Positions 1 through 64,000 of a stretch of 64,000 bases of DNA are shown one piece after another. Both the position numbers and the translations under genes were made by a program. How positions within the stretch are numbered: the stretch's first letter is position 1; each line of letters starts with the position of its first letter. The DNA is from a virus. The notes beneath the pieces were generated by a model, which saw only the letters and a list, made by a program, of their open reading frames with translations, was not told the origin of the DNA and did not search any database. The DNA is taken from the IMG/VR virus record IMGVR_UViG_3300035670_000019, positions 1-64,000 of that record; one strand, 5' to 3'.

Positions 1-827
1 CTCCTTTAATAGTATATGGAAACGCTGCTAATTCAGCTACTATTACTTTTTTAAAAGGAAAAAACACTACTTATGGTTCTGATGATGATGAAACTAACCC
101 ATCTCCTTGGCCTTCAGCTTCATTAGTGTATGCTTCTATAAAGCAGTTATATTATAGTAATACTTTTCCTAATGATTCTCAACCTGCTATTGAAATTGAT
201 AATCAAGGAAATGTAGTTGAAGGTAGTCAAACAGCTAATGTTAATAGTAGATATGATAACTATTTACAAAGTGGTTTATATCCTATTAAAAATTTTCCAA
301 CTGGAGCAAACGATACTATATCTGTAGGAATTATACCTCAATCATTATTCGGAGACTGTATAAAACCAGGAAGTATAGGACTTTCAGGGTATGTTGATGA
401 TAGTCAAGGTAATTTATTTAATAGTAATGCTGAATATGTTGGTAATGTAATTTATACTCATGGTATAATCATCATTACAGAACCTGGTGGTCCAACAGGA
501 AACCAAAATGTAGGTTTTCGCTCTACTAGAACTGTTTATGAAACTCAATATAAATGTACTATTAGACCAGATGAATTTAATTATTCATTAAACCCAACTT
601 TATTAGCAGGTGATGAACTTACCAACCCTGTAAACTCAAATGGAGCACCCGTTAACACTAGTGGTGATGTTGAAAGTTTTATGACAGGTTCTGCTTTTGC
701 CCCTTATATAACCACAGTAGGTCTTTATAACACAAATAATGAGTTATTAGCTGTAGGTAAATTAGCTCAACCTATACCCACAAGTAGAACAGTTGATATG
801 AATATAGTTATTAATATGGATAAGTAA
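1..827 (+). CDS. Virion structural protein, 5' end missing (probable baseplate/tail-associated)
   Basis: The frame (codons from base 3) is open from the left window edge to a TAA at 825-827, so the true start lies outside; the GTG at 126 is only an internal codon. About 274 residues are visible. There is no catalytic motif. The C-terminal part contains FNYSLNPTLLAG followed about 50 residues later by PYITTVGLYNTNNELLAVGK, and the same pair of motifs ends the next gene, so the two are paralogues or share a C-terminal domain. From memory this ending recurs in structural proteins of marine and freshwater T4-like phages, which is the reason for the virion assignment. The exact role is unknown. 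The next gene starts one base after the stop. Confidence 0.6.
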   Translation, partial: PLIVYGNAANSATITFLKGKNTTYGSDDDETNPSPWPSASLVYASIKQLYYSNTFPNDSQPAIEIDNQGNVVEGSQTANVNSRYDNYLQSGLYPIKNFPTGANDTISVGIIPQSLFGDCIKPGSIGLSGYVDDSQGNLFNSNAEYVGNVIYTHGIIIITEPGGPTGNQNVGFRSTRTVYETQYKCTIRPDEFNYSLNPTLLAGDELTNPVNSNGAPVNTSGDVESFMTGSAFAPYITTVGLYNTNNELLAVGKLAQPIPTSRTVDMNIVINMDK

Positions 828-828
828 T

Positions 829-1644
829 ATGCCGCTAACAAGAATAGACCCTACAGATTTTGTTTTTAGTAATGATGATCTCTCTATATCATGCTGGAGA
901 GATGAGAATGGTGATTCTGTAATATCACCTTCATTTGATTTTTCTACTTTTAATAATGTTACTAATTATTACATCGGCACTCCAGGAAATATACAATTTG
1001 GTTTATCTACAGCCCAAAAAAATGCTGCTGATGGTACTACAGTTAGACAAATATATGGAGCTATTCGTAATATAGTAGTTGGAGATGCTAATGCTAATAT
1101 TGAGTGGAATAACAGTGTGCCAAATTTATTTAATGTTATATCTCTTTCAAAAAATATTCCTCTCCCTCTTTCTCCAGGTAGTTTACGTTTAGGAAACCTC
1201 ACAGATGATAGTAATATAAGACCTCCTAGAATATTAAACTGTGGAAGAGCTTATAATATAGCTGGAATAACATCTGGTCCCTTTAGATTTGGTTATGGAG
1301 ATGGTACTCCTGTAGGACTTTTCCTTCCAGATGCTGGATTAATTCTTACCACTAACGCGTTAGCATCTCCTTTTAATTTAAGTACTTTAAATCCAACCCC
1401 AACTAACCATGTTTTTATAAGAGCCCGAAATGCTCAATATAACTACTCCATGAACCCAAGTTTTATTTCAGGTAGTTCAGGTTTAATAATAAATCAAGAT
1501 TGGTATGATAATCCCCAAACATATATTACAACTGTTGGTTTATACAATGATAATAATGAGTTAATGGCGACAGCTAAACTCCCTAGACCGTACAATAAAA
1601 ATTTTCAAAATGAACTATTAATACAAGTAGGTTTAAACTTTTAA
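829..1644 (+). CDS. Virion structural protein, paralogue of upstream gene
   Basis: 271 residues starting at an ATG directly behind the previous stop (TAATATG). The C-terminal third shares YNYSMNPSFISG and YITTVGLYNDNNELMATAK with the preceding gene, while the N-terminal halves differ. This suggests a common attachment or fold domain carried by two structural proteins. No signal peptide, membrane segment or enzyme motif is visible. The position at the edge of a dense block of + strand genes and the family resemblance point to a baseplate or tail-decoration protein. That is inference from the shared motif; the precise role is not recognisable. Confidence 0.6.
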   Translation: MPLTRIDPTDFVFSNDDLSISCWRDENGDSVISPSFDFSTFNNVTNYYIGTPGNIQFGLSTAQKNAADGTTVRQIYGAIRNIVVGDANANIEWNNSVPNLFNVISLSKNIPLPLSPGSLRLGNLTDDSNIRPPRILNCGRAYNIAGITSGPFRFGYGDGTPVGLFLPDAGLILTTNALASPFNLSTLNPTPTNHVFIRARNAQYNYSMNPSFISGSSGLIINQDWYDNPQTYITTVGLYNDNNELMATAKLPRPYNKNFQNELLIQVGLNF

Positions 1645-1647
1645 AAT

Positions 1648-2121
1648 ATGAAAAAATCTGAGCTAAAACAACTTATAAAAGAAGAAATTATTAAAGTATT
1701 AAACGAACGTGGGGTTATAGATGAAGGTTGGAAAGAAAACATTTTAGTAGGATTAGCTTCTTTAGCTGGCTCTTTAGGTTTAGGTTTAAAAGCCCAAGAT
1801 ACAGTCCAAAATATGCCTTCTAAAGAAAAAACAGAAACTTCATACTCAGCTGAAGAATCATATCAAGTTCTTATAGGATATTTAATAGAATTAGACCAAG
1901 CAGGAGCATCAACTAAAACCCCAGAAGAATTAGGTGCTATGAAAGAAGCTAGAATGTATCTTGAAGCACTTCGAGATAATCAAACTCCTAAATCTTTATC
2001 TAATCCCGCTAAAGTAGTTTTAAATTATGCTATAAAAGAGACTAAAAATTTAAGTGGTTTTGAATTAAAAAGATTATCTGATTTAGGTGAAAACATTAAA
2101 ACAATAAGTTACAATGAATAA
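1648..2121 (+). CDS. Leader-bearing putative internal capsid protein (class A)
   Basis: 157 residues. The first 20 residues form a class A leader with ELKQLIKEEIIKVLNE, ending in L-N-E at residue 20. After it comes a short Gly/Ala/Leu-rich hydrophobic stretch (about residues 31-48) and then a mostly helical, charged domain. In T4, internal head proteins carry N-terminal capsid-targeting peptides removed by the gp21 protease at L/I-x-E sites; this leader has that form and recurs in several other genes here. Function after processing is unknown. The start is fixed by the leader, and the 3' end overlaps the next gene by eight bases. Confidence 0.6.
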   Translation: MKKSELKQLIKEEIIKVLNERGVIDEGWKENILVGLASLAGSLGLGLKAQDTVQNMPSKEKTETSYSAEESYQVLIGYLIELDQAGASTKTPEELGAMKEARMYLEALRDNQTPKSLSNPAKVVLNYAIKETKNLSGFELKRLSDLGENIKTISYNE

Positions 2122-2569
2122 CTGGTTTTGGTATGAGAATGCTCAAATTAAAGAATTTAAATCTATAGAAGATTTCCCACAGGATAGCTTTGGATTTATT
2201 TATAGGATCACAAATAGAGTGACAGGTAAATTCTATATTGGTAAAAAAAGTCTTTACCATAACATAAAGAAAAAACTCACCAAAAAAGAACTAGCTGAAC
2301 AATCTGGTCCTGGTAGAAAAGCAACTACTAAAAAAGTACATAAAGAATCTGATTGGCTAACATATTGGGGCTCTAATAAAGAAATATTAGAAGAAATAAA
2401 ATTAAATGGTAACCTAGCATTCCAAAGAGACATTATCAAAATAGTTAATACTAAAAAAGAATTAACATACTGGGAAGTCTATTACCAATGCCAGTATAAT
2501 GTTTTACGTGCAAATAGTTATAATGATAACATATTAGGAAAGTTTTTTAAAAAAGACTTTGTTTCTTAA
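2114..2569 (+). CDS. GIY-YIG-like putative nuclease domain protein
   Basis: 151 residues. Residues 28-43 (FIYRITNRVTGKFYIG) fit the two short strands of a GIY-YIG nuclease fold, here written FIYRI...FYIGKK, followed by a basic stretch and a conserved region SDWLTYWGSNKEILEEIK. Similar single-domain proteins are common in T4-like phages and usually lack the DNA-binding repeats of homing enzymes, as this one does. Possible roles are DNA repair, recombination or host DNA degradation; the sequence does not decide. It overlaps the preceding leader protein by eight bases, so the two are probably co-translated. Confidence 0.6.
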   Translation: MNNWFWYENAQIKEFKSIEDFPQDSFGFIYRITNRVTGKFYIGKKSLYHNIKKKLTKKELAEQSGPGRKATTKKVHKESDWLTYWGSNKEILEEIKLNGNLAFQRDIIKIVNTKKELTYWEVYYQCQYNVLRANSYNDNILGKFFKKDFVS

Positions 2570-2593
2570 ATAGTTTTCATACATTATACAAGT

Positions 2594-3526
2594 ATGGTAA
2601 ACCAGTTATTAGTAACCCTAGTGGACTCTGTTTTAGGTAAAGGTAAAAATACCTCTAAAAACAATCGGGCATACACTTGCCCGTTCTGTAAACATCATAA
2701 GCCTAAACTCGAAGTAAACATGGATACTAATGCTAAAGGTGACAACCCATGGCATTGTTGGGTATGTAATACTAAAGGTAGAAAATTATCACGTTTATTT
2801 AAACATTTAGAAACTACACCTGATAAGCTTCAAGCATTATATTCTTTAGTAGGTACCTCCAAATCAGAACATACCGAAGTTAATTTAGAGCAGGTTAAAC
2901 TACCTGAAGAATTTATTCCGCTAATTGATGTGACTTCAAATAATATTGTTGGTAGACGCGCTTTAGCTTACTTAAAACGCCGTGGTATTACCAAATATGA
3001 TATCCTAAAATACAACATTGGTTATTGTGAGCATGGACCTTATTCTAATATGATTGTTATACCTTCATATGATGAAAAAGGTAATTTAAATTATTTTACC
3101 TCTAGAGGATTTGAAGAATTTTCTAGATCCAAATATAAGAATCCAAATGTATCAAGAAATATTGTTCCATTTGAATTTTTTATAAACTGGAATGTACCTA
3201 TCATTTTATGTGAAGGCCCATTTGATATGATGGCTATTAAACGCAATGTAATACCATTACTAGGCAAAAACATCCAGGATAAATTAAAGAAAAAACTCGT
3301 TACTTCACAAGTACAAAAAATATATATAGCATTAGATAAAGATGCTATTAAACAAGCTCTTTCATTTTGTGAGGATTTATTAAATGAAGGAAAAGAGGTT
3401 TATTTGGTAGAGTTAAAAGATAAAGACCCAAGTGAAATGGGTTTTGAAAACTTTACTAAGTTAATCCAAACAACCCAACCATTAACATTCTCAAACTTAT
3501 TTGAGAAAAAACTAGAACTAGTATGA
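2594..3526 (+). CDS. DNA primase, gp61/DnaG type
   Basis: 310 residues. An N-terminal zinc-binding domain has C29-P-F-C32 and C55-W-V-C58. A TOPRIM catalytic core follows, with E207-G in CEGPFDMMAI and the D248-K-D250 pair in ALDKDA. This is the DnaG order. The length is close to T4 primase gp61 (342 residues), and the C-terminal helicase-binding part is short. It should lay RNA primers for lagging-strand synthesis with a phage helicase that is not in this window. The stop overlaps the start of the nuclease gene by four bases (ATGA), so they form one translational unit. The start is the first ATG after a 24-base gap. Confidence 0.88.
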   Translation: MVNQLLVTLVDSVLGKGKNTSKNNRAYTCPFCKHHKPKLEVNMDTNAKGDNPWHCWVCNTKGRKLSRLFKHLETTPDKLQALYSLVGTSKSEHTEVNLEQVKLPEEFIPLIDVTSNNIVGRRALAYLKRRGITKYDILKYNIGYCEHGPYSNMIVIPSYDEKGNLNYFTSRGFEEFSRSKYKNPNVSRNIVPFEFFINWNVPIILCEGPFDMMAIKRNVIPLLGKNIQDKLKKKLVTSQVQKIYIALDKDAIKQALSFCEDLLNEGKEVYLVELKDKDPSEMGFENFTKLIQTTQPLTFSNLFEKKLELV

Positions 3527-4332
3527 TAGAAAAAAATGTAAATGTCTATAAAAAACAAGTAACTCGTATACTTAATATAGACCCAACTTCAAAAAGAGTA
3601 AATGTATTTGATAACAGATTTTATAGTAGAAATCAAGATTATTACCCTTCTGTTACTAGTATATTACAATTTATGCCTAAAGGTAAATTTTTTGAAACTT
3701 GGCTTAAAGATGTAGGACATAACGCTGATATTATAGCTAGAAAAGCGGCGGATGAAGGTACACAAGTACATGATGCTATTGAAAAATATCTTAAAGGAGA
3801 AAAAATTCAATGGGTAAATGAAGAAGGATACTCTAATTACTCAATGGATGTATGGAAATTAATTCTTAAATTCCATGATTTTTGGACTACATATAAACCT
3901 ATCCTAATCGAAAGCGAAATTCATTTATTCTCAGATCAATATAAATATGCAGGAACATGTGATTTAGTTGTTGAAATTGATGGAGTAAGATGGTTATTAG
4001 ATATTAAAACTTCAAATTCAATTCATACATCTATGGATTTACAATTAGCAGCTTATGCTCAAGCATGGAATGAAACATTTGAAGAAAAAATAGAAAAAAC
4101 AGGTATCATCTGGTTAAAATCTTCTAAACGTGGTGAAGGAAAAGGGGATAAAATTCAAGGTAAAGGATGGGAAATATATGAACCAACACGCACATTTGAA
4201 GAAAATTTAAAATTATTTAATTCTATACATGAATTATTTAAACTTGAATATCCTAACCCAAAACCATCTTCTGAACAATTCCCTATTGAGATTCAACTAG
4301 ACCCTAATATTTATGAGAAAACTCAAGAATGA
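3523..4332 (+). CDS. PD-(D/E)XK nuclease, RecB/Cas4-like
   Basis: 269 residues. The order of motifs is that of the RecB/Cas4 branch of the PD-(D/E)XK superfamily: EGTQVHDAIEKYL (conserved His motif), then YAGTCDLV with D147, then LLDIKTS with D160 and K162, then the QLAAYAQ motif IV helix. The enzyme would be a metal-dependent exonuclease or endonuclease acting on single-stranded or broken DNA. It overlaps the primase by four bases at its start and the next gene by four bases at its end, tying it to replication or repair. No Cas4-type iron-sulphur cysteine cluster is visible, which argues against a CRISPR role. Confidence 0.82.
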   Translation: MIEKNVNVYKKQVTRILNIDPTSKRVNVFDNRFYSRNQDYYPSVTSILQFMPKGKFFETWLKDVGHNADIIARKAADEGTQVHDAIEKYLKGEKIQWVNEEGYSNYSMDVWKLILKFHDFWTTYKPILIESEIHLFSDQYKYAGTCDLVVEIDGVRWLLDIKTSNSIHTSMDLQLAAYAQAWNETFEEKIEKTGIIWLKSSKRGEGKGDKIQGKGWEIYEPTRTFEENLKLFNSIHELFKLEYPNPKPSSEQFPIEIQLDPNIYEKTQE

Positions 4333-5243
4333 TTTCTTTAATAAAGCTATTACATGAAGTTCTTATCGATGAAGGTGGAAATGTGTTTAAAGGTACAGAA
4401 TTTGATGCTCAAGATATAGTATTAGATAATATTAAACCTACAGTTGAAAAATTTGTTAGTGATTTAAGTAAAATTTTTCCTAATAAAAAAGCAACATTTA
4501 CTCCATTAACTGATAAAAGTAATTGGTTAGGCTCAACCGGTAGTAAACCTAAATCTGGAGACGTTGACTTAGCCTACTCATCAGAACATCTATTTAAAGA
4601 TGGAAAAGCTGATACTAATGGATGGGGTATTAATCAAAATGAATATGATGCTTTGTATGAAAAAACAAAGAAATCATCTCGTACAGCTACTGATGAAGCA
4701 GTTCAAACTAATGCTTTAATACGCTTAATTGTTAGTAAAATTAACAATGCTGGTAGTGATATATATGCTAGTGATAAAGCAGCAAATGGAGGCACTATCC
4801 ATTTCTCATACCCACAGTACACTCCAACAGGAGAGAAATTAGATTCAAGAGCCCAACTTGATATAGACACAGGAGATATGGATTGGTTAAAATTCAGATA
4901 CAATTCTGAATTACCTGAAGATAATCCTGAAATTAAAGGTTTACATAGAGGACAATTAATGTTAGCTATGTTTGCTGCTACAGGTTATACTTTTAAAAGT
5001 GGTAGAGGATTTATACGTAAAGAAACAGGTGATGTTATTGCTGATAAACCCCAAGGTGCTTTAGAAGTATTCAATCAAGAATATCAACCAACACAACCAC
5101 TAACTTTAGAGATAATTAATAATTATGATAAATTAATGAGTTATATTAAGACTAACCTTAAACCTGAAGATCAAACTAAAACATTAGAAATGTTTAAGGA
5201 AGCGTTACGAAGAGCAAATGCGTATGTCCCTGATAATATTTAA
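4329..5243 (+). CDS. Nucleotidyltransferase-like protein with class A-type leader
   Basis: 304 residues. WLGSTGSKPKSGDVDLA has the Gly-Ser and D78-x-D80 signature of polymerase-beta-fold nucleotidyltransferases, and QLDIDTGDMDW further on could supply the third carboxylate. The N-terminus MISLIKLLHEVLIDE followed by GG resembles the leaders described for other genes here, with I-D-E ending at residue 15. The substrate (protein, RNA or small molecule) cannot be told. The next gene carries a second nucleotidyltransferase motif, so the two look like a functional pair. If the leader is a capsid-targeting sequence, this would be an enzyme carried in the virion; that part is inference. Confidence 0.65.
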   Translation: MISLIKLLHEVLIDEGGNVFKGTEFDAQDIVLDNIKPTVEKFVSDLSKIFPNKKATFTPLTDKSNWLGSTGSKPKSGDVDLAYSSEHLFKDGKADTNGWGINQNEYDALYEKTKKSSRTATDEAVQTNALIRLIVSKINNAGSDIYASDKAANGGTIHFSYPQYTPTGEKLDSRAQLDIDTGDMDWLKFRYNSELPEDNPEIKGLHRGQLMLAMFAATGYTFKSGRGFIRKETGDVIADKPQGALEVFNQEYQPTQPLTLEIINNYDKLMSYIKTNLKPEDQTKTLEMFKEALRRANAYVPDNI

Positions 5244-5248
5244 ATAAC

Positions 5249-7669
5249 ATGAGTGGAGCAGCAGGTGGTATCACCATTAATAAAGAAAATTTAAAAGCAA
5301 CAATTCGAGATTACAGAGATAATGTTTTAAAACCATTAGGTCTTGATAAATCTTATAATGTTACTGGGGTTCGTTCTAGACCTGAAAAAAATACCTTTGG
5401 AGACATTGACATAATTATATCCTTCCCAGGAGGTGATAAAAAAGAACTTAAACAGCAATTAGCCCAATTCCTAGAACAAGTAGAAAAAATCCCAGAAATC
5501 CCTCATAAGAAAAATAAAAAATATTTCATACATGGTTCTATAGTCTCTATTTTATACCCAATATCTGGAAGAGAAAATGAGTATGTTCAAATAGATAATG
5601 TTGTTACGTCTTCTGAAGATGAAGGTAAATTTACTTACAGAATGTTAGATTTACCTGCTCAAGAACAAGGTTTAGCTTTAGGTTTAGCTAAAACTATATT
5701 TACAGAATTAGATGAAAAACAAATAGAACAATTATTTAGAAACCTAAACATCCCTCAAGATATTGAAAAACCAGGTGAAGGAGAAGAATATGATTTTAAC
5801 CTGAACACTTCAGAATTATCTTTAAGGATTGTTCCTATAGGTAAAAATGACGGAAGAGAAATATGGAAATCTAATAAATTTTCTGATATTAAAACCTTAC
5901 TTGCTTCTTTAGGTATTGATATTGAAAAAGATAAATTTGAAGCTATAGTTGAAAAAATTAAAAAATTCAAAAGTAGAAGATCAATAGATAGACTTAAAGG
6001 AATGTTTGCTAGAAATATTCGAGTTGGTGATACTGAAATTACAAGAGAAAAAGGTATTAAAAAACAACAATCACTAGATGCTGTAGCCGCTTTAGAAGGT
6101 AAATATAGTCCTTTAGTAATGAGTTTAATTAAACCATTTATAGAGGGAGAAACTATTATTGTAGAAGATGAAAATCAATCTAAAAAAGTAATAGCAGTAT
6201 TCCCAGGCAAATTTAAACCACCTCATAAAGATCATATAGCTCGAATTAAAGCCGCAGCTAATGATGCTGATGAAGTACTTGTCTTAGTGTCTCCAAAAAC
6301 AGAACCAAGTGGTACTGATAAGAAAAGTAGAGAAAAACTTGAAACCCAAATTCCTATATCAGCAGATCAAAGTTTAAGTATTTTTAAATCACTTAATCTT
6401 CCAAAAAATGTTAAAGTATTATTATCAAATGACTCATCTTTACCTGTACCTTCACCAAGTCCTGTAGCTGCAGCTTATGAATTATTTAAAAACAATCCTG
6501 AACAACAATATATAGGGGTATTTGGAAAAGAAGAAGATTTTGCTAGATTTGGATCCACTCCTTCAAATGTAATTATTAAAAATTATGATGGGTCAGCTGG
6601 AAATTTAAGTGCTACTGACTTAAGAGCAGCTTTGAAAAATAACCAGGATATAATTTCTTTCCTACCAGACGGGATTACTTCAGATGAATATAGACAAGTA
6701 TTAGGCTTAGATAATATTGATGAAGGTGATGAAATAACATCATTTTTAGATGAATATATAAATAATAAAGATTTAGAAGATATTGATCAAATAGCTGATG
6801 AAGAATTAGATACAGATGTTGTTTTTAATAAAGGAACAGACAATCACTTTGTTAAAAGAGCTAATGAACGTGGAGTTAGTAAACAAGATTTAATAGATTT
6901 TTTTCAAGAATTAGGAGCAGCAAAAGATGAATTCAAAGATGAATTTGAAGATCTAATTAACAACTATGAACCTGGGGAACCAAAACCTGCTATAGTTGCT
7001 AAAGATGAATATACTGGATTTAGTATACCATTTGTATCTGATAATATACGTAAAATATTAGCTACAACTATACTTTCTCCTGGGATGAAACCTAAAGAGA
7101 AAAAAACATTTAGTTTTTCTGAATCAGAAAATTTTGAACCATTACCAGATATAGACTTAAACACCTCTTCAGAATCATCTAGGGTTGATTATTATAAAGA
7201 TCATATTCAAAATGTAGTACCATCTGATTTTAAAGTTGATAAACATAAAGATAAGATTGTAGTATCTAATATCACTAAAAAAGGATTAGAACATAATAAA
7301 GAATTTAAAGACAAATTAATATCTTTAACAATGTTTATGATGGATAATGGTTTAAATATTGAGCCATTACCTGATATTAATTTTATTGAAGATGATAAAG
7401 AAAATGCTGTTGATATATTAGGACGTACAGCTCATTATGACCCAAACCAAAAATGTATTACTTTATACACTTATGGTCGTCATCCAAAAGATGTATTACG
7501 TTCATATGCTCATGAGATGATTCATCATCTACAAAACCTTGAAGGTAGAATCCAAGGTATTAAAGGTCAAAATGTTAATGAAGATGATTATTTAAAAGAA
7601 TTAGAAATTGAAGCTTACAGAGATGGAAATATTTATCTCCGTAGATGGGAAAATTCAACTAAAAAATAA
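5249..7669 (+). CDS. Multidomain protein: nucleotidyltransferase + NMNAT/cytidylyltransferase-like + metalloprotease-like
   Basis: 806 residues with at least four parts. (1) Near residues 38-56 the stretch up to G51-D-I-D54 fits a polymerase-beta-type nucleotidyltransferase. (2) From about residue 312, VFPGKFKPPHKDH is an HxGH-type nucleotidylyltransferase motif with Asp in place of Gly, matched by NLSATDLR (the I/S-S-x-x-R type motif) about 130 residues later, so both halves of the active site are present. (3) Around residue 531, NHFVKRANERGVSKQDL is a small conserved helical motif. (4) At the C-terminus H755-E-M-I-H759 is a zinc-metalloprotease signature. Fusion of these activities is unusual. 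The gene lies five bases behind another nucleotidyltransferase. Whether each domain is active is not shown. Confidence 0.7.
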   Translation: MSGAAGGITINKENLKATIRDYRDNVLKPLGLDKSYNVTGVRSRPEKNTFGDIDIIISFPGGDKKELKQQLAQFLEQVEKIPEIPHKKNKKYFIHGSIVSILYPISGRENEYVQIDNVVTSSEDEGKFTYRMLDLPAQEQGLALGLAKTIFTELDEKQIEQLFRNLNIPQDIEKPGEGEEYDFNLNTSELSLRIVPIGKNDGREIWKSNKFSDIKTLLASLGIDIEKDKFEAIVEKIKKFKSRRSIDRLKGMFARNIRVGDTEITREKGIKKQQSLDAVAALEGKYSPLVMSLIKPFIEGETIIVEDENQSKKVIAVFPGKFKPPHKDHIARIKAAANDADEVLVLVSPKTEPSGTDKKSREKLETQIPISADQSLSIFKSLNLPKNVKVLLSNDSSLPVPSPSPVAAAYELFKNNPEQQYIGVFGKEEDFARFGSTPSNVIIKNYDGSAGNLSATDLRAALKNNQDIISFLPDGITSDEYRQVLGLDNIDEGDEITSFLDEYINNKDLEDIDQIADEELDTDVVFNKGTDNHFVKRANERGVSKQDLIDFFQELGAAKDEFKDEFEDLINNYEPGEPKPAIVAKDEYTGFSIPFVSDNIRKILATTILSPGMKPKEKKTFSFSESENFEPLPDIDLNTSSESSRVDYYKDHIQNVVPSDFKVDKHKDKIVVSNITKKGLEHNKEFKDKLISLTMFMMDNGLNIEPLPDINFIEDDKENAVDILGRTAHYDPNQKCITLYTYGRHPKDVLRSYAHEMIHHLQNLEGRIQGIKGQNVNEDDYLKELEIEAYRDGNIYLRRWENSTKK

Positions 7670-7672
7670 AGT

Positions 7673-8242
7673 ATGTCAGATAATGTTTTAAAAAAAGAGT
7701 TCCAACAAAGGGACGTGCAACGACTTCGTAACCTAATGCAAGGTAAATACGGAGAAAAAACGTCTGTCGGAACAGGTTATACTAAACAACAAGAGTTTCA
7801 TGAGGAAGGAGATGTCTGGGAAGCTGATGGTCGTACTTGGACTATCAAAAATGGAATTAAACAAAATATTACTAAACTAGATAAAGCAAAAGAATCAATT
7901 CATTTGCCACTTTTCTGTCCTTGTTGTAATAACATCATGAAAAAGCAAAATGATAAGTTGTTTTATCTTCAATATAAAAGATGTTTTGATTGTCAAGTTG
8001 ATTTTGAAACAGAATTACGAATTAAAGGTTTATGGAGCGATTATGAGAAACACATCATCAATTCAGACATAGATGGAATCATAAATGATTTTAATATTTG
8101 GATTGATGAAGAAATAAGTGAATCCAATACTTCATATGTCACTGAAGCAGGAGATGTAGAGCGTTGGGTTGGTTCTTCAAAGCAAAAGTTGCTAGAAAAT
8201 AAAGAAGAAACAATTAAATACCTACAAAGCTTAAAAAAATGA
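7673..8242 (+). CDS. Conserved phage protein with C4 zinc ribbon
   Basis: 189 residues. CPCC at about residues 82-85 and a CFDC motif some 26 residues later form a treble-cysteine zinc ribbon. The N-terminal half contains VWEADGRTWTIKNGIKQNI, a pattern I associate with uncharacterised proteins of T4-like aquatic phages. It may bind nucleic acid or another protein; no enzyme motif is present. The gene begins three bases after the multidomain protein and overlaps the following membrane protein by four bases (ATGA). Confidence 0.6.
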   Translation: MSDNVLKKEFQQRDVQRLRNLMQGKYGEKTSVGTGYTKQQEFHEEGDVWEADGRTWTIKNGIKQNITKLDKAKESIHLPLFCPCCNNIMKKQNDKLFYLQYKRCFDCQVDFETELRIKGLWSDYEKHIINSDIDGIINDFNIWIDEEISESNTSYVTEAGDVERWVGSSKQKLLENKEETIKYLQSLKK

Positions 8243-8862
8243 GTGAGATTCAAATTATTGTTCCGATCATTATTGCGTTGACAACTTCAATTTTTGGTCC
8301 GTTACTAGTAAAATGGGTTGAAAAAAGATTTATTAGCAAAATTAACAATGATCCTTTAAAAGATGCTATACAGCATAATGAAATTATTGAGCAACAACTT
8401 GACGCTATTCTGCAAGAAATAGACTGTGATCAAGCATATATAGCTCAATTCCATAATGGAGGCCATTTTTACCCCACAGGTAAATCCATCCAGAAATTTT
8501 CAGTGTTTTATGAGATCACTACTCCAGATACTAATTCATTAAAGACACTATTCCAAAACATTCCTGTATCATTATTCAGTAAACAATTTTCTGTCTTATA
8601 TGAAAAAGGAGAAATTGCTATTGAAGATATGAATAATGGACCAACATATGGTCTTGATTTATATCAAGCAGATGGCCCAGGATGTAAATCTATTTATTTA
8701 CTAGCTATCAAAGGCTTAGACAATAGAATAATTGGTATTATGGGTCTACACTATGTCCATAAAAAACATAAACTAACTCAGAATGAATGGATATTTATAC
8801 GTCAGAAAGTAGGTGCTATAGGTAACCTAATGAGTAATTATTTAAATAGTAAAAAACACTAA
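8239..8862 (+). CDS. Membrane-anchored GAF-like protein
   Basis: 207 residues. Residues 4-22 (IQIIVPIIIALTTSIFGPLL) are a single hydrophobic segment, followed by basic KWVEKRF, which predicts one membrane anchor with the rest in the cytoplasm. The remainder has the feel of a GAF/PAS-type sensor domain: QAYIAQFHNGG early and IIGIMGLHYVHKKHKLT with a final helix late. Membrane attachment would let it act on the host inner membrane or a host regulator. It overlaps the zinc-ribbon gene by four bases. The GAF assignment rests on pattern only. Confidence 0.5.
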   Translation: MSEIQIIVPIIIALTTSIFGPLLVKWVEKRFISKINNDPLKDAIQHNEIIEQQLDAILQEIDCDQAYIAQFHNGGHFYPTGKSIQKFSVFYEITTPDTNSLKTLFQNIPVSLFSKQFSVLYEKGEIAIEDMNNGPTYGLDLYQADGPGCKSIYLLAIKGLDNRIIGIMGLHYVHKKHKLTQNEWIFIRQKVGAIGNLMSNYLNSKKH

Positions 8863-8864
8863 TA

Positions 8865-9227
8865 ATGGAGTTTTCTAAATTTATTTCATATCTGTTCCAT
8901 TCAAGAACACAAACCCACATTTTCCATCTACAAACTCCTTCATATGCTGAACATAAAGCATTACAAAAATATTATGAAGGTATTATTGATCTAATTGATG
9001 GTTTAGTAGAGTCATATCAAGGTAAAAATGGTATTATAACTGATTATACTAATTTTAATCTAAAACAATACCAGAGTAAAGAACAAGTTGTAGCATATCT
9101 TGAAACATTATGTGAAGCTGCTTACCAAGCATATGAAGTAACAGAAGACAGTTATCTACAAAACCAAATTGATACTGTGACTGAATTAATCAAATCAACT
9201 ATATATAAACTTTCATATTTAAAATAA
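8865..9227 (+). CDS. Dps/ferritin-like helical protein
   Basis: 120 residues, almost entirely helical. The stretch HIFHLQTPSYAEHKALQKYY followed by DLIDGLVESYQG resembles the first helices of Dps/ferritin-type four-helix bundles, where H, E and D residues line a metal site. Short proteins like this occur in many T4-like phages and are often listed as uncharacterised. Whether it binds iron is not established; several ligands are present but the bundle is shorter than a true Dps (about 160 residues). Its stop shares a base with the next start (TAATG), suggesting translational coupling. Confidence 0.55.
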   Translation: MEFSKFISYLFHSRTQTHIFHLQTPSYAEHKALQKYYEGIIDLIDGLVESYQGKNGIITDYTNFNLKQYQSKEQVVAYLETLCEAAYQAYEVTEDSYLQNQIDTVTELIKSTIYKLSYLK

Positions 9228-9700
9228 TGGCTTACAAATATAAATTAGTTAAAGAAAATCTCCCTGGAGCGGAAGATATAGAATCATTTATAGACACATA
9301 TACATTAGATGCTATACCTGAATTAGGTTTCCCAAATGGTCTTTCCCTTAGGGATTTAGTAGATGATTATGTTAGAATGTATCCTGTAGGTTCACAAATG
9401 AGTGAAGATGCTGAAATGATTATTCAATTATCTTTAGAATTTAATGGTTTTGATGATAATGATATAGATGAATATATGGATAATCTTGATAGATTAAGAA
9501 CCGCTAATTTAAATGAAGGTGAAGACCCCATACAAAAATATCTTACAGCTCTTCTAAAGAGACTTAAAAGTGAACAATCACCTGAAGAAAAAGCCCAAGA
9601 TGCTGAAAATGCTCGTTTAGGTAATACTTTTATGACTCCTGAAGAACAAGGTAAAAAAAATTTAGCTTTAGAAGTTATATCTAGACTTAAAAATCGCTAA
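9227..9700 (+). CDS. Conserved hypothetical acidic protein
   Basis: 157 residues, acidic and helical, with no recognisable domain. The middle has DAEMIIQLSLEFNGFDDNDI and the C-terminus a charged coil LTALLKRLKSEQSPEEKAQ. The start is set by a TAATG overlap with the upstream ferritin-like gene. It ends a long overlapping run that begins near 1648. A TATTTATA motif follows directly after its stop, marking the boundary to the next transcription block. Function unknown. Confidence 0.5.
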   Translation: MAYKYKLVKENLPGAEDIESFIDTYTLDAIPELGFPNGLSLRDLVDDYVRMYPVGSQMSEDAEMIIQLSLEFNGFDDNDIDEYMDNLDRLRTANLNEGEDPIQKYLTALLKRLKSEQSPEEKAQDAENARLGNTFMTPEEQGKKNLALEVISRLKNR

Positions 9701-9708
9701 TATTTATA
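9701..9708 (+). promoter_or_regulatory. Candidate late promoter element TATTTATA
   Basis: TATTTATA ends 13 bases before the ATG at 9722, in the gap directly behind the previous stop. The same octamer and often the same 13-base spacing recur before other blocks. Confidence 0.4.
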
Positions 9709-9721
9709 ATAAATTTACTAA

Positions 9722-10090
9722 ATGGAAAAAAAACTACGTACCTTAATAACTCAGTTGGTTAATGAAGAGATTTCTCTTATGGAGAAAAAGCGCAAGAAAG
9801 ATGAAGCACCATCTGAGGAAAATGTTGAACTAAACCTAGACATGCCAGCTGAAGAACCAGCTGCTGAACCTACTACTGAGCCCGCTGCTGAACCTACAAC
9901 TGAACCAGATATGGATTTAAGTGGAGGTGATTCAACAGAAAAACGTATAGGTCAAGGTTTACAAATGGCTTTAGATGCAGCTAAAGAAATGCCTGATGGT
10001 GAAAATAAAACCAAATTAGTAAGACAAATCGGAAATACAGCTCTATTTTTCCTGAAAACACAAATCCCAGGAACTGGAGATCAAGTATAA
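9722..10090 (+). CDS. Leader-bearing Glu/Pro-rich putative internal capsid protein
   Basis: 122 residues. The N-terminus KLRTLITQLVNE (Glu at residue 15) is a class A-like leader. A low-complexity Ala-Glu-Pro-Thr linker (about residues 38-64) separates it from a compact helical C-terminal domain (GLQMALDAAKEMPDGENKTK). This build of leader, flexible acidic linker and small helical domain is seen again in the gene at 16912. The domain has no match I recognise. A promoter-like octamer lies 13 bases upstream. Confidence 0.55.
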   Translation: MEKKLRTLITQLVNEEISLMEKKRKKDEAPSEENVELNLDMPAEEPAAEPTTEPAAEPTTEPDMDLSGGDSTEKRIGQGLQMALDAAKEMPDGENKTKLVRQIGNTALFFLKTQIPGTGDQV

Positions 10091-10119
10091 TTTATATTAA
10101 TTTAAAATCAATAAAATCT

Positions 10120-10293
10120 ATGACAACTCAAGAGTTATTTGAACAAATGCAAGGTTTATGGAACGAGTTTTCAGCTGAACACTCTAAAGCGTCTAAGGCT
10201 GCTCATGGTAGAGCCCGTAAGGCGGTTGGCGATCTGAAAAAGTTAGTGACCGAATACCGTAAAGCTTCTGTCGCAGAAGACAAAGCAAAGTAA
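10120..10293 (+). CDS. Histone H1-like DNA-binding protein (Bacteroidetes type)
   Basis: 57 residues: MTTQELFEQMQGLWNEF, then SKASKAAHGRARKAVGDLKK, then LVTEYRKASVAEDKAK. The order of an N-terminal helix, a GRARKAVGDLKKLV core and a lysine-rich tail matches the small histone-H1-like proteins common in Bacteroidetes. It should bind and compact DNA, either host or phage. It has its own gap of 29 bases upstream and is followed at once by a strong hairpin terminator, so it is probably a separately expressed, abundant product. GC content is visibly higher than in neighbouring genes, which fits recent capture from a host. Confidence 0.78.
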   Translation: MTTQELFEQMQGLWNEFSAEHSKASKAAHGRARKAVGDLKKLVTEYRKASVAEDKAK

Positions 10294-10309
10294 TGAACCG
10301 CAATAAGTT

Positions 10310-10340
10310 ATAAGGGGGGATGACCCCCTTATTCTTATTT
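10310..10340 (+). terminator. Hairpin terminator behind H1-like gene
   Basis: ATAAGGGGG, loop GATGA, CCCCCTTAT: a perfect nine-base stem followed by TCTTATTT. It lies 17 bases after the H1-like stop. Confidence 0.75.
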
Positions 10341-10353
10341 AAAATTGATTAAT

Positions 10354-11010
10354 ATGCCATACGAAAGAAAAGGTAAGTGTATATACAATAAAGAAACAGG
10401 TGAAAAAAAAGGCTGTTCTACTTCTGTTGGTAAAGCTAAAAAATATATGAGAGCTTTATACGCTGCTGAAAATGGTATTATTAAAGAAGAAGAAAGTGAA
10501 TTATCTCAAGCTATTCAAGATAGAGCAGAAGATATTTACCAAGCAATGAAAGCAACTGCTTTAGACTCAGCAGTAGATAGATATGAGGCTGATGCTGAAG
10601 ATGTATTACGACGTAGAGCAATAAAAATAGCTAAAAAACAAGTTAAAATGAAAAACATAGATCGCCTTAAAGAAATTATTAAGAAAAAATTAACTAAAAA
10701 ACAAGAAAAAATTGATGTTAATAATGATGGCCAAATAAACGGAAAAGATTTTAAACTACTTCGCTCTAAAAAAGCAGTCAAAGAAGAACTTGATTATGAA
10801 GGTGAAATGGCTAAATCTGAACTTCGTAACATCATCCAAAATGCTCAAGAACTAATGAACTCTTTAGATGATGACACTCAGTTAGAAGCTTGGGTTCAAA
10901 GTAAACTTACTAAAGCTAATGATTACCTAAATTCAGTAACACAATATTTAGGTTATCAAAACACTAAACAAGGCCCAACAGACGAAAAATTAGAATACAC
11001 TATAGACTAA
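10354..11010 (+). CDS. Hypothetical protein with EF-hand/dockerin-like calcium loop
   Basis: 218 residues from the ATG at 10354 (a TTG nine bases earlier is in frame but less likely). The N-terminus has YERKGKCIYNKETGEKKGCS, a two-cysteine motif seen in other phage proteins. Residues 121-132 (DVNNDGQINGKD) fit a canonical EF-hand or dockerin calcium loop, with oxygen ligands at positions 1, 3, 5 and 12 and Gly at 6. Around it are lysine-rich helices (KNIDRLKEIIKKKLTKKQEK) and a helical C-terminus. A calcium-sensing or calcium-stabilised virion protein is plausible. Downstream genes follow with very short gaps. Confidence 0.55.
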   Translation: MPYERKGKCIYNKETGEKKGCSTSVGKAKKYMRALYAAENGIIKEEESELSQAIQDRAEDIYQAMKATALDSAVDRYEADAEDVLRRRAIKIAKKQVKMKNIDRLKEIIKKKLTKKQEKIDVNNDGQINGKDFKLLRSKKAVKEELDYEGEMAKSELRNIIQNAQELMNSLDDDTQLEAWVQSKLTKANDYLNSVTQYLGYQNTKQGPTDEKLEYTID

Positions 11011-11014
11011 TACA

Positions 11015-11563
11015 ATGGCAAGTAAACAGGAATTAATAGATAAAATTCAAACTATAGCTAAGCGAGTATACGCTTCTAAAGTTAAAGATAATACCTTAGG
11101 TGTCACACCTGATGATGTTGATTTTGATACAGAGACATTTCCTGTTTTAACAAAATTCCCTATATTAAAAAAAGTTGTAACAGATTTACTAACAGATCAA
11201 TATGAGATGTTTATATCTGATATACAATGGGTCGCCCCACGTCCTACAACATTTAAAATAATGTTAGCTAATGGACAATTCTTTTATTTTATCTATACTG
11301 AAAGATCATGGATCGCTCAGGTAGAAGGTAAAAAATATTATTTATTAAATATAAATGAGGAAGAACAAGCAGCTGATTCTATCGCTCGTATCTTAAGATA
11401 TGGTGGTAAAACAGAACCTGAAAAAGCTGAAGTACCTACAGGAGGTGAAACACCAGCAGATGAGCCTGTTCCAACAGGTGAAGAAACACCTGCTCCTGAA
11501 GGAGGAGAAGAAACTCCACCAGCTGAAGAACCAGCTGAAGTTGAACCAACAGTACCAGCATAA
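11015..11563 (+). CDS. Hypothetical protein with Pro/Glu-rich tail
   Basis: 182 residues. Residues 1-130 form a globular alpha/beta domain (DIQWVAPRPTTFKIMLANGQ, then FFYFIYTERSWIAQVEGKKY). The last 50 residues are a low-complexity Glu-Pro-Thr-Gly tail. A similar globular part followed by an acidic tail occurs in proteins of T4-like aquatic phages, function unknown. The following nuclease gene starts one base after its stop, so the two are likely translated together. Confidence 0.5.
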   Translation: MASKQELIDKIQTIAKRVYASKVKDNTLGVTPDDVDFDTETFPVLTKFPILKKVVTDLLTDQYEMFISDIQWVAPRPTTFKIMLANGQFFYFIYTERSWIAQVEGKKYYLLNINEEEQAADSIARILRYGGKTEPEKAEVPTGGETPADEPVPTGEETPAPEGGEETPPAEEPAEVEPTVPA

Positions 11564-11564
11564 T

Positions 11565-12359
11565 ATGTTTGAACAATTTTTAAATAAAATAGCTCATAAA
11601 TTTCCTAAAGGATATCCTGACATGAATAATGAACAGGATATTTTAATTATTGAATCTGAGTTAAAAAAATTAGGTCTTTACTTAGAAGAAGATCTTGATT
11701 CTACAATTAAGGATCTAACCAGTAAAGATAAAAAAATATCTAAACTCCAAACATTCACAGACTTAGCCACCTTAACATACCAACAGTATGATTTAGGTGA
11801 TATTAAAAAAGTATTTCCTAATCCTGTAAATACTATAAAAGATTGGAGACAATATGTTGAAAAATCATTATCTAATAAAGGTAGAGAAGTAGAAAATTGT
11901 ATTAAAAATTATGCTATCTCTCAAAATGTAGAATCAAAAGAAATATCTAAAGGAAGAGGTGAGGATGTTATAATCGGAGGTAAAACCACTGAGATTAAAT
12001 CCATGCAAGATAATAAAATTAACACTCAACTCCAAACTAGTTTTTATACTAATGACCCAAATAAATTTTATATTTTTGTTTCAAATACATCTCAAAAAGA
12101 TATTGATGTTAGGGTAGTTTCTAGTCAACTTTTATTTAGAGCTATTTTAGGTAATGATGTTGTTGATGAAATTGAAAAAACTGGAGAATCTAAAGTTTTA
12201 TTAGATCAAGTAATAAAAGGAATAGAAACATTAGATTTGAAAAAATTTATAATGACTTCTTTATTAACAGGTAAAACATCTGAAGGATCTAAATCTTTCT
12301 TTATAGGAAAAGATGATAAAATAAGAGTAAGATTTGTAATATATATTGAGCCCAAATAA
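11565..12359 (+). CDS. Putative PD-(D/E)XK endonuclease
   Basis: 264 residues from the ATG at 11565; the frame is open upstream to 11400 but that part reads through the preceding gene and is not natural. Residues 133-145 (E-D-V-I-I-G-G-K-T-T-E-I-K) hold an acidic residue, a short strand and E143-x-K145, the core of a restriction-endonuclease fold, followed by QLQTSFYTND. An upstream Glu in REVENCIKNYA may complete the site. It would cut DNA with a metal ion. It could act in packaging, host DNA degradation or exclusion; context does not decide. Confidence 0.6.
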   Translation: MFEQFLNKIAHKFPKGYPDMNNEQDILIIESELKKLGLYLEEDLDSTIKDLTSKDKKISKLQTFTDLATLTYQQYDLGDIKKVFPNPVNTIKDWRQYVEKSLSNKGREVENCIKNYAISQNVESKEISKGRGEDVIIGGKTTEIKSMQDNKINTQLQTSFYTNDPNKFYIFVSNTSQKDIDVRVVSSQLLFRAILGNDVVDEIEKTGESKVLLDQVIKGIETLDLKKFIMTSLLTGKTSEGSKSFFIGKDDKIRVRFVIYIEPK

Positions 12360-12361
12360 CT

Positions 12362-13042
12362 ATGAAACAACGCCTCCTAGAAATAATTAGAAAAGCATTA
12401 ACAGAACAACCTAAAAAGAAAAAATGTGATTGTGGTTGTGATAAATGTACTGATGCTCCTATGCTAAATGAGTCTAAACAATATGTTATGCCTATATCAG
12501 AGAACATGCGTTATCATTTGGATAAAAAAATACCTATCCATGATAACACATTTCGTCCTGGTTCTAAAGCTCACATTGATTTAATCCACGAAACTCGCTT
12601 ATTATGGAAAAAAGGAGTTATTGAATTACAAGGTGAAGATAAAAAGTTATTTGAAAACACAGACTTAGGTCGTTTTGGAATATATGAAGGTGAAGTAGTT
12701 CCACTTGATTATCCAATGATGGTAATTGAAACTTTAACAGAAGCAGAATTAGAAGAAGAAAAGAAACAACCTGCTTTAGGTAAACCAAAACGTGGTGGTT
12801 CTAAAAAGTTTTATGTTTATGTTAAAGATCCTAAAACCAAGCGCATTAAAAAAGTATCATTTGGTATGGCAGGTGGTGGATTACGTGCTAAATTAAATAA
12901 CCCTAAAGCACGTCAGGCGTTTTCAAAAAGACATGATTGTCCTAATAAAAAAGACAGAACAAAGGCGTCGTACTGGAGTTGTGCGTTGCCTCGTTATGCG
13001 AAACTATTAGGATTTAAAACAACATTCTCAGGATACTGGTAA
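12362..13042 (+). CDS. Leader-bearing Cys-rich basic protein
   Basis: 226 residues in three parts. A class A-like leader MKQRLLEIIRKALTE (L-T-E ending at residue 15) is followed by a Lys run and CDCGCDKC, a compact metal-binding cluster. A middle acidic helical domain follows. The C-terminal basic domain contains KKFYVYVKDPKTKRIKKVSF and DCPNKKDRTKASYWSCALPR, a conserved ending found in many uncharacterised T4-like phage proteins. The basic end could bind DNA. The leader suggests it is packaged. It starts two bases after the nuclease stop. Confidence 0.55.
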   Translation: MKQRLLEIIRKALTEQPKKKKCDCGCDKCTDAPMLNESKQYVMPISENMRYHLDKKIPIHDNTFRPGSKAHIDLIHETRLLWKKGVIELQGEDKKLFENTDLGRFGIYEGEVVPLDYPMMVIETLTEAELEEEKKQPALGKPKRGGSKKFYVYVKDPKTKRIKKVSFGMAGGGLRAKLNNPKARQAFSKRHDCPNKKDRTKASYWSCALPRYAKLLGFKTTFSGYW

Positions 13043-13043
13043 T

Positions 13044-13427
13044 ATGAAACTAACACACATACTAAGACAACTTCTTGAGGAGCAAAAGAAAAAAGCAGAC
13101 CGCTGTAAACGCATTGCTGACCGCAAATATGATAAACCATCTGCTTACAAATCAGGCGCTATTGTTAGATGCCGTCAAGGTAAAATCTGGAAAGATTTAA
13201 AAGAAGAAGATTTAAATGAAGATGAATCACTTCATAAATGGTTCAAACGTAAAGGAACACCTGGTAAAGAAGGTGGTTGGGTAGATTGTAATACTTGTAG
13301 GGATGGTAAATGTAAACCATGTGGTAGAAAAGAAGGAGAAAAGCGCGCTAAATACCCTTCATGTCGTCCTACACCCGCTCAATGTAAAACAAAAGGCAAA
13401 GGCAAAAAATGGGGGAAAACCAAATAA
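13044..13427 (+). CDS. Leader-bearing Cys-rich basic protein
   Basis: 127 residues, strongly basic. It begins MKLTHILRQLLEE, a shortened class A-like leader. The C-terminal half is SLHKWFKRKGTPGKEGGWVD, then C-N-T-C, C-K-P-C and later single cysteines in a Lys/Gly-rich context, a likely zinc-binding domain that is conserved in aquatic phages and unnamed. Start and stop are one base from the upstream gene and 15 bases from the next. With the preceding gene it forms a pair of packaged-looking, metal-binding, DNA-friendly proteins. Confidence 0.55.
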   Translation: MKLTHILRQLLEEQKKKADRCKRIADRKYDKPSAYKSGAIVRCRQGKIWKDLKEEDLNEDESLHKWFKRKGTPGKEGGWVDCNTCRDGKCKPCGRKEGEKRAKYPSCRPTPAQCKTKGKGKKWGKTK

Positions 13428-13442
13428 TTAAAAGATAAATAA

Positions 13443-14102
13443 ATGAGTTATTTAGTAACTAATGTCCCTCCAGTAGAGGTTTTTATTAGAAAAGAATTTT
13501 TGTATGATTTTGAATTAGACAAAAATGGAAAACTTTTAGGAAAAGGAGAATTTGAATCAGCCCATTGGATTTCAGCTAAATCTATCCCTAACCAAGCTTT
13601 ATATTTTGAATCATTAATTCATGACTATGGTGCTTTATATGATAAACTACCTTTACATGCTTATGTTTGGAAAACAAATATAAAAGAAAATGAACTGTAT
13701 CCTTTAGATTGGCTTCAATTGTGGGATTGTTTTTCATATAATATAACCACTATTAAAAAACAAAGATTACGAAACGCTAGATGTGAAGTAGTAATGAAGG
13801 ATAAAACTAAAGCCCCTGGTTATTATTTATTCACTATAGATTCATGCTCATCAGATCCAAATGAATTAGATGTTTCTTGGTCTGAGACACCAAATGAACA
13901 TAAATCTTTTAATATAATTAAATTAGATAATGGACAATTTGCAGCCCAACCTAATAATAGAGTACTTTGGAAACATCAATCTCAAACATCATCAACAGAT
14001 TTAAAAACTCCGTATTTTAGATTTTCTACTAAAACATGGATTTGTGAAAATCAAGATAGATGGACAGCTGCTAATGCTACTAAATTTAATTATGATGAGT
14101 AA
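13443..14102 (+). CDS. Conserved hypothetical phage protein
   Basis: 219 residues beginning MSYLVTNVPPVEVFIRKEFL. It has a beta-rich, aromatic composition, conserved-looking stretches (LPLHAYVWKTNIKENELYPL, DWLQLWDCFSY, PNNRVLWKHQS) and no membrane segment. I recognise this as a recurring protein of T4-like phages without a known function. The stop overlaps the start of the following cupin-like gene by eight bases. Confidence 0.5.
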   Translation: MSYLVTNVPPVEVFIRKEFLYDFELDKNGKLLGKGEFESAHWISAKSIPNQALYFESLIHDYGALYDKLPLHAYVWKTNIKENELYPLDWLQLWDCFSYNITTIKKQRLRNARCEVVMKDKTKAPGYYLFTIDSCSSDPNELDVSWSETPNEHKSFNIIKLDNGQFAAQPNNRVLWKHQSQTSSTDLKTPYFRFSTKTWICENQDRWTAANATKFNYDE

Positions 14103-14355
14103 TCCTTATAAAGACATAGAAGTCACTGACAAATATATTATTCGTGAATTTAACGAAAATATAGATCCTATTGAACTTAAATGGCATCGTGATAGAGAAG
14201 ATCGTTTAATAGAAATAATAGGAGAAACAGATTGGATGATACAACTTGAAAACCAACTACCAACTTCCCTAAACCAACCCATATTTATACCAGCAGGTGA
14301 ATGGCATAGAGTCATTAAAGGAAAAAATACTTTAATTCTTAAAATTAATAAGTAG
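14095..14355 (+). CDS. Cupin-like small phage protein
   Basis: 86 residues from the ATG at 14095 (ATG at 14092 is also in frame; the longer frame back to 14044 runs inside the previous gene). It begins MSNPYKDIEVTDKYIIREF and contains DPIELKWHRDREDRLIEI and PIFIPAGEWHRVIKG. The paired His residues in KWHRD and EWHRV spaced across a small beta structure suggest a cupin barrel with a metal site. The substrate is unknown. It overlaps both neighbours. Confidence 0.55.
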   Translation: MSNPYKDIEVTDKYIIREFNENIDPIELKWHRDREDRLIEIIGETDWMIQLENQLPTSLNQPIFIPAGEWHRVIKGKNTLILKINK

Positions 14356-16925
14356 TGGAGAATATATATAAGTTTATAATACATGTTGTTTATAATCTGT
14401 TTCCCCTTAACGAATATTCTGAAGGTGAACTTAGAAATTTAATGCAGCAGTTTAAAGATGAAGCTGATGATTTAAATATCACTATCACTGATGATAAATT
14501 AAAATTTTATATCAATCGTTTTGATGCGTTAAAAAATTCACCTAAAATCACTGAAAAAGATCTACGTAAATATTCTTTATCTCAATTAATAAAATTAGTT
14601 ACTTCCTTAGCAGGTGATGAACCAGCTGAATTAGATATCACACCTGATGTTGTTTATAATAATGATGATAACACTATTGTAATTTATAACGGTAGTAAAG
14701 AAGGTAATTGCATTAGATTTGGTAAAGGAGAAAACTGGTGTATAACTAGAGGTTATTATAGTAACTATAGATATAGTTCTGATAGAGGTTATCCAACATT
14801 TTATTTAGCTAGAAATACTAATCTACCAGATAATGATAAACTAAGTTTTGTGGCTATACAAGTTAGAGATGTACCTAATGATAGTATTAGATATGTTTAT
14901 ACTAATAGGATGAATAGTCCTAATGAATCTAAACCAATGTCTTATGAATCTTTATTATCTGAAGTTCCTTGGCTGCAAGATATTCCTAATCTTAAAAATA
15001 TATTAAGATATATCCCTTTAACTTCCGCTGAAAAAGAAACTCAAAAATACAGAGCTAAACCTATTCCTTTTCAAGAATGGACTAAATTTCCATTTGAAAC
15101 TAAAAAACAATATTTAGTTGTTAGAAAAAACGACTCACAAATATTCAGTGATATAACTAATAGTGTGTTTGTAGTTAAGTATTTACCTAAATATCCTCAA
15201 ATAGCTACTTTTGTATGTCTTAACAATGGTATTATTAGTAATGAGACTATGATGCAACATCTAGATTTATTTTCAAATCAAGATGCTAAATCTTTTATAG
15301 CTAATATCCCAGGCACTGTAGGTCTTAGAAGATTAACTGATGATGAAATTTCTTTTGTAGCTAAAAAACTTTTAACTAAGTATAAAAAATGGGATACACT
15401 TCCTTCTAATCAAAGGATGTATGTGACTAAAGATGACAAGGCTATTGTTATGATAACACTCATAAAGCCTATTAAAATTGATGTTTATACTGAAGATGAT
15501 AGTTATACTAACATTAAACTTAACAAACGTACTTCTAGATTTTTATTAGATTTCCCTGAAATTGATACTATACCTTTTACTTCATTGATGGATTTAGTCG
15601 CAACTGAAGTTATAGATAGATCAACCCTAGACAGAATTCTAGCTAAAGCTAAAGAAAACCCAGATTCTGCCCTCATAATTAAAGATACAGAAGATGGACA
15701 GATTTTAGTAGATTCTAATACTTTTAGCTCTTATAAAATAGAAGATGATAAAGTAACTAGTATACCTATTGATAGTGAGGAAGTACAATCTATTCTTATT
15801 GATGAAGAAGGTAATAATGGACTTCAAAATAATGCTTTAAAATTATTAGGAAAAGATATTGATTCTGATTTAATAAATAAAGATATTTTCTTTAATATTA
15901 TTAATTCCACACCAATTGATAAAAGAAAAACATCTAATGGAAATCCTGTTATAGTAGTTAATGATGAAAATACTAAAAAAATCATTATAACTTACAGTGA
16001 TGATATAACAGCACTTTACACACCAGAATATGATTTTAATAGATTTAATTGGTATAACGTAAGAAATTATTCTCTTAGTGGAGCATCTCTTAGAGCGTAT
16101 TTTGAGTATCTTAGACAAACAAATCAAAGTTACACATCTGAACAGTTATTTAATATGGTAACTAGAAGTTATAGTGGTAATGCTAAAAAAGATGTTTTAT
16201 CTGCTAACCCACCATTATCAGATGATAACAAATATAAAATAGTTGTTAATGGTGATCTTTATTACTTATTAAATAAAGAAAATTCAAGATCAAGCCTTAC
16301 TATTTCACCTAACACAGGTAAATTAGTTAAAGCTAATATTTCCCCTCGTGATGCTGCTCAATATCTTGGCCAACCAGTCCCTGCTGGTGAAGAACCTCGT
16401 AGAAGAGGAAGAAGACCAGCTGGAGCAGAAACTCCCCAACAAGCCGCTGCTCCTGCCGCTGCTCAAGGAGCAGCTAATGGAGAAATAGCCGCTATAATAA
16501 ATCAATATGGTTTAACAAACGGATTTAACTCTTTACCTTCAGGTGTAAGAAATAGATTTTTAACTGGCGCTCTAACACCTACTTCTAGTGATAGAGGAGC
16601 TACTCGTAGAAATGGTGCTTTAGGTAATAGAGGTAGAGTTATAAGTGTTATAGCATCAGGACAAAGTAGATTCTATATTGTTCGTTTAGCAAGTAATACT
16701 ATAATAGGATCAGTTGCTACTCAACCAGATGCTCAACATTTTATAGTCACAGCTGAATCTGCATTTAGAATACCTAATGCTGGTGCGTTTGTAGATCAAT
16801 TGCGAGCTCGTAATTTAAGTGAAAATGCTAAAGCAATAATTTCATTACACGCTGAAGCAAAACCACAAGATATGAAAGAACTTAAATATTTATTAAAAAA
16901 TAAAAAGAAATATGAAACTTACTGA
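14355..16925 (+). CDS. Large hypothetical protein, probable virion component
   Basis: 856 residues. The start is a GTG sharing a base with the previous stop (TAGTG); the next ATG is some 30 codons in, so a non-ATG coupled start is the best choice. About residues 112-160 hold GNCIRFGKGENWCITRGYY and PTFYLARN, a motif I have seen in very large aquatic-phage proteins. A long middle part is Asn/Ile/Lys-rich. Near residue 675 there is an Arg/Pro/Ala-rich linker (RRRGRRPAGAETPQQAAAPA) and then a separate C-terminal domain. The size, linker and nearby leader-bearing genes suggest an injected or structural protein. No enzyme motif is recognised. Confidence 0.5.
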   Translation: MENIYKFIIHVVYNLFPLNEYSEGELRNLMQQFKDEADDLNITITDDKLKFYINRFDALKNSPKITEKDLRKYSLSQLIKLVTSLAGDEPAELDITPDVVYNNDDNTIVIYNGSKEGNCIRFGKGENWCITRGYYSNYRYSSDRGYPTFYLARNTNLPDNDKLSFVAIQVRDVPNDSIRYVYTNRMNSPNESKPMSYESLLSEVPWLQDIPNLKNILRYIPLTSAEKETQKYRAKPIPFQEWTKFPFETKKQYLVVRKNDSQIFSDITNSVFVVKYLPKYPQIATFVCLNNGIISNETMMQHLDLFSNQDAKSFIANIPGTVGLRRLTDDEISFVAKKLLTKYKKWDTLPSNQRMYVTKDDKAIVMITLIKPIKIDVYTEDDSYTNIKLNKRTSRFLLDFPEIDTIPFTSLMDLVATEVIDRSTLDRILAKAKENPDSALIIKDTEDGQILVDSNTFSSYKIEDDKVTSIPIDSEEVQSILIDEEGNNGLQNNALKLLGKDIDSDLINKDIFFNIINSTPIDKRKTSNGNPVIVVNDENTKKIIITYSDDITALYTPEYDFNRFNWYNVRNYSLSGASLRAYFEYLRQTNQSYTSEQLFNMVTRSYSGNAKKDVLSANPPLSDDNKYKIVVNGDLYYLLNKENSRSSLTISPNTGKLVKANISPRDAAQYLGQPVPAGEEPRRRGRRPAGAETPQQAAAPAAAQGAANGEIAAIINQYGLTNGFNSLPSGVRNRFLTGALTPTSSDRGATRRNGALGNRGRVISVIASGQSRFYIVRLASNTIIGSVATQPDAQHFIVTAESAFRIPNAGAFVDQLRARNLSENAKAIISLHAEAKPQDMKELKYLLKNKKKYETY

Positions 16926-17151
16926 ACTTAAAAAAATAATTCAAGAAGAAATTACTAAAATTCTTTCTGAAGCCCCCCAAACTGCCCCATCTAAACCAGC
17001 CCCAGATGTTGAAATAGCTGAGCCTGGTACTGAAACAGCCCCTAAAACAAAACCTCGTAGAACAATTTCCCCTGAAGAACCTGTAGAAGAACCAGCTAGA
17101 GCTAAAAAGATAGCTGAAAAAATTGCTGCTCGTTTTAAAAAAGGAAAATAA
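16912..17151 (+). CDS. Small leader-bearing protein with basic C-terminal helix
   Basis: 79 residues. A textbook class A leader, ELKKIIQEEITKILSE with L-S-E ending at residue 20, is followed by Ala-Pro. A 40-residue Pro/Glu/Thr linker leads to a short basic amphipathic helix (AKKIAEKIAARFKKGK). After removal of the leader the product would be about 59 residues with a cationic tail suited to DNA or membrane binding, as in T4 internal proteins IPI-III by analogy. It overlaps the end of the 856-residue protein by 14 bases. Confidence 0.6.
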   Translation: MKLTELKKIIQEEITKILSEAPQTAPSKPAPDVEIAEPGTETAPKTKPRRTISPEEPVEEPARAKKIAEKIAARFKKGK

Positions 17152-17153
17152 TC

Positions 17154-18479
17154 ATGGCTGAATATAATGACATATTTCGACCTGAGACATTAGCTAAACT
17201 AAACGCTAAATCAGCTGAAAGTGCTCGAATTTTGCTTGGTAATAGAAATCTTATCCAAGTTATGATGTCTTCTCAATCATTATTAAGTAAAATTATAAGA
17301 GCTGAATCATCATATAAAGCTCGTTTAGAGAATTTAGCTGTCTCTATGATTACTGAGATGTATCCTACTATAACTCAAGAAAATATAAATATAGACGCTA
17401 AAATTGTAGGTATGGGTGATGTAGGTGCTTCATTAGATGAAGCAACACCAAATGAAAAACGTCGTCGTGTTGTTAATGCTATTACACAAGGAGCATCTGT
17501 TAAAAGTTTAGAAGAACTTTTTCGTATTTTTAAAAGCCATATAGATGATATTAACCCGGCTTTGTATGATCAGTATAGTACAATTATGGGAGAAGTATTT
17601 GGTATATATGATAATGATGATGCTATATCTATGATGTTAGCAGCTGTTGCTAGTGGAGATAAAATGGCTGGTGGTTCTTCTAAAATTGTTATATCTGAAG
17701 CTTTAGGTATTAGAGCTAGAGCTGTTTGTTTCCCAATGTTAGTTCATGAGTTAATTAAAGGATATTACGCTATATTAGGACAAAGAGGTCTTAAAGGTGA
17801 TAAAGAAACTAAACAAGCAACTGTTAAAAAAGTAGACTTACTTAAAAATGAACCATCAGATATTCGCTATGGTAAATTCATCTACTCAGCTATTAATAAT
17901 ATCTTTTTAGCATTTGCTGACACAGATGATAAAAGAGTACAATCATTTTTCTTTCAAGACATATATGATTTAGGGGATGATGAATTCTTCTCATTTATTG
18001 AAAACGCAATTAATGAAGAATTAACCCCTCAACAAATTGATTGGGTACAAACTACTATTGAAAATATCATCTCAGATTTAAGAGCTGATGATTTTGATGC
18101 CACTGGTGTAAGTGAAAGTACTAAATTAACTGATATTGTTAAAGATATAATTCAAGAAGAATCCACTCAATATAAATTTGATGGATTACTTCAAACCGAC
18201 ACAGTAAAACGCCCCCAAAAAGATATTCTTTCTGATATTAGGTCATTACCTGGAGTAACAATAGTATCAAGCAAAGACTATGATCTATCAGGTGAAACAT
18301 CAGCTTTTAGTAATCCTAACTATTATTCTATATTAAGAATTAAAGTTGATCCACATCCGTTTATGACAAGTGGTGGTTTTAAAGATGAAGACCTCCAAAA
18401 AATGCTATCGGATGTTAGAAAAATAGATGGTGTTAAAAACTTTAAATTAACTCAAAAAGTAGAAAAATCAATAGTTTAA
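17154..18479 (+). CDS. Hypothetical protein, probable virion component
   Basis: 441 residues, mostly helical. It contains FPMLVHELIKGYYAILGQRG (about residues 197-216), a conserved HELIKG core that is one spacing away from a zinc HExxH motif and so is probably not catalytic. A ferredoxin-like end is suggested by YYSILRIKVDPHPF and a final DVRKIDGVKNFKL. I know similar proteins only as uncharacterised members of aquatic T4-like phages. It sits between leader-bearing genes with gaps of two and six bases. Function unknown. Confidence 0.5.
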   Translation: MAEYNDIFRPETLAKLNAKSAESARILLGNRNLIQVMMSSQSLLSKIIRAESSYKARLENLAVSMITEMYPTITQENINIDAKIVGMGDVGASLDEATPNEKRRRVVNAITQGASVKSLEELFRIFKSHIDDINPALYDQYSTIMGEVFGIYDNDDAISMMLAAVASGDKMAGGSSKIVISEALGIRARAVCFPMLVHELIKGYYAILGQRGLKGDKETKQATVKKVDLLKNEPSDIRYGKFIYSAINNIFLAFADTDDKRVQSFFFQDIYDLGDDEFFSFIENAINEELTPQQIDWVQTTIENIISDLRADDFDATGVSESTKLTDIVKDIIQEESTQYKFDGLLQTDTVKRPQKDILSDIRSLPGVTIVSSKDYDLSGETSAFSNPNYYSILRIKVDPHPFMTSGGFKDEDLQKMLSDVRKIDGVKNFKLTQKVEKSIV

Positions 18480-18485
18480 AAAACA

Positions 18486-19118
18486 ATGAATAAAGAGTTC
18501 CTTAAAATGCAAAAATTGGCTGGTATTATTACTGAAAGTCAATATAAAGTATCACTAGATGAAATTGAAAACATATATGAATTAGATGATACAGAAAAAA
18601 ATGTAGTTGATGATGTAAAAGATGAAATGTCTGCTATATTAAAAACTTTAGATGCTGAGTTAAATAAAGCATCTAAATCCACTGATCAACCAACAAATGA
18701 AGGTTTATTAACTGCGGCTGGCTTTATTATAGCTCTTCCTGCTATAATGGGATTAATAGCTAAATTTGGAAAAGCAGCTGGTGCTTTAGTTAATAAGATG
18801 TTAGGTAAAAAACCTAATGAAGGTGATGCTTATAATCAATGGTTAACTAAATTAAGTCATATAGCTGATGAATTACATCATTTGTATTTAGTCCCAATTG
18901 AAGGAATTGTTAAAAAATTTGTTAAAGATCCTAAAAAAGCCCATAATATATCTAATGGAATTTTTCATATTATAGTAGCTGTTTTCTTAGTAGCTTCTGG
19001 AGTCACAGCTGTGAAAGCCTTCCAAGCCAAAAATATATCATTAACCACTTTAGAAAGTGCTTTAACTGCTGTCAAATCAGGAGAAATACAAGCGTTTTTA
19101 GAAAAATTATTCGCTTAA
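18486..19118 (+). CDS. Class B leader protein with two membrane-type segments (putative internal/ejected protein)
   Basis: 210 residues. It starts MNKEFLKMQKLAGIITE, the class B leader, with I-T-E ending at residue 17. Two hydrophobic stretches follow: around residues 74-92 (LLTAAGFIIALPAIMGLIAK) and 155-178 (GIFHIIVAVFLVASGVTAV). A soluble protein of the head core would not need them, so after processing the protein may insert into the host membrane during genome entry. That is inference. The leader DNA is almost identical to that at 28388 and inside 19155-20189. It begins six bases after the previous stop. Confidence 0.6.
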   Translation: MNKEFLKMQKLAGIITESQYKVSLDEIENIYELDDTEKNVVDDVKDEMSAILKTLDAELNKASKSTDQPTNEGLLTAAGFIIALPAIMGLIAKFGKAAGALVNKMLGKKPNEGDAYNQWLTKLSHIADELHHLYLVPIEGIVKKFVKDPKKAHNISNGIFHIIVAVFLVASGVTAVKAFQAKNISLTTLESALTAVKSGEIQAFLEKLFA

Positions 19119-19130
19119 AAATTATATTAA

Positions 19131-19138
19131 TATTTATA
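19131..19138 (+). promoter_or_regulatory. Candidate late promoter element TATTTATA
   Basis: Lies in the gap after 19118 and 16 bases before the ATG at 19155, within TTAATATTTATAAATAAA. Confidence 0.4.
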
Positions 19139-19154
19139 AATAAACCCTAATAAA

Positions 19155-20189
19155 ATGCAAATAGAAAGATTACGTTCTCTTATTAAAGAATCAATTCAAG
19201 AATATATTAAAGAAATTGATGAAGCAGCTGAGACTGCCGCTATGGAAGCTCGCATCGCTAAATGTGATGAAGCTATTTTAGCCCGTGAAACTAGACTCGA
19301 AAACCTTAGAAACTTAGAAGAAGCAGCTGATATGCTGGATGAAGTTAAAGTTAAAGCTATGGAAAATGAGATTAAAGAGCTTAAAAAAGCTAAAGCTAAA
19401 TTTGAAAAAGATAAAGAAAAAAAAGCAGCTAAAAAAGCTGGTAAAGGTAAAAAAGAAGTAACTACTGATGCTAAAACTGAAGACACTCCTGTTGATGAGT
19501 CTGACGTAATGGAGAAAATGGAAATGGAAGGTGAAGAACCAAAAGAAAAAGCATTAAATGAGTCATTCCTTAAAATGCAAAAATTAGCAGGTGTTATTAC
19601 TGAGGCTCAATATAATCAGAAAAAAAAAGCCTTAACTGAAAACCAAATAACTAATAACCCTGAATTCAGTAAGATAGAAGATAAAGCTTACAGTTTTATT
19701 AATAGTCCTGAAGTAACTGCTTTACTCACTAAAGAACTAAATAAACTATCACCTGAAGAAAAAACAGAATTATCAAAAAATATTATGTCCGAAGGAGGAT
19801 CAGATAAATCTGATTTTAAATCAACTATAGAAAAAGCTATGAGTGCTATCTCTTTAAATGAAGATATGCATGATGCTATTAGAAAATTAGGTGGATACAA
19901 GCCAGGCCAAGAACCTACAGTTATGGATAAAGCCGCGGGTAAAGTTTTACAAGGTTTAGGAGTGAGTAATATCATGTCAATGGGAACATTACCTAGCCTA
20001 GTAGCTATGGCTATAGATAAAGGATTTGACATTAACCTTATGAAAATGGTTTCAGATATGCTTGGAAGTACACAAGCTGCTGTTGGAGCATCAGTCTTAG
20101 GTGGATTAATAGGAGGTGCGATATTATGGAAAATAGGCAAGATTCTACAAAACGAAAAAACAACTATGGGTACTGCGTTATTTAACTAA
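19155..20189 (+). CDS. Double-leader protein: class A at N-terminus, class B internal, C-terminal membrane segment
   Basis: 344 residues. Residues 1-20 (MQIERLRSLIKESIQEYIKE) are a class A leader ending I-K-E. Residues 25-130 are a Lys/Glu/Ala-rich coiled coil. At residues 137-150 the sequence SFLKMQKLAGVITE repeats the class B leader, with I-T-E ending at 150 followed by AQY. The remainder is a helical domain and a Gly/Ala-rich membrane-type segment near the end (SVLGGLIGGAILWKIGKIL). It reads as two leader-tagged proteins fused in frame, separable by the prohead protease. Two hairpins follow the stop. Confidence 0.6.
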   Translation: MQIERLRSLIKESIQEYIKEIDEAAETAAMEARIAKCDEAILARETRLENLRNLEEAADMLDEVKVKAMENEIKELKKAKAKFEKDKEKKAAKKAGKGKKEVTTDAKTEDTPVDESDVMEKMEMEGEEPKEKALNESFLKMQKLAGVITEAQYNQKKKALTENQITNNPEFSKIEDKAYSFINSPEVTALLTKELNKLSPEEKTELSKNIMSEGGSDKSDFKSTIEKAMSAISLNEDMHDAIRKLGGYKPGQEPTVMDKAAGKVLQGLGVSNIMSMGTLPSLVAMAIDKGFDINLMKMVSDMLGSTQAAVGASVLGGLIGGAILWKIGKILQNEKTTMGTALFN

Positions 20190-20195
20190 CATATA

Positions 20196-20214
20196 GACCG
20201 ATTCATAGCCGGTC
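20196..20214 (+). other. Weak hairpin
   Basis: GACCG and CGGTC form a five-base stem around a nine-base loop, seven bases after the stop of the double-leader gene. No T-tract; it may add to the next hairpin as a terminator. Confidence 0.3.
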
Positions 20215-20243
20215 GCTTTAACTAAAAACTAAAATGGAGCTGT

Positions 20244-20265
20244 GGCCCAATCATTTGATTGGGCC
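20244..20265 (+). terminator. Strong hairpin, probable terminator or RNA-processing site
   Basis: GGCCCAATCA-TT-TGATTGGGCC is a perfect ten-base inverted repeat (in practice a 9-bp stem with a four-base loop). It is followed by TTCTCT rather than a T-run, so termination is likely but not certain. Confidence 0.55.
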
Positions 20266-20315
20266 TTCTCTATGCTTATTTTGGCCTTAATAAAAAGAAT
20301 TATTATATTAAAAAT

Positions 20316-20789
20316 ATGAATATATTTTATATTAATTCTGATCCTATTATCGCCGCTAGAGAATTAGCTGATGATCATATTCGTAAAATGCAAATTGAAT
20401 CTGCTCAAATGTGTTGTACAGCACATTGGGAAACAGGTGGTACTGCTCCATATAAACGAGCTCATAAAAACCATCCTTCAACAATTTGGACAAGACAATC
20501 AATACAACATTATAGATGGTTAGTAAAACATGGATTAGAAATTTGTAATGAATTTGAAAAACGTTATGGTAAAACACATGCTACTAAACAAGTATTGTTA
20601 TGGTGTAAAGACAATGAACCAAATTTACCTAATAATGGATTTATAGATCCACCACAATGTATGCCTGATGAATTTAGAAAGGAAAACACTATAGAAGCAT
20701 ATAAGAATTTTTATATTAATGATAAAATAAAAGTTAAAAAATTAGATTGGAAAAAATTAAATAATAAACCTGAATGGATAAACAAATAG
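20316..20789 (+). CDS. Conserved phage protein of unknown function
   Basis: 157 residues from the ATG at 20316; an upstream in-frame TTG at 20259 would start inside the hairpin. The sequence runs MNIFYINSDPIIAARELADD, then KMQIESAQMCCTAHW, HKNHPSTIWTRQS and FIDPPQCMPDEFRK. This is a very common unnamed protein in aquatic T4-like phages; some relatives are labelled pyrimidine-dimer glycosylase-like, which I cannot confirm. The many conserved His, Cys and Trp suggest an enzyme or metal site. The end overlaps the oxidoreductase by 16 bases. Confidence 0.55.
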   Translation: MNIFYINSDPIIAARELADDHIRKMQIESAQMCCTAHWETGGTAPYKRAHKNHPSTIWTRQSIQHYRWLVKHGLEICNEFEKRYGKTHATKQVLLWCKDNEPNLPNNGFIDPPQCMPDEFRKENTIEAYKNFYINDKIKVKKLDWKKLNNKPEWINK

Positions 20790-22069
20790 TAATAGTTGGT
20801 GCAGGAGTAGCTGGTATAAACGCAGCTACTAAATTAGTTGATAATGGTTACCCTGGTAACTTAATCACTATTATAGACAAAGGTAATGATCCACATAACC
20901 GCTTACCTGAAGAAGTAATGACAGGTATGTTAGGCGCGGGAGGATGGAGTGATGGTAAATTAACATACCATACTGCAATTGGAGGTGTATTATCAAAATA
21001 CTGTGGTGAAGAGAAAGCAATGGAATTGATGGATCAAGTTATTAATAACTTTAGACGTTTTCACCCTAAACCAGAAGAAATCTTTTGCTCTGATCCACAA
21101 GCAGAACCTGAATTCATTAAACCATACTTTGGATTACGTTTATTCCCAGTATGGCATATTGGTTCAAATTACCTACATGAGATTGCTAAAACATGGTATC
21201 AGTATTTGCTAAACAAAGGTGTTAGATTTGAATGGAATACTGAGGTTAAAAATATATACTTTGATCGTAGTAGAATCTACACATCCAATGCCTATATGCA
21301 TTATGATGAACTTATATTTGCAGTAGGCAAATCAGGTATTGACTTTGCTCAAAAATTATCAGATGAGTATAAATTACCAACTGAACCAAAATCAGTACAA
21401 ATTGGAGTACGTTTTGAAGCACCACAAAAATACTTCCAAAAATTAATTGATATTAGCTATGATTTTAAACTATATCAAAAGTTTGATAATGTATCATTAA
21501 GATCATTCTGTACTAATAATAACGCAGCTTACGTCGCAGTAGAGGAAACATATGGTGATATTACTTATAATGGTCACGCTAAGAAAGGTGAGGAATTTAG
21601 AAATGATATGACCAATTTTGGTATTTTGATGGAAATCAAAGGTATTGATAATCCATTTGAATGGTCAAGAGATGTAGTAAATAAATTGCAAATTGATGGA
21701 AAAGGATTATATTACTCACCTAACCAAACCCGCAAACCAGGATTAACATCTGAGGGTGCTACAGTATCAGCTCATCAAGTAGATGATTATTCATTAGATG
21801 ATATTAGAAATGCAATGAGTGGTTATTTCTCATATATTGAAACATTTATTGAACAAATGAATGAAGTATTTCAATTTGGTGATGATTGGGGGATATATGT
21901 TCCTGAAGTAAAATATGTCTCCGCAGAGCCTCTTGTTAATTATAATAATCTAAGTCTCACAACATATAATAATATTTACTTTGCTGGAGACGCATTATCA
22001 GCTAGAGGTATAACAGTAGCAGGTAGTCAAGGTATTTACATTGCTGAAGGTATTTTAAAAAAAATGTAA
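20774..22069 (+). CDS. FAD-dependent oxidoreductase (COG2509-like)
   Basis: 431 residues. A dinucleotide-binding fold starts at residue 5 with G9-A-G-V-A-G14, and a second FAD motif at the C-terminus reads IYFAGDALSARGITVAG. Between them are stretches recalling the uncharacterised FAD dehydrogenases of COG2509: LGAGGWSDGKLTYHTAIGG, HIGSNYLHEIAKTW, SVQIGVRFEAPQ and LRSFCTNNNAAYV. The substrate is unknown. Such enzymes are rare in phages and could modify a host tRNA, quinone or redox pathway. Its last 40 codons are matched, without gaps, by a remnant at 23085-23207, about 1 kb downstream. Confidence 0.8.
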   Translation: MDKQIVIVGAGVAGINAATKLVDNGYPGNLITIIDKGNDPHNRLPEEVMTGMLGAGGWSDGKLTYHTAIGGVLSKYCGEEKAMELMDQVINNFRRFHPKPEEIFCSDPQAEPEFIKPYFGLRLFPVWHIGSNYLHEIAKTWYQYLLNKGVRFEWNTEVKNIYFDRSRIYTSNAYMHYDELIFAVGKSGIDFAQKLSDEYKLPTEPKSVQIGVRFEAPQKYFQKLIDISYDFKLYQKFDNVSLRSFCTNNNAAYVAVEETYGDITYNGHAKKGEEFRNDMTNFGILMEIKGIDNPFEWSRDVVNKLQIDGKGLYYSPNQTRKPGLTSEGATVSAHQVDDYSLDDIRNAMSGYFSYIETFIEQMNEVFQFGDDWGIYVPEVKYVSAEPLVNYNNLSLTTYNNIYFAGDALSARGITVAGSQGIYIAEGILKKM

Positions 22070-22087
22070 GTATTTAATTTCTGGTGA

Positions 22088-22095
22088 TATTTATA
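22088..22095 (+). promoter_or_regulatory. Candidate late promoter element TATTTATA
   Basis: Directly before the endonuclease; only three bases separate it from the ATG at 22099, so if it is a promoter the transcript would begin inside the gene or leaderless. Weaker case than others. Confidence 0.25.
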
Positions 22096-22098
22096 ATT

Positions 22099-22710
22099 AT
22101 GAAATATTATGTATATCATTGGATTAGAAAAGATACTAATGAACCTTTTTATGTAGGAAAAGGAACAGGTAATAGAGCAGGTCATAAAAAATCAAATAAA
22201 GGGTGGAAAAATATTACTTCTAAAGTTGAATGCTTTTGGGAAATTATTAAGTATTTTGATGATGAACAAACCGCTTATCTGTATGAACATACTCTTATTG
22301 AAGAATATAAAAAATTGGGGTATAAGATAATTAATCAAACTGAATATTCTAAAGGAGGAGGTACTTGGGCATATACAGATGAAGTAAAACAACGTCAAAG
22401 TAAAAATAGAAAAGGTAAAGGTTTAGGGCCTCGAAGTGAAGAATGGAAGCAAAATATTAGTAAAGCAAACAAAGGTAGAAATATATTATGGGCTAATAAA
22501 ATAGGGGATGCCCTTAGAGGAAAACCTAAAAATTATTTAAGTCATCATAAACCAATACTACAATATGATCTTCAAAATAATCTACTTAATGAATACCAAT
22601 CAGCCCAAGAAGCAGGTAAACATCTAAATAAATCAGGCAATAGTATAGCGGACTGTGCCGCAGGTCGTCAAAAAACAGCTTACGGATTTATTTGGAAATA
22701 TAAAGAATAA
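22099..22710 (+). CDS. GIY-YIG homing-type endonuclease with NUMOD repeats
   Basis: 203 residues from the ATG at 22099. Residues 3-26 hold the nuclease module (YYVYHWIR and FYVGKGTGNR with the catalytic Arg), and a Glu in YLYEHTLIEEY is the likely metal ligand. Residues 96-130 (SKNRKGKGLGPRSEEWKQNI, SKANKGR) match NUMOD3-type DNA-binding repeats, and the C-terminus (PILQYDLQNNLLNEYQSAQE to AYGFIWKYK) matches NUMOD1. This is the standard build of free-standing phage homing endonucleases. It sits between the intact oxidoreductase and a leftover 3' copy of it, as expected if it drove the rearrangement. Confidence 0.88.
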   Translation: MKYYVYHWIRKDTNEPFYVGKGTGNRAGHKKSNKGWKNITSKVECFWEIIKYFDDEQTAYLYEHTLIEEYKKLGYKIINQTEYSKGGGTWAYTDEVKQRQSKNRKGKGLGPRSEEWKQNISKANKGRNILWANKIGDALRGKPKNYLSHHKPILQYDLQNNLLNEYQSAQEAGKHLNKSGNSIADCAAGRQKTAYGFIWKYKE

Positions 22711-22716
22711 TTCATA

Positions 22717-22724
22717 TATTTATA
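22717..22724 (+). promoter_or_regulatory. Candidate late promoter element TATTTATA
   Basis: Thirteen bases before the ATG at 22738, directly after the endonuclease stop. Confidence 0.4.
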
Positions 22725-22737
22725 CTAAAATATAACT

Positions 22738-23085
22738 ATGAAAAAATCAGAATTACAACAAATTATTAAAGAAGAGATAAATAAATTTAGACTTAAACCT
22801 GGAGATCCGGGGTACACTGATAATGGTATAGCAAATAACTATGCATCTGATTTAACTAATCGTTTATTCTATCAAAAAAATTCCTCTCCTCTACAGTGCG
22901 TAACTAATTGGGGTAATGAATTAGAAAAAGATCCATTAATAGCTGGTAGACTTACTAAAAGTCAAATAGAAGATTTAAAAAAAGAAGCAATAGCTCTTGT
23001 AGGGATTACTAAAGGAACTAGTAGGTATAAACAAGTATTAAAAGATAAAATACTTAAAGTTTTAAAAGGTGAAAAAATAAGATAA
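22738..23085 (+). CDS. Class A leader protein, hypothetical
   Basis: 115 residues. It starts MKKSELQQIIKEEINK, nearly the same leader as at 1648, but continues FRLKPGDPG instead of the usual L-x-E, so the cleavage site is degenerate or absent. The body contains CVTNWGNELEKDPLIAGR and a Lys-rich C-terminus, with no known domain. It lies with the endonuclease in the roughly 1,015-base segment between the two oxidoreductase 3' ends and may have travelled with it. Own promoter-like octamer upstream. Confidence 0.55.
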   Translation: MKKSELQQIIKEEINKFRLKPGDPGYTDNGIANNYASDLTNRLFYQKNSSPLQCVTNWGNELEKDPLIAGRLTKSQIEDLKKEAIALVGITKGTSRYKQVLKDKILKVLKGEKIR

Positions 23086-23207
23086 ATTTGTCATTAAGTG
23101 AATTCCCAAATGTACACTTTGTAGGTGATGCTTTATCTGCTCGTGGTATTACAGTTAGTGGCGCTCAAGGAATATATGTTTCTGAATATTTATTGAAAAA
23201 TAAATAA
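23085..23207 (+). pseudogene. Remnant of oxidoreductase 3' end (40 codons)
   Basis: The frame beginning at 23085 reads NLSLSEFPNVHFVGDALSAR, then GITVSGAQGIYVSEYLLKNK and a TAA at 23205-23207. It aligns without gaps, over exactly 40 codons plus stop, to the end of the FAD oxidoreductase (21947-22069), with 25 of 40 residues identical by hand count. There is no start codon, so it is not an independent gene. Its stop overlaps the next ATG (TAATG), the coupling expected if the ancestral oxidoreductase ended here before about 1 kb with the endonuclease came between. Confidence 0.82.
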
Positions 23208-23671
23208 TGAAATTATCACAACTAAAACAAATCATTAAAGAGGAAATACATAAAGTATTGAATGAAGCTTTTGTTAATGATAAAGGAGAACTTGAAGATT
23301 TTAATTTTGAAAATGATTTAGTAGTAAAATATTTACCTGAATATTATCAAAATGAAAAACGTTATAAATTTTTCTATTGTGAAAAAGGATTAGCAGATGA
23401 CTTTGATACTAAGGATGGTAAAAAAGTAAAATATATTGTAGGATATTCACATTTTTTAGATTTACCTAATGATAAAGAATGGATTTTAGATATGCCTGAC
23501 CCAAAAACTGAATTAAATATAGCTTCAGGTTTAGCACTTGACCCAGATAGTTGTTATGATGCAGAAATGGATGTGATAGGATATATATATTCTAAAAATG
23601 GAAAAGATATTGAAACAGAATATGAAGAAGAGGAATTATGGGAGGCTTTTTATGATTCATTAGGAGCTTAA
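23207..23671 (+). CDS. Class A leader protein, hypothetical acidic
   Basis: 154 residues. It has the clearest class A leader in the window: MKLSQLKQIIKEEIHKVLNE with L-N-E ending at residue 20, followed by Ala. The body is acidic and folded-looking (KRYKFFYCEKGLADDFDTKD, then KYIVGYSHFLDLPNDKEWIL) and ends in a Glu-rich helix. No known domain. The start shares a base with the stop of the oxidoreductase remnant. A strong terminator lies 36 bases after the stop. Confidence 0.6.
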   Translation: MKLSQLKQIIKEEIHKVLNEAFVNDKGELEDFNFENDLVVKYLPEYYQNEKRYKFFYCEKGLADDFDTKDGKKVKYIVGYSHFLDLPNDKEWILDMPDPKTELNIASGLALDPDSCYDAEMDVIGYIYSKNGKDIETEYEEEELWEAFYDSLGA

Positions 23672-23707
23672 AATTTGATAAGTTTATACATAACCTTTAA
23701 TGTTTAG

Positions 23708-23731
23708 GGCTTGGCTTTGCCAAGCCTTTTT
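23708..23731 (+). terminator. Rho-independent terminator
   Basis: GGCTTGGC-TTT-GCCAAGCC, a perfect eight-base stem followed by five T. It closes the accessory block. Confidence 0.85.
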
Positions 23732-23744
23732 GCTATATTCACTA

Positions 23745-23752
23745 TATAAATA
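23745..23752 (+). promoter_or_regulatory. Candidate promoter element TATAAATA
   Basis: TATAAATA, the classic T4 late promoter core, nine bases before the ATG at 23762 and just after a terminator. The short distance implies a very short leader. Confidence 0.45.
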
Positions 23753-23761
23753 AAAAACATA

Positions 23762-24946
23762 ATGAATATACACGAGGACTTATCAAAAATTGGCAAGCAG
23801 TTAATGCTTAGTGAACCATTCTATGGTGTATTCTTATCTACTCTTAATAAAGTAGTTAGAAAAGATGTACCAACAGCTGGTGTTTGTTTACAAGGTATTA
23901 ATTATCAATTAGCAGTTAATGAAGAGTTTTGGAACTCACTACCAGGAGATAAACCAAAAATAGGACTACTCAAACATGAGTTGCTCCATATTTGCTTTAA
24001 TCATCTTCTTGATAGAGATGACTACCCAGATCAAGAATTACATAATGTAGCAGCTGATATTGAAATCAATCAATATATAGCTGAGGAGTATTATCCATCT
24101 AAAGATCTTCTATTACCAAGTTCATATCCTGAACTGAATTTGCCTTTAAAAGCTGGTACTAAAGTATATTATGGTTTGTTAAAACAAGCTTTAGAAAGTG
24201 GAGCTAGTCCAAAACTACAACAATTAATGGATGGTTTAAAAGGTGAAGGTCTACATCCAACTTGGAGTGAGTTTGATGGTTTAAGTGAAGCTGATGCTAA
24301 ACTAGCCAAATCACAACTTGAACATCAAATTAAAGAAATACTTAAAAGTCAATCAGATAAGGGTAGAGGTTTTGTTCCATCTGAGTTAGAAAGTTTTATA
24401 GATGATATATTAGCTGAAAGTGAACCATCATATGATTGGAGATCGTATTTTAGAAAATTTGCAGGTACATCAACTCGAGTCTATACTAAAAAAACAAGAC
24501 GTAAACTAAACAAACGTTTCCAAGAAAATCCAGCCTTAAAAATTAAAACTAAAAAGAATATACTTGTAGGCATTGATACATCAGGTTCAGTTCTTAATGA
24601 AGATTTAGCTAGATTTTTTGCTGAGATACATCATATGTACAAAACTGGAGTAACAATCACTGTAGCTGAAGGTGACGCTGCTATTCATAATGTATGGGAA
24701 TATAAAGGCGAGATGCCTAATTCTGTTACAGGTAGAGGCGGTACAAACATGAATCCGTTTATCCATTATTTTAATGAACATAAAGAATATAATAGTTTAA
24801 TTATATTAACTGATGGATTCATAGGTGAAAATAAAATTAAATCATTCAAACCAACTTTAATGGTCATAACACCGAATGGTGAAAGTTTAGATGTAATTAA
24901 AGAAAACGGATGGGGCAACACTATTAAAATGAATTTGGCCTCCTAA
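23762..24946 (+). CDS. Metallopeptidase-like / VWA-domain protein (DUF2201 type), partner of MoxR
   Basis: 394 residues. The N-terminal domain has LLKHELLHICFNH with H72-E-L-L-H76, a zinc-binding HExxH helix. The C-terminal domain begins VGIDTSGSV, where D272-x-S274-x-S276 is the metal-ion-dependent adhesion site of a von Willebrand A fold, later supported by RGGTNM and ILTDGF. This order is that of DUF2201 proteins, which are usually encoded beside a MoxR AAA+ ATPase, as here. Such pairs are thought to act as chaperone or metal-insertion machines on a target protein; the phage target is unknown. The gene starts a new transcription unit. Confidence 0.82.
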   Translation: MNIHEDLSKIGKQLMLSEPFYGVFLSTLNKVVRKDVPTAGVCLQGINYQLAVNEEFWNSLPGDKPKIGLLKHELLHICFNHLLDRDDYPDQELHNVAADIEINQYIAEEYYPSKDLLLPSSYPELNLPLKAGTKVYYGLLKQALESGASPKLQQLMDGLKGEGLHPTWSEFDGLSEADAKLAKSQLEHQIKEILKSQSDKGRGFVPSELESFIDDILAESEPSYDWRSYFRKFAGTSTRVYTKKTRRKLNKRFQENPALKIKTKKNILVGIDTSGSVLNEDLARFFAEIHHMYKTGVTITVAEGDAAIHNVWEYKGEMPNSVTGRGGTNMNPFIHYFNEHKEYNSLIILTDGFIGENKIKSFKPTLMVITPNGESLDVIKENGWGNTIKMNLAS

Positions 24947-24984
24947 TAAATCATTGTTATATTTAATTAAAATAAAGGTTACAA

Positions 24985-26181
24985 ATGGCAAAAAAAGAAA
25001 AAACAAAACATGCACAAGTGTCTCTAAATGTTAAAGAGGCAAAACAATTTCTTAAACATATTATTGATAACAATCGTTATCTACAACAACAAAACAAACC
25101 ACCTGTAGCAGTTGAAGTAATTGGTGATTCCGGTATTGGTAAAACATCAACTATTGTTCAATTAGCAAATGAGTTGGATTTGAATTTTGTTAAGTTGAAT
25201 CTCGCACAAATTGAGGAGTTAGGTGACCTAGTAGGTTTCCCAATTCGTCAATTTGAAGTATGCCAAGACAATGATAAATGTCTGTGGATAGATGAACATG
25301 CAGTTGATGAGTATACCAAACAAGGATTTAAATTTACAGGTAAAAATAGAATGAGTTATTGTCCACCTGAATGGATTAGTGGCAAATCAAATGGTGGTAT
25401 TTTGCTTTTAGATGACTGGAATCGCGCTGACATCAGGTTCATTCAAGCTGTTATGGAGCTAATTGATCGCCAACAATATATTAGTTGGGAGTTGCCTAAA
25501 GATTGGCATATTATTCTTACAAGTAATCCTGACAATGGTGATTATTTAGTTAATAGTATTGATAACGCTCAAAAAACACGATTTATATCTATTAATTTGA
25601 AATTTGATATTAATTGTTGGAGTGAGTGGGCTGAGAATGCTGAAATGGATAATAGGTGTATTAACTTCTTACTAAAACATCCTGAACTAGTATCAACAAA
25701 TACTAACTCAAGAAGCATATCAACATTCTTTAATTCAATATCATCACTAAAATCATTTGATGATGAGTTAGGATTGATTCAAATGATTGGTGAGGGTAGT
25801 GTTGGATCTGAATTCACTACAATGTTCACAATGTTTATTAATAATAAACTAGATAAGATTATATCCCCAGATACTATTATGAATCATGAAAGTGAAGAAT
25901 ATATTCTTAATACTTTAAAGGGTATTATTGGTAAAGACGATAAATATAGAGCAGATTTAGCATCAATTCTATCAACTCGTATTGTTAACTATAGTTTATT
26001 TTATAGTAAAAGCAATAAGATAGAAAAATCATATATTGATCGTTTGGCTTATTTGATGAATGAAGATATATTTGCTGTAGATTTGAAATACAAAATTGTA
26101 AAATCAATTTATAATGGCAATTCAAGCTCATTCAAAACACTAATGATGAATAAAACATTAATTAAATTCCTAAGTAAATAA
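24985..26181 (+). CDS. MoxR-type AAA+ ATPase
   Basis: 398 residues. Walker A is G47-D-S-G-I-G-K-T (Lys53), Walker B is ILLLDD with D143-D144 followed by WNRAD, and a sensor-1 strand reads WHIILTSNP. The helix-2-insert style of the middle and the C-terminal lid helices fit the MoxR group. It should work as a hexamer with the VWA protein encoded just upstream. The 38-base gap contains an A-rich stretch and AAAGG before the ATG. A third gene follows after two bases, making a three-gene unit. Confidence 0.85.
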   Translation: MAKKEKTKHAQVSLNVKEAKQFLKHIIDNNRYLQQQNKPPVAVEVIGDSGIGKTSTIVQLANELDLNFVKLNLAQIEELGDLVGFPIRQFEVCQDNDKCLWIDEHAVDEYTKQGFKFTGKNRMSYCPPEWISGKSNGGILLLDDWNRADIRFIQAVMELIDRQQYISWELPKDWHIILTSNPDNGDYLVNSIDNAQKTRFISINLKFDINCWSEWAENAEMDNRCINFLLKHPELVSTNTNSRSISTFFNSISSLKSFDDELGLIQMIGEGSVGSEFTTMFTMFINNKLDKIISPDTIMNHESEEYILNTLKGIIGKDDKYRADLASILSTRIVNYSLFYSKSNKIEKSYIDRLAYLMNEDIFAVDLKYKIVKSIYNGNSSSFKTLMMNKTLIKFLSK

Positions 26182-26183
26182 TT

Positions 26184-27290
26184 ATGTATATAGCACAACT
26201 AATATTTGACCCAGGTCGTAATAAACAATTTCATACTAATGGTTGGGAAAAAGTAGCAGGCATTATACCTGAATCATATAAGCAACGGTATTTAGCTTTA
26301 TATGAGGCTAATAAAGATAATAAAATTGAAAATAAAACAACAGTTTATTCAACACCATTATCTGAGTTACCTTCATATAAATTAAAAAACTACATAACAG
26401 AGAATAAACTAAATATTAAAACAGCTAGAAAATTTGATAAATTAGATGCTGTTATTATTAGTGATTTATTTATTAGAGAAAACTATACAGATCTTAAACA
26501 ATATAATTGGGATCAAACAACTAAACAATCATATTTTACCCCCAAACCATCAGAAAATCTATATATAATCCCAGTTGACTTTATTATAGATAATCCTAAA
26601 TTTTCAAAATATAGAAACCAAACAACTCAGTATGGTTATAGTAATGATATAGTTAAAGATCGTAAAGGTGAAGCATACACCCACTATGTTATTACTGAAA
26701 AAAATCTAAATGATTGGATTCAATTTGATCCTAATTTTGAGATTATTAAAAAACACTCACCTTTGCCTGGTTTTATAATTACTAGTCATCATGGTAATAC
26801 TAAGGCATGTAAAAACATTAATTTTTTCTTAAACTTAATTGACAATATTGAAAAATATAACTTAAAAGTTATTTTTGATACATCAGTCAATAATGATATT
26901 AATCAAGGTGTTGTAGTTGATTTTGATATGTATCAAACTCTTTATAATATGCTTAATAGTTCTGATGTTGAGAATTGGGAAATGGCTAGAGAAATAACAG
27001 CTAACTGCGAGTATGATACATCAAAACCATATCTGATGCATCTATATTGTAGTTTTAGTCAATTAAGAAAAGCAAATGGTTCTGCTAACTATCAATTCCT
27101 AAAAAAGAAACTAGATAAAGAAGTTAATATGGGGAGTTATGGTAGATATGGTGGTCCGTCATTCACTGCTATAACAAAGCATTTAGTTACTAAATTCCCA
27201 GCTTATAATCAAGTATTTTTAGATTGCTTTAAATATCAAGTTAATACATTTATTGGTAAAGATGTAATTAAAGAAATAACATCCTACTAA
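26184..27290 (+). CDS. Unknown protein, third member of the MoxR-VWA unit
   Basis: 368 residues, start two bases after the MoxR stop. No domain is recognised. It begins MYIAQLIFDPGRNKQFHTNG and includes LPGFIITSHHGNTKACKNIN and VVDFDMYQTLYNMLNSSD, giving an alpha/beta mixture with paired His residues. Its tight linkage to the ATPase and metallopeptidase-VWA protein makes a substrate, adaptor or partner role likely, by analogy with other MoxR ternary systems. The following gap holds a promoter-like octamer. Confidence 0.5.
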   Translation: MYIAQLIFDPGRNKQFHTNGWEKVAGIIPESYKQRYLALYEANKDNKIENKTTVYSTPLSELPSYKLKNYITENKLNIKTARKFDKLDAVIISDLFIRENYTDLKQYNWDQTTKQSYFTPKPSENLYIIPVDFIIDNPKFSKYRNQTTQYGYSNDIVKDRKGEAYTHYVITEKNLNDWIQFDPNFEIIKKHSPLPGFIITSHHGNTKACKNINFFLNLIDNIEKYNLKVIFDTSVNNDINQGVVVDFDMYQTLYNMLNSSDVENWEMAREITANCEYDTSKPYLMHLYCSFSQLRKANGSANYQFLKKKLDKEVNMGSYGRYGGPSFTAITKHLVTKFPAYNQVFLDCFKYQVNTFIGKDVIKEITSY

Positions 27291-27298
27291 TATTTATA
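27291..27298 (+). promoter_or_regulatory. Candidate late promoter element TATTTATA
   Basis: Begins right after the stop of the previous gene and ends 13 bases before the ATG at 27312. Confidence 0.4.
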
Positions 27299-27311
27299 CC
27301 AAATAATATTA

Positions 27312-27794
27312 ATGGCAAAGATAGTACTATTAAGTTGCACTAAATCAAAACTAGACCACCCAGCTCCTGCACAGGAGCTGTACTCTGCCTCTCCAATGTT
27401 CCAAAAAACATTAAAGTATGGCCAGTCACTCAAACCAGATAAGATGTTTATTCTTTCTGCTAAGCATCATTTAGTACCTATGACTAAAAAGTTAGCACCA
27501 TATGATATGACTCTTAAAGAAATGTCTAAAGATGAGAAAGAAGCATGGGCTGATGAAACAGTAAAACAAATGAAGTCTCAAGGTTTAAACCCACAAAAAG
27601 ACAAATTTGTATTCCTTACTGGTAATGAATATATGAAGCCGTTATTCAAATATATTCCTGAAGAAAATATAGAAAAACCAATGGACGGCAAACGTATGGG
27701 TGAGCGTTTAAAATGGTTAAATAGCCAGATTGAAGGTGTAAAAGAAGTTATAAACAAATTTAAAAAGATTATCTATGAAGTATTCAAAAAATAA
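27312..27794 (+). CDS. DUF6884/YaaA-like small protein
   Basis: 160 residues. It opens IVLLSCTKSKLDHPAPAQEL, followed by LYSASPMFQ, then FILSAKHHLVPMTKKLAPYD. The SCxKxK, LYxSxxF and LSAKHGL-type order is typical of small phage and plasmid proteins grouped as DUF6884, distantly like YaaA. The activity is not established; links to modified-base metabolism have been proposed for relatives. The end overlaps the next gene by 20 bases. Confidence 0.6.
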   Translation: MAKIVLLSCTKSKLDHPAPAQELYSASPMFQKTLKYGQSLKPDKMFILSAKHHLVPMTKKLAPYDMTLKEMSKDEKEAWADETVKQMKSQGLNPQKDKFVFLTGNEYMKPLFKYIPEENIEKPMDGKRMGERLKWLNSQIEGVKEVINKFKKIIYEVFKK

Positions 27795-28014
27795 ACTAAA
27801 CGAATATATTGAGTTATACCTTAATGATCTTGAAGATTATGGAGGCGATGAAGATAATGTTATTTTAGCTGAGATAGCACTTAAAGAATTTAAAATGCTT
27901 CTCACTGAATCAGAGCAAGATATTGTATCACTTTTAAAAGAAGCTAAAAAAGATTCACGCCCTGCTTATCGAATTGTATATAAAAATTTCATAGAGTATT
28001 TGGAAAATATCTAA
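27775..28014 (+). CDS. Small acidic hypothetical protein
   Basis: 79 residues, helical and acidic (KLNEYIELYLNDLEDYGGDE, then LLTESEQDIVSLLKEAKKD). The start ATG lies inside the previous gene. No leader or domain is recognised. It is supported by the tight overlap and by similar codon use to neighbours. Confidence 0.45.
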   Translation: MKYSKNKLNEYIELYLNDLEDYGGDEDNVILAEIALKEFKMLLTESEQDIVSLLKEAKKDSRPAYRIVYKNFIEYLENI

Positions 28015-28074
28015 ACCACTTGTTTGGCTTTGTGGAAAAATGATGTTATATTTAGTAAAATAATAAATAAACAT

Positions 28075-28332
28075 ATGGAAGAAGTAAAAAAGTATCAATT
28101 AGATCCAACATTGGAAACCAAAAAGTACACATCAACAGATGGTACAATTCGTTACATGAAAGATGGAAAATTACATAACTGGGAAGGACCAGCTGTAATT
28201 CATCCGAATGGTAAAAAGGAATATTATATTAATGGTTTCCAACATGACAAAGACAGTCACCATAAAGCAAAACGTGATGGAGTTGGATTACCTTGGTTTA
28301 AAAGTAGTGTAGGTAAAGGATCACGATCTTAG
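28075..28332 (+). CDS. Small protein with MORN-like repeat
   Basis: 85 residues from the ATG at 28075; an in-frame TTG at 28024 would add 17 residues but has poorer context. The core DGTIRYMKDGKLHNWEGPAV and HPNGKKEYYINGFQH is the short hairpin repeat (D-G-x-x-x-Y-x-x-G-x-x-H) seen in many phage and bacterial MORN-like proteins. The function is unknown; the conserved His and Gly give a beta-hairpin. Confidence 0.6.
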   Translation: MEEVKKYQLDPTLETKKYTSTDGTIRYMKDGKLHNWEGPAVIHPNGKKEYYINGFQHDKDSHHKAKRDGVGLPWFKSSVGKGSRS

Positions 28333-28344
28333 TTTTTTTTTTGA

Positions 28345-28352
28345 TATTTATA
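28345..28352 (+). promoter_or_regulatory. Candidate late promoter element TATTTATA
   Basis: Thirty-five bases before the ATG at 28388 and behind a run of nine T that may end upstream transcription. Confidence 0.35.
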
Positions 28353-28387
28353 TTAAAACATACTAATTTAAAAAATAATAAAAGACA

Positions 28388-28828
28388 ATGAACAAAGAGT
28401 TCCTCAAAATGCAAAAATTGGCTGGTTTGATCACTGAAAACCAGATTAAACAAGTAAATGAAAATCAAAGTGATTTTGATACTATTGAAAAAATTATCTC
28501 TCAAACTCCTTACCCTGTTACAGATCTTGAATCATTATATGATGAAATGGAAAATACAGATTTAGTAGACTCAGTAGCGGATGCTATGGGTGGAGATTTT
28601 ACTAAGGCTCGTAAAGCTTTAGAAGCTTATGGAAATAGTAAATTTGGAAATCAAATGTCTGGTGGATCTTTAAACCAAGAAATATATATGGATTTTTTAA
28701 ATGAATTATTTAATGTTCTTGGTAATAAAGCTAACTCATATGATGATAGTACTTGGACTAATCAAGAGAAAGAGTTAGTAAAAAATATCTATAATGCTAT
28801 AGAAAGAGCAGGGATTGAAATTGCTTAA
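28388..28828 (+). CDS. Class B leader protein, hypothetical
   Basis: 146 residues beginning MNKEFLKMQKLAGLITE, with I-T-E ending at residue 17. The leader DNA differs at only a few bases from those at 18486 and near 19563. The rest is helical and acidic (DLVDSVADAMGGDFTKARKA, FLNELFNVLGNKANSYDD) with no known domain and, unlike the other two class B proteins, no membrane segment. Probably an internal head protein; the specific role is unknown. Confidence 0.58.
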   Translation: MNKEFLKMQKLAGLITENQIKQVNENQSDFDTIEKIISQTPYPVTDLESLYDEMENTDLVDSVADAMGGDFTKARKALEAYGNSKFGNQMSGGSLNQEIYMDFLNELFNVLGNKANSYDDSTWTNQEKELVKNIYNAIERAGIEIA

Positions 28829-28839
28829 AAATAAAATTA

Positions 28840-29118
28840 ATGGTTATGGATTCACAATATATTGATGTGATTGACAGCTGCTATGATTCTAGATGGGACA
28901 CATTTAAGTGGAAAAGCACTCCTAAAAAACCTAATGGTATACTAATGGATTATGATGAGGGTGAAACGCTTACCAAAGAAGAATTTTGGGCTAATAATGA
29001 TGTAGAAAATGATAATATTCCTGTTTATGGTCAAAAAGATAATAATGGAATTTGGAGATTTCAATGGGAAGCAGGTGATGTAGGTGGATTCATAGAAGGT
29101 GAAGATTTTGATTTTTAA
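28840..29118 (+). CDS. Small acidic hypothetical protein
   Basis: 92 residues from ATG at 28840 (a second ATG at 28846 is possible). Rich in Asp and Trp (DSRWDTFKWKSTPKKPNG, WRFQWEAGDVGGFIEGEDF). No known domain. It ends the unit, with a strong terminator 25 bases downstream. Confidence 0.45.
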   Translation: MVMDSQYIDVIDSCYDSRWDTFKWKSTPKKPNGILMDYDEGETLTKEEFWANNDVENDNIPVYGQKDNNGIWRFQWEAGDVGGFIEGEDFDF

Positions 29119-29142
29119 TTCTTAAAATAAAATTTCAAATTA

Positions 29143-29166
29143 GGCTTGCACTTGCAAGCCTTTTTT
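29143..29166 (+). terminator. Rho-independent terminator
   Basis: GGCTTGC, loop ACTT, GCAAGCC followed by six T. It separates the accessory region from the kinase and head genes. Confidence 0.85.
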
Positions 29167-29173
29167 ATTATAT

Positions 29174-29181
29174 TATAAATA
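29174..29181 (+). promoter_or_regulatory. Candidate promoter element TATAAATA
   Basis: TATAAATAAAA directly after the terminator and nine bases before the ATG at 29191, the same arrangement as at 23745. Confidence 0.45.
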
Positions 29182-29190
29182 AAACAATAT

Positions 29191-29721
29191 ATGAAGATAG
29201 GATTCTGTGGTACAATGTCAGTAGGTAAATCAACACTAGTACATGCTTTAAAAGAATTACCTGAATTTAAAGATTATTTCTTCGCTACTGAACGTAGTAA
29301 ATACTTACGTGATTTAGGTATTCCATTAAACACTGATAGTACATTAAAAGGTCAAACAATATTCTTAGCTGAACGTTGTTCTGAATTAATGAGAGAAAAT
29401 GTTATTACTGATAGAACAGTAATTGATGTGATGGCATTTGCTCAATGTGCTAAATCAATTGATGGAGTAGAAAAATTATCATTTATTCCATATGCTAGTC
29501 AATTTATTAAAGACTATGATTATATTTTCTATGTCTCTCCTGTAGGAGTTCAAATTGAAGATAATGGTGTTAGAACAACTGATGCTGGTTATCGTGATTG
29601 GATTGATAGTACTATCAAACATTTTATCAAAAAAAATCTATATTATATGAAAAACTTTGGTATTATTTCAGGTACTACAGAACAAAGAATTGAACAAATT
29701 AAAGGTTACTTAAGTCTTTGA
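29191..29721 (+). CDS. P-loop kinase/ATPase (NadR-like, AAA_28 type)
   Basis: 176 residues. G7-T-M-S-V-G-K-S-T15 is the P-loop. Downstream are a conserved ERSKYLRD, DRTVIDVMAF (Walker B-like DR motif of nucleotide kinases) and IFYVSPVGVQIEDNGVRTTD (lid region). This fits the small NadR/thymidylate-kinase-like family common in T4-like phages. The substrate could be a nucleotide or nicotinamide riboside; the sequence alone does not decide. It is its own unit between a terminator and the terminase promoter-like motif. Confidence 0.75.
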   Translation: MKIGFCGTMSVGKSTLVHALKELPEFKDYFFATERSKYLRDLGIPLNTDSTLKGQTIFLAERCSELMRENVITDRTVIDVMAFAQCAKSIDGVEKLSFIPYASQFIKDYDYIFYVSPVGVQIEDNGVRTTDAGYRDWIDSTIKHFIKKNLYYMKNFGIISGTTEQRIEQIKGYLSL

Positions 29722-29723
29722 TA

Positions 29724-29731
29724 TATTTATA
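29724..29731 (+). promoter_or_regulatory. Candidate late promoter element TATTTATA
   Basis: Between the kinase stop and the terminase ATG at 29755 (23 bases downstream). Confidence 0.4.
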
Positions 29732-29754
29732 TACTAGAACCTAATTGGTTTTTT

Positions 29755-31326
29755 ATGAGTCAAGACTTAAAACAAATAATACGAGACGAATACTTAAAAT
29801 GTGCTCAAGACCCAGCACACTTTATGAAAAAGTATTGCCACATTCAGCATCCAACTCGTGGTAGAATTATATTTAATTTATACCCATTTCAAGAAAAAGT
29901 ACTACGTTTATGGAGAGATCATCCATATGATATAGTACTTAAGTCTCGACAATTAGGTATATCAACTTTAGTAGCAGGTTATTCATTATGGTTAATGACC
30001 TTCCAAAAAGACAAAAACGTTCTTTGTATAGCTACTAAACAAGAGACAGCTAAAAACATGGTGACAAAAGTCAAATTCATGTTTGAAAATTTACCATCTT
30101 GGTTAAAGATACCTGCTGAAGAAAATAATAAATTAACGTTACGATTAAATAACGGTTCTCAAATTAAAGCAGTTTCAGCGGCAGGTGACGCAGGTCGATC
30201 AGAAGCAGTGTCACTTCTAATTATAGATGAGGCTGCTTTTATTGAAGGTATAGCTGAGATATGGGCATCTGCTCAACAAACCTTAGCAACTGGTGGTGGA
30301 GCAATTGTGTTATCTACTCCATATGGTACTGGTAATTGGTTCCATCAAACATGGGTTAGAGCTGAAGCTCAACAAAATGACTTCTTACCTATTAAACTCC
30401 CATGGTATGTTCATCCTGAGCGTGATGAAAATTGGAGAAAAAAACAAGATGAATTACTAGGAGACCCACGACTAGCAGCACAAGAATGCGACTGTGACTT
30501 TAATACTTCAGGTGATACTGTGTTTTATAGTGAACAACTAGACTTTATTTTTGCTACCTCTGTTAAAGATCCTTTAGAAAAGCGTGGTATAGATCGTAAT
30601 TTATGGATATGGGAACTACCAGATTATACACGAAGTTATATGGTTGTTGCTGACGTAGCTCGTGGAGATGGTAAAGACTTTTCAACATTTCATGTTATAG
30701 ATACTGAATTAAATACACAAGTTGCTGAATATAAAAGCCAAATATCACCAAAAGAATTTGGTTATTTACTAGTGAGTATTGCAACAGAATATAATGATGC
30801 GTTGTTAGTTGTTGAAAATGCTAACATAGGATGGTCAACTCTTGATGCAATTATTGAAAGAGGATACAGAAATTTATATTATTCTCCAAAAAGTGAGGCG
30901 TTAAATGCGGAAACTTACTTAGAAAGAACAGATGATCCATCAAGAATGACACCAGGTTTTACAATGTCTATGAGAACTCGTCCGTTAGTTGTAAATAAAT
31001 TTAGAGAATACGTTGGAGATAAAAGTGTTACCATACAATCTAAGCGTCTTCTTGAAGAAATGAAAGTGTTTATATGGAGAAATGGTAGACCTGAAGCACA
31101 ATCTGGTTATAATGATGACTTAGTTATGAGTTTTGCTATTGGAATGTATGTTCGTGACACTGCTTTAAAATACAAAACACAAGGTTTAGATCTAACACGT
31201 GCTGCTTTGAGTAATATGGCAACTGTTAGACCAAATCCTCAAGGTAACTACACTATGAATGGTGTTCCTAACCCGTATCAAATGAATATAGGTGGGCAAG
31301 ATGAAGATATAAGGTGGTTACTGTAA
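29755..31326 (+). CDS. 17: Terminase large subunit (gp17-like)
   Basis: 523 residues. The ATPase has a Walker A-like KSRQLGIST (residues 63-71) and a Walker B LLIIDEAAF (D158-E159). The C-terminal RNase H-type nuclease shows D300 in VVADVARGDG, E354 in VVENANIG and D454-D455 in YNDDLVMSF. It pumps DNA into the prohead through the portal and cuts the concatemer. It is shorter than T4 gp17 (610 residues), mainly at the N-terminus. No small terminase gene lies next to it in this window. The portal gene follows after 26 bases. Confidence 0.95.
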   Translation: MSQDLKQIIRDEYLKCAQDPAHFMKKYCHIQHPTRGRIIFNLYPFQEKVLRLWRDHPYDIVLKSRQLGISTLVAGYSLWLMTFQKDKNVLCIATKQETAKNMVTKVKFMFENLPSWLKIPAEENNKLTLRLNNGSQIKAVSAAGDAGRSEAVSLLIIDEAAFIEGIAEIWASAQQTLATGGGAIVLSTPYGTGNWFHQTWVRAEAQQNDFLPIKLPWYVHPERDENWRKKQDELLGDPRLAAQECDCDFNTSGDTVFYSEQLDFIFATSVKDPLEKRGIDRNLWIWELPDYTRSYMVVADVARGDGKDFSTFHVIDTELNTQVAEYKSQISPKEFGYLLVSIATEYNDALLVVENANIGWSTLDAIIERGYRNLYYSPKSEALNAETYLERTDDPSRMTPGFTMSMRTRPLVVNKFREYVGDKSVTIQSKRLLEEMKVFIWRNGRPEAQSGYNDDLVMSFAIGMYVRDTALKYKTQGLDLTRAALSNMATVRPNPQGNYTMNGVPNPYQMNIGGQDEDIRWLL

Positions 31327-31334
31327 TATTTATA
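31327..31334 (+). promoter_or_regulatory. Candidate late promoter element TATTTATA
   Basis: In the terminase-portal gap, immediately after the stop and 18 bases before the ATG at 31353. Confidence 0.4.
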
Positions 31335-31352
31335 ATATATAATTCAATTTAA

Positions 31353-33242
31353 ATGGCTGATACAAGTGTTTTTTCAAGATTAAGGAAATTATTCTCAACA
31401 GATGTAATAATTCGTAATGCTGGTGGTAATCAGCTCAAAGTAATGGATGTAAATAGCATCCAAGCAACAGGTGAATTCCAAACTAATGCTTTAGTAGATA
31501 GATTCAATCGTATCTATTCTAGTAACAGCACATCACTTTTTGGAGCACAATTAAACCTCAACTGGAGATATTTACGCACCCAAGTATACTCAGATTATGA
31601 TGCAATGGATACAGATGCTATTGTAGCTTCTGCTCTTGATATTATAGCTGACGAATGTACTCTTAAAAATGATATGGGTGAAGTACTTCAAATTAAAAGT
31701 TCAAATGAGGATACACAAAAAATTCTATATAATTTATTTTATGATGTATTAAATATTGAATTTAATTTATGGTCTTGGATTCGTCAGATGTGTAAGTATG
31801 GTGATTTCTTTTTAAAATTGGAGATTGCGGAAAAATTTGGGGTTTATAACATTATTCCATACACCGCTTACCATATTATGAGAGAAGAACATTACGATCC
31901 TAAAAACCCAGCTGAAGTAAGATATAGATTCAGCCCAGATGGTTTCTCAGGTGGTGCTACAGGTTTTTATGGTGTGACAGGACAAGGCACTTATAGTACT
32001 AATAAAAATGACACATCAATTTATTTTGATAATTATGAAATGGCTCACTTCAGATTAATTACTGATGTGAATTATTTGCCTTATGGTCGTTCATATCTTG
32101 AACCAGCTCGTAAGTTGTTTAAACAATATGTTTTGATGGAAGATGCAATGTTGATCCATCGTATTGTTCGTGCCCCAGAAAAAAGAATTTTTTATGTTAA
32201 TGTAGGTTCTATTCCACCTAATGAGGTAGAAAACTTTATGCAAAAGACTATCTCACAGATGAAAAGAACTCCATATGTTGATCCACAAACTGGTGAGTAT
32301 AATTTAAAATATAATTTACAAAACTCATTAGAAGACTTTTTTATACCTGTTAGAGGTAATGATACAACTACTCGAATTGAGCCTACTAAAGGTTTAGACT
32401 ACACAGCAATTGAGGACGTAACTTACTTAAGAGATAAGTTATTTGCCGCTTTAAAAGTACCTAAAGCGTTTATGGGATATGAAAAAGACTTAACTGGTAA
32501 AGCTACTTTAGCAGCAGAAGATATTCGTTTTGCTCGTACAATTGATCGCATTCAACGTATTATACTCTCAGAATTAAATAAAATTGCTTTGGTTCACTTG
32601 TATACTCAAGGATATAGAAACGAACAATTGACTAATTTTGAACTATCATTAACTACTCCTTCTATCATCTATGACCAAGAAAGAATTGCGTTAATGAAAG
32701 AAAAAGTAGATTTAGCTAAAAACATTATTGATGGTAAATTATTACCTACAGATTGGATTTACGACAATGTATTCCACTTAAGCCAGGATCAATATGATGA
32801 GTATAGAGACTTAATCGCTGAAGATCAAAAGCGTATCTTTAGGTTTAAACAAATTGAAAATGAAGGTAACGACCCACTTGAATCAGGTAAGTCATATGGT
32901 ACACCTCACGATTTAGCCGCATTATATGGTGCTGGTAGAAATGGAATGGGTGTTCCTGATGGTTATGATAAAGATGAACCTCTAGGAAGACCTAAAGAAA
33001 AAGCATCTATTGCTGGTACACAACAAAGTACTTTAGGTAAAGATAGATTAGGTAATATTGGTATGAAGAAAGGAGATGCTACAGGTGAAGATGGATCTTT
33101 AAAAAATAATTTTAAAGGTGGGTCACCACTTGCTTTAGAGACTAAAGATAAAAACAAAACTTTATTAGAATCTTTAGATAAAAAATTATCCCTTAAAAAA
33201 GAAGAATCTTCATTATTAGATGAATCTCAAATACGAGAATAA
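31353..33242 (+). CDS. 20: Portal protein (gp20-like)
   Basis: 629 residues (T4 gp20 has 524). Typical gp20 stretches are DAMDTDAIVASALDIIADEC, MCKYGDFFLKLE, YGRSYLEPARKLFKQY, RAPEKRIFYVNVG, and KVPKAFMGYEKDLTGKATLA. Twelve copies should form the ring at the unique capsid vertex, bind the terminase and start head assembly. The C-terminal 130 residues are a charged, Gly-rich extension (for example YGAGRNGMGVPDGYDKDEPL) beyond the T4 core. The position between terminase and prohead core genes is the usual one. Confidence 0.94.
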   Translation: MADTSVFSRLRKLFSTDVIIRNAGGNQLKVMDVNSIQATGEFQTNALVDRFNRIYSSNSTSLFGAQLNLNWRYLRTQVYSDYDAMDTDAIVASALDIIADECTLKNDMGEVLQIKSSNEDTQKILYNLFYDVLNIEFNLWSWIRQMCKYGDFFLKLEIAEKFGVYNIIPYTAYHIMREEHYDPKNPAEVRYRFSPDGFSGGATGFYGVTGQGTYSTNKNDTSIYFDNYEMAHFRLITDVNYLPYGRSYLEPARKLFKQYVLMEDAMLIHRIVRAPEKRIFYVNVGSIPPNEVENFMQKTISQMKRTPYVDPQTGEYNLKYNLQNSLEDFFIPVRGNDTTTRIEPTKGLDYTAIEDVTYLRDKLFAALKVPKAFMGYEKDLTGKATLAAEDIRFARTIDRIQRIILSELNKIALVHLYTQGYRNEQLTNFELSLTTPSIIYDQERIALMKEKVDLAKNIIDGKLLPTDWIYDNVFHLSQDQYDEYRDLIAEDQKRIFRFKQIENEGNDPLESGKSYGTPHDLAALYGAGRNGMGVPDGYDKDEPLGRPKEKASIAGTQQSTLGKDRLGNIGMKKGDATGEDGSLKNNFKGGSPLALETKDKNKTLLESLDKKLSLKKEESSLLDESQIRE

Positions 33243-33254
33243 TATCTCCATATA

Positions 33255-33262
33255 TATTTATA
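33255..33262 (+). promoter_or_regulatory. Candidate late promoter element TATTTATA
   Basis: Between portal and the 284-residue protein, 20 bases before the ATG at 33283. Confidence 0.4.
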
Positions 33263-33282
33263 ACTAAAATATTACTCCTGGA

Positions 33283-34137
33283 ATGACTATAAAACATTCA
33301 AAGTATAAAAATACTGGTATCCTCTTTGAACTCTTAGTAAGACAAATTACAGCTGACACTTTATCAGGTGTTGAATCACAGGCTGTTAATATTCTTAAAA
33401 AATATTTTACTAAAACTGAATTAGGAAGAGAGTATAAATTATACGAGAGCTTTTTTAAGCATACTAACACTAGCGAAGCTAAAGCTGATATGGTTATTAG
33501 TACTCTTATAGAAAGTTCTAAGCAATTAAATCGTTCTGTTTTAAGAAGACAAAAATATAATCTAATTAAAGAAATTAAAAATCACTATGATTTAGAAGAA
33601 TTCTTTAAAACTAAGTTACCAAACTATAAAGCACAAGCTGCTTTGTTTACACTTTTAGAGGTTTACAACAGTGAAAATCTGTCTAACCCTGACCAGATTA
33701 TAGAAAATAAAACAGTTTTATTAGAATATCTTGTTAAGTCTCCTATTAATAAAAAAGAAGTTAGAGAAAATATCTTAGAAGAATTCAAAAACCAAGATAA
33801 AGATATTCGTGTGTTAGCATACAGAGTACTATTAGAAAAATTTAATGATAAGTATGCTGATTTAAATCCAAATCAGAAAGCCACATTAAAAGAATTTATT
33901 AATAGTGTTGATAACGCTCCTAAATTAAGAGAATTTTACAACACTAAAATAAACGAAATCAAAAATACTTTATTAACTCTAAACAAAAAAGTTACCAATA
34001 AAGCTATCCAGATAAAAGTAAATGAGGTTGTAAACATTTTACCAAGTCTAGGTAAAACAGATAAAGTTAATGATGATCATTTAATTAATCTCCTTCAGCA
34101 TTATCAGTTAGTTGAAGAACTAGAAACGGTAGAATGA
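33283..34137 (+). CDS. Prohead-core-region protein, unknown
   Basis: 284 residues, fully helical and charged. The opening KHSKYKNTGILFELLVRQIT is a conserved start in aquatic T4-like phages. The gene lies between portal and protease, where T4 has the small core genes 67 and 68, so a part in the prohead core or in portal-scaffold contacts is likely. There is no sequence resemblance to T4 gp67/gp68 that I can see. It overlaps the next gene by four bases. Confidence 0.55.
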   Translation: MTIKHSKYKNTGILFELLVRQITADTLSGVESQAVNILKKYFTKTELGREYKLYESFFKHTNTSEAKADMVISTLIESSKQLNRSVLRRQKYNLIKEIKNHYDLEEFFKTKLPNYKAQAALFTLLEVYNSENLSNPDQIIENKTVLLEYLVKSPINKKEVRENILEEFKNQDKDIRVLAYRVLLEKFNDKYADLNPNQKATLKEFINSVDNAPKLREFYNTKINEIKNTLLTLNKKVTNKAIQIKVNEVVNILPSLGKTDKVNDDHLINLLQHYQLVEELETVE

Positions 34138-34634
34138 GTGCTAAAGAAAAAATAAAAGAATTTGTACAGAAGCGATTAAAAGAAATAAGCGCTACAGGTA
34201 CTGGTGCTTCTACTATTCCTGGTGAAGGTATAGGTGTATCTACTAAACTTGCTTTTAATCCAAATAAAAAAGCTAAAGGTACCGCTCATAATTACTACTA
34301 CAAACTTGGTTTTAAACCTGTGAACCAAAAAGCTTTAAATAAAGCAGCTAAAGGTATTGAAGTAAAACACTTATGGGAAGAAGAAGAACCCAAATTTGAT
34401 ATTGAAGGTTTTGTTAATAGTTTAGGAGTTGATGAAGAAACAAAACAATATATAGCAGGACGATTAGGAGATTTTGATCTAATAGCAGATAAGCTAAAAG
34501 AACTTATCAAACTAATCCAGGAAGCTAAAAAAGAAACAATAAATAGCTATAGAGAAACACCAGAAAAGAAATCAGTATATGGTACTGATTTAGCTATTTC
34601 AATACTTGATAGAGCAATAAAATTATTTACATAA
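34134..34634 (+). CDS. Prohead-core-region protein, unknown
   Basis: 166 residues. The N-terminus EKIKEFVQKRLKEISATGTG is amphipathic and leader-like, ending L-K-E before an Ile-Ser and a Gly/Thr-rich stretch, so it may also be trimmed by the protease. The middle has the unusual KKAKGTAHNYYYKLGFKPVN, the end is acidic and helical. Four-base overlap upstream, two-base gap downstream. Role inferred only from position between portal and protease. Confidence 0.5.
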   Translation: MSAKEKIKEFVQKRLKEISATGTGASTIPGEGIGVSTKLAFNPNKKAKGTAHNYYYKLGFKPVNQKALNKAAKGIEVKHLWEEEEPKFDIEGFVNSLGVDEETKQYIAGRLGDFDLIADKLKELIKLIQEAKKETINSYRETPEKKSVYGTDLAISILDRAIKLFT

Positions 34635-34636
34635 AC

Positions 34637-35452
34637 ATGAAAACACTTCAAACACAATATAACCTTATTAAAGAAGGTAAAGGCGATAAAGCATACTTTA
34701 TGAAACTTGCTCGCTACAACTTCCCAGACCTTATTACTCCTGTATTATCATATAATGATACTATTACTGTATTAAAAAATAAAAGTATCTTATCTGAAGG
34801 TATTGGTGGTGTAGTAACTAAAGGTAAAACACCTGATTGGCATTCTATCTTTAAAGAAAATATTACTGAAGCTACTAAAGAAGCTAAAGCTGAAGAAAAA
34901 GAAACTACTAAAGAAGTAACTGACATGGCAACACGTGGTTATGACTATAAGGATGAAAAAAATTATGATAATGTATTTGGTCAAGAATTCTTAAAAGGAT
35001 TCTATACTGAAATGCAAGATCCTAAAAATGAAGATAAAACAGTAGAAGAATTAAGAGCAATTGTAGCTAAAAACTTAGCTAAAGACTGTAATTACTATGT
35101 TAAAGATGGCCAATTTGGTATTAAAGGTGTGGGTTATACTGTTGATGCTCCCGGTTTAGGAGAACCAAAACCTGCTAAAGGTAAGCATAAATCTTCAGGT
35201 TATGGTGATTTACAAGAATCAGTATTACGTTCTCAAATTTATTTGTTAGCTAAAGAAATGTTATTTGAAGAAGATAAAAAAGATTCTAAAGAAAATAAAA
35301 AATCTGAATCAAAAATAATTGATGCTTTAAGAAAAGAATATAAATTTGATTTAAAAGGTGTAGAGAATGATAAAAATTGGGACAAATTATCTACCAAATC
35401 AAAATTAAAAGTTAAAGATTATATACGATTTGATATGAATCAAGAGCATTAA
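34637..35452 (+). CDS. Prohead-core-region protein, unknown
   Basis: 271 residues. It begins MKTLQTQYNLIKEGKGDKAY and FMKLARYNFPDLITP, a start I associate with several proteins of this phage group. A Lys/Glu-rich coiled coil follows (TEATKEAKAEEKETTKEVTD) and then a conserved region around CNYYVKDGQFGIKGVGYTV. The gene sits directly before the protease (two-base gap), suggesting a core or scaffold-associated function. Confidence 0.5.
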   Translation: MKTLQTQYNLIKEGKGDKAYFMKLARYNFPDLITPVLSYNDTITVLKNKSILSEGIGGVVTKGKTPDWHSIFKENITEATKEAKAEEKETTKEVTDMATRGYDYKDEKNYDNVFGQEFLKGFYTEMQDPKNEDKTVEELRAIVAKNLAKDCNYYVKDGQFGIKGVGYTVDAPGLGEPKPAKGKHKSSGYGDLQESVLRSQIYLLAKEMLFEEDKKDSKENKKSESKIIDALRKEYKFDLKGVENDKNWDKLSTKSKLKVKDYIRFDMNQEH

Positions 35453-35454
35453 TT

Positions 35455-36066
35455 ATGAAACAAATACTTATTGAAACCCAAACATTCTCTGCCAAACCAG
35501 TCAAATTAATTGAAGGTAAAGGTAGTAATAACAATATATTAGTTCAAGGTATATTAGCAACAGCCGAAGTAAAAAACGGTAATGGTCGCTATTATTCAAG
35601 AGATTTATGGGAAAGAGAAATTAATAAGTATATGGAGAGTGTTAATGCCAATAGAGCATTAGGCGAACTAGATCATCCTGATTCTTCTATTATTAATTTA
35701 AAAAATGTATCCCATAATATTAAAAAAATATGGTGGGATGGAGATAATGTGATGGGAGCAATAGAAATTCTACCTACCCCTTCAGGCAATATATTATCTG
35801 CTTTATTTCAAAACAATATTCCAGTAGGTGTATCATCACGTGGTATGGGTTCATTAAAACAAATGGGTGAACTAATGGAAGTACAAGATGATTTTGAATT
35901 ATTATGTTGGGATTTTGTCTCAACCCCATCAAACCCAGGTTCATATATGAAAGAAAAAGGCATGATGAATGAATCTAAAACACCTCAACAATATAACCAA
36001 TATGCTAAAGTAAATTCTATTATCACAGACATACTTTGTGCTAATGGAACTTGCCCAATATTTTAA
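35455..36066 (+). CDS. 21: Prohead protease (gp21-like)
   Basis: 203 residues (T4 gp21 has 212). H74 in ALGELDHPDSS and S127 or S128 in PVGVSSRGMGS form the herpesvirus/T4-type serine protease site, with KNGNGRYYSRDLW upstream as the usual family start. It should sit in the prohead core, cut itself, the scaffold, the capsid protein and any leader-bearing internal proteins after L/I-x-E, and then be destroyed. Its presence supports the interpretation of the L-x-E and I-x-E leaders in this window. Two hairpins follow the stop. Confidence 0.92.
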   Translation: MKQILIETQTFSAKPVKLIEGKGSNNNILVQGILATAEVKNGNGRYYSRDLWEREINKYMESVNANRALGELDHPDSSIINLKNVSHNIKKIWWDGDNVMGAIEILPTPSGNILSALFQNNIPVGVSSRGMGSLKQMGELMEVQDDFELLCWDFVSTPSNPGSYMKEKGMMNESKTPQQYNQYAKVNSIITDILCANGTCPIF

Positions 36067-36071
36067 CCCCT

Positions 36072-36090
36072 CTTAAAATAGCATTTTAAG
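36072..36090 (+). other. AT-rich hairpin
   Basis: CTTAAAAT-AGC-ATTTTAAG, an eight-base stem six bases after the protease stop. No T-tract. Confidence 0.4.
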
Positions 36091-36094
36091 ATTG

Positions 36095-36125
36095 ATGCCT
36101 CACAAAAGTGAGGCATTTCTTTTTC
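36095..36125 (+). terminator. Rho-independent terminator
   Basis: ATGCCTCAC-AAAA-GTGAGGCAT, a perfect nine-base stem followed by TTCTTTTT. It separates the protease from the scaffold, allowing different expression of the two. The 140 bases after it (36126-36264) hold only A/T-rich DNA, no ORF, and a GAGG just before the scaffold ATG. Confidence 0.85.
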
Positions 36126-36264
36126 CCAAAATGTAATTTTTAATAGATCCATATATATGTATATTCAAATATGCTACCCTTTCCCCTTATGTAGCATTAA
36201 TTAGTTAATAAATCTATTACGTTTCCTATTAAACGTATTTCCAAAACAAATTTATTTGAGGACA

Positions 36265-37446
36265 ATGAACAGAGAAATGCTAAAAGAATGCATTGCTGAT
36301 GCTAAAACTATTAGAGAAACAGCAATTGCAAGCGCAAAAGTAGCTCTTGAAGAAGCATTCACTCCCCAACTCACTGCTATGTTTGCTGAAAGGTTAAATG
36401 AGCTTGAATTAGAGGAAGCTGAAACTGAAAAAGAGCCAACTGATGAAATGTACAGTAATGAAGAAAAGAAAGAAGAAAATCTTGAAGAAGATTTTAATCT
36501 TGAAGAACTTCTTGCTGAGTTATCAATGGAAGAAGAACAAGAACCTACAATGGAAGGTGAAGACACGGAAGATGAGCCATTAGAAGAAAATCTAATGCTT
36601 GAAGACATGTCTGACGAAGAAATTGAAGAACTTGTTATGCAAGTCATTGATGACATGATCGCATCTGGTAAGCTTATGCCTGGTGAAGGCGAAGAAGAAG
36701 ACATGGAAGACATGGAAGACATGGGTGATGAAGAAGAAGTAGAAGATGAAGAAATCGATATTGATGAAATTTTATCTGAAGCTGATTCTGAAGAAGTTAA
36801 AGAAGAAATGGTAAATGAAGGAGCAGCAATGGAGCTTTTTCAAGCTATTTTAGATCAATTTAGCTCCGCTAAAGAATTCTTCCAAGGGTTATATGATATA
36901 ATACAACAAGGAGGAGATCCAGAAGTATACATGATGGAAAAAGGACAAAACCCTACAGTTTTAGCTGGCATTGGCTCAGCTTTAGGATTTGGGGTTTTAT
37001 TAGCTAAAGTATTTGGAAAATCTGCTGTTGATAAATTAAAAGCATTTTATCAAAAATATGGTAAAGGAGCTAAATCAACAACTGAAGCTACAAATGAAGA
37101 AATGGAAGAAACTATCAATGAGCTTCGCAAAGAACTCAACGAAGTTAATCTATTAAACGCTAAGCTTCTTTACACCAACAAAATCTTCAAAGCTAAGAAT
37201 CTTACCGAATCAGAAAAAATCAAGGTTTTAAACACGTTTGACAAAGCAGAAACTGTTAAGGAAGTTAAACTCGTATTCGAAACTTTAACTGAATCTTTTA
37301 AAGCTACTACAGCTAAAAAGAATCCAATTAAAGAATCATTAGGATCAGCTTCTAAAACAATTTCAACTGCTACCCCTAAACAACCAATTATTGAGGTTAA
37401 TAGCGCTTTTGCTCGTATGCAGCAACTTGCTGGCCTCAGAAAGTAA
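36265..37446 (+). CDS. 22: Prohead scaffold/core protein (gp22-like)
   Basis: 393 residues from the ATG at 36265, which has GAGG close upstream (an in-frame TTG at 36256 is less likely). The N-terminal part is very acidic, with Glu-rich helices (ERLNELELEEAETEKEPTDE and several more). A short Gly/Ala-rich hydrophobic region near residues 235-255 and a coiled coil follow. The protein ends SAFARMQQLAGLRK. T4 gp22 is likewise acidic and helical, fills the prohead and is cut by gp21; the position between protease and capsid protein matches. The C-terminal motif matches the class B leader of other genes. Confidence 0.85.
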   Translation: MNREMLKECIADAKTIRETAIASAKVALEEAFTPQLTAMFAERLNELELEEAETEKEPTDEMYSNEEKKEENLEEDFNLEELLAELSMEEEQEPTMEGEDTEDEPLEENLMLEDMSDEEIEELVMQVIDDMIASGKLMPGEGEEEDMEDMEDMGDEEEVEDEEIDIDEILSEADSEEVKEEMVNEGAAMELFQAILDQFSSAKEFFQGLYDIIQQGGDPEVYMMEKGQNPTVLAGIGSALGFGVLLAKVFGKSAVDKLKAFYQKYGKGAKSTTEATNEEMEETINELRKELNEVNLLNAKLLYTNKIFKAKNLTESEKIKVLNTFDKAETVKEVKLVFETLTESFKATTAKKNPIKESLGSASKTISTATPKQPIIEVNSAFARMQQLAGLRK

Positions 37447-37484
37447 AAATTAAACATTAACAATTAAATCAATTTTTTAAAATT

Positions 37485-39155
37485 ATGGAAACAATTCAAC
37501 AATTAGTTGAGTCTGCCAACCCATGGAGATCACTTCAGAGTGATGCAGCTAAATTAGCTCGCAAGTGGGAAAAAACCGGCCTTTTGGAAGGTCTTGGTGA
37601 AGACGTCAACAAGAACAACATGGCTTTGATGTTGGAAAACCAAGCAAAGCAATTAGTAGTAGAAACATCTCAAACTGGTACTGGTGCTACTTTTACAGTA
37701 GGCACTGGTGAACAATGGGCTGGTATTGCGCTTCCTTTAGTACGTAAGGTATTTGGTCAGATCGCTGCAAAAGAATTTGTTAGCGTTCAACCAATGAACT
37801 TACCTTCAGGTCTTGTGTTTTTCCTTGACTTCCAGTATGGCACTACTAAGAGCCCATTTACCTCAGGTAATTCTATGTACGGTAATCGTACTTCAACTCA
37901 GTATCCATTTGCTACCCCAGCTGCTGAAGGTGGTTTATATGGTGCTGGTCGTTTTACTTACTCTACTAACCAATTCTCTGCTTCTGTAGCATCTGGTTCT
38001 AACGTTGTTACTCAAGCAACAATTGGTACAGCTACTTGGGCTACAGTAAATTATAATTCTGATTTATCAGCTTCAGTTGCTTCATTATACACTGTCACTA
38101 TCTCAGCTAGTGGTGTACTTTCAAACCCAGATCTAGATGCAGTTCGTGGTTTCTTAGTTAGTGGCTTAACTAATCAAGTTGGTACATACAATCTTCAAGC
38201 TTTCACTACTTATAGTAATTCAACTGATAAAATTACATTTGTAGTATCAGCTTCTTCTTCTCCAACTGGTACAGCTTTAGTAGAATATAACAAAACTACA
38301 GCTGATAACAAGCGTGGTGATTTTGAAGATGGTAGTACATATGCTATTCCTAACGCTGAAAGCTCAACAGCAATTTCTATCCCAGAAATCAACATCTCGA
38401 TGCAATCTCAAGCCATCACAGCTAAGACTAAAAAGTTAAAGGCTGTATGGACTCCTGAATTTGCTCAGGACTTGAACGCATATCAAAACTTAGATGCTGA
38501 AGCTGAATTGACTAACATCATGAGTGAGTACATCTCATTGGAAATCGACCTCGAAATCCTTGATATGTTGATCCAAGATGTTCCTTCAACCAATATTGAA
38601 TATTGGACAGCTCAAAACAATGGTGTTTATAATTCAGCTAACACTAACGGATTTGATTTCCCATCATCAACTAGCCAAACTGGATTCTACAACACTCAAG
38701 GTCAATGGTTCCAAACTCTTGGTACTAAACTTCAAAAGTTGAGCAATAAGATTCACCAGTTAACCCTTCGTGGTGGTGCTAACTTCATGGTAGTTTCTCC
38801 AACTGTAGCTACAATCATCGAGTCTATTCCTGGATTCGCTGCTAACAGCAACGGTGATGCTGCTGACATGGAATATGCATTTGGTGTACAGAAAGCTGGT
38901 CAATTCAACAGCCGTTACACTGTTTATAAGAATCCTTACATGACTGAAAACACTATCTTAGTTGGTTTCCGTGGTAAGCAATTCTTGGAAGCAGGTGCTG
39001 TGTTTGCTCCTTACATTCCATTGATCATGACACCTCTTATCTACGATCCAGATACCTTCACTCCACGTAAAGGTCTCTTGACTCGCTATGCTAAGAAGAT
39101 GTTACGTCCTGAATTCTATGGTAAAGTATTAGTAAGCGGTTTAAATACCCTCTAA
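37485..39155 (+). CDS. 23: Major capsid protein (gp23-like)
   Basis: 556 residues. LKAVWTPEFAQDLNAYQNLD followed by AEAELTNIMSEYISLEIDLE is the gp23 core signature. SVQPMNLPSGLVFFLDFQY matches the N-terminal domain after the cleaved part. As in T4, residues 1-60 form a removable helix region; V-V-E at residues 58-60, before TSQTGTG, is the best cleavage candidate. About 110 residues near 150-265 (Ser/Thr/Ala-rich) form an insertion relative to T4. Codon use is richer in C-ending codons than neighbouring genes, as in a highly expressed gene. A terminator follows. Confidence 0.95.
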   Translation: METIQQLVESANPWRSLQSDAAKLARKWEKTGLLEGLGEDVNKNNMALMLENQAKQLVVETSQTGTGATFTVGTGEQWAGIALPLVRKVFGQIAAKEFVSVQPMNLPSGLVFFLDFQYGTTKSPFTSGNSMYGNRTSTQYPFATPAAEGGLYGAGRFTYSTNQFSASVASGSNVVTQATIGTATWATVNYNSDLSASVASLYTVTISASGVLSNPDLDAVRGFLVSGLTNQVGTYNLQAFTTYSNSTDKITFVVSASSSPTGTALVEYNKTTADNKRGDFEDGSTYAIPNAESSTAISIPEINISMQSQAITAKTKKLKAVWTPEFAQDLNAYQNLDAEAELTNIMSEYISLEIDLEILDMLIQDVPSTNIEYWTAQNNGVYNSANTNGFDFPSSTSQTGFYNTQGQWFQTLGTKLQKLSNKIHQLTLRGGANFMVVSPTVATIIESIPGFAANSNGDAADMEYAFGVQKAGQFNSRYTVYKNPYMTENTILVGFRGKQFLEAGAVFAPYIPLIMTPLIYDPDTFTPRKGLLTRYAKKMLRPEFYGKVLVSGLNTL

Positions 39156-39177
39156 ACTAACCCAATAACTAACAATT

Positions 39178-39205
39178 AAGCCCAGAGAAATCTGGGCTTT
39201 TTTGT
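39178..39205 (+). terminator. Rho-independent terminator behind major capsid gene
   Basis: AAGCCCAGA-GAAA-TCTGGGCTT, a nine-base stem with a stable GAAA tetraloop, followed by TTTTG. Confidence 0.9.
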
Positions 39206-39215
39206 TCTGTTTTAA

Positions 39216-39223
39216 TATTTATC
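39216..39223 (+). promoter_or_regulatory. Candidate late promoter element TATTTATC
   Basis: After the capsid terminator and 13 bases before the phoH ATG at 39237. One base from the common octamer. Confidence 0.35.
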
Positions 39224-39236
39224 AATAAACAAAAAT

Positions 39237-39932
39237 ATGACTGACTTTAATCGAAGTGAAGAGGCTCAACAGATTTTTAAAGAAAAACGTAAGCCAAAAA
39301 ACCCAATCTCATTTAAAATCCAACTTAATGAAGAACAAAAGTTAGCAAAACAAGTTATTTTAGATAGTCCTGTCACATTATTAAGAGGTATGGCTGGTAG
39401 TGGTAAAACATTAGTAGCATGCCAAGTTGCTTTAGATTTAGTATTTAAAAAAGATGCTGAAAGAATCATCATTACTAGACCTACAGTTGCTAAAGAAGAA
39501 ATAGGTTTCTTACCTGGTGATTTAAAAGAAAAAATGGATCCATGGTTAGCTCCTATCTATGCTAACCTTTACATGTTGTATGATAAAGCAAAGATAGATA
39601 AAATGATCCAAGACCAGACAATTGAGATTGTACCATTTGCGTTTATGCGAGGCAGAACATTTCCTGATGCTGTAGTAATTGTAGATGAATGTCAAAATAT
39701 TACTCACGGACAAACAGAAATGATATTAGGTCGTTTAGGTAAAGGTGGTAAAATGATTTTTTGTGGAGATATAACTCAAACTGACTTGAAAAACAGAAAA
39801 GACAGTGGTATTGGATTCTTCACTCGTATGGAAGAAAATATTAAAGGAGTAAAAATATTTACTTTAAAAACAAACCATAGACATGAGATTGTAGAACCAA
39901 TCCTTAAACTTTACTCAGAATATAGAGATTAA
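39237..39932 (+). CDS. phoH: PhoH-like ATPase
   Basis: 231 residues. Walker A G51-M-A-G-S-G-K-T58, a RxTVAKEEIGFLPGDLKEKM region and Walker B VVIVDE (D150-E151) define PhoH, an ATPase resembling the N-terminal part of superfamily 1 helicases. PhoH genes are very common in aquatic phages; the substrate is probably RNA, but the role in infection is unsettled. Here the gene lies between capsid and neck genes, each flanked by its own promoter-like octamer. Confidence 0.92.
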   Translation: MTDFNRSEEAQQIFKEKRKPKNPISFKIQLNEEQKLAKQVILDSPVTLLRGMAGSGKTLVACQVALDLVFKKDAERIIITRPTVAKEEIGFLPGDLKEKMDPWLAPIYANLYMLYDKAKIDKMIQDQTIEIVPFAFMRGRTFPDAVVIVDECQNITHGQTEMILGRLGKGGKMIFCGDITQTDLKNRKDSGIGFFTRMEENIKGVKIFTLKTNHRHEIVEPILKLYSEYRD

Positions 39933-39933
39933 A

Positions 39934-39941
39934 TATTTATA
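39934..39941 (+). promoter_or_regulatory. Candidate late promoter element TATTTATA
   Basis: Directly after the phoH stop, 13 bases before the ATG at 39955. Confidence 0.4.
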
Positions 39942-39954
39942 ATTAAAACACATC

Positions 39955-41154
39955 ATGAATATACCTATTTGGCCCGGGTCTAGCTCTTTTGCTCTTTATT
40001 CTGCTTCTTATTATAATACACCATCAACAGGTAGTGCTCCTACTCCTTTTGGTTTATTTGATAGTGATGCTCAATTTAAAACAGATGCCGATAAAATAGC
40101 CAATTATTGTGCCAGAAGATTAGGATACCCATTAACAGATATTGAATTACAGGATATAAGTTTTTGGGCTGCTTTTGAAGATGCTATTATTACTTATGGT
40201 AATGAAGTATATTCATTTCAAATAAGAGATAATTTATTATCTTTAGAAGGAGCACCCACTTCAGCTTATGTTAATGATGCTATTATCACTCCTAATATGG
40301 GAACTATAATTAAGCTATCCCAACAGTATGCTTCTGAAGCAGGAGCAGGAGGTAATATAACTTACTATAGTGGTGCTTTAGCTTTAACCCCAGGCCAACA
40401 AACATATGACTTAAAAAATTGGGCTGTAAGCCAAAGTATATCAGGTGGGATAGAAATTAAAAAAGTATTTTACCAAGACCTACCCGCTATAAATCAGATG
40501 TATGCTCCATTTGGGGGATTTGCTGGCTTAGGAGGTTTACCTGCCGCTGGTATCTATGGTGGCATGTATGGTGGCGGCTACGGTGGAGGTTACTTAATGA
40601 TGCCGGTAGCATATGATGCTGGTGTGATTCAAGGACTTGAATTAAGTAACACCATTAGATTGTCAAATTATACATTTGAAATTATAAATAATAATATTAA
40701 AATATTCCCTATACCATCCGATAATGATGTTAGAGGAGGATTTTTATGGTTTGAATATATTAAACTAGAAGATAGATATACTGATAGTATAACTCAAACT
40801 GGAGGTGATAAAGTAACAAATATATCAAATGCCCCTTATGATTACCCAACTTATTCTTTAATAAATTCAGTTGGTAGATCATGGATATTTGATTATGCAT
40901 TGGCTCTTAGTAAAGAAATGTTAGGATATGTTCGAGGTAAATATGGAACAATCCCTATCCCAGGCCGCGAAGTAACTTTAAATCAAGCTGATTTATTAGC
41001 AGCTGCTACAGCTGAAAAAACAGCTTTAATAGAACGATTAAGAGCTTATCTTGATGAAACTTCTAAACGTTCTTTACTTGAAAGAAGAGCACAAGAAAGT
41101 GACTTTAGAAAGCAAGAAATCAATAATGTACCAATGGTAATATACATAGGATAA
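39955..41154 (+). CDS. Neck / head-completion protein (gp13-like)
   Basis: 399 residues. The N-terminal FKTDADKIANYCARRLGYPL and the later LWFEYIK plus LNQADLLAAATAEKTALIER resemble neck proteins of T4-like phages that close the head after packaging. A Gly/Tyr-rich loop near residues 185-215 (GIYGGMYGGGYGGGYL) is unusual and probably exposed. The start of the gp14-like gene shares one base with the stop. The assignment is from order (before gp14- and gp15-like genes) and general resemblance. Confidence 0.7.
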   Translation: MNIPIWPGSSSFALYSASYYNTPSTGSAPTPFGLFDSDAQFKTDADKIANYCARRLGYPLTDIELQDISFWAAFEDAIITYGNEVYSFQIRDNLLSLEGAPTSAYVNDAIITPNMGTIIKLSQQYASEAGAGGNITYYSGALALTPGQQTYDLKNWAVSQSISGGIEIKKVFYQDLPAINQMYAPFGGFAGLGGLPAAGIYGGMYGGGYGGGYLMMPVAYDAGVIQGLELSNTIRLSNYTFEIINNNIKIFPIPSDNDVRGGFLWFEYIKLEDRYTDSITQTGGDKVTNISNAPYDYPTYSLINSVGRSWIFDYALALSKEMLGYVRGKYGTIPIPGREVTLNQADLLAAATAEKTALIERLRAYLDETSKRSLLERRAQESDFRKQEINNVPMVIYIG

Positions 41155-41663
41155 TGGCACTATTTGGCGGATCAAGAGATGTTAGTGTATTTAGACATGT
41201 CAACCGAGAGTTGCTAGGGAATGTTATCACTCAACAGTGTGCTCTATACAAATTTTCCTTAGAACAAACAACTGTTAATATGTACGGAGAAGCTTCTGGA
41301 GGTAAATTTTTACAAGGTCCATACTTATTTAATTCTTTAATTGAAGTTAATGCTACTACTTCACCTGTAAGTGAATTGGGTGTTGATTTTGATTGGGGTA
41401 TAACAGTATCTTTTTTAAGAGATGACTTAGTAGAAGCAGATGTTCATCCTGAAGTAGGTGATATTATCCTGTATCAAGAAAGTTATTTTGAAATAGATAA
41501 CACTAATGAAACCCAATATTTCGCAGGCAAAAACCCAGATTTCCCATATGAAGCTAATCCTACAAACCCAGGCTTAAGTAATTTTGGCTACAATGTTAGT
41601 ATTATTTGTACAGCCCACTACACACCAGCAGACAGACTTAATATAATCAAACAAAGATTATGA
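41154..41663 (+). CDS. Neck protein (gp14-like)
   Basis: 169 residues. It starts MALFGGSRDVSVFRHVNREL and contains GVDFDWGITVSFLRDDL and EVGDIILYQESYFEID, the pattern of gp14, which with gp13 forms the collar joining head and tail. It is shorter than T4 gp14 (256 residues). It overlaps its upstream neighbour by one base and the downstream one by four, so the three neck genes act as a unit. Confidence 0.7.
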   Translation: MALFGGSRDVSVFRHVNRELLGNVITQQCALYKFSLEQTTVNMYGEASGGKFLQGPYLFNSLIEVNATTSPVSELGVDFDWGITVSFLRDDLVEADVHPEVGDIILYQESYFEIDNTNETQYFAGKNPDFPYEANPTNPGLSNFGYNVSIICTAHYTPADRLNIIKQRL

Positions 41664-42925
41664 TAAATAAAAGAAAACCAATACCAAAAACACAAAGGGA
41701 ATTAAGTGTTGAAAGACAAGAACCTTATATTCCCCCGGCTGGTGCTCCTGGTTTTTCTCCTACTGGTAATCCTAATGACAGTAATCAACCTAATAGAGCA
41801 TTACAGACTTCTTTTAAAGGTGATACTGTCAAACCTATGTCTATTGGTATTCAAGATATAGATGAGGCTATAATGTATTATTTTCAAAACATTATTAAAC
41901 CATCTGTATCTCAAAATGGTGAAAGAATACCTGTACCTGTAATATATGGTTCACCTGAGAAATGGAAATCAATTCAAAAAGATGGCTATTATAGAGATTT
42001 AAATAATAGAATAATGGCTCCTCTTTTAGTGTTTAAACGTAATACTATCACTAAAGATAGAAGTTTAAATAATAAATTAGATGCTAATAACCCTCATAAT
42101 GTCGCTGTTGTAGGTCAATCATACACTAAAAGAAATGAATATAGTAAGTTTAACATGTTAAACAATGTTAAACCTGAAAAAACATATTATGTCACTGTAG
42201 TACCTGATCATTTAACAATTACTTATGATTGTGTAGCTTTTACCTATTATAATGACCAGTTAAATAAAATAATAGAAGCAATAGAATATGCTTCTGATTC
42301 ATATTGGGGTGATCCTGAAAGATTTAAATTTAAAGCTACTATTAATTCTTTTAATACCACAACAGATTTATCTGAAAGTGGAGAAAGAATAGTAAAAAGC
42401 ACTTTTACTTTAAACATCTATGGATATATTATCCCAGATACTATACAAAAAGATTTAAAAGCAGCTCGTAAATTCTCTGATAGAAATAGAGTTGTTTTTG
42501 GTTTAGAAACAACAGGTGGTAGTATAGAAAACTTTGAAGCTAACACTAAACAAACATCAGCTCAAGGTACTGGTGTAGCAAATATATTTGATTCTCAAAA
42601 TATAACTAACAATACAACCATTGTTTCTGGAGATATAGGATCTATTTCAACATATTTAAGTGCTAATAATCAAGTAACAGGAGCATATGTTGATTCAACA
42701 ACAGCTGTTTTTGCTTATGATTGGTTAGCAGCCCCATCACCTTTACCTGCTACAAACGCAGATCAGTTTGTATTCTTTGTTAATGGTCAATTAATAGAAA
42801 AAACAGCTATAGTATCATTCACTCAAGGGACTAACATAAGTACTTTAGTAATTGATTCTGTCGCTTTAGGATTTGGTTTTATATCAACAGATGAAATAAT
42901 AGGAATAGGAAAATTTGACGTATAA
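41660..42925 (+). CDS. Tail completion / sheath terminator protein (gp15-like) with C-terminal extension
   Basis: 421 residues (T4 gp15 has 272). QDIDEAIMYYFQNIIKPSVS, RIPVPVIYGSPEKWKSIQ and IMAPLLVFKRNTI fit gp15, which caps the tail tube and sheath. ERIVKSTFTLNIYGYIIPD marks the end of the conserved core. The last 140 residues (from about 280) form an extra Thr/Ser/Asn-rich domain with AYDWLAAPSPLPATNADQFV, probably surface-exposed. One-base overlap with the following fibre gene. Confidence 0.72.
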   Translation: MINKRKPIPKTQRELSVERQEPYIPPAGAPGFSPTGNPNDSNQPNRALQTSFKGDTVKPMSIGIQDIDEAIMYYFQNIIKPSVSQNGERIPVPVIYGSPEKWKSIQKDGYYRDLNNRIMAPLLVFKRNTITKDRSLNNKLDANNPHNVAVVGQSYTKRNEYSKFNMLNNVKPEKTYYVTVVPDHLTITYDCVAFTYYNDQLNKIIEAIEYASDSYWGDPERFKFKATINSFNTTTDLSESGERIVKSTFTLNIYGYIIPDTIQKDLKAARKFSDRNRVVFGLETTGGSIENFEANTKQTSAQGTGVANIFDSQNITNNTTIVSGDIGSISTYLSANNQVTGAYVDSTTAVFAYDWLAAPSPLPATNADQFVFFVNGQLIEKTAIVSFTQGTNISTLVIDSVALGFGFISTDEIIGIGKFDV

Positions 42926-45366
42926 TGAGTATAATTAGAAAAGAACAATTAACTAATCCTCTATCAGCTTCCTATGCTTTAACAGCATCGTATGCTGAAA
43001 ATGCTTCTGTTACTATTGATACTAGTAGCTTAGTAACTACTTCAAGTTTTAACGCGTTTACTTCAAGCATAAACAACTTCACTTCATCCTATAATACAGG
43101 ATCATTTACAGGTAGCTTCACAGGTAATTTTAATGGTACTGCTAGTTGGGCAGAATATGTTGTTAATGAATCTACTACAAACACAGGTTCTCTTTTAACA
43201 ACAGCCTCTATTGTCTCAAATACTATAACCTTTACAAAAGGTGATGGATCAACCTTTCCTATAACTGTTGACACAGGATCAGGGGGTACAGGTGATACTA
43301 GTGGATTAGTAACTACTTCAAGTTTTAATGCGTTTACTTCAAGTATAAACAACTTTACATCGTCCTACAACACAGGATCATTTAGTGGAAGTTTTAGTGG
43401 AAGTTTTTATGGGACTGCTAGTTGGGCAGAGTATGTTGTTAATGCAGGAAATGTAGATACTAGTGGATTAGTTACCACTTCTAGCTTTAACGCGTTTACT
43501 TCAAGTATAAATACATTCACATCATCTTATAACACTGGATCATTCACTGGTAGTTTTAAAGGAAATTTTACTGGTTCTTTAAATGGAACTGCTACCCAAG
43601 CAAATACTGTTTATACTCAAGCACAGAATGCAAATATAGCTTACTCAATTCCATATTTAAGTGCTAATGGAACAACATATGCCGCTTTATATAATGATAC
43701 TACTCAATTAACTTATAATCCATTTTTAGGTAAGTTAACTATAAGTGGAAGTGGAATAGAGTTAACTGGTTCAATAATAGCTACTCAAGGATTTACAGGA
43801 TCATTATTTGGTACTGCATCTTGGGCTACAAATGCTTTAACAGCTTTAAATGGTTTTCCATATTTTGGTAGTGCAGCCATAACAGGTAGCTTAGTAGTGA
43901 CAAATGGAACTAACAATATTTTAATAGCTGATACGATTAATGGAAACTATCAACTAAATGATGGTAGTGGTATCCTTAGTGTAGATTGGAACAACAGAAC
44001 TTTAAATGATGGAAATAGAACCCCAGTAGACTGGTTTAATAGATATTTACAATCTTCAAATGCTGATGAGTTGTCTATTGATTGGGAAAATAGAGTTTTA
44101 TATGCGAGTGATGGCACAACTGCTCATTTAGATTGGAGTAATCCATCTTATATGCAACTAGGTTCTATAAATGAAAGCCCAATAGTAAGTGTGTTAGGTA
44201 TAGATAGTAATGGAAACATATACTCTACAGCCTCAAGTGCAATAGGTGGAGGAGGAGCAGGAGGTGATTTTGTACCTAGTAGTTGGACAGGATCAGCTGC
44301 TTCTCAATTTGCTGGAACTGCTTCTAGAGCTACCACAGCCTCTTTAGCTTTAACTGCTTCATCTTTAACAACAGGAACATATCAAATAACAAGCAGTTGG
44401 GCTACAAATGCTCTAACAGCTTCATTAGTATCAACTGCTTCGAGATTAAATGCTGATAATACTAGCATTTTTGGAGACAATAATAGAATGACTATTACTG
44501 CCTCTAATGGTATAATCATTAATGCTGGCAACCCTGGGGTAGATCTACAATCTAAAATAACTGTTACTGGTGATGTTTTGCCTGGAGGTACTATCACAAA
44601 CAATACATCTTCTTGGAGTTTAGGATCCCCTACACAAGCTTGGAAGGATTTATATGTTAGTAATGGTTCTGTGTATTTTATAAGTGGTTCTAATACTGCT
44701 AGTATTAGTTTTACTAATGGTAATATTGATTTTGGAGGAACAAATATAACTATCCCTACAGGCTCAATAGTTACTTCTGCTTCATATGCGGCTACTGCTT
44801 CTATAACTACTACTGCTACTAGTGCTTCATACGCGGCTACCGCTTCTTTATTATTAGGATCTGTAACTAGTGCTTCATATGCTGAAACAGCTTCATACAT
44901 AAGTAACGGAGTCAGTTTTATTGGAAGCGGTAGTATAATAACTGGATCCACAGCTATCTCTTCTTCCTATGGTTTGTATATTCCTGCTAATACATTTGGT
45001 GTAGGTGATTTAGTGGAAATTCATGGTGTATATACAAAACCTAATGGTGCTACTAGTACGGGATTCAATGTTTATATAAATACATCTGACCAATTATCTG
45101 GCGCTACTCAATTAGGGCAATACAGTACTACAACTTTTAGATGGATCCCATTCACCAGACTGTTGGCTATTGAATCAACTACTTCTACAGCATTATTCCC
45201 TACAAACGTATCACACTATAATGATATAATACCAATAGCAACAGCAACTGCTAGAGCATCTCTAAACATAGATTGGACAGTTGATCAATATATATTATTT
45301 GCAGCTTCAAACGCATCTTTAGCAGATAGAACAGATACATTTAGATTTTATGCTAAAAAGATATGA
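42925..45366 (+). CDS. Tail fibre/appendage protein with triplicated module
   Basis: 813 residues, very rich in Ser, Thr, Ala and Gly. Near the N-terminus a block of about 45 residues occurs three times: LVTTSSFNAFTSSINNFTSS, then SYNTGSFTGSF and GTASWAEYVV. Later parts carry the SASYAxTASY motif found in all the fibre proteins here and IYSTASSAIGGGGAGGDF. The C-terminal 140 residues are a compact, less repetitive domain, possibly the tip. The composition suits an elongated trimeric fibre. It is the first gene of the fibre cassette. Confidence 0.75.
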   Translation: MSIIRKEQLTNPLSASYALTASYAENASVTIDTSSLVTTSSFNAFTSSINNFTSSYNTGSFTGSFTGNFNGTASWAEYVVNESTTNTGSLLTTASIVSNTITFTKGDGSTFPITVDTGSGGTGDTSGLVTTSSFNAFTSSINNFTSSYNTGSFSGSFSGSFYGTASWAEYVVNAGNVDTSGLVTTSSFNAFTSSINTFTSSYNTGSFTGSFKGNFTGSLNGTATQANTVYTQAQNANIAYSIPYLSANGTTYAALYNDTTQLTYNPFLGKLTISGSGIELTGSIIATQGFTGSLFGTASWATNALTALNGFPYFGSAAITGSLVVTNGTNNILIADTINGNYQLNDGSGILSVDWNNRTLNDGNRTPVDWFNRYLQSSNADELSIDWENRVLYASDGTTAHLDWSNPSYMQLGSINESPIVSVLGIDSNGNIYSTASSAIGGGGAGGDFVPSSWTGSAASQFAGTASRATTASLALTASSLTTGTYQITSSWATNALTASLVSTASRLNADNTSIFGDNNRMTITASNGIIINAGNPGVDLQSKITVTGDVLPGGTITNNTSSWSLGSPTQAWKDLYVSNGSVYFISGSNTASISFTNGNIDFGGTNITIPTGSIVTSASYAATASITTTATSASYAATASLLLGSVTSASYAETASYISNGVSFIGSGSIITGSTAISSSYGLYIPANTFGVGDLVEIHGVYTKPNGATSTGFNVYINTSDQLSGATQLGQYSTTTFRWIPFTRLLAIESTTSTALFPTNVSHYNDIIPIATATARASLNIDWTVDQYILFAASNASLADRTDTFRFYAKKI
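43024..43600 (+). repeat. Three copies of a fibre module
   Basis: Three in-frame copies (about 43027-43168, 43303-43441, 43465-43600) encode LVTTSSFNAFTSS, NTGSF and, in the first two, GTASWAEYVV. The DNA copies differ at many third positions. Confidence 0.8.
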
Positions 45367-45584
45367 TACTAGATATACAAACAATACCAAATGGAATAAC
45401 ATTACGAGGAGTAGATATGTATTTTACAACAACCTATTTTCCTAGTAGTGTTCAAATATATAATATATATCAACTAAGTATTGAATTAGATGAACAAATA
45501 ATATTTTTTGATTGTCGAGACACTACAATTGATGGAGTCTTTTATTTAGATTCAACTGCTTTTCAAAATACTTTAGGTTTATAA
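45363..45584 (+). CDS. Small fibre-associated protein
   Basis: 73 residues starting in a four-base overlap with the fibre gene. Hydrophobic-aromatic beta strands (ITLRGVDMYFTTTYFPSSVQ, IIFFDCRDTTIDGVFYLD). No known domain. The position between two fibre genes suggests a fibre chaperone or tip protein. Confidence 0.5.
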   Translation: MILDIQTIPNGITLRGVDMYFTTTYFPSSVQIYNIYQLSIELDEQIIFFDCRDTTIDGVFYLDSTAFQNTLGL

Positions 45585-45599
45585 TACTAAATCTTTTAA

Positions 45600-45607
45600 T
45601 ATTTATA
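45600..45607 (+). promoter_or_regulatory. Candidate late promoter element TATTTATA
   Basis: In the 37-base gap, 14 bases before the ATG at 45622. Confidence 0.4.
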
Positions 45608-45621
45608 ACTAAAAGTAGTTA

Positions 45622-48600
45622 ATGGCCCAAGTCTATTTAAGTCAATATTCTAGAAGAGCAGCTGTAGCAGATTCTACAGACTCCGCATCATATGCTGCTA
45701 CAGCTTCATATATTAATCCTATTAGACTTGACCCTATTGAAGACCCAAATCCTACAGGTCTTCTATATCCTACCTCAACCTATTTATATCAAAGTGCTTC
45801 TAACACAGCTTTAGGATATGACTTATATATTCGTCAAGATGGAAATCTTGTAAAATGGAAGTGGGTAGAAGGTATGTTAAATACAGGCCTTCTTTATGGA
45901 GGAGTATTATCATACTCTGCTAGTTCTTTTCTTATAACTTCTGGAGCAGGTTTAATAGTTAATCATAATGCTGTAACTGGTTCTGAAATTAGTCCTATAG
46001 TAGAATATGTGACTTGGGGTCCTATAACTCAAAGTATTGAAAATATAGCCACTTTTCAAAATACATTTGTCTATATAGATGTTAGTGGTAGTGCTAGTCA
46101 ACAAAATGTATTTTTCTCTCCTGATCAATATCAAGAGTATATTCCTATAGGCCGAATATCACATTATGATAATGTGGTTACTAATGGTTCTAACATGAAT
46201 GTTCAAACCGCTTATGACATTGATGGACAACAAAGTGTTTTTGTTAGAGCATTTGGACCTTTAAAACTAACAGGTATAGCCACTAGTGGACAAGCTGGTA
46301 CTTTAAGATTAAATATAGGATCTGGAAGAGCATTTAGTTTAGGGCAATTCTATCCCTACAACCCAGAAACACCTAGTACATATGATGTATCAACTTATAA
46401 TACAGCTAGTATTATAAAAATATATAGAGATGGTGCTGGAGAGTATGTTTTTGATAACAATAGTGGAAATTATTATACTACTATAACTACTAATCTATAT
46501 GATGATGGAACAGGTACTTTAGCTGCAGTTGGTAATAATGAGTGGACTATTCAGCGTGTGATGGTAAATCCTGTCACAGGTAGAGCCCACGTTTATTATG
46601 GACAAAATGTTTATCCTACTTTTGATGAAGCAGTAGCAGATATATTTGCAGATGAATTTGTAGAAAGTGATGCTACAGCTTATTCTTATGTTTTTTCAGC
46701 TTATTTAGTTGTAAAAGGATTAACATCTGATTTAACAGATGATACTGAAAATAAAATAGTTCAAGCTGGTTTATTTAGAAATATAGCTGGTGGAGGAGGA
46801 GCAGGAGGTGGAGGAGTACCTGGTGGTCAAGACACTCAAATACAGTTTAATAATAATGGTGTATTTGATGGTGAACCTGAATTTACTTATAACTACACTG
46901 ATAGTATTGTCACATTAACAGGTTCAATGTTTGTAAGTGGAGCAATTTCTGCTTCATATGGACCTAGTACTGTAGGGTTTTATGGTACAGCAAGTTGGGC
47001 TGTGAGTGCTTCTCAAGCAGTATCTGCATCATATGCTTTTTCTGCCTCTTATGCTTTATCAAGTTCAAGAGCAACAACTGCTTCTTATGCTTTAACAGCT
47101 AGTTTTGCTACTACATCATCATATGCTTCTTCTAGCCCTAACTTTGCTAATACTGATTTAGTATTTACTTCTAATAGAAAACATGATACTAATAGATATT
47201 CTTATTTTATATATAGTGATTTAGTAGGAGGTGATGAAACAGATCCTTTTCAAGGATTTGGTGTTAGTGGTAGTTTCCATTACTTTAACACAGGATCAAA
47301 TGTTTTAGGAACAGCAGCTGGATCAACAAGTACTTACACTTACATTGAGATAACATCTCAATCTATTGATTTAAGTTTTAACGCTGATCCTGCTGTACCA
47401 AGTTCTTATACTTTTACTAAAAACTCTGCTTCTTTCTCTAGTTCTTTAACTGTAACCAAATCAGTATATTTTCCTGGTTTAACATCTGCCTCACGACCAA
47501 ATGTTGTAATGATAGATACAGCTTCAGGTCAACTATATTATTTAGACTCTTCTTCTTTAGGAGGAGCTACAGCAGATATAGCTATATCATCTTCAGGCAC
47601 TGGATTAACAGCAACTGTAGAATCTATAAACTTTGCAGGCGCTGGAGTGGTAGCTACAACTGTTGGAAACAATGTAACAGTGACTATTCCTGGAGGAGCA
47701 GGAGTTGCAGGTGGAGCAAATACTCAAATACAATTTAATAGTGGAAGTGAATTTAGTGGAAGCGGAAACTTCTCATTTAATTATGACAATAATATTGTTT
47801 ATTTAACAGGTTCAATGATAGTAAGTGGTAGTACCACATTAACAGGCTCAATGTTTGTTAGTGGTGCTATTTCCGCGTCATTTGGGCCTAACACTGTTGG
47901 ATTCTTTGGTACTGCATCTTGGGCTCAAAGTGCATCTCAAGCTGTAAGTTCAAGTTATAGTTTAAGTAGCAGTTACGCCTTATCAGCATCATATGCTTTA
48001 TCAAGTTCTTATGCTTTAAGTTCAAGTTATGCTTTATCTTCTTCGTATGCATTAAGTAGTAGCTATGCTTTAAGTTCATCTTACGCCTTAAGCTCTAGTT
48101 ATACTTTATCAAGTTCTTACAGTCTAAGTAGTTCTTATGCGTTAAGCTCTAGTTATGCTTTATCAAGTTCATATGCTCTTAGCGCGTCATACTCTTTAAG
48201 TAGTAGTTATGCTTTAAGTGCTTCATACAGTGATACAAGTTCATTCTCATTTACTTCATCATTAGCATATACTGCTTCGTTTATAACCGCTTCTAATGTA
48301 TGGGGACCATTTGGTTCTAGTAGTGTTGCAAGTGCATCCTTTGCTTCATCATCTGTTAGTGCGTCTTATGCTACTACAGCAGTAACCTCTTCTTACCCAA
48401 TTAATGTAACAGGTAGTACCTTGTATTCTGTAGCTCCTGTTTCTGGAATACCTAATATACCATCAGCTGATAATAGCATATTTTTTGGTTCTGAATCTGG
48501 TCTTAATGCTGTAAGTGCTTCATATTCAAACTTTATAGGTACCCAAGCCGGTAGGGAAGCAACCACAGCCTCATATTCAAACTTTATAGGCAATCAAGCT

Positions 48601-50196
48601 GGTAGAAATGCTTCTCGAGCTAATAATTCAAACTTCATAGGATATTTAGCAGGCAATGAAGCCACAACTGCTAGTAATTCTAACTTTATAGGAAACAGTG
48701 CTGGTAACAATGCTGCAAACGCTAATAACTCAAACTTTTTAGGGGACTCAGCGGGTAGGAGTGCTACAAATGCCTCATACTCAAATTTTTTAGGTGTTAA
48801 TGCGGGCAATGAAGCCACAAATGCTCCATACTCAAACTTTTTAGGATCTGGCACAGGTCAATCATCTACAAACGCTAACAACTCAAACTTTTTAGGTTAT
48901 CGTGCTGGTTATCAAGCTACAGACGCTTCATACTCAAACTTTATAGGTAGACAAGCAGGTTACATTGCTCTTAATGCTCAATATTCTAACTTTATAGGAA
49001 ACAATGCTGGTAACAATGCTGCAAACGCTAATAACTCAAACTTTTTAGGTAACCAGGCTGGTATTTTAGCTGCTAATGCTTCCCACTCAAACTTTTTAGG
49101 TAACGAGGCTGGTTACCAAGCCGCTTCTGCCTCATATTCAACATTGATTGGTTATCAAGTTGGATACGCTACTCATCCTTCTATGAGTATAGGTTCTAAC
49201 AATATTATAGTAGGTACTAATATAACACTTCCAACAGGTAGTAAAAATTCAATTAATTTAGGAGGAATTATATTTGCCACAGGATCATATGCTAATACTA
49301 CATTTGCTACATTCTCAGGTTCAGCAGGCGGTAAAGTTGGTATCAATGTATACCCACCAGAGTATAATTTACATGTATCAGGAACAGTAGCATTTCCTAA
49401 CTTAACAAATTCATCGCAGATTAATCTTGTTGTTGTAGATACAGCTTCAGGACAATTATTTTACTTACCTACATCTTCAGTTGGAGGAGGAGGAGGTGGA
49501 GGTGATATAACAGCAGTTAATGCTGGAGATGGTTTAAGCGGAGGAGGTTCATCTGGAGATGTAACCTTATCATTAAATACAGGATCAACCCATTTTATAG
49601 ATGGAGTGTATGCTTTAACAGGAAGTTTATTAACAACATCTTCCTTTAATAACTGGACAGGATCAACCACTAGCCAATTTGCTGGAACTGCTTCATATGC
49701 TACTTTTGCTAGTGCCGCATATGCTGCTCCTTCTGATACTTATATTCAATTTAATAGTGGAGGATTATTTTCAGGATCACAAAACTTTATTTTTGATTAT
49801 ACTGCAAATCAAGTCATTGTGACTGGTTCTACAGTAACATTAGGCACTTCATCCATTGATGGTATAGCTTTAATAGGCACTTCCTCAGCGTATGCTTTAT
49901 ACACTACAGCTAAAATTACAACTGTAAGTGGTATTAACACTATTTATTCTTTACAAACAGCCTCATATGATGGAGCATTTTTTGATTATACATTAATATC
50001 AGGATTAAATGCTAGAGCAGGACAAATAATGTCTATATGGAGTGGTAGTGAAGTAAGATACACAGAAACAACAACAACAGATATAGGATCAACCTCTGAA
50101 TTTATATTTTCAGTAGCATTAACAGCAGGTTCTGCTTCACTACAAGTGACAGGATCTACAGGTGCAGTAATAAAAACAATAATAAAAAGTATATAA
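45622..50196 (+). CDS. Long tail fibre with hexapeptide and 17-residue repeats
   Basis: 1524 residues, the longest protein in the window. An N-terminal non-repetitive domain (about 1-390) probably attaches to the virion (QVYLSQYSRRAAVADSTDSA). Gly-rich GGGGAGGGGVPGG forms a hinge near 393. Two similar cassettes of the type FVSGAISASYGP / GTASWA follow. Residues 778-873 are 16 units of S-Y-A-L-S-S. Residues 968-1188 are 13 units of Y-S-N-F-I-G-x-x-A-G-x-x-A-x-x-A-x. Conserved DTASGQLFYLPTSS modules precede the C-terminal part. The long regular repeats predict a rod-like, probably trimeric fibre. Confidence 0.82.
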   Translation: MAQVYLSQYSRRAAVADSTDSASYAATASYINPIRLDPIEDPNPTGLLYPTSTYLYQSASNTALGYDLYIRQDGNLVKWKWVEGMLNTGLLYGGVLSYSASSFLITSGAGLIVNHNAVTGSEISPIVEYVTWGPITQSIENIATFQNTFVYIDVSGSASQQNVFFSPDQYQEYIPIGRISHYDNVVTNGSNMNVQTAYDIDGQQSVFVRAFGPLKLTGIATSGQAGTLRLNIGSGRAFSLGQFYPYNPETPSTYDVSTYNTASIIKIYRDGAGEYVFDNNSGNYYTTITTNLYDDGTGTLAAVGNNEWTIQRVMVNPVTGRAHVYYGQNVYPTFDEAVADIFADEFVESDATAYSYVFSAYLVVKGLTSDLTDDTENKIVQAGLFRNIAGGGGAGGGGVPGGQDTQIQFNNNGVFDGEPEFTYNYTDSIVTLTGSMFVSGAISASYGPSTVGFYGTASWAVSASQAVSASYAFSASYALSSSRATTASYALTASFATTSSYASSSPNFANTDLVFTSNRKHDTNRYSYFIYSDLVGGDETDPFQGFGVSGSFHYFNTGSNVLGTAAGSTSTYTYIEITSQSIDLSFNADPAVPSSYTFTKNSASFSSSLTVTKSVYFPGLTSASRPNVVMIDTASGQLYYLDSSSLGGATADIAISSSGTGLTATVESINFAGAGVVATTVGNNVTVTIPGGAGVAGGANTQIQFNSGSEFSGSGNFSFNYDNNIVYLTGSMIVSGSTTLTGSMFVSGAISASFGPNTVGFFGTASWAQSASQAVSSSYSLSSSYALSASYALSSSYALSSSYALSSSYALSSSYALSSSYALSSSYTLSSSYSLSSSYALSSSYALSSSYALSASYSLSSSYALSASYSDTSSFSFTSSLAYTASFITASNVWGPFGSSSVASASFASSSVSASYATTAVTSSYPINVTGSTLYSVAPVSGIPNIPSADNSIFFGSESGLNAVSASYSNFIGTQAGREATTASYSNFIGNQAGRNASRANNSNFIGYLAGNEATTASNSNFIGNSAGNNAANANNSNFLGDSAGRSATNASYSNFLGVNAGNEATNAPYSNFLGSGTGQSSTNANNSNFLGYRAGYQATDASYSNFIGRQAGYIALNAQYSNFIGNNAGNNAANANNSNFLGNQAGILAANASHSNFLGNEAGYQAASASYSTLIGYQVGYATHPSMSIGSNNIIVGTNITLPTGSKNSINLGGIIFATGSYANTTFATFSGSAGGKVGINVYPPEYNLHVSGTVAFPNLTNSSQINLVVVDTASGQLFYLPTSSVGGGGGGGDITAVNAGDGLSGGGSSGDVTLSLNTGSTHFIDGVYALTGSLLTTSSFNNWTGSTTSQFAGTASYATFASAAYAAPSDTYIQFNSGGLFSGSQNFIFDYTANQVIVTGSTVTLGTSSIDGIALIGTSSAYALYTTAKITTVSGINTIYSLQTASYDGAFFDYTLISGLNARAGQIMSIWSGSEVRYTETTTTDIGSTSEFIFSVALTAGSASLQVTGSTGAVIKTIIKSI
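47953..48240 (+). repeat. 18-bp tandem repeat (16 units)
   Basis: Sixteen consecutive 18-base units encode the hexapeptide SYALSS with a few variants (SYSLSS, SYALSA, SYTLSS). Ser is written with AGT, AGC, TCA, TCT and TCG codons in a mixed order, so the DNA units differ while the peptide stays constant. Confidence 0.9.
48523..49185 (+). repeat. 51-bp tandem repeat (13 units)
   Basis: Thirteen gap-free units of 17 codons with the pattern YSNFIG-xxAG-xxA-xxA-x. Units at 48676 and 48982 are almost identical over the stretch encoding GNNAANANNSNFLG, indicating recent exchange between copies. Confidence 0.9.
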
Positions 50197-50200
50197 CAAA

Positions 50201-50953
50201 ATGAGTATTTCAATAGGTGGAAAAATAGTAACAGATGGATTAGTAATACATTTAGATGCTTTAAACCCCAGATCATATCCTGGAAGTGGCACAGACTGGA
50301 TTGATTTAACTCTATATAATAATACAGGTAGTTTTTTAAATATTACCCCTACTGTAGCAAATGGTTATGCATCTTTTACTGGAGAAAACGATACTTCAAG
50401 GGTGTTTATAGATAACATTAATGAAATTACATCCACTACATATTATGTCACTGTTGATATGTGGGCTCGAATTAATAACCCACCATCATTCCCTGGAGAT
50501 ACCAGTGCTACAATGCTTTGTGGTTTTGGAGACCAATCCTCATATAGTGTACAAATAAGAGCTGCTAATGATTTTTTAGGTTTTACTACTGGAACAACTG
50601 ATATATATGGAATTGATACTGTAACTGAGCTAGGATTATTAGATAATTGGAAACACTATTGTTTTGTGATGATAGACACAGAACACACAGCCCTAACCGA
50701 AGATGATCAAAAAATATACATTAATGGACAATCTCAAGTTTTAAGCCAACAAGTTAACACCTTTGGCTCTAGTTACTTTAGTCTTAACCAACCAAATAGC
50801 TCATTCGGATTCCCAGGAAGAGCTTACACTAATGGTGGTATTGTTTTAACAAATATGGATATAGCTCTTGTAAAAGTCTACAATCGCGAACTTACCCAAG
50901 CAGAAGTAACTCAAAACTTTAACGCACATAAAGGAAGATTTAATATTTATTAA
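50201..50953 (+). CDS. LamG/concanavalin-like lectin protein (putative adhesin)
   Basis: 250 residues. The order GLVIHLDALNPRSYPGSGTD, then WIDLTLYNN, then DNWKHYCFVMID, KIYINGQ and ALVKVYNRELTQAEVTQNF is that of the LamG-like jelly-roll domains used by phage and bacterial adhesins to bind sugars. Almost the entire protein is this domain. It should sit at a fibre tip or on the baseplate and bind a surface glycan. It begins four bases after the long fibre stop. Confidence 0.82.
   Translation: MSISIGGKIVTDGLVIHLDALNPRSYPGSGTDWIDLTLYNNTGSFLNITPTVANGYASFTGENDTSRVFIDNINEITSTTYYVTVDMWARINNPPSFPGDTSATMLCGFGDQSSYSVQIRAANDFLGFTTGTTDIYGIDTVTELGLLDNWKHYCFVMIDTEHTALTEDDQKIYINGQSQVLSQQVNTFGSSYFSLNQPNSSFGFPGRAYTNGGIVLTNMDIALVKVYNRELTQAEVTQNFNAHKGRFNIY
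50944..50951 (+). promoter_or_regulatory. Candidate late promoter element TATTTATT
   Basis: Overlaps the last codons of the lectin gene and lies 35 bases before the ATG at 50987. Last base differs from the consensus. Confidence 0.3.
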
Positions 50954-50986
50954 TAACAAATCTTGGATAGGGAAAAGATTTAAATT

Positions 50987-52096
50987 ATGGCAAATGAATT
51001 TGTAATAAAAAATGGATATTTCTCCCAAGGAAATTCCAATGTGACTGGATCGTTACAAGTAACTGGATCTGTAGGTGTTACTGGATCTGCTTCTATAACT
51101 GGTTCATTAACATCAATTGGTACATCAACATTTTCTGGTTCTGTTTTAATGACAGGATCATTAAACGCTATAGTATCTGGAGCTATAGATTTAACTGGTT
51201 TTATAACAGCCTCTAAAATCTTTATTACAAGTTCAAATGGAAACCAGTTGACTGTAATAGGATCTGGTTCAACTATAGCTCAAGTATATGGTTCTCAAGG
51301 TAATCTATTAACAGTAAATGATACTTTTTCTGGTTCTATATTCACAGTCACAGACATTTCTGGCTACCCAATATTAGATGTTACTTCTGATTATTATACT
51401 GGGTCTGTGTTTTTACCTATGATGCAATCACAATCACAACAGCATGTTGTGGTGTATGATTCTCAATCCGGATTGTTAACATACACACTAGCAGATGCTG
51501 TTGGTGGAGGTATATCTTTTCCTTATACTATAACTAGTAGTGCGGTAGTACCTATATTTAATGTGTCTGGAAGTTATTATTTTGAAATAGGTCGAGATGG
51601 ATCAGGTGAGAGGTTATTTAGAATGCAATATGATGAAGCTACTGGAGGTGGAGGCGTTGTTGTTGAAATGGGAGGAATTACAGCTGGTGATACTATTCTT
51701 ACTGTCAATCAAGCTTTACAAACTATTGATATTAATGCCCCCACAGCTAGTATTCAAGGTTTAACAAATGTAGCTCAAACTAATGTTGTGACAATTGACA
51801 CAGTTACAGGCCAATTATTTTATACAGCTTCATCAGCCATTGGGGGTGGAGGTCCAAGTACTTTTAATTCAACTTCTTCCGTTATTGGAGATGGAGCACT
51901 CACAACTTGGGATATCAATCATGGTTTTAATACAAGAAATTTACACATAACAGTCTATGAAAGTAGTTCAAATGGAGTAACAGGTAATGGTGAAACAGTT
52001 TACCCTGATATAAGAAGAATTAATGAAAATACAGCAAGTATTGTATTTGCTAACCCACCAACATCATTACAGTATATAGTTTATGTATCACAATAA
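50987..52096 (+). CDS. Tail fibre protein
   Basis: 369 residues. The N-terminal stretch of TGS-type short repeats (GSLQVTGSVGVTGSASITGS) suggests a beta-helix. A middle part holds VTDISGYPILDVTSD, and VVTIDTVTGQLFYTASSAIG with GGG repeats the module of the two larger fibres. The C-terminal domain (STSSVIGDGALTTWDINHGF, IVYVSQ) is a separate small beta fold also found in phage structural proteins. The stop shares one base with the next small gene. Confidence 0.72.
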   Translation: MANEFVIKNGYFSQGNSNVTGSLQVTGSVGVTGSASITGSLTSIGTSTFSGSVLMTGSLNAIVSGAIDLTGFITASKIFITSSNGNQLTVIGSGSTIAQVYGSQGNLLTVNDTFSGSIFTVTDISGYPILDVTSDYYTGSVFLPMMQSQSQQHVVVYDSQSGLLTYTLADAVGGGISFPYTITSSAVVPIFNVSGSYYFEIGRDGSGERLFRMQYDEATGGGGVVVEMGGITAGDTILTVNQALQTIDINAPTASIQGLTNVAQTNVVTIDTVTGQLFYTASSAIGGGGPSTFNSTSSVIGDGALTTWDINHGFNTRNLHITVYESSSNGVTGNGETVYPDIRRINENTASIVFANPPTSLQYIVYVSQ

Positions 52097-52239
52097 TGGC
52101 AAAGTTTTTAACTGAAATACAATTTGTATCCACAAGCTCAATGGAAACACCAGAGCCTGGATTTGTAACAGTATATATGAATACTAATGGATATTTATAC
52201 GCAAAATTTCCTAATGGGGAACAAGCTAGGTTAAGTTAA
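52096..52239 (+). CDS. Small fibre adaptor protein
   Basis: 47 residues: MAKFLTEIQFVSTSSMETPE, then PGFVTVYMNTNGYLYAKFPN, then GEQARLS. The start overlaps the previous stop (TAATG). The pattern F-x-T-x-S-x-x-T-P-x-x-G-x-x-x-x-Y followed by Y-x-x-x-x-x-G is the same as the first 45 residues of the next two Gly-rich proteins, so this is a stand-alone copy of their N-terminal module, perhaps an attachment piece. Confidence 0.65.
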   Translation: MAKFLTEIQFVSTSSMETPEPGFVTVYMNTNGYLYAKFPNGEQARLS

Positions 52240-52245
52240 TATGTT

Positions 52246-53376
52246 ATGAGTAAAATATTAAAAAGTTTACAATTTGTGACTCAATCTGCTTCACCAAGTA
52301 CTCCTAGTGCTGGTACTGGGGCTTTATTTGGCAGTGGTAGTAGCTTTTATTTTGAAAACTCTTCTGGTACAGTATTTGATTTAGCTGCTTCTAATGGTTA
52401 TATTGTTACTAGATCATATACTGGTTCAACCACAGGAGTAGATGTTCCTTACACTTGGAGTAAATCACCTAGTTTAAAATTTTTAGAAATTTGTTGTGTT
52501 GGGGGTGGAGGTGGTGGTGGTGGTGGTCGATCAATAGCTATTAATAATCAACAAGTAACAACAGGAGGTGGTGGGGGTGCTATAGCATATCTTTGGTTAG
52601 AAGCCTCACAATTAAGCTCTTCTCCATATGTTATCACTGTTGGTAGAGGAGGCACTCCTGGAGCCGCCCGGGTTAGTACTGGAACAGCATTAACAAGTAA
52701 TACCGGGTCACGTGGTGGAAACACATCATTTGGTTCATTGGTAGTAGCTGAAGGAGGACAAGGTGGGCAAAGCACAACATTTGCTTCAGGTGGATTAGCC
52801 ATTAATTGTGTACCTTCTAGTGGACCATGGATAATATCCGGAGTCCCATCTGGCCCAGCTGGAGGGACAAATGCTACTACTAATCGAAGTCAAGATGTTT
52901 TTGATCCTCTTGGTGTTTCAACATTAGTTTCTACTGTTACACGAAATTCAATTATATTTTATGGACAAGGTGGCGCAGCGGGTGGTAGTGGGGGAGGTAG
53001 AGATTCAGTAGTAGGATTGTTCGCTGGAAGAACAGGATCAGGAATAGACTCTACAGTAATTGCTGGTGGTTACCCGGGTCCAACTCCTGGATCTTCTGGG
53101 ACTGTTGGTGGTAATGGTGGAAATGGAGTTAATAATGTATTAACCTCATTATTATTGTTATCTGGATCAAATTTTGGATATGGTTTAGGTACAGGTGGAT
53201 CTGGAGGAGGAAGTGGAACAACACAAGGAGGTAATGGAGGAAATGGAGGATACTACGGAGCCGGAGGAGGAGGTGGAGGCCTACTATTTGGATTAGGCTC
53301 AGCATCCTTTCCCTCATCATCAGGAGCAGGAGGTTCTGGATCTTCAGGATTATGTTTATTAATTGAATATTATTAG
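52246..53376 (+). CDS. Glycine-rich adhesin
   Basis: 376 residues. An N-terminal adaptor module (residues 1-45) is followed by SLKFLEICCVGGGGGGGGGR and then many Gly-rich stretches (GGGGAIAYLWLEASQL, GGRGGNTSF-like loops, GGNGGNGGYYGAGGGGGGLL), ending SGLCLLIEYY. This build is that of Gly-rich tail adhesins such as those at the fibre tips of some T4-like phages, where polyglycine-II helices pack and the loops bind receptors. Receptor specificity is inferred. The next gene has the same layout. Confidence 0.78.
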   Translation: MSKILKSLQFVTQSASPSTPSAGTGALFGSGSSFYFENSSGTVFDLAASNGYIVTRSYTGSTTGVDVPYTWSKSPSLKFLEICCVGGGGGGGGGRSIAINNQQVTTGGGGGAIAYLWLEASQLSSSPYVITVGRGGTPGAARVSTGTALTSNTGSRGGNTSFGSLVVAEGGQGGQSTTFASGGLAINCVPSSGPWIISGVPSGPAGGTNATTNRSQDVFDPLGVSTLVSTVTRNSIIFYGQGGAAGGSGGGRDSVVGLFAGRTGSGIDSTVIAGGYPGPTPGSSGTVGGNGGNGVNNVLTSLLLLSGSNFGYGLGTGGSGGGSGTTQGGNGGNGGYYGAGGGGGGLLFGLGSASFPSSSGAGGSGSSGLCLLIEYY

Positions 53377-53390
53377 AGGAATATTTTTAT

Positions 53391-54503
53391 ATGTCTAAAT
53401 TACTAAACACTACATTTTTAGTTACAATGTCATTCGCTACACCAGAAGGTGTAGGTTATGGTAGTTTATATGCTAGTAGTAGTAAAATTTACTTTACTTC
53501 TTCTTTAGGTAATTTCGATTTGACTGATGCTAAGGGTTATATTCTTATTAGAGAATATGTTTCTAACACAATATGGAGTCCACCTGCTAATGTAAAATAT
53601 GTACGTTTATTAGCAGTTGGAGGCGGAGGTGGAGGAGGTGGTGGTTCTAAACGACTCAGCTCACTTTCAGCTAATTCACCTGGAGGAGGAGGAGGAAGTG
53701 GGGGAATAATGGTTAATTATATGTACCCCGCTTCAGCATTCACTAGACCTGAATATAATGTAACTATAGGAGGTGGTGGTAATTCTGGCTCTGGTAATAC
53801 AAACGCAGCTGGTGGAAGTGGTACTAATGGTGTTAATGGTGGTATCACTGGTTTAACTAGTGGTAGTATTGTAATGATTCGAGCTGCTGGTGGTATTTTA
53901 GGACAAGGTGGTGTTAATAATGGAGCATCTATACCTGGGGGGGTATCTGTTATCGGGTCAACATTTCCCTCGTCTTTACCATACGCTCGTTTTAGTGTAA
54001 ATGGAGGATATGTACAAAGTTATGTTGGATTTAATGCTAATTTAAGCTCTACTATAGAACTAGTATCAACACATGCTTTAAATGGCCTACGTGGTACTGC
54101 GGGTGCAGGAGGAGGAGGTGGCTTTACCACCTCAACAACATTAACCCGTGGAGGATCTGGTTCTGGAGTATTTGTTAATAATACTGTTTTAAATGCTAGT
54201 GCTCCTGGAGCTACAGGCACAGGCAATGCAGGTACTGATGGAGTCAATGATGTATTAGACATTATGACTTTATTTTTTACTTCTGGTAGTAGTAATATCA
54301 CATCATCTTATGGATTTGGAAGTGGTGGAGGTGGTGGTGCTGGAGGAAATTTAAGTGGTACTATTGGAGGAGGCAAGGGAGGAAATGGAGGTACAATTGG
54401 AGCAGGAGGTGGAGGTGGTGGAGCTTGTAATACTGGTTCATTGGCAGCTGGAAATGGAGGACGTGGTGGGGATGGTTATTTAGCTATAATAGAATATTAT
54501 TAA
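53391..54503 (+). CDS. Glycine-rich adhesin, paralogue of upstream gene
   Basis: 370 residues with the same plan as the preceding protein: adaptor module (MSKLLNTTFLVTMSFATPEG), VRLLAVGGGGGGGGGSKR, several Gly-rich blocks and a final YLAIIEYY. The ends are similar between the two while the loops differ, as expected for duplicated receptor-binding proteins that diverged at the tip. It closes the receptor-binding cassette together with the small protein that follows. Confidence 0.78.
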   Translation: MSKLLNTTFLVTMSFATPEGVGYGSLYASSSKIYFTSSLGNFDLTDAKGYILIREYVSNTIWSPPANVKYVRLLAVGGGGGGGGGSKRLSSLSANSPGGGGGSGGIMVNYMYPASAFTRPEYNVTIGGGGNSGSGNTNAAGGSGTNGVNGGITGLTSGSIVMIRAAGGILGQGGVNNGASIPGGVSVIGSTFPSSLPYARFSVNGGYVQSYVGFNANLSSTIELVSTHALNGLRGTAGAGGGGGFTTSTTLTRGGSGSGVFVNNTVLNASAPGATGTGNAGTDGVNDVLDIMTLFFTSGSSNITSSYGFGSGGGGGAGGNLSGTIGGGKGGNGGTIGAGGGGGGACNTGSLAAGNGGRGGDGYLAIIEYY

Positions 54504-54524
54504 TAAAAAAATAATTTTTAACAA

Positions 54525-54740
54525 ATGGAAAAACGATATTGGTTTGTAATAAAAGATAACTATGTTATTGATTATGTTATATGGGATGGTGTGACGTCCT
54601 GGAATTATCCATATCCTTATGATTCTTTAAAAGAAGACACTACATATATGCCTGGTGTTGGTGATTGGTATGAAGCATCAGAAGATATTTTTTACCGCCC
54701 ACTAGGAAAGACACCCCCAGATTTTCCAGGAAATCCTTAA
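54525..54740 (+). CDS. Small fibre-associated protein
   Basis: 71 residues, aromatic and Pro-rich: RYWFVIKDNYVIDYVIWDGV, then SWNYPYPYDSL and VGDWYEASEDIFYRPLGK. The pattern of an N-terminal beta pair with V-x-x-V-I-x-W-D-G is common in short proteins downstream of fibre genes, some of which act in fibre assembly. Role inferred from position and pattern. Confidence 0.5.
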   Translation: MEKRYWFVIKDNYVIDYVIWDGVTSWNYPYPYDSLKEDTTYMPGVGDWYEASEDIFYRPLGKTPPDFPGNP

Positions 54741-54741
54741 A

Positions 54742-54749
54742 TATTTATA
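54742..54749 (+). promoter_or_regulatory. Candidate late promoter element TATTTATA
   Basis: Directly after the stop at 54740 and seven bases before the ATG at 54757. Confidence 0.35.
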
Positions 54750-54756
54750 ATAAATT

Positions 54757-55011
54757 ATGAAAATGGAAACAAAAGTTTTAACCCAAGAAGAGATTACACA
54801 ATTAAAAGCAGTTCAACAAGAACGATATTCTTTAGTAGATAAATTTGGTACTATTGAAATCCAATTCCAAGAATTAGAATCTACTAAACAGAAACTAAAA
54901 CTTGAATACGAAAAACTAAAACAAAAAGAAGAAGTTTTAGGAAAACAGTTACAAGCAAAATATGGTGATGGTACTATCAATTTGGAGAAAGGAGAATTTG
55001 TAAGCGCCTAG
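54757..55011 (+). CDS. Small coiled-coil protein
   Basis: 84 residues forming one long coiled coil (VLTQEEITQLKAVQQERYSL, QELESTKQKLKLEYEKLKQK) and ending GDGTINLEKGEFVSA. Proteins of this kind are found before sheath genes in related phages as I recall; the role is unknown. Could be a tail-assembly or sheath-associated factor. Confidence 0.5.
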   Translation: MKMETKVLTQEEITQLKAVQQERYSLVDKFGTIEIQFQELESTKQKLKLEYEKLKQKEEVLGKQLQAKYGDGTINLEKGEFVSA

Positions 55012-55031
55012 TTTTTCGAATCACTTTAGGA

Positions 55032-55039
55032 TATTTATC
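55032..55039 (+). promoter_or_regulatory. Candidate late promoter element TATTTATC
   Basis: In the 69-base gap before the sheath gene, 41 bases from the ATG at 55081. Confidence 0.35.
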
Positions 55040-55080
55040 ATCAAACCCCAATTAAAAAACAATTTAATTAAACAAATAAC

Positions 55081-56799
55081 ATGGCAGAAATTTTATTATC
55101 CCCCGGTGTTTTATCTAGAGAGATAGATACCTCATTTATAGCAGAACAACCACCACAGATTGGTGCTGCTATCATAGGCCCAACTGTTAAAGGCCCTGTT
55201 GGTATTCCTGTAACTGTTACATCTTATACTGATTTCACTAGTTATTTTGGTGAAACTGAAGTTATAGCCGGTACTGGATCATTTTCATATTTCACTTCTA
55301 TAGCAGCTTACAATTACTTCCAAAACGGAGGTGAAACATTATTAGTGACTCGTGTAGTATCTGGTTCTTACACTTCAGCTACAGCTTCAGTTTATGGTAG
55401 TGGTTCATCAACTTCTGATATAGCATTTACTTTGGAAACTATTTCTCAAGGTGCTAATATGAATGCTACAGGTAGTATGGATGCTAATGGAGCATTAGCA
55501 ACAGCTTCAATTCATAGTGTTCGTTTCCAAATTGTAGCTCCAAATACTGCTTCTGGTACGTTTAACCTATATATTCGCAGAGGAGATGATGATAACAGAA
55601 ACCCAGCTATTTTAGAAACATATACTGGATTATCATTAGATCCATTATCTGAAAATTATGTAGCTAGAAGAATTGGTGACTATAAATTCACTCAAACAAC
55701 TTTAGATGGTGAAGCTACATTGCAAATTACGGGTACTTATCCTAACAAATCAAGATATGTAAGAGTAGGTACAGTTAATAAACCAACCCCTCAATACTTA
55801 GTAGGTGGTGTTGCTAATTCAGCTTACACATCTTCTATCCCAGTAACTACAGGTCTTAATGGTACTGGTTCATTTGGTAGTGCTGTAGGACAATTAGTAG
55901 CAGGTGCTAAGTTCTATAATGATATCACTGTTGATAATATTCAAGGTGTAAGCGCTAGTGCTTATACAGCTTCTATTAACTTACTAGCTAGTGCTAATGA
56001 CTATCAATTTAATGTATTAATAACTCCTGGTCTAAATTACACAGACCATGAAGATACAATGAGTTTAGCTCTTACTAATACTGAAAACAGAGGCGATAGT
56101 GTTTACGTAATGGATTTAGGTGATTATAGTGCTTCAGCTAGCCAAGTTATTGAAACAGCTATTGATATTGATTCATCATATGGTGCCGCTTATTACCCAT
56201 GGTTACAAACACTTGATCCAGCCACTAACCAATATGTTTGGGTTCCAGCTTCAGTAATGATCCCAGGTGTTTATGCTTATAATGATAGTGTAGCTGAGCC
56301 ATGGTTCGCTCCAGCAGGTATCAACAGAGGTGGATTAAGCACTGTAATTAGAGCTGCTTCTAAATTATCTCAAAACACTCGTGATAACTTATATCAAGGT
56401 AAAGTTAACCCAATCGCTACATTCCCAGGACAAGGTGTTGTAGTATACGGTCAGAAAACCTTACAAACTAAAGCTTCTGCTCTTGATCGTATCAACGTTC
56501 GTCGTTTGATGATTGCTCTTAAGAGATATATTGGTCAAATTGCTAATGGATTAGTATTCCAACAGAACAACGCTGCTACAAGAAACGGTTTCTTAGCTCA
56601 AGTAAACCCATATCTTGAATCAGTTCAGCAAAGACAAGGTTTGTATGCGTTTAAAGTAGTAATGGATGACTCTATTAACAACGCCGCTGTAATTGACAGA
56701 AACGAGTTAGTAGGTCAAATTTACTTACAACCAACCAAGACAGCTGAATTTATTTACTTGAACTTCACCCTTACTCCAACAGGTGCTGTTTTCCCATAA
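55081..56799 (+). CDS. 18: Tail sheath protein (gp18-like)
   Basis: 572 residues (T4 gp18 has 659). It begins LLSPGVLSREIDTSFIAEQP and contains AAIIGPTVKGPVGIPVTVTS, the sheath signature, and in the conserved C-terminal domain KTLQTKASALDRINVRRLMI, ALKRYIGQIANG and IYLQPTKTAEFIYLNFTLTP. Copies wrap the tube and contract to drive it through the envelope. The middle is shorter than T4 gp18, mainly in the exposed domains. Paired with the tube gene 50 bases on. Confidence 0.95.
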   Translation: MAEILLSPGVLSREIDTSFIAEQPPQIGAAIIGPTVKGPVGIPVTVTSYTDFTSYFGETEVIAGTGSFSYFTSIAAYNYFQNGGETLLVTRVVSGSYTSATASVYGSGSSTSDIAFTLETISQGANMNATGSMDANGALATASIHSVRFQIVAPNTASGTFNLYIRRGDDDNRNPAILETYTGLSLDPLSENYVARRIGDYKFTQTTLDGEATLQITGTYPNKSRYVRVGTVNKPTPQYLVGGVANSAYTSSIPVTTGLNGTGSFGSAVGQLVAGAKFYNDITVDNIQGVSASAYTASINLLASANDYQFNVLITPGLNYTDHEDTMSLALTNTENRGDSVYVMDLGDYSASASQVIETAIDIDSSYGAAYYPWLQTLDPATNQYVWVPASVMIPGVYAYNDSVAEPWFAPAGINRGGLSTVIRAASKLSQNTRDNLYQGKVNPIATFPGQGVVVYGQKTLQTKASALDRINVRRLMIALKRYIGQIANGLVFQQNNAATRNGFLAQVNPYLESVQQRQGLYAFKVVMDDSINNAAVIDRNELVGQIYLQPTKTAEFIYLNFTLTPTGAVFP

Positions 56800-56819
56800 T
56801 AAAAAGTTAACTGTTTAAA

Positions 56820-56827
56820 TATTTATT
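56820..56827 (+). promoter_or_regulatory. Candidate late promoter element TATTTATT
   Basis: Between sheath and tube, 22 bases before the ATG at 56850. Confidence 0.35.
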
Positions 56828-56849
56828 AACAAATAAAAACTAAAAGAAA

Positions 56850-57338
56850 ATGGCAATTATAGACGCAAATGAAATGTTTTTTACAGCGTTTGAACCAAAA
56901 CAGGCTAACCGATTTATCCTGTACGCTGATGGAATACCAACATGGATGATTAAAGGAGTAAGTGCAGTGAACTTAACTCAAGGTGAAGTAATATTAAACC
57001 ACATTAACGTTTTACGTAAAGTAAAAGGTAAAACAGTTTGGGGTGATGTTACTATGACACTTCATGATCCGATTTCACCATCAGGTGCTCAAACAATCAT
57101 GGAATGGGTTCGCTTATCACACGAATCAGTAACAGGTAGAGATGGATACTCAGACTTCTATAAGAAGGATTTAGTTATCAATGCTCTTGGTCCTGTAGGT
57201 GACGTGGTAGCAGAATGGGTACTTAAAGGCGCATTTGTAAAAGATGCTAACTTTGGTGAATATAACTGGGATACTGAAAATACCGCTATAAACATCACAA
57301 TGACATTAGCAATTGACTACGCCGTGTTAAACTACTAA
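56850..57338 (+). CDS. 19: Tail tube protein (gp19-like)
   Basis: 162 residues, matching T4 gp19 (163). It starts with ANEMFFTAFEPKQANRFILY and has VILNHINVLRKVKGKTVWGD and TMTLHDPISPSGAQTIMEW, the usual tube pattern, ending in an INITMTLAIDYA strand. Hexameric rings stack into the rigid tube under the sheath. A terminator follows, so sheath and tube can be made in excess over downstream genes. Confidence 0.93.
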   Translation: MAIIDANEMFFTAFEPKQANRFILYADGIPTWMIKGVSAVNLTQGEVILNHINVLRKVKGKTVWGDVTMTLHDPISPSGAQTIMEWVRLSHESVTGRDGYSDFYKKDLVINALGPVGDVVAEWVLKGAFVKDANFGEYNWDTENTAINITMTLAIDYAVLNY

Positions 57339-57364
57339 AAGTTAAACCCAATAACTATAAAAAG

Positions 57365-57394
57365 AGCTCGCATTTTTTGCGAGCTTCTTTTTTC
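57365..57394 (+). terminator. Rho-independent terminator behind tube gene
   Basis: AGCTCGC, loop ATTTTTT, GCGAGCT then TCTTTTTTC. Confidence 0.8.
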
Positions 57395-57400
57395 TTTATA

Positions 57401-57408
57401 TATTTATA
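57401..57408 (+). promoter_or_regulatory. Candidate late promoter element TATTTATA
   Basis: After the tube terminator, 34 bases before the ATG at 57443. Confidence 0.4.
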
Positions 57409-57442
57409 TACAACAAATAAAATGTTATAACAAAAATTATCT

Positions 57443-58177
57443 ATGGAAAATAAGTTTAGTATGCCAACAGAAATGGTTGAATTGCCTTCAAAAGGCTTAG
57501 TCTACCCAGAAACAAGTCCTCTCTCAAGCGGTAAAATTGAAATGAAATATATGACCGCTAAAGAAGAAGATATCTTAACTAACCAATCCTACATTCAAAA
57601 AGGAACAGTATTAGATGAACTAATCAAGTCTCTTATTGTTACTCCAGATATAAAATATGAAGATTTAATTGTGGGTGATAAAAATGCTTTACTAGTAGCT
57701 GCTCGTATTTTAGGTTACGGTAAAGATTATAAGTTTACATACGGTGGAGAAGAACAAACAATTGATCTATCAACTGTAGAAAATAAAGTTATTCTTGATC
57801 ATTTATATACTAAAGGTGTAAATGAATTTGAATATACACTTCCTTCAACAGGTACTAAAATTACCTTTAAACTTTTAACAGGCCATGATGAGAAAAAAAT
57901 CAATGCTGAGTTAGAAGGTTTAAAGAAAATCAATAAAAATAATGTACCTGAATTATCAACTCGTTTAAAATATATGATTACCTCAATTGAAGGTAATACA
58001 GAACCTAAAGCAATTAGGGAATTTGTTGATAATCATTTCTTAGCTCGTGACTCTAGAGCCTTCAGAGAGTACATAAAGGAGGTACAACCAGATGTTGATC
58101 TGACCTTTTTTCCCGACGGGAGCGACACAAAAGTTAACATTCCAGTTGGACTTAGCTTTTTTTGGCCTGACCTCTGA
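57443..58177 (+). CDS. gp26-like baseplate/tail-assembly protein
   Basis: 244 residues. VELPSKGLVYPETSPLSSGK and IEMKYMTAKEEDILTNQSYI match the T4 gp26 family of baseplate hub proteins, as does the ending VGLSFFWPDL. The gene lies between the tube and tape measure, the place where tail-assembly chaperones sit in other phages. Its last 32 bases overlap the following frame at a run of seven T, discussed as a possible frameshift site. Confidence 0.8.
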   Translation: MENKFSMPTEMVELPSKGLVYPETSPLSSGKIEMKYMTAKEEDILTNQSYIQKGTVLDELIKSLIVTPDIKYEDLIVGDKNALLVAARILGYGKDYKFTYGGEEQTIDLSTVENKVILDHLYTKGVNEFEYTLPSTGTKITFKLLTGHDEKKINAELEGLKKINKNNVPELSTRLKYMITSIEGNTEPKAIREFVDNHFLARDSRAFREYIKEVQPDVDLTFFPDGSDTKVNIPVGLSFFWPDL

Positions 58178-58445
58178 TCTAGCTAAACAACATCGAGTTA
58201 ATCTTTTTACTCAAATACATGAGATAGTTTTTCATGGCCAAGGCGGTTATGACTGGGAAACAGTCTATAACATGCCTATTTGGCTTCGTAAGTTCACTTT
58301 CCATAAAATGAAAGAACATTATGATGAGAAAAATGGAGATGGAAATGGTGATCTAGCATCTCAAACTAAAGCTATCAAAGATGGTAAAATCCAACTCCCA
58401 GACCATTTTAAAGGTAAATTAGCCAATAAAGCTCCAAAGTATTAA
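58146..58445 (+). CDS. Small tail-assembly protein in overlapping +1 frame
   Basis: About 100 residues including TQIHEIVFHGQGGYDWETVY and NMPIWLRKFTFHKMKEHYDE, a pattern found after the gp26-like gene in relatives. No ATG exists before this conserved part: the first ATG in frame (near 58273) would remove half of it. The gene therefore either starts at TTG 58146, in the overlap, or is made as an extension of the upstream protein by a +1 frameshift near 58157-58163. The stated start is the earliest candidate start codon, not proven. Confidence 0.65.
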   Translation: MDLAFFGLTSDLAKQHRVNLFTQIHEIVFHGQGGYDWETVYNMPIWLRKFTFHKMKEHYDEKNGDGNGDLASQTKAIKDGKIQLPDHFKGKLANKAPKY

Positions 58446-58453
58446 TATTTATA
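58446..58453 (+). promoter_or_regulatory. Candidate late promoter element TATTTATA
   Basis: Directly behind the stop at 58445, 19 bases before the tape measure ATG. Confidence 0.4.
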
Positions 58454-58472
58454 ATATATACTTTATCACAAC

Positions 58473-61400
58473 ATGGCTGAAGAATCTAAGTTATCAAAAG
58501 CGGAAATACAAGAATTAAGAGCCCTTATAAGACTTCTTAAGGAAGAAATGACTGATGTTGAGTTTGATAACTTAATCAAATCAGGTCCAGCAGCTAAAAA
58601 ACTATTAACAGAATTAAGAGTAGAAAATGGCTCTTTTAGAGATAGCATTTCAGATGCTCGTGAAGCATTTAAAAGACTTTCTGATGAAATTAAAGGTACT
58701 CAATCTGGTGTAAAAACAGTAGCCTCTATCTATAATAAAACAGCTAGACTAGCTGAAGACATCCAGCGATACCAAAAAGGTATAGTTGATTATAATGAAA
58801 AAGATATATCTAAACTTCAAGAAAAATCAAAAATTCAAAAATTAGATCTTGAAAATGCTGATAAAGTTTTAAAAGCTGAAGAAAAAGATTTAAAATTAGC
58901 TGAACAAAACAAAAAACTCCTACAAGATCAATTACTACTCCAGTACGACCTTAAAAAAGCAGCTCTACAGAGACAGGGGATAGATATTAAAAATAACAGA
59001 GAGTTAAAAGAACTTGAAAAACAATACAATAAAGTAGATAAAGAGCTTGAATCTATTAGTGAAAAACTAGAAAAGAATAGAGACACTCAAGGTGAAATTA
59101 GTGGAGCATTAAAAGATCAAGATGGTTTTTACAATGTATTAAATGCCTCTATAGCAGATCTTAATAGTAAATTAGAACAACAGAATAAATTATTAGGATT
59201 AGGTGGTGCGGTTGTAGCAAGTTTAGACACAGCTTTAAATGGTTTAGGATTAGGTAGATTAGCTGGTGCTTTAGGTATTAGTGAAGCTAAAAACGAAATG
59301 GATGAATTTTCTAAGAAAATTCTTAAAGATCGTGAAGAGCAATTAATTTTAGAAAAAGAAATTAAGGATGAGATGAAAGCTAGAGCAGGAGGTAAAGGTC
59401 AACTTTCACCTGAAGTTTTAGCTGAAAAGTATAAACAATTAAATGCTCTTAAAGCTCAAAATGCTCAATATGATGGTATAAATGGTAAGTTAGCTGTATT
59501 GAAGAAAGGTATTTCTTCAATGGGAGCGTCTTTGCTTAAAAATCTAACTGACCCTGTATCTTTAGCTGTAGCAGCAGTAGGAGCATTAATTAGTACTTTA
59601 AAAGCATCAGACCAAGCAACAGGAGAATTAGCTAAAAATTTTGGTACAAGCTACAGAGAAGCTTCCAAAATGCGACAAGAATTAAATGAAGTAGCTAACT
59701 CCACAAGTAACATTAATGTTACAACTGAAAAACTACAAAAAACTCAAATGGCTGTTGCAGCAGCTGTTGGTTCTACCGCTATGCTAAATCAAGAAGATTT
59801 AGTTACCATGACTGAAATGGTAGAACAAGCTGGCTATCAGTATGATGAGGTAATGAATATTCAAAAATTATCTCTAGCACAAGGTAAAACATTAAAAGAT
59901 AATACAACACAAATACTAGGAGCTGCTAAAGCATATGCCTCTAGAAACAAATTAGTTATAAATGAAAAAGAAGTTCTTAAAGAAGTAAACAAAATGTCAG
60001 CCTCCTTAAAATTATCATTAGGTGGTAGCGCTGATAAAATGGCTGAAGCTGTTGTTAAAACTAAAGCTCTTGGTTTAAGTATAGAACAAGCTGAAAAAAT
60101 GGCTGATGGGTTATTACAATTTGAGTCTTCTATTTCTTCTGAAATGGAAGCTGAAATGTTAACCGGTAAAGCTTTAAATTTTGAAAAAGCAAGATTATTA
60201 GCTTTAAATAATGATGTAGCAGGGGCAGCTGAAGAAATAGCTAAACAGGTAGGTACTTCCGCTGATTTTGCTAAAATGAACCGCATCCAACAAGAAGCAT
60301 TAGCTAAAGCTGCTGGTATGGAGAGAGATGAGTTGGCTCAATCGTTAATGGATAGAGAAGCATTAGCCGCTTTATCTGATGTTGAAGGTAAAACAGCTAA
60401 AGAACGTTTTGATAATTTAGTTAAAGAAGTTGGAATGGAAGAAGCTAAAAAACGTCTAGGAAACGATGAATTAGCCCAACAATATGAATCCCAATCAATA
60501 CAAGAAAAATTCCAAGCCACAGCCCAAAAAGTCATGGATATTTTTGTATCCATGGCTCAACCTATATTAGATATAGTTAACGCTTTAACCCCTGTTTTCA
60601 AATTTGTTGGTTGGATAGCTAGTGGAATAGGTTCAATTGTAAATCTTTTAAATAAAGCTACCTTTGGTATGCTTCCTGCTCTTATAGGTGGTTTTGCAGT
60701 ACTTAAATTACTATCAGGTGATATAGGTAAATCATTACTTAAAGGCTTAGTTTATCCTTTTAAAGCAGCTAAAGAAGGACTTTCCTCATTAAGTGGTGGA
60801 CTTAAATCAATGTTTTCCGAAATCAAAGAAAAAGGAATTGGAGGAGCATTTAAAGACGCATTTACATCTGTTAAAGATAAAATTTCAGGTAAATCAAAAG
60901 CTAAAGACCTAGCTTCGAAAGTTGCGGAAATGAAAAAGCAATCCCCTGGTATGACTTCTAAAGAAGCTCTAGAAAAGATTAGAGCATCAAACAAAGACGT
61001 AGCAGGAGGAGCAGCGGATAAAGCAGGTAACTTAGCAAATAAAGCTAAAGATAAAGCTGATAAAGTATCTGATAGCACTAAAGGTGGAGATAAAGCTAAA
61101 AACTTTGCTGATAGAATGAAAAATATAGCTAAAGGTATAGCAGCCTTTGGCACTAAAGAAGTATTATTCGGAGCATTAAACCTTATCCCAGTATCCGTTG
61201 GTTTAATAGCTATGCTTCCTGGTTTTTTAGGTGCTAAAGCTATTGAAAAACTTGATGGTAAAAAATTAAAAACCTCATTAGAAGGTTTAGCTAAAGGTAT
61301 TGAAGCTATGGCTAAAGGTAAAGTAGCTTTAGGAGCATTAGCTTTAACAGCCGCTGGAGTAGCTTTAGTTGCTGCTCTTCCAGGCATGATAGCGGCTGCT

Positions 61401-62546
61401 GCTTTAGGAACTATAGGTCCATTAGTTGAAAAAGGTCTTACATCATTTGCAAAAGGTATTGAAAGATTAGGTACTGGTAAAGTATTTTTAGGTGCTGCTG
61501 CTTTAGCAGCGTTAGGAGCATCTTTAATCCCAGCAGCCATTGCTTTTAAAATGTTTGCTGATATAGATTGGGAAGATATGGGTAAAGCAGGAGCTGCATT
61601 AGTTGGATTAGGAGTAGCAGGGGCTGCATTTGGTGCTTTAGGTGAATCTGGATTGCTTTTTGTAGGAGCAGCAGCGATAGCAGCTTTAGGAGCTTCATTA
61701 ATACCATTTGCTTATGCTTTAAACCTAATGGCTCCTGCTTTAGAAAAATTTACTCCAATAATTGAAGTATTTGGTAACGTTATATCAAAAACATTTTCAG
61801 GAATAGCCAGTGTAATTACATCAGCATTTGATGGATTATCAAATCTATTTAAAACTTTAGGTGAAGTTGATCCTATTAAATTATTCGCTATAGGACCCGC
61901 TTTAGCAAGTATAGGAGCAGGTTTAGTAGCTTTAGGAGGTGGAGGTTTAGTTGGAGGTATATTAGGTAGTGTAGGTAAATTATTTGGTGGAGATATAGTT
62001 GAAAAATTCAATCATTTAGCTTCTATAGATTCAAGTAAAATATTAACATTAGCTGATGCTATTAATAAATTAAGTGAATCTTTAGCTAGTTTTACTATAG
62101 CAACTGCTAATATAGGTGATACATCAAATATAGAAAAAACTATTGCTAAATTAATAGATTTGCATGATGAGTTTGAAGATACACCTATGGAAAAAGTTAT
62201 CAATACAGCAGTAACAGGAGTTAGTAATTTATTTGATAAAGCTTCATCATTTGTTTCTTCAGTATTTACTCCATCTGAAACTTCAGAAAATATGCCTGAA
62301 ACTCAGATGATGTCTCCTTCAAATATTAACAATGTTAATCAATCATCAACCTCTATTAACAATACATCATCTAATATAGATAATACTAATGTTGTAACTA
62401 TATTAAAAGAAGCTGTAAGTGTATTAAAAGCTATCCAAGCTAAAGATACAAGTGTGCAATTAGCTGTAGATGGTGAAGTTATAGCTAAAAAAATAACTCC
62501 TAATGTTAGTAGAGAACAAGTTAGAACATACTCATCAGTTTCATAA
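58473..62546 (+). CDS. Tail tape measure protein
   Basis: 1357 residues. The N-terminal 400 residues are helical coiled coils (EKSKIQKLDLENADKVLKAE). Around 360-690 lies a helical domain with LTEMVEQAGYQYDEV-type repeats. From about residue 695 there are repeated hydrophobic Gly/Ala helices (PVSVGLIAMLPGFLGAKAIE, LAALGASLIPAAIAFKMF) alternating with charged segments. It ends in an Asn/Ser-rich linker and a small charged domain. This composition and the place behind tube and assembly genes identify the ruler. At roughly 0.15 nm per residue the tail would be near 200 nm, about twice that of T4. Confidence 0.9.
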   Translation: MAEESKLSKAEIQELRALIRLLKEEMTDVEFDNLIKSGPAAKKLLTELRVENGSFRDSISDAREAFKRLSDEIKGTQSGVKTVASIYNKTARLAEDIQRYQKGIVDYNEKDISKLQEKSKIQKLDLENADKVLKAEEKDLKLAEQNKKLLQDQLLLQYDLKKAALQRQGIDIKNNRELKELEKQYNKVDKELESISEKLEKNRDTQGEISGALKDQDGFYNVLNASIADLNSKLEQQNKLLGLGGAVVASLDTALNGLGLGRLAGALGISEAKNEMDEFSKKILKDREEQLILEKEIKDEMKARAGGKGQLSPEVLAEKYKQLNALKAQNAQYDGINGKLAVLKKGISSMGASLLKNLTDPVSLAVAAVGALISTLKASDQATGELAKNFGTSYREASKMRQELNEVANSTSNINVTTEKLQKTQMAVAAAVGSTAMLNQEDLVTMTEMVEQAGYQYDEVMNIQKLSLAQGKTLKDNTTQILGAAKAYASRNKLVINEKEVLKEVNKMSASLKLSLGGSADKMAEAVVKTKALGLSIEQAEKMADGLLQFESSISSEMEAEMLTGKALNFEKARLLALNNDVAGAAEEIAKQVGTSADFAKMNRIQQEALAKAAGMERDELAQSLMDREALAALSDVEGKTAKERFDNLVKEVGMEEAKKRLGNDELAQQYESQSIQEKFQATAQKVMDIFVSMAQPILDIVNALTPVFKFVGWIASGIGSIVNLLNKATFGMLPALIGGFAVLKLLSGDIGKSLLKGLVYPFKAAKEGLSSLSGGLKSMFSEIKEKGIGGAFKDAFTSVKDKISGKSKAKDLASKVAEMKKQSPGMTSKEALEKIRASNKDVAGGAADKAGNLANKAKDKADKVSDSTKGGDKAKNFADRMKNIAKGIAAFGTKEVLFGALNLIPVSVGLIAMLPGFLGAKAIEKLDGKKLKTSLEGLAKGIEAMAKGKVALGALALTAAGVALVAALPGMIAAAALGTIGPLVEKGLTSFAKGIERLGTGKVFLGAAALAALGASLIPAAIAFKMFADIDWEDMGKAGAALVGLGVAGAAFGALGESGLLFVGAAAIAALGASLIPFAYALNLMAPALEKFTPIIEVFGNVISKTFSGIASVITSAFDGLSNLFKTLGEVDPIKLFAIGPALASIGAGLVALGGGGLVGGILGSVGKLFGGDIVEKFNHLASIDSSKILTLADAINKLSESLASFTIATANIGDTSNIEKTIAKLIDLHDEFEDTPMEKVINTAVTGVSNLFDKASSFVSSVFTPSETSENMPETQMMSPSNINNVNQSSTSINNTSSNIDNTNVVTILKEAVSVLKAIQAKDTSVQLAVDGEVIAKKITPNVSREQVRTYSSVS

Positions 62547-62553
62547 AATATAA

Positions 62554-62561
62554 TATTTATA
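62554..62561 (+). promoter_or_regulatory. Candidate late promoter element TATTTATA
   Basis: After the tape measure stop, 25 bases before the ATG at 62587. Confidence 0.4.
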
Positions 62562-62586
62562 ATAAACCCTTAAAATCAATAATAAC

Positions 62587-62766
62587 ATGGCAGAGTACAA
62601 AGGAATTGTAAACCGATTAGAAACAGAGGGATCATTATTAACCGCTTTTGATGGTAATACTCCACCACCTGCTGTTTTTCCTGATCCATTAGAATCATCA
62701 AACTCAATTTTATCTGGATATAAAGGTATAACTCCAAAAGGATATTTGGATAATCCCCCAAGATAA
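62587..62766 (+). CDS. Small tail protein
   Basis: 59 residues: MAEYKGIVNRLETEGSLLTA, then FDGNTPPPAVFPDPLESSNS, then a GYKGITPKGYLDNPPR end. It is supported by a clean ATG, a promoter-like octamer upstream and a short gap to the next gene. Pro-rich and probably extended; a linker or plug of the baseplate is conceivable. Function unknown. Confidence 0.55.
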   Translation: MAEYKGIVNRLETEGSLLTAFDGNTPPPAVFPDPLESSNSILSGYKGITPKGYLDNPPR

Positions 62767-62770
62767 TTAA

Positions 62771-64000
62771 ATGGGTTTAGTTAATCTAAAAACCGATCTA
62801 AAATCGTTAAAGTATGGGAATGACAGACCAGGAGGTGGTTCAAGTAACCAACCCTATATTGTCACTCCTATACCTGACGGTTTAACAGCTAATGGTCCTG
62901 ACTTTTTATTGAGACAGGGAGCGTTAAAGGCTTCTTTAACAGATATTAGCCGATTAACTAAATGGTTTTCAGATACACAATCTGTAAATGGGTTATTATT
63001 TACTACTAAGCAGATAGCTTTAGAAAGACAAAATCCTAAATTAGTTAACACTAATAGAATTTATTTACCTACTTCAACTATTTCTCAAGTTGGAGCTTTA
63101 GCTGTTGGATCACACTTTAATAAACAAGGTTTAGATCCATTATCACCATTAAGTTATTTCGCTGGAGGAACTGAAGGGTATTATTTTACTACTAGAGGTA
63201 TAGGTGAATATCCTACATTTCAAACTTTACCAAATGGAGAAATTGAAAATAGATTAACCATAGCTTATACAGCTAAAATAGCTAACCAGTCTTTAGGTGG
63301 TTTAGCTATTAACCCATTTGGAATAACTACTCTTAATCCAACCACTTTATTATCTTACTCAGGTGGTCCTAATGCTGTTTTAGGTTTAGGTTCAACTAAC
63401 ATCAGAATTCAAAACCCAACCATTAAACTTAAAGATGTTTATGAAGATGGTGAGGCTAGAACCGCTGAAATATATAATAATCCTAATAATGTATCTGCCC
63501 TAGAAGGCCAGAATTTTTTATCACATAAAATACCTACTTGGATATATAATCCTTCTTATAAAAATCCTGGAGCTTCATTTGAGTACCAAGTATATGCTAG
63601 TGAGAATGGAGTTGATGATGGGTATTTATTTAGACAATTATATAATGATAATATTTCTAATATTTTAAATAGAGATACTACCACTATATATAATAAACCT
63701 TTAGGTAATACTGGGGTTTCTATTAACTATGTTTCTACTGATCCTAGTAAACCTGGTTATTTGACTCCTAAAGGAGAAAAAGGGAATGTTGCTCCTACCA
63801 ACAATTACAATATTGACCAAATAATGTCTGTTGGGGCCAGCCAAAATTATTTTGATATATACAAAGATAAATTAGGTGAAGGAGGAGGATTTAGATTATT
63901 ATCTACTGAACCAAAAGAGATTGTAGAAAGAAATAGTGCTACTAGCCCTATAAGATTTCCTGAATTTAGAGAAGAAGCCACCACTAAAATAGAATACACT
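62771..64000 (+). CDS. Baseplate-type structural protein, 3' end missing
   Basis: The frame opens at ATG 62771 and has no stop before the window edge; 410 residues are visible. It begins MGLVNLKTDLKSLKYGNDRP and GGGSSNQPYIVTPIPDG, a start I associate with large baseplate proteins of aquatic T4-like phages, and continues with SLTDISRLTKWFSDTQSVNG and GLLFTTKQIALERQNP. No enzyme motif is visible. Location behind the tape measure fits a baseplate hub or wedge part. Confidence 0.65.
   Translation, partial: MGLVNLKTDLKSLKYGNDRPGGGSSNQPYIVTPIPDGLTANGPDFLLRQGALKASLTDISRLTKWFSDTQSVNGLLFTTKQIALERQNPKLVNTNRIYLPTSTISQVGALAVGSHFNKQGLDPLSPLSYFAGGTEGYYFTTRGIGEYPTFQTLPNGEIENRLTIAYTAKIANQSLGGLAINPFGITTLNPTTLLSYSGGPNAVLGLGSTNIRIQNPTIKLKDVYEDGEARTAEIYNNPNNVSALEGQNFLSHKIPTWIYNPSYKNPGASFEYQVYASENGVDDGYLFRQLYNDNISNILNRDTTTIYNKPLGNTGVSINYVSTDPSKPGYLTPKGEKGNVAPTNNYNIDQIMSVGASQNYFDIYKDKLGEGGGFRLLSTEPKEIVERNSATSPIRFPEFREEATTKIEYT

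Follow-up and report, generated by a model that had tools for sequence, protein, structure and literature searches.

Why should the 3′ end of a viral oxidoreductase gene be present twice, with an endonuclease gene between the copies? The window, meaning here the whole 64,000-nt stretch of DNA that was analysed, is part of a 163,030-base IMG/VR record, and the parts of the locus (20774–23761) are all on its + strand. The end of the FAD oxidoreductase gene (21947–22069) aligns without gaps to 23085–23207, with 25 of 40 amino acids and 75 of 123 nucleotides identical and a TAA stop codon at the 3′ end of each. A search of the full record with the complete oxidoreductase retrieved the second copy at 23073–23201 (E = 1.5e-11, 40.6 bits). 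Chance similarity of two tails is far exceeded, and the duplication, first proposed from the 40-codon match, is confirmed as real. The original prediction also gave the surroundings correctly: the stop codon of the downstream copy (23205–23207) overlaps the start (ATG) of the gene that follows at 23207, as TAATG, and the 1015 bases between the copies (22070–23084) contain an endonuclease gene and a leader-type gene.

Which copy belonged to the gene originally can be judged from its relatives (designated here by L numbers). Eighty are among the IMG/VR matches listed, and hundreds more exist. All are metagenome contigs, picked by similarity; one set was fetched by means of the endonuclease itself, so no locus frequencies are claimed. 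Nearly all of the 80 are without the endonuclease, and most have tails nearer the downstream copy than the live (upstream) one: at the amino acid level, the downstream copy is about 80–92% identical to most uninterrupted relatives, against 62% to the live tail. For L001, the closest among the matches listed, tail identity is 0.89 to the downstream copy and 0.62 to the live tail. The downstream copy is homologous to native tails over 23086–23207, which extends from the second base of codon 392 to the stop codon, with 97 of 105 bases identical to L004 and 96 of 105 to L001. L002 represents an empty site: its uninterrupted oxidoreductase, with a native tail, is followed directly by a terminator-like stretch and then a DUF2201 gene (91% identity). 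A near-identical copy of this stretch precedes the DUF2201 gene in the window (23688–23761), giving the two a common right flank. The gene that overlaps the downstream copy (23207–23671) has homologues 67–70% identical; in L095 and L096 a 70% homologue directly follows a native-tailed oxidoreductase, which is the arrangement that had been suggested as a check. The downstream copy is the native tail of the gene, ancestral and stranded as the original prediction held.

The live gene, in turn, is a chimera of native codons 1–381 and foreign codons 382–431. The native part (20774–21916) is identical to uninterrupted L001 at 1071 of 1143 bases (94%), and is 91% identical to L002; in 20-codon blocks, identity to L001 is mostly 87–98% through codon 380 and 53–70% thereafter. 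Codons 382–431 plus the stop (21917–22069) are instead 83–92% identical in DNA sequence to four endonuclease-bearing loci (L005, L012, L058, and L083), which are only 70–83% identical to the body of the gene. Since the first 381 codons are L001-like and the rest resembles endonuclease carriers only, the tail alone was replaced. The proposal that the divergent tail came with the endonuclease module is therefore borne out, and the accompanying suggestion that the upstream part of the gene had been replaced as well is not. Replacement of the whole gene was likewise rejected, the body being native. The breakpoint at codon 381/382 is sharp, with the left switch lying within a stretch of ~17 bases common to the window and L005. 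About ten native codons, 382–391, are absent from live gene and remnant alike. Codons 141–180 and 301–360 of the oxidoreductase also diverge sharply among close relatives, which suggests exchange of other internal segments, or fast evolution.

The foreign tail goes together with the endonuclease at other loci as well. A degenerate DNA pattern for the peptide KYVSAEPLVNY was found in only five IMG/VR contigs: four have an endonuclease of this family directly 3′ of the gene, and the fifth (L089) has a scar, described below. Measured against the nearest endonuclease-free relative, identity fell by 0.18 between body and tail at 16 endonuclease loci vs. 0.05 at 84 others (n = 100; Mann-Whitney p = 2.7e-8, to be taken merely as a guide because the loci are related). 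Presence of the endonuclease changes 10 times on a tree of gene bodies, five of these changes being forced by well-supported branches, and three times on a tree of tails. In the tail tree, a single group (SH-aLRT 96) takes in 14 endonuclease-linked tails, with which the live tail of the window clusters, and leaves out three endonuclease loci (L110, L114, L116); all five stranded tails recognized so far are among the native tails, that of the window beside L004, L074, and L001. The tree is based on 141 columns, so its inner order is unreliable.

This split phylogeny bears on an alternative in which the gene underwent a local tandem duplication of its 3′ end, the copies then diverged, and an endonuclease happened to insert between them. 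Both tails do have the same length and reading frame, as such a duplication would give, but they fall in separate clades with separate sets of relatives; the breakpoint is sharp; and the live tail is closer to endonuclease-carrying phages than the body is. Simple tandem duplication was rejected on the split phylogeny of the copies, and we regard it as extremely improbable.

Pfam places the oxidoreductase among flavoproteins of the HI0933/VP0956 kind, and its nearest solved fold is 3nlc; the structure model is confident nearly to the C-terminus (mean pLDDT 89.5). The ORF (20774–22069) is complete and not divided into two polypeptides. According to the model, the exchange point is just past a strand at residues 373–380, and the exchanged part would comprise the last strand (401–403), a GDALSARGIT motif that, from general knowledge of flavoproteins, we take to contact FAD, and a C-terminal helix (413–430). 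The cassette would thus restore the last strand, the FAD-binding GD motif, and the C-terminal helix, which is proposed to be why the gene stays functional.

The live tail is followed by a short intergenic stretch (22070–22098; 29 of 29 bases identical to L005) and then by the endonuclease gene (22099–22710, 203 amino acids), a separate ORF 3′ of the oxidoreductase stop codon. Its product matches Pfam NUMOD1 (5.9e-8) and NUMOD3, as well as PHROG 314, “homing endonuclease” (E = 8.8e-16). Pfam GIY-YIG (PF01541) was below threshold, and a profile search matched UvrC weakly (E = 0.05); the structure model, of low confidence in its middle, resembles the UvrC GIY-YIG domain (Foldseek TMt 0.59) joined to a DNA-binding tail like that of I-HmuI. 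Relatives 92–95% identical are in the equivalent position in L083 and L005. The gene product accordingly has the catalytic fold and appended DNA-binding region of a GIY-YIG homing endonuclease and is free-standing, outside any intron or intein. It has spread horizontally to one site across genomes, and from the boundaries and linked divergent tails it is predicted to cut endonuclease-free alleles while sparing its own. Few nucleotide positions divide linked from native tails cleanly enough to be diagnostic of resistance, so no recognition site is claimed.

Among endonucleases at the 3′ site, C-terminal regions are ~83% identical in DNA sequence and catalytic halves only ~30% alike; those at the 5′ and middle sites described below carry other C-terminal regions. 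The DNA-binding part therefore tracks the site. Domain swapping of this kind is known for other phage endonucleases (PMC10448857). The record itself has no second copy of the endonuclease, only a distantly related sequence at 128101–128481 that starts in an HNH-like way. This HNH-like endonuclease with a related NUMOD tail (G000:C1:127768–128487; L219:2269–2988) lies between two genes and overlaps a phosphoesterase-like gene at its start; no duplication of a gene end was seen beside it.

Completing the insert is a leader-type gene (22738–23085, 115 amino acids), for which no relative was found beyond the leader. Leaders of this sort open many otherwise unrelated genes, at 1648, 16912, 19155, 22738, and 23207 in the window (and 18486) and at many other loci; they are of types like MKKSELKQIIKEEIxKVLNE or MNKEFLKMQKLAGIITE, and are reminiscent of capsid-targeting leaders. 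Passenger genes adjoining endonucleases often bear one.

The interval could conceivably be a self-splicing intron, or the remnant an alternative 3′ exon, with both tails serving one gene. The remnant frame is open and in register with the codon where homology begins. Even at E = 1, however, no Rfam intron family was found in 20500–24500, just a weak match to an unrelated sRNA; the live gene is whole as it stands; most of the similar loci differ in passenger DNA; and native codons 382–391 are missing from both pieces. With no catalytic intron RNA recognized by Rfam, a group I intron or alternative exon was rejected, and we consider such an explanation exceedingly unlikely.

We think it highly probable that the arrangement arose by intronless homing with one-sided joining. 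In a co-infecting relative, the free-standing GIY-YIG endonuclease would cut the oxidoreductase gene in its 3′ end, near codons 382–392, a site consistent with the earlier proposal of a cut near codon 391. The left broken end, within the gene body, would pair with the donor's oxidoreductase, and copying would proceed rightward through the donor's divergent 3′ end (presumably uncleavable), the endonuclease, and the passenger gene. Where the right side of the donor differs, there would be no common downstream sequence, so that the copied strand must be joined illegitimately to the right broken end and the old tail would be left as a stranded remnant. With a next gene common to donor and recipient, clean replacement would be expected, and no remnant. 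This pathway is supported by the chimeric gene, by the way the foreign tail is linked to the endonuclease, and by the native origin of the remnant, as well as by repeated cases and a 5′ mirror case. The left boundary at codon 381/382 and right boundaries at codons 387–400 in various loci leave a few codons between them, which a cut in that stretch plus some trimming would produce. Because the passenger gene is an orphan and the cassette donor was not identified, the right junction of the window cannot be read from both parents.

The repeated cases are at five loci, the window included, where a native tail is stranded behind a swapped one. The codon at which homology of the remnant begins varies: it is 387 for L061, 392 for the window, about 391/392 for both L089 and L097, and about 400 for L119; passenger DNA is unlike in most. 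In L061 the body is 98% identical to L212 (codons 180–300) and the tail 60%. L097 retains the native SPEP residues, and its left boundary is therefore further right. L089 is identical to the window at 44 of 44 bases, from the stop codon through the first four codons of the endonuclease, and the remainder of the endonuclease is missing: it has since lost the gene, and these four codons are the scar that is left. No remnant is present at most endonuclease-bearing loci, so a stranded tail is one outcome and not the rule; L005, for example, is a clean replacement with a downstream region 92.5% identical to that of empty L001.

The gene has been entered elsewhere as well. In L053 (3708–5080), 22 native codons run into foreign sequence; next comes an endonuclease that has another DNA-binding type, and behind it a complete gene whose 5′ end differs. 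The native 5′ remnant is identical to L034 at 66 of 66 bases; this locus mirrors the arrangement in the window, but at the 5′ end of the gene. At three further loci (L096:1756–3926, L158:2957–5357, and L180:1746–4183) the gene is split at ~codon 170 by another GIY-YIG/NUMOD endonuclease, and the second half has a new start codon. Three sites in one gene have therefore been used separately.

These loci also allow two other explanations to be weighed. As all the data are metagenome contigs, and the left switch in the window is within ~17 bases common with L005, an assembler might have joined two co-occurring phage strains, with and without the endonuclease. The same architecture, though, is present on five contigs from different samples, with unlike junctions; the endonuclease-loss scar in L089 is precise; and the right junction has no extended homology. 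An assembly chimera is accordingly very improbable. The remnant might alternatively be a conserved small gene by itself: its frame is free of stop codons in five of five cases, and in the window there is a TTG two bases past the stop of the leader gene. Starts and upstream sequence are unlike in most remnants, however; the copy in the window lacks an ATG; and the remnants are scattered over the native tail tree beside the full-length genes of relatives, not as one family. We consider a separate small gene to be very unlikely.

Within the preferred account of intronless homing, the stranded tail might itself have a role, as the right homology arm of a self-contained, cargo-carrying element made up of replacement tail, endonuclease, and passenger. 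Such an element would land inside the coding sequence at codon 391/392 and leave the gene unbroken. Bearing on this are L089 and L097, which have a common passenger gene (85% identical in DNA sequence) and an identical passenger–remnant junction. Their remnants are each nearer the native tails of other phages than one another, and the downstream genes differ, with a kinase gene further on 68% identical. For the present, a right-arm function is a tentative idea and on balance rather doubtful.

Together these loci form a natural series, from empty through invaded (with or without a stranded tail) to endonuclease lost, which suggests how a free-standing homing endonuclease can enter a genome with homology on one side only. 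They also provide a specific explanation of why large phages have chimeric gene ends and orphan passenger genes, and a gene with three separately used sites is a test bed for how DNA-binding modules set the site. L220 and L221, two named cellular contigs in which the oxidoreductase has a close relative, are Flavobacteriaceae/Flavobacteriales metagenome bins, a hint as to host group.

Prophages e14 and phage 21 integrate into the 3′ end of icd, bringing a replacement gene end and displacing the old one; they do so with an integrase and attachment sites, neither of which was seen at this locus. In the Aeh1 nrdA/mobE system the gene becomes two polypeptides, which resembles the splitting at ~codon 170 in L096, L158, and L180 and differs from the 3′-site insertion, where the oxidoreductase is whole. 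As in Seg/Mob intronless homing in T4, a free-standing GIY-YIG endonuclease lies beside the gene it should cut, and flanking sequence is co-converted; T4 repair is homologous into both flanks, and the part of that account drawn on here describes no stranded gene end (PMC2988022). For homing of the T4 td intron, one-sided illegitimate break repair is established: there is homology on only one side, the junctions are at microhomologies, and the other end is degraded (Parker et al., 1999, cited in PMC2988022). The td case is a laboratory one with a group I intron, whereas one-sided repair here, and its polarity, are inferred from natural genomes.

The same architecture is published for fungal mitochondrial mobile ORFs with C-terminal duplication, in atp6 of Allomyces macrogynus and in atp6, atp9, cox2, and nad3 of Glomus sp. 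(PMC3630166). There too an endonuclease ORF (LAGLIDADG or GIY-YIG) brings in a foreign 3′ end, so that the gene becomes a hybrid, and the native tail is stranded downstream; native tails are 91–98% and inserted tails 64–81% identical to a close relative (PMC3630166). The phage locus likewise has an in-frame foreign 3′ end followed by the endonuclease, and a stranded tail nearest the recipient's relatives. For elements of the fungal type, the hybrid would be expected to be transcribed and the native tail to be silent in at least some genes. Unlike the mitochondrial cases, the phage loci include passenger genes, a mirror case at the 5′ end, a scar of endonuclease loss, and swapped catalytic halves. 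No report of a gene-end duplication of this kind in phages was found in the open-access literature. Elements of this sort thus arrive with replacement gene ends of their own, in phages just as in the mitochondria of fungi, and the phage case extends the known architecture to a free-standing homing endonuclease with a replacement gene end, intermediates, and a 5′ counterpart.
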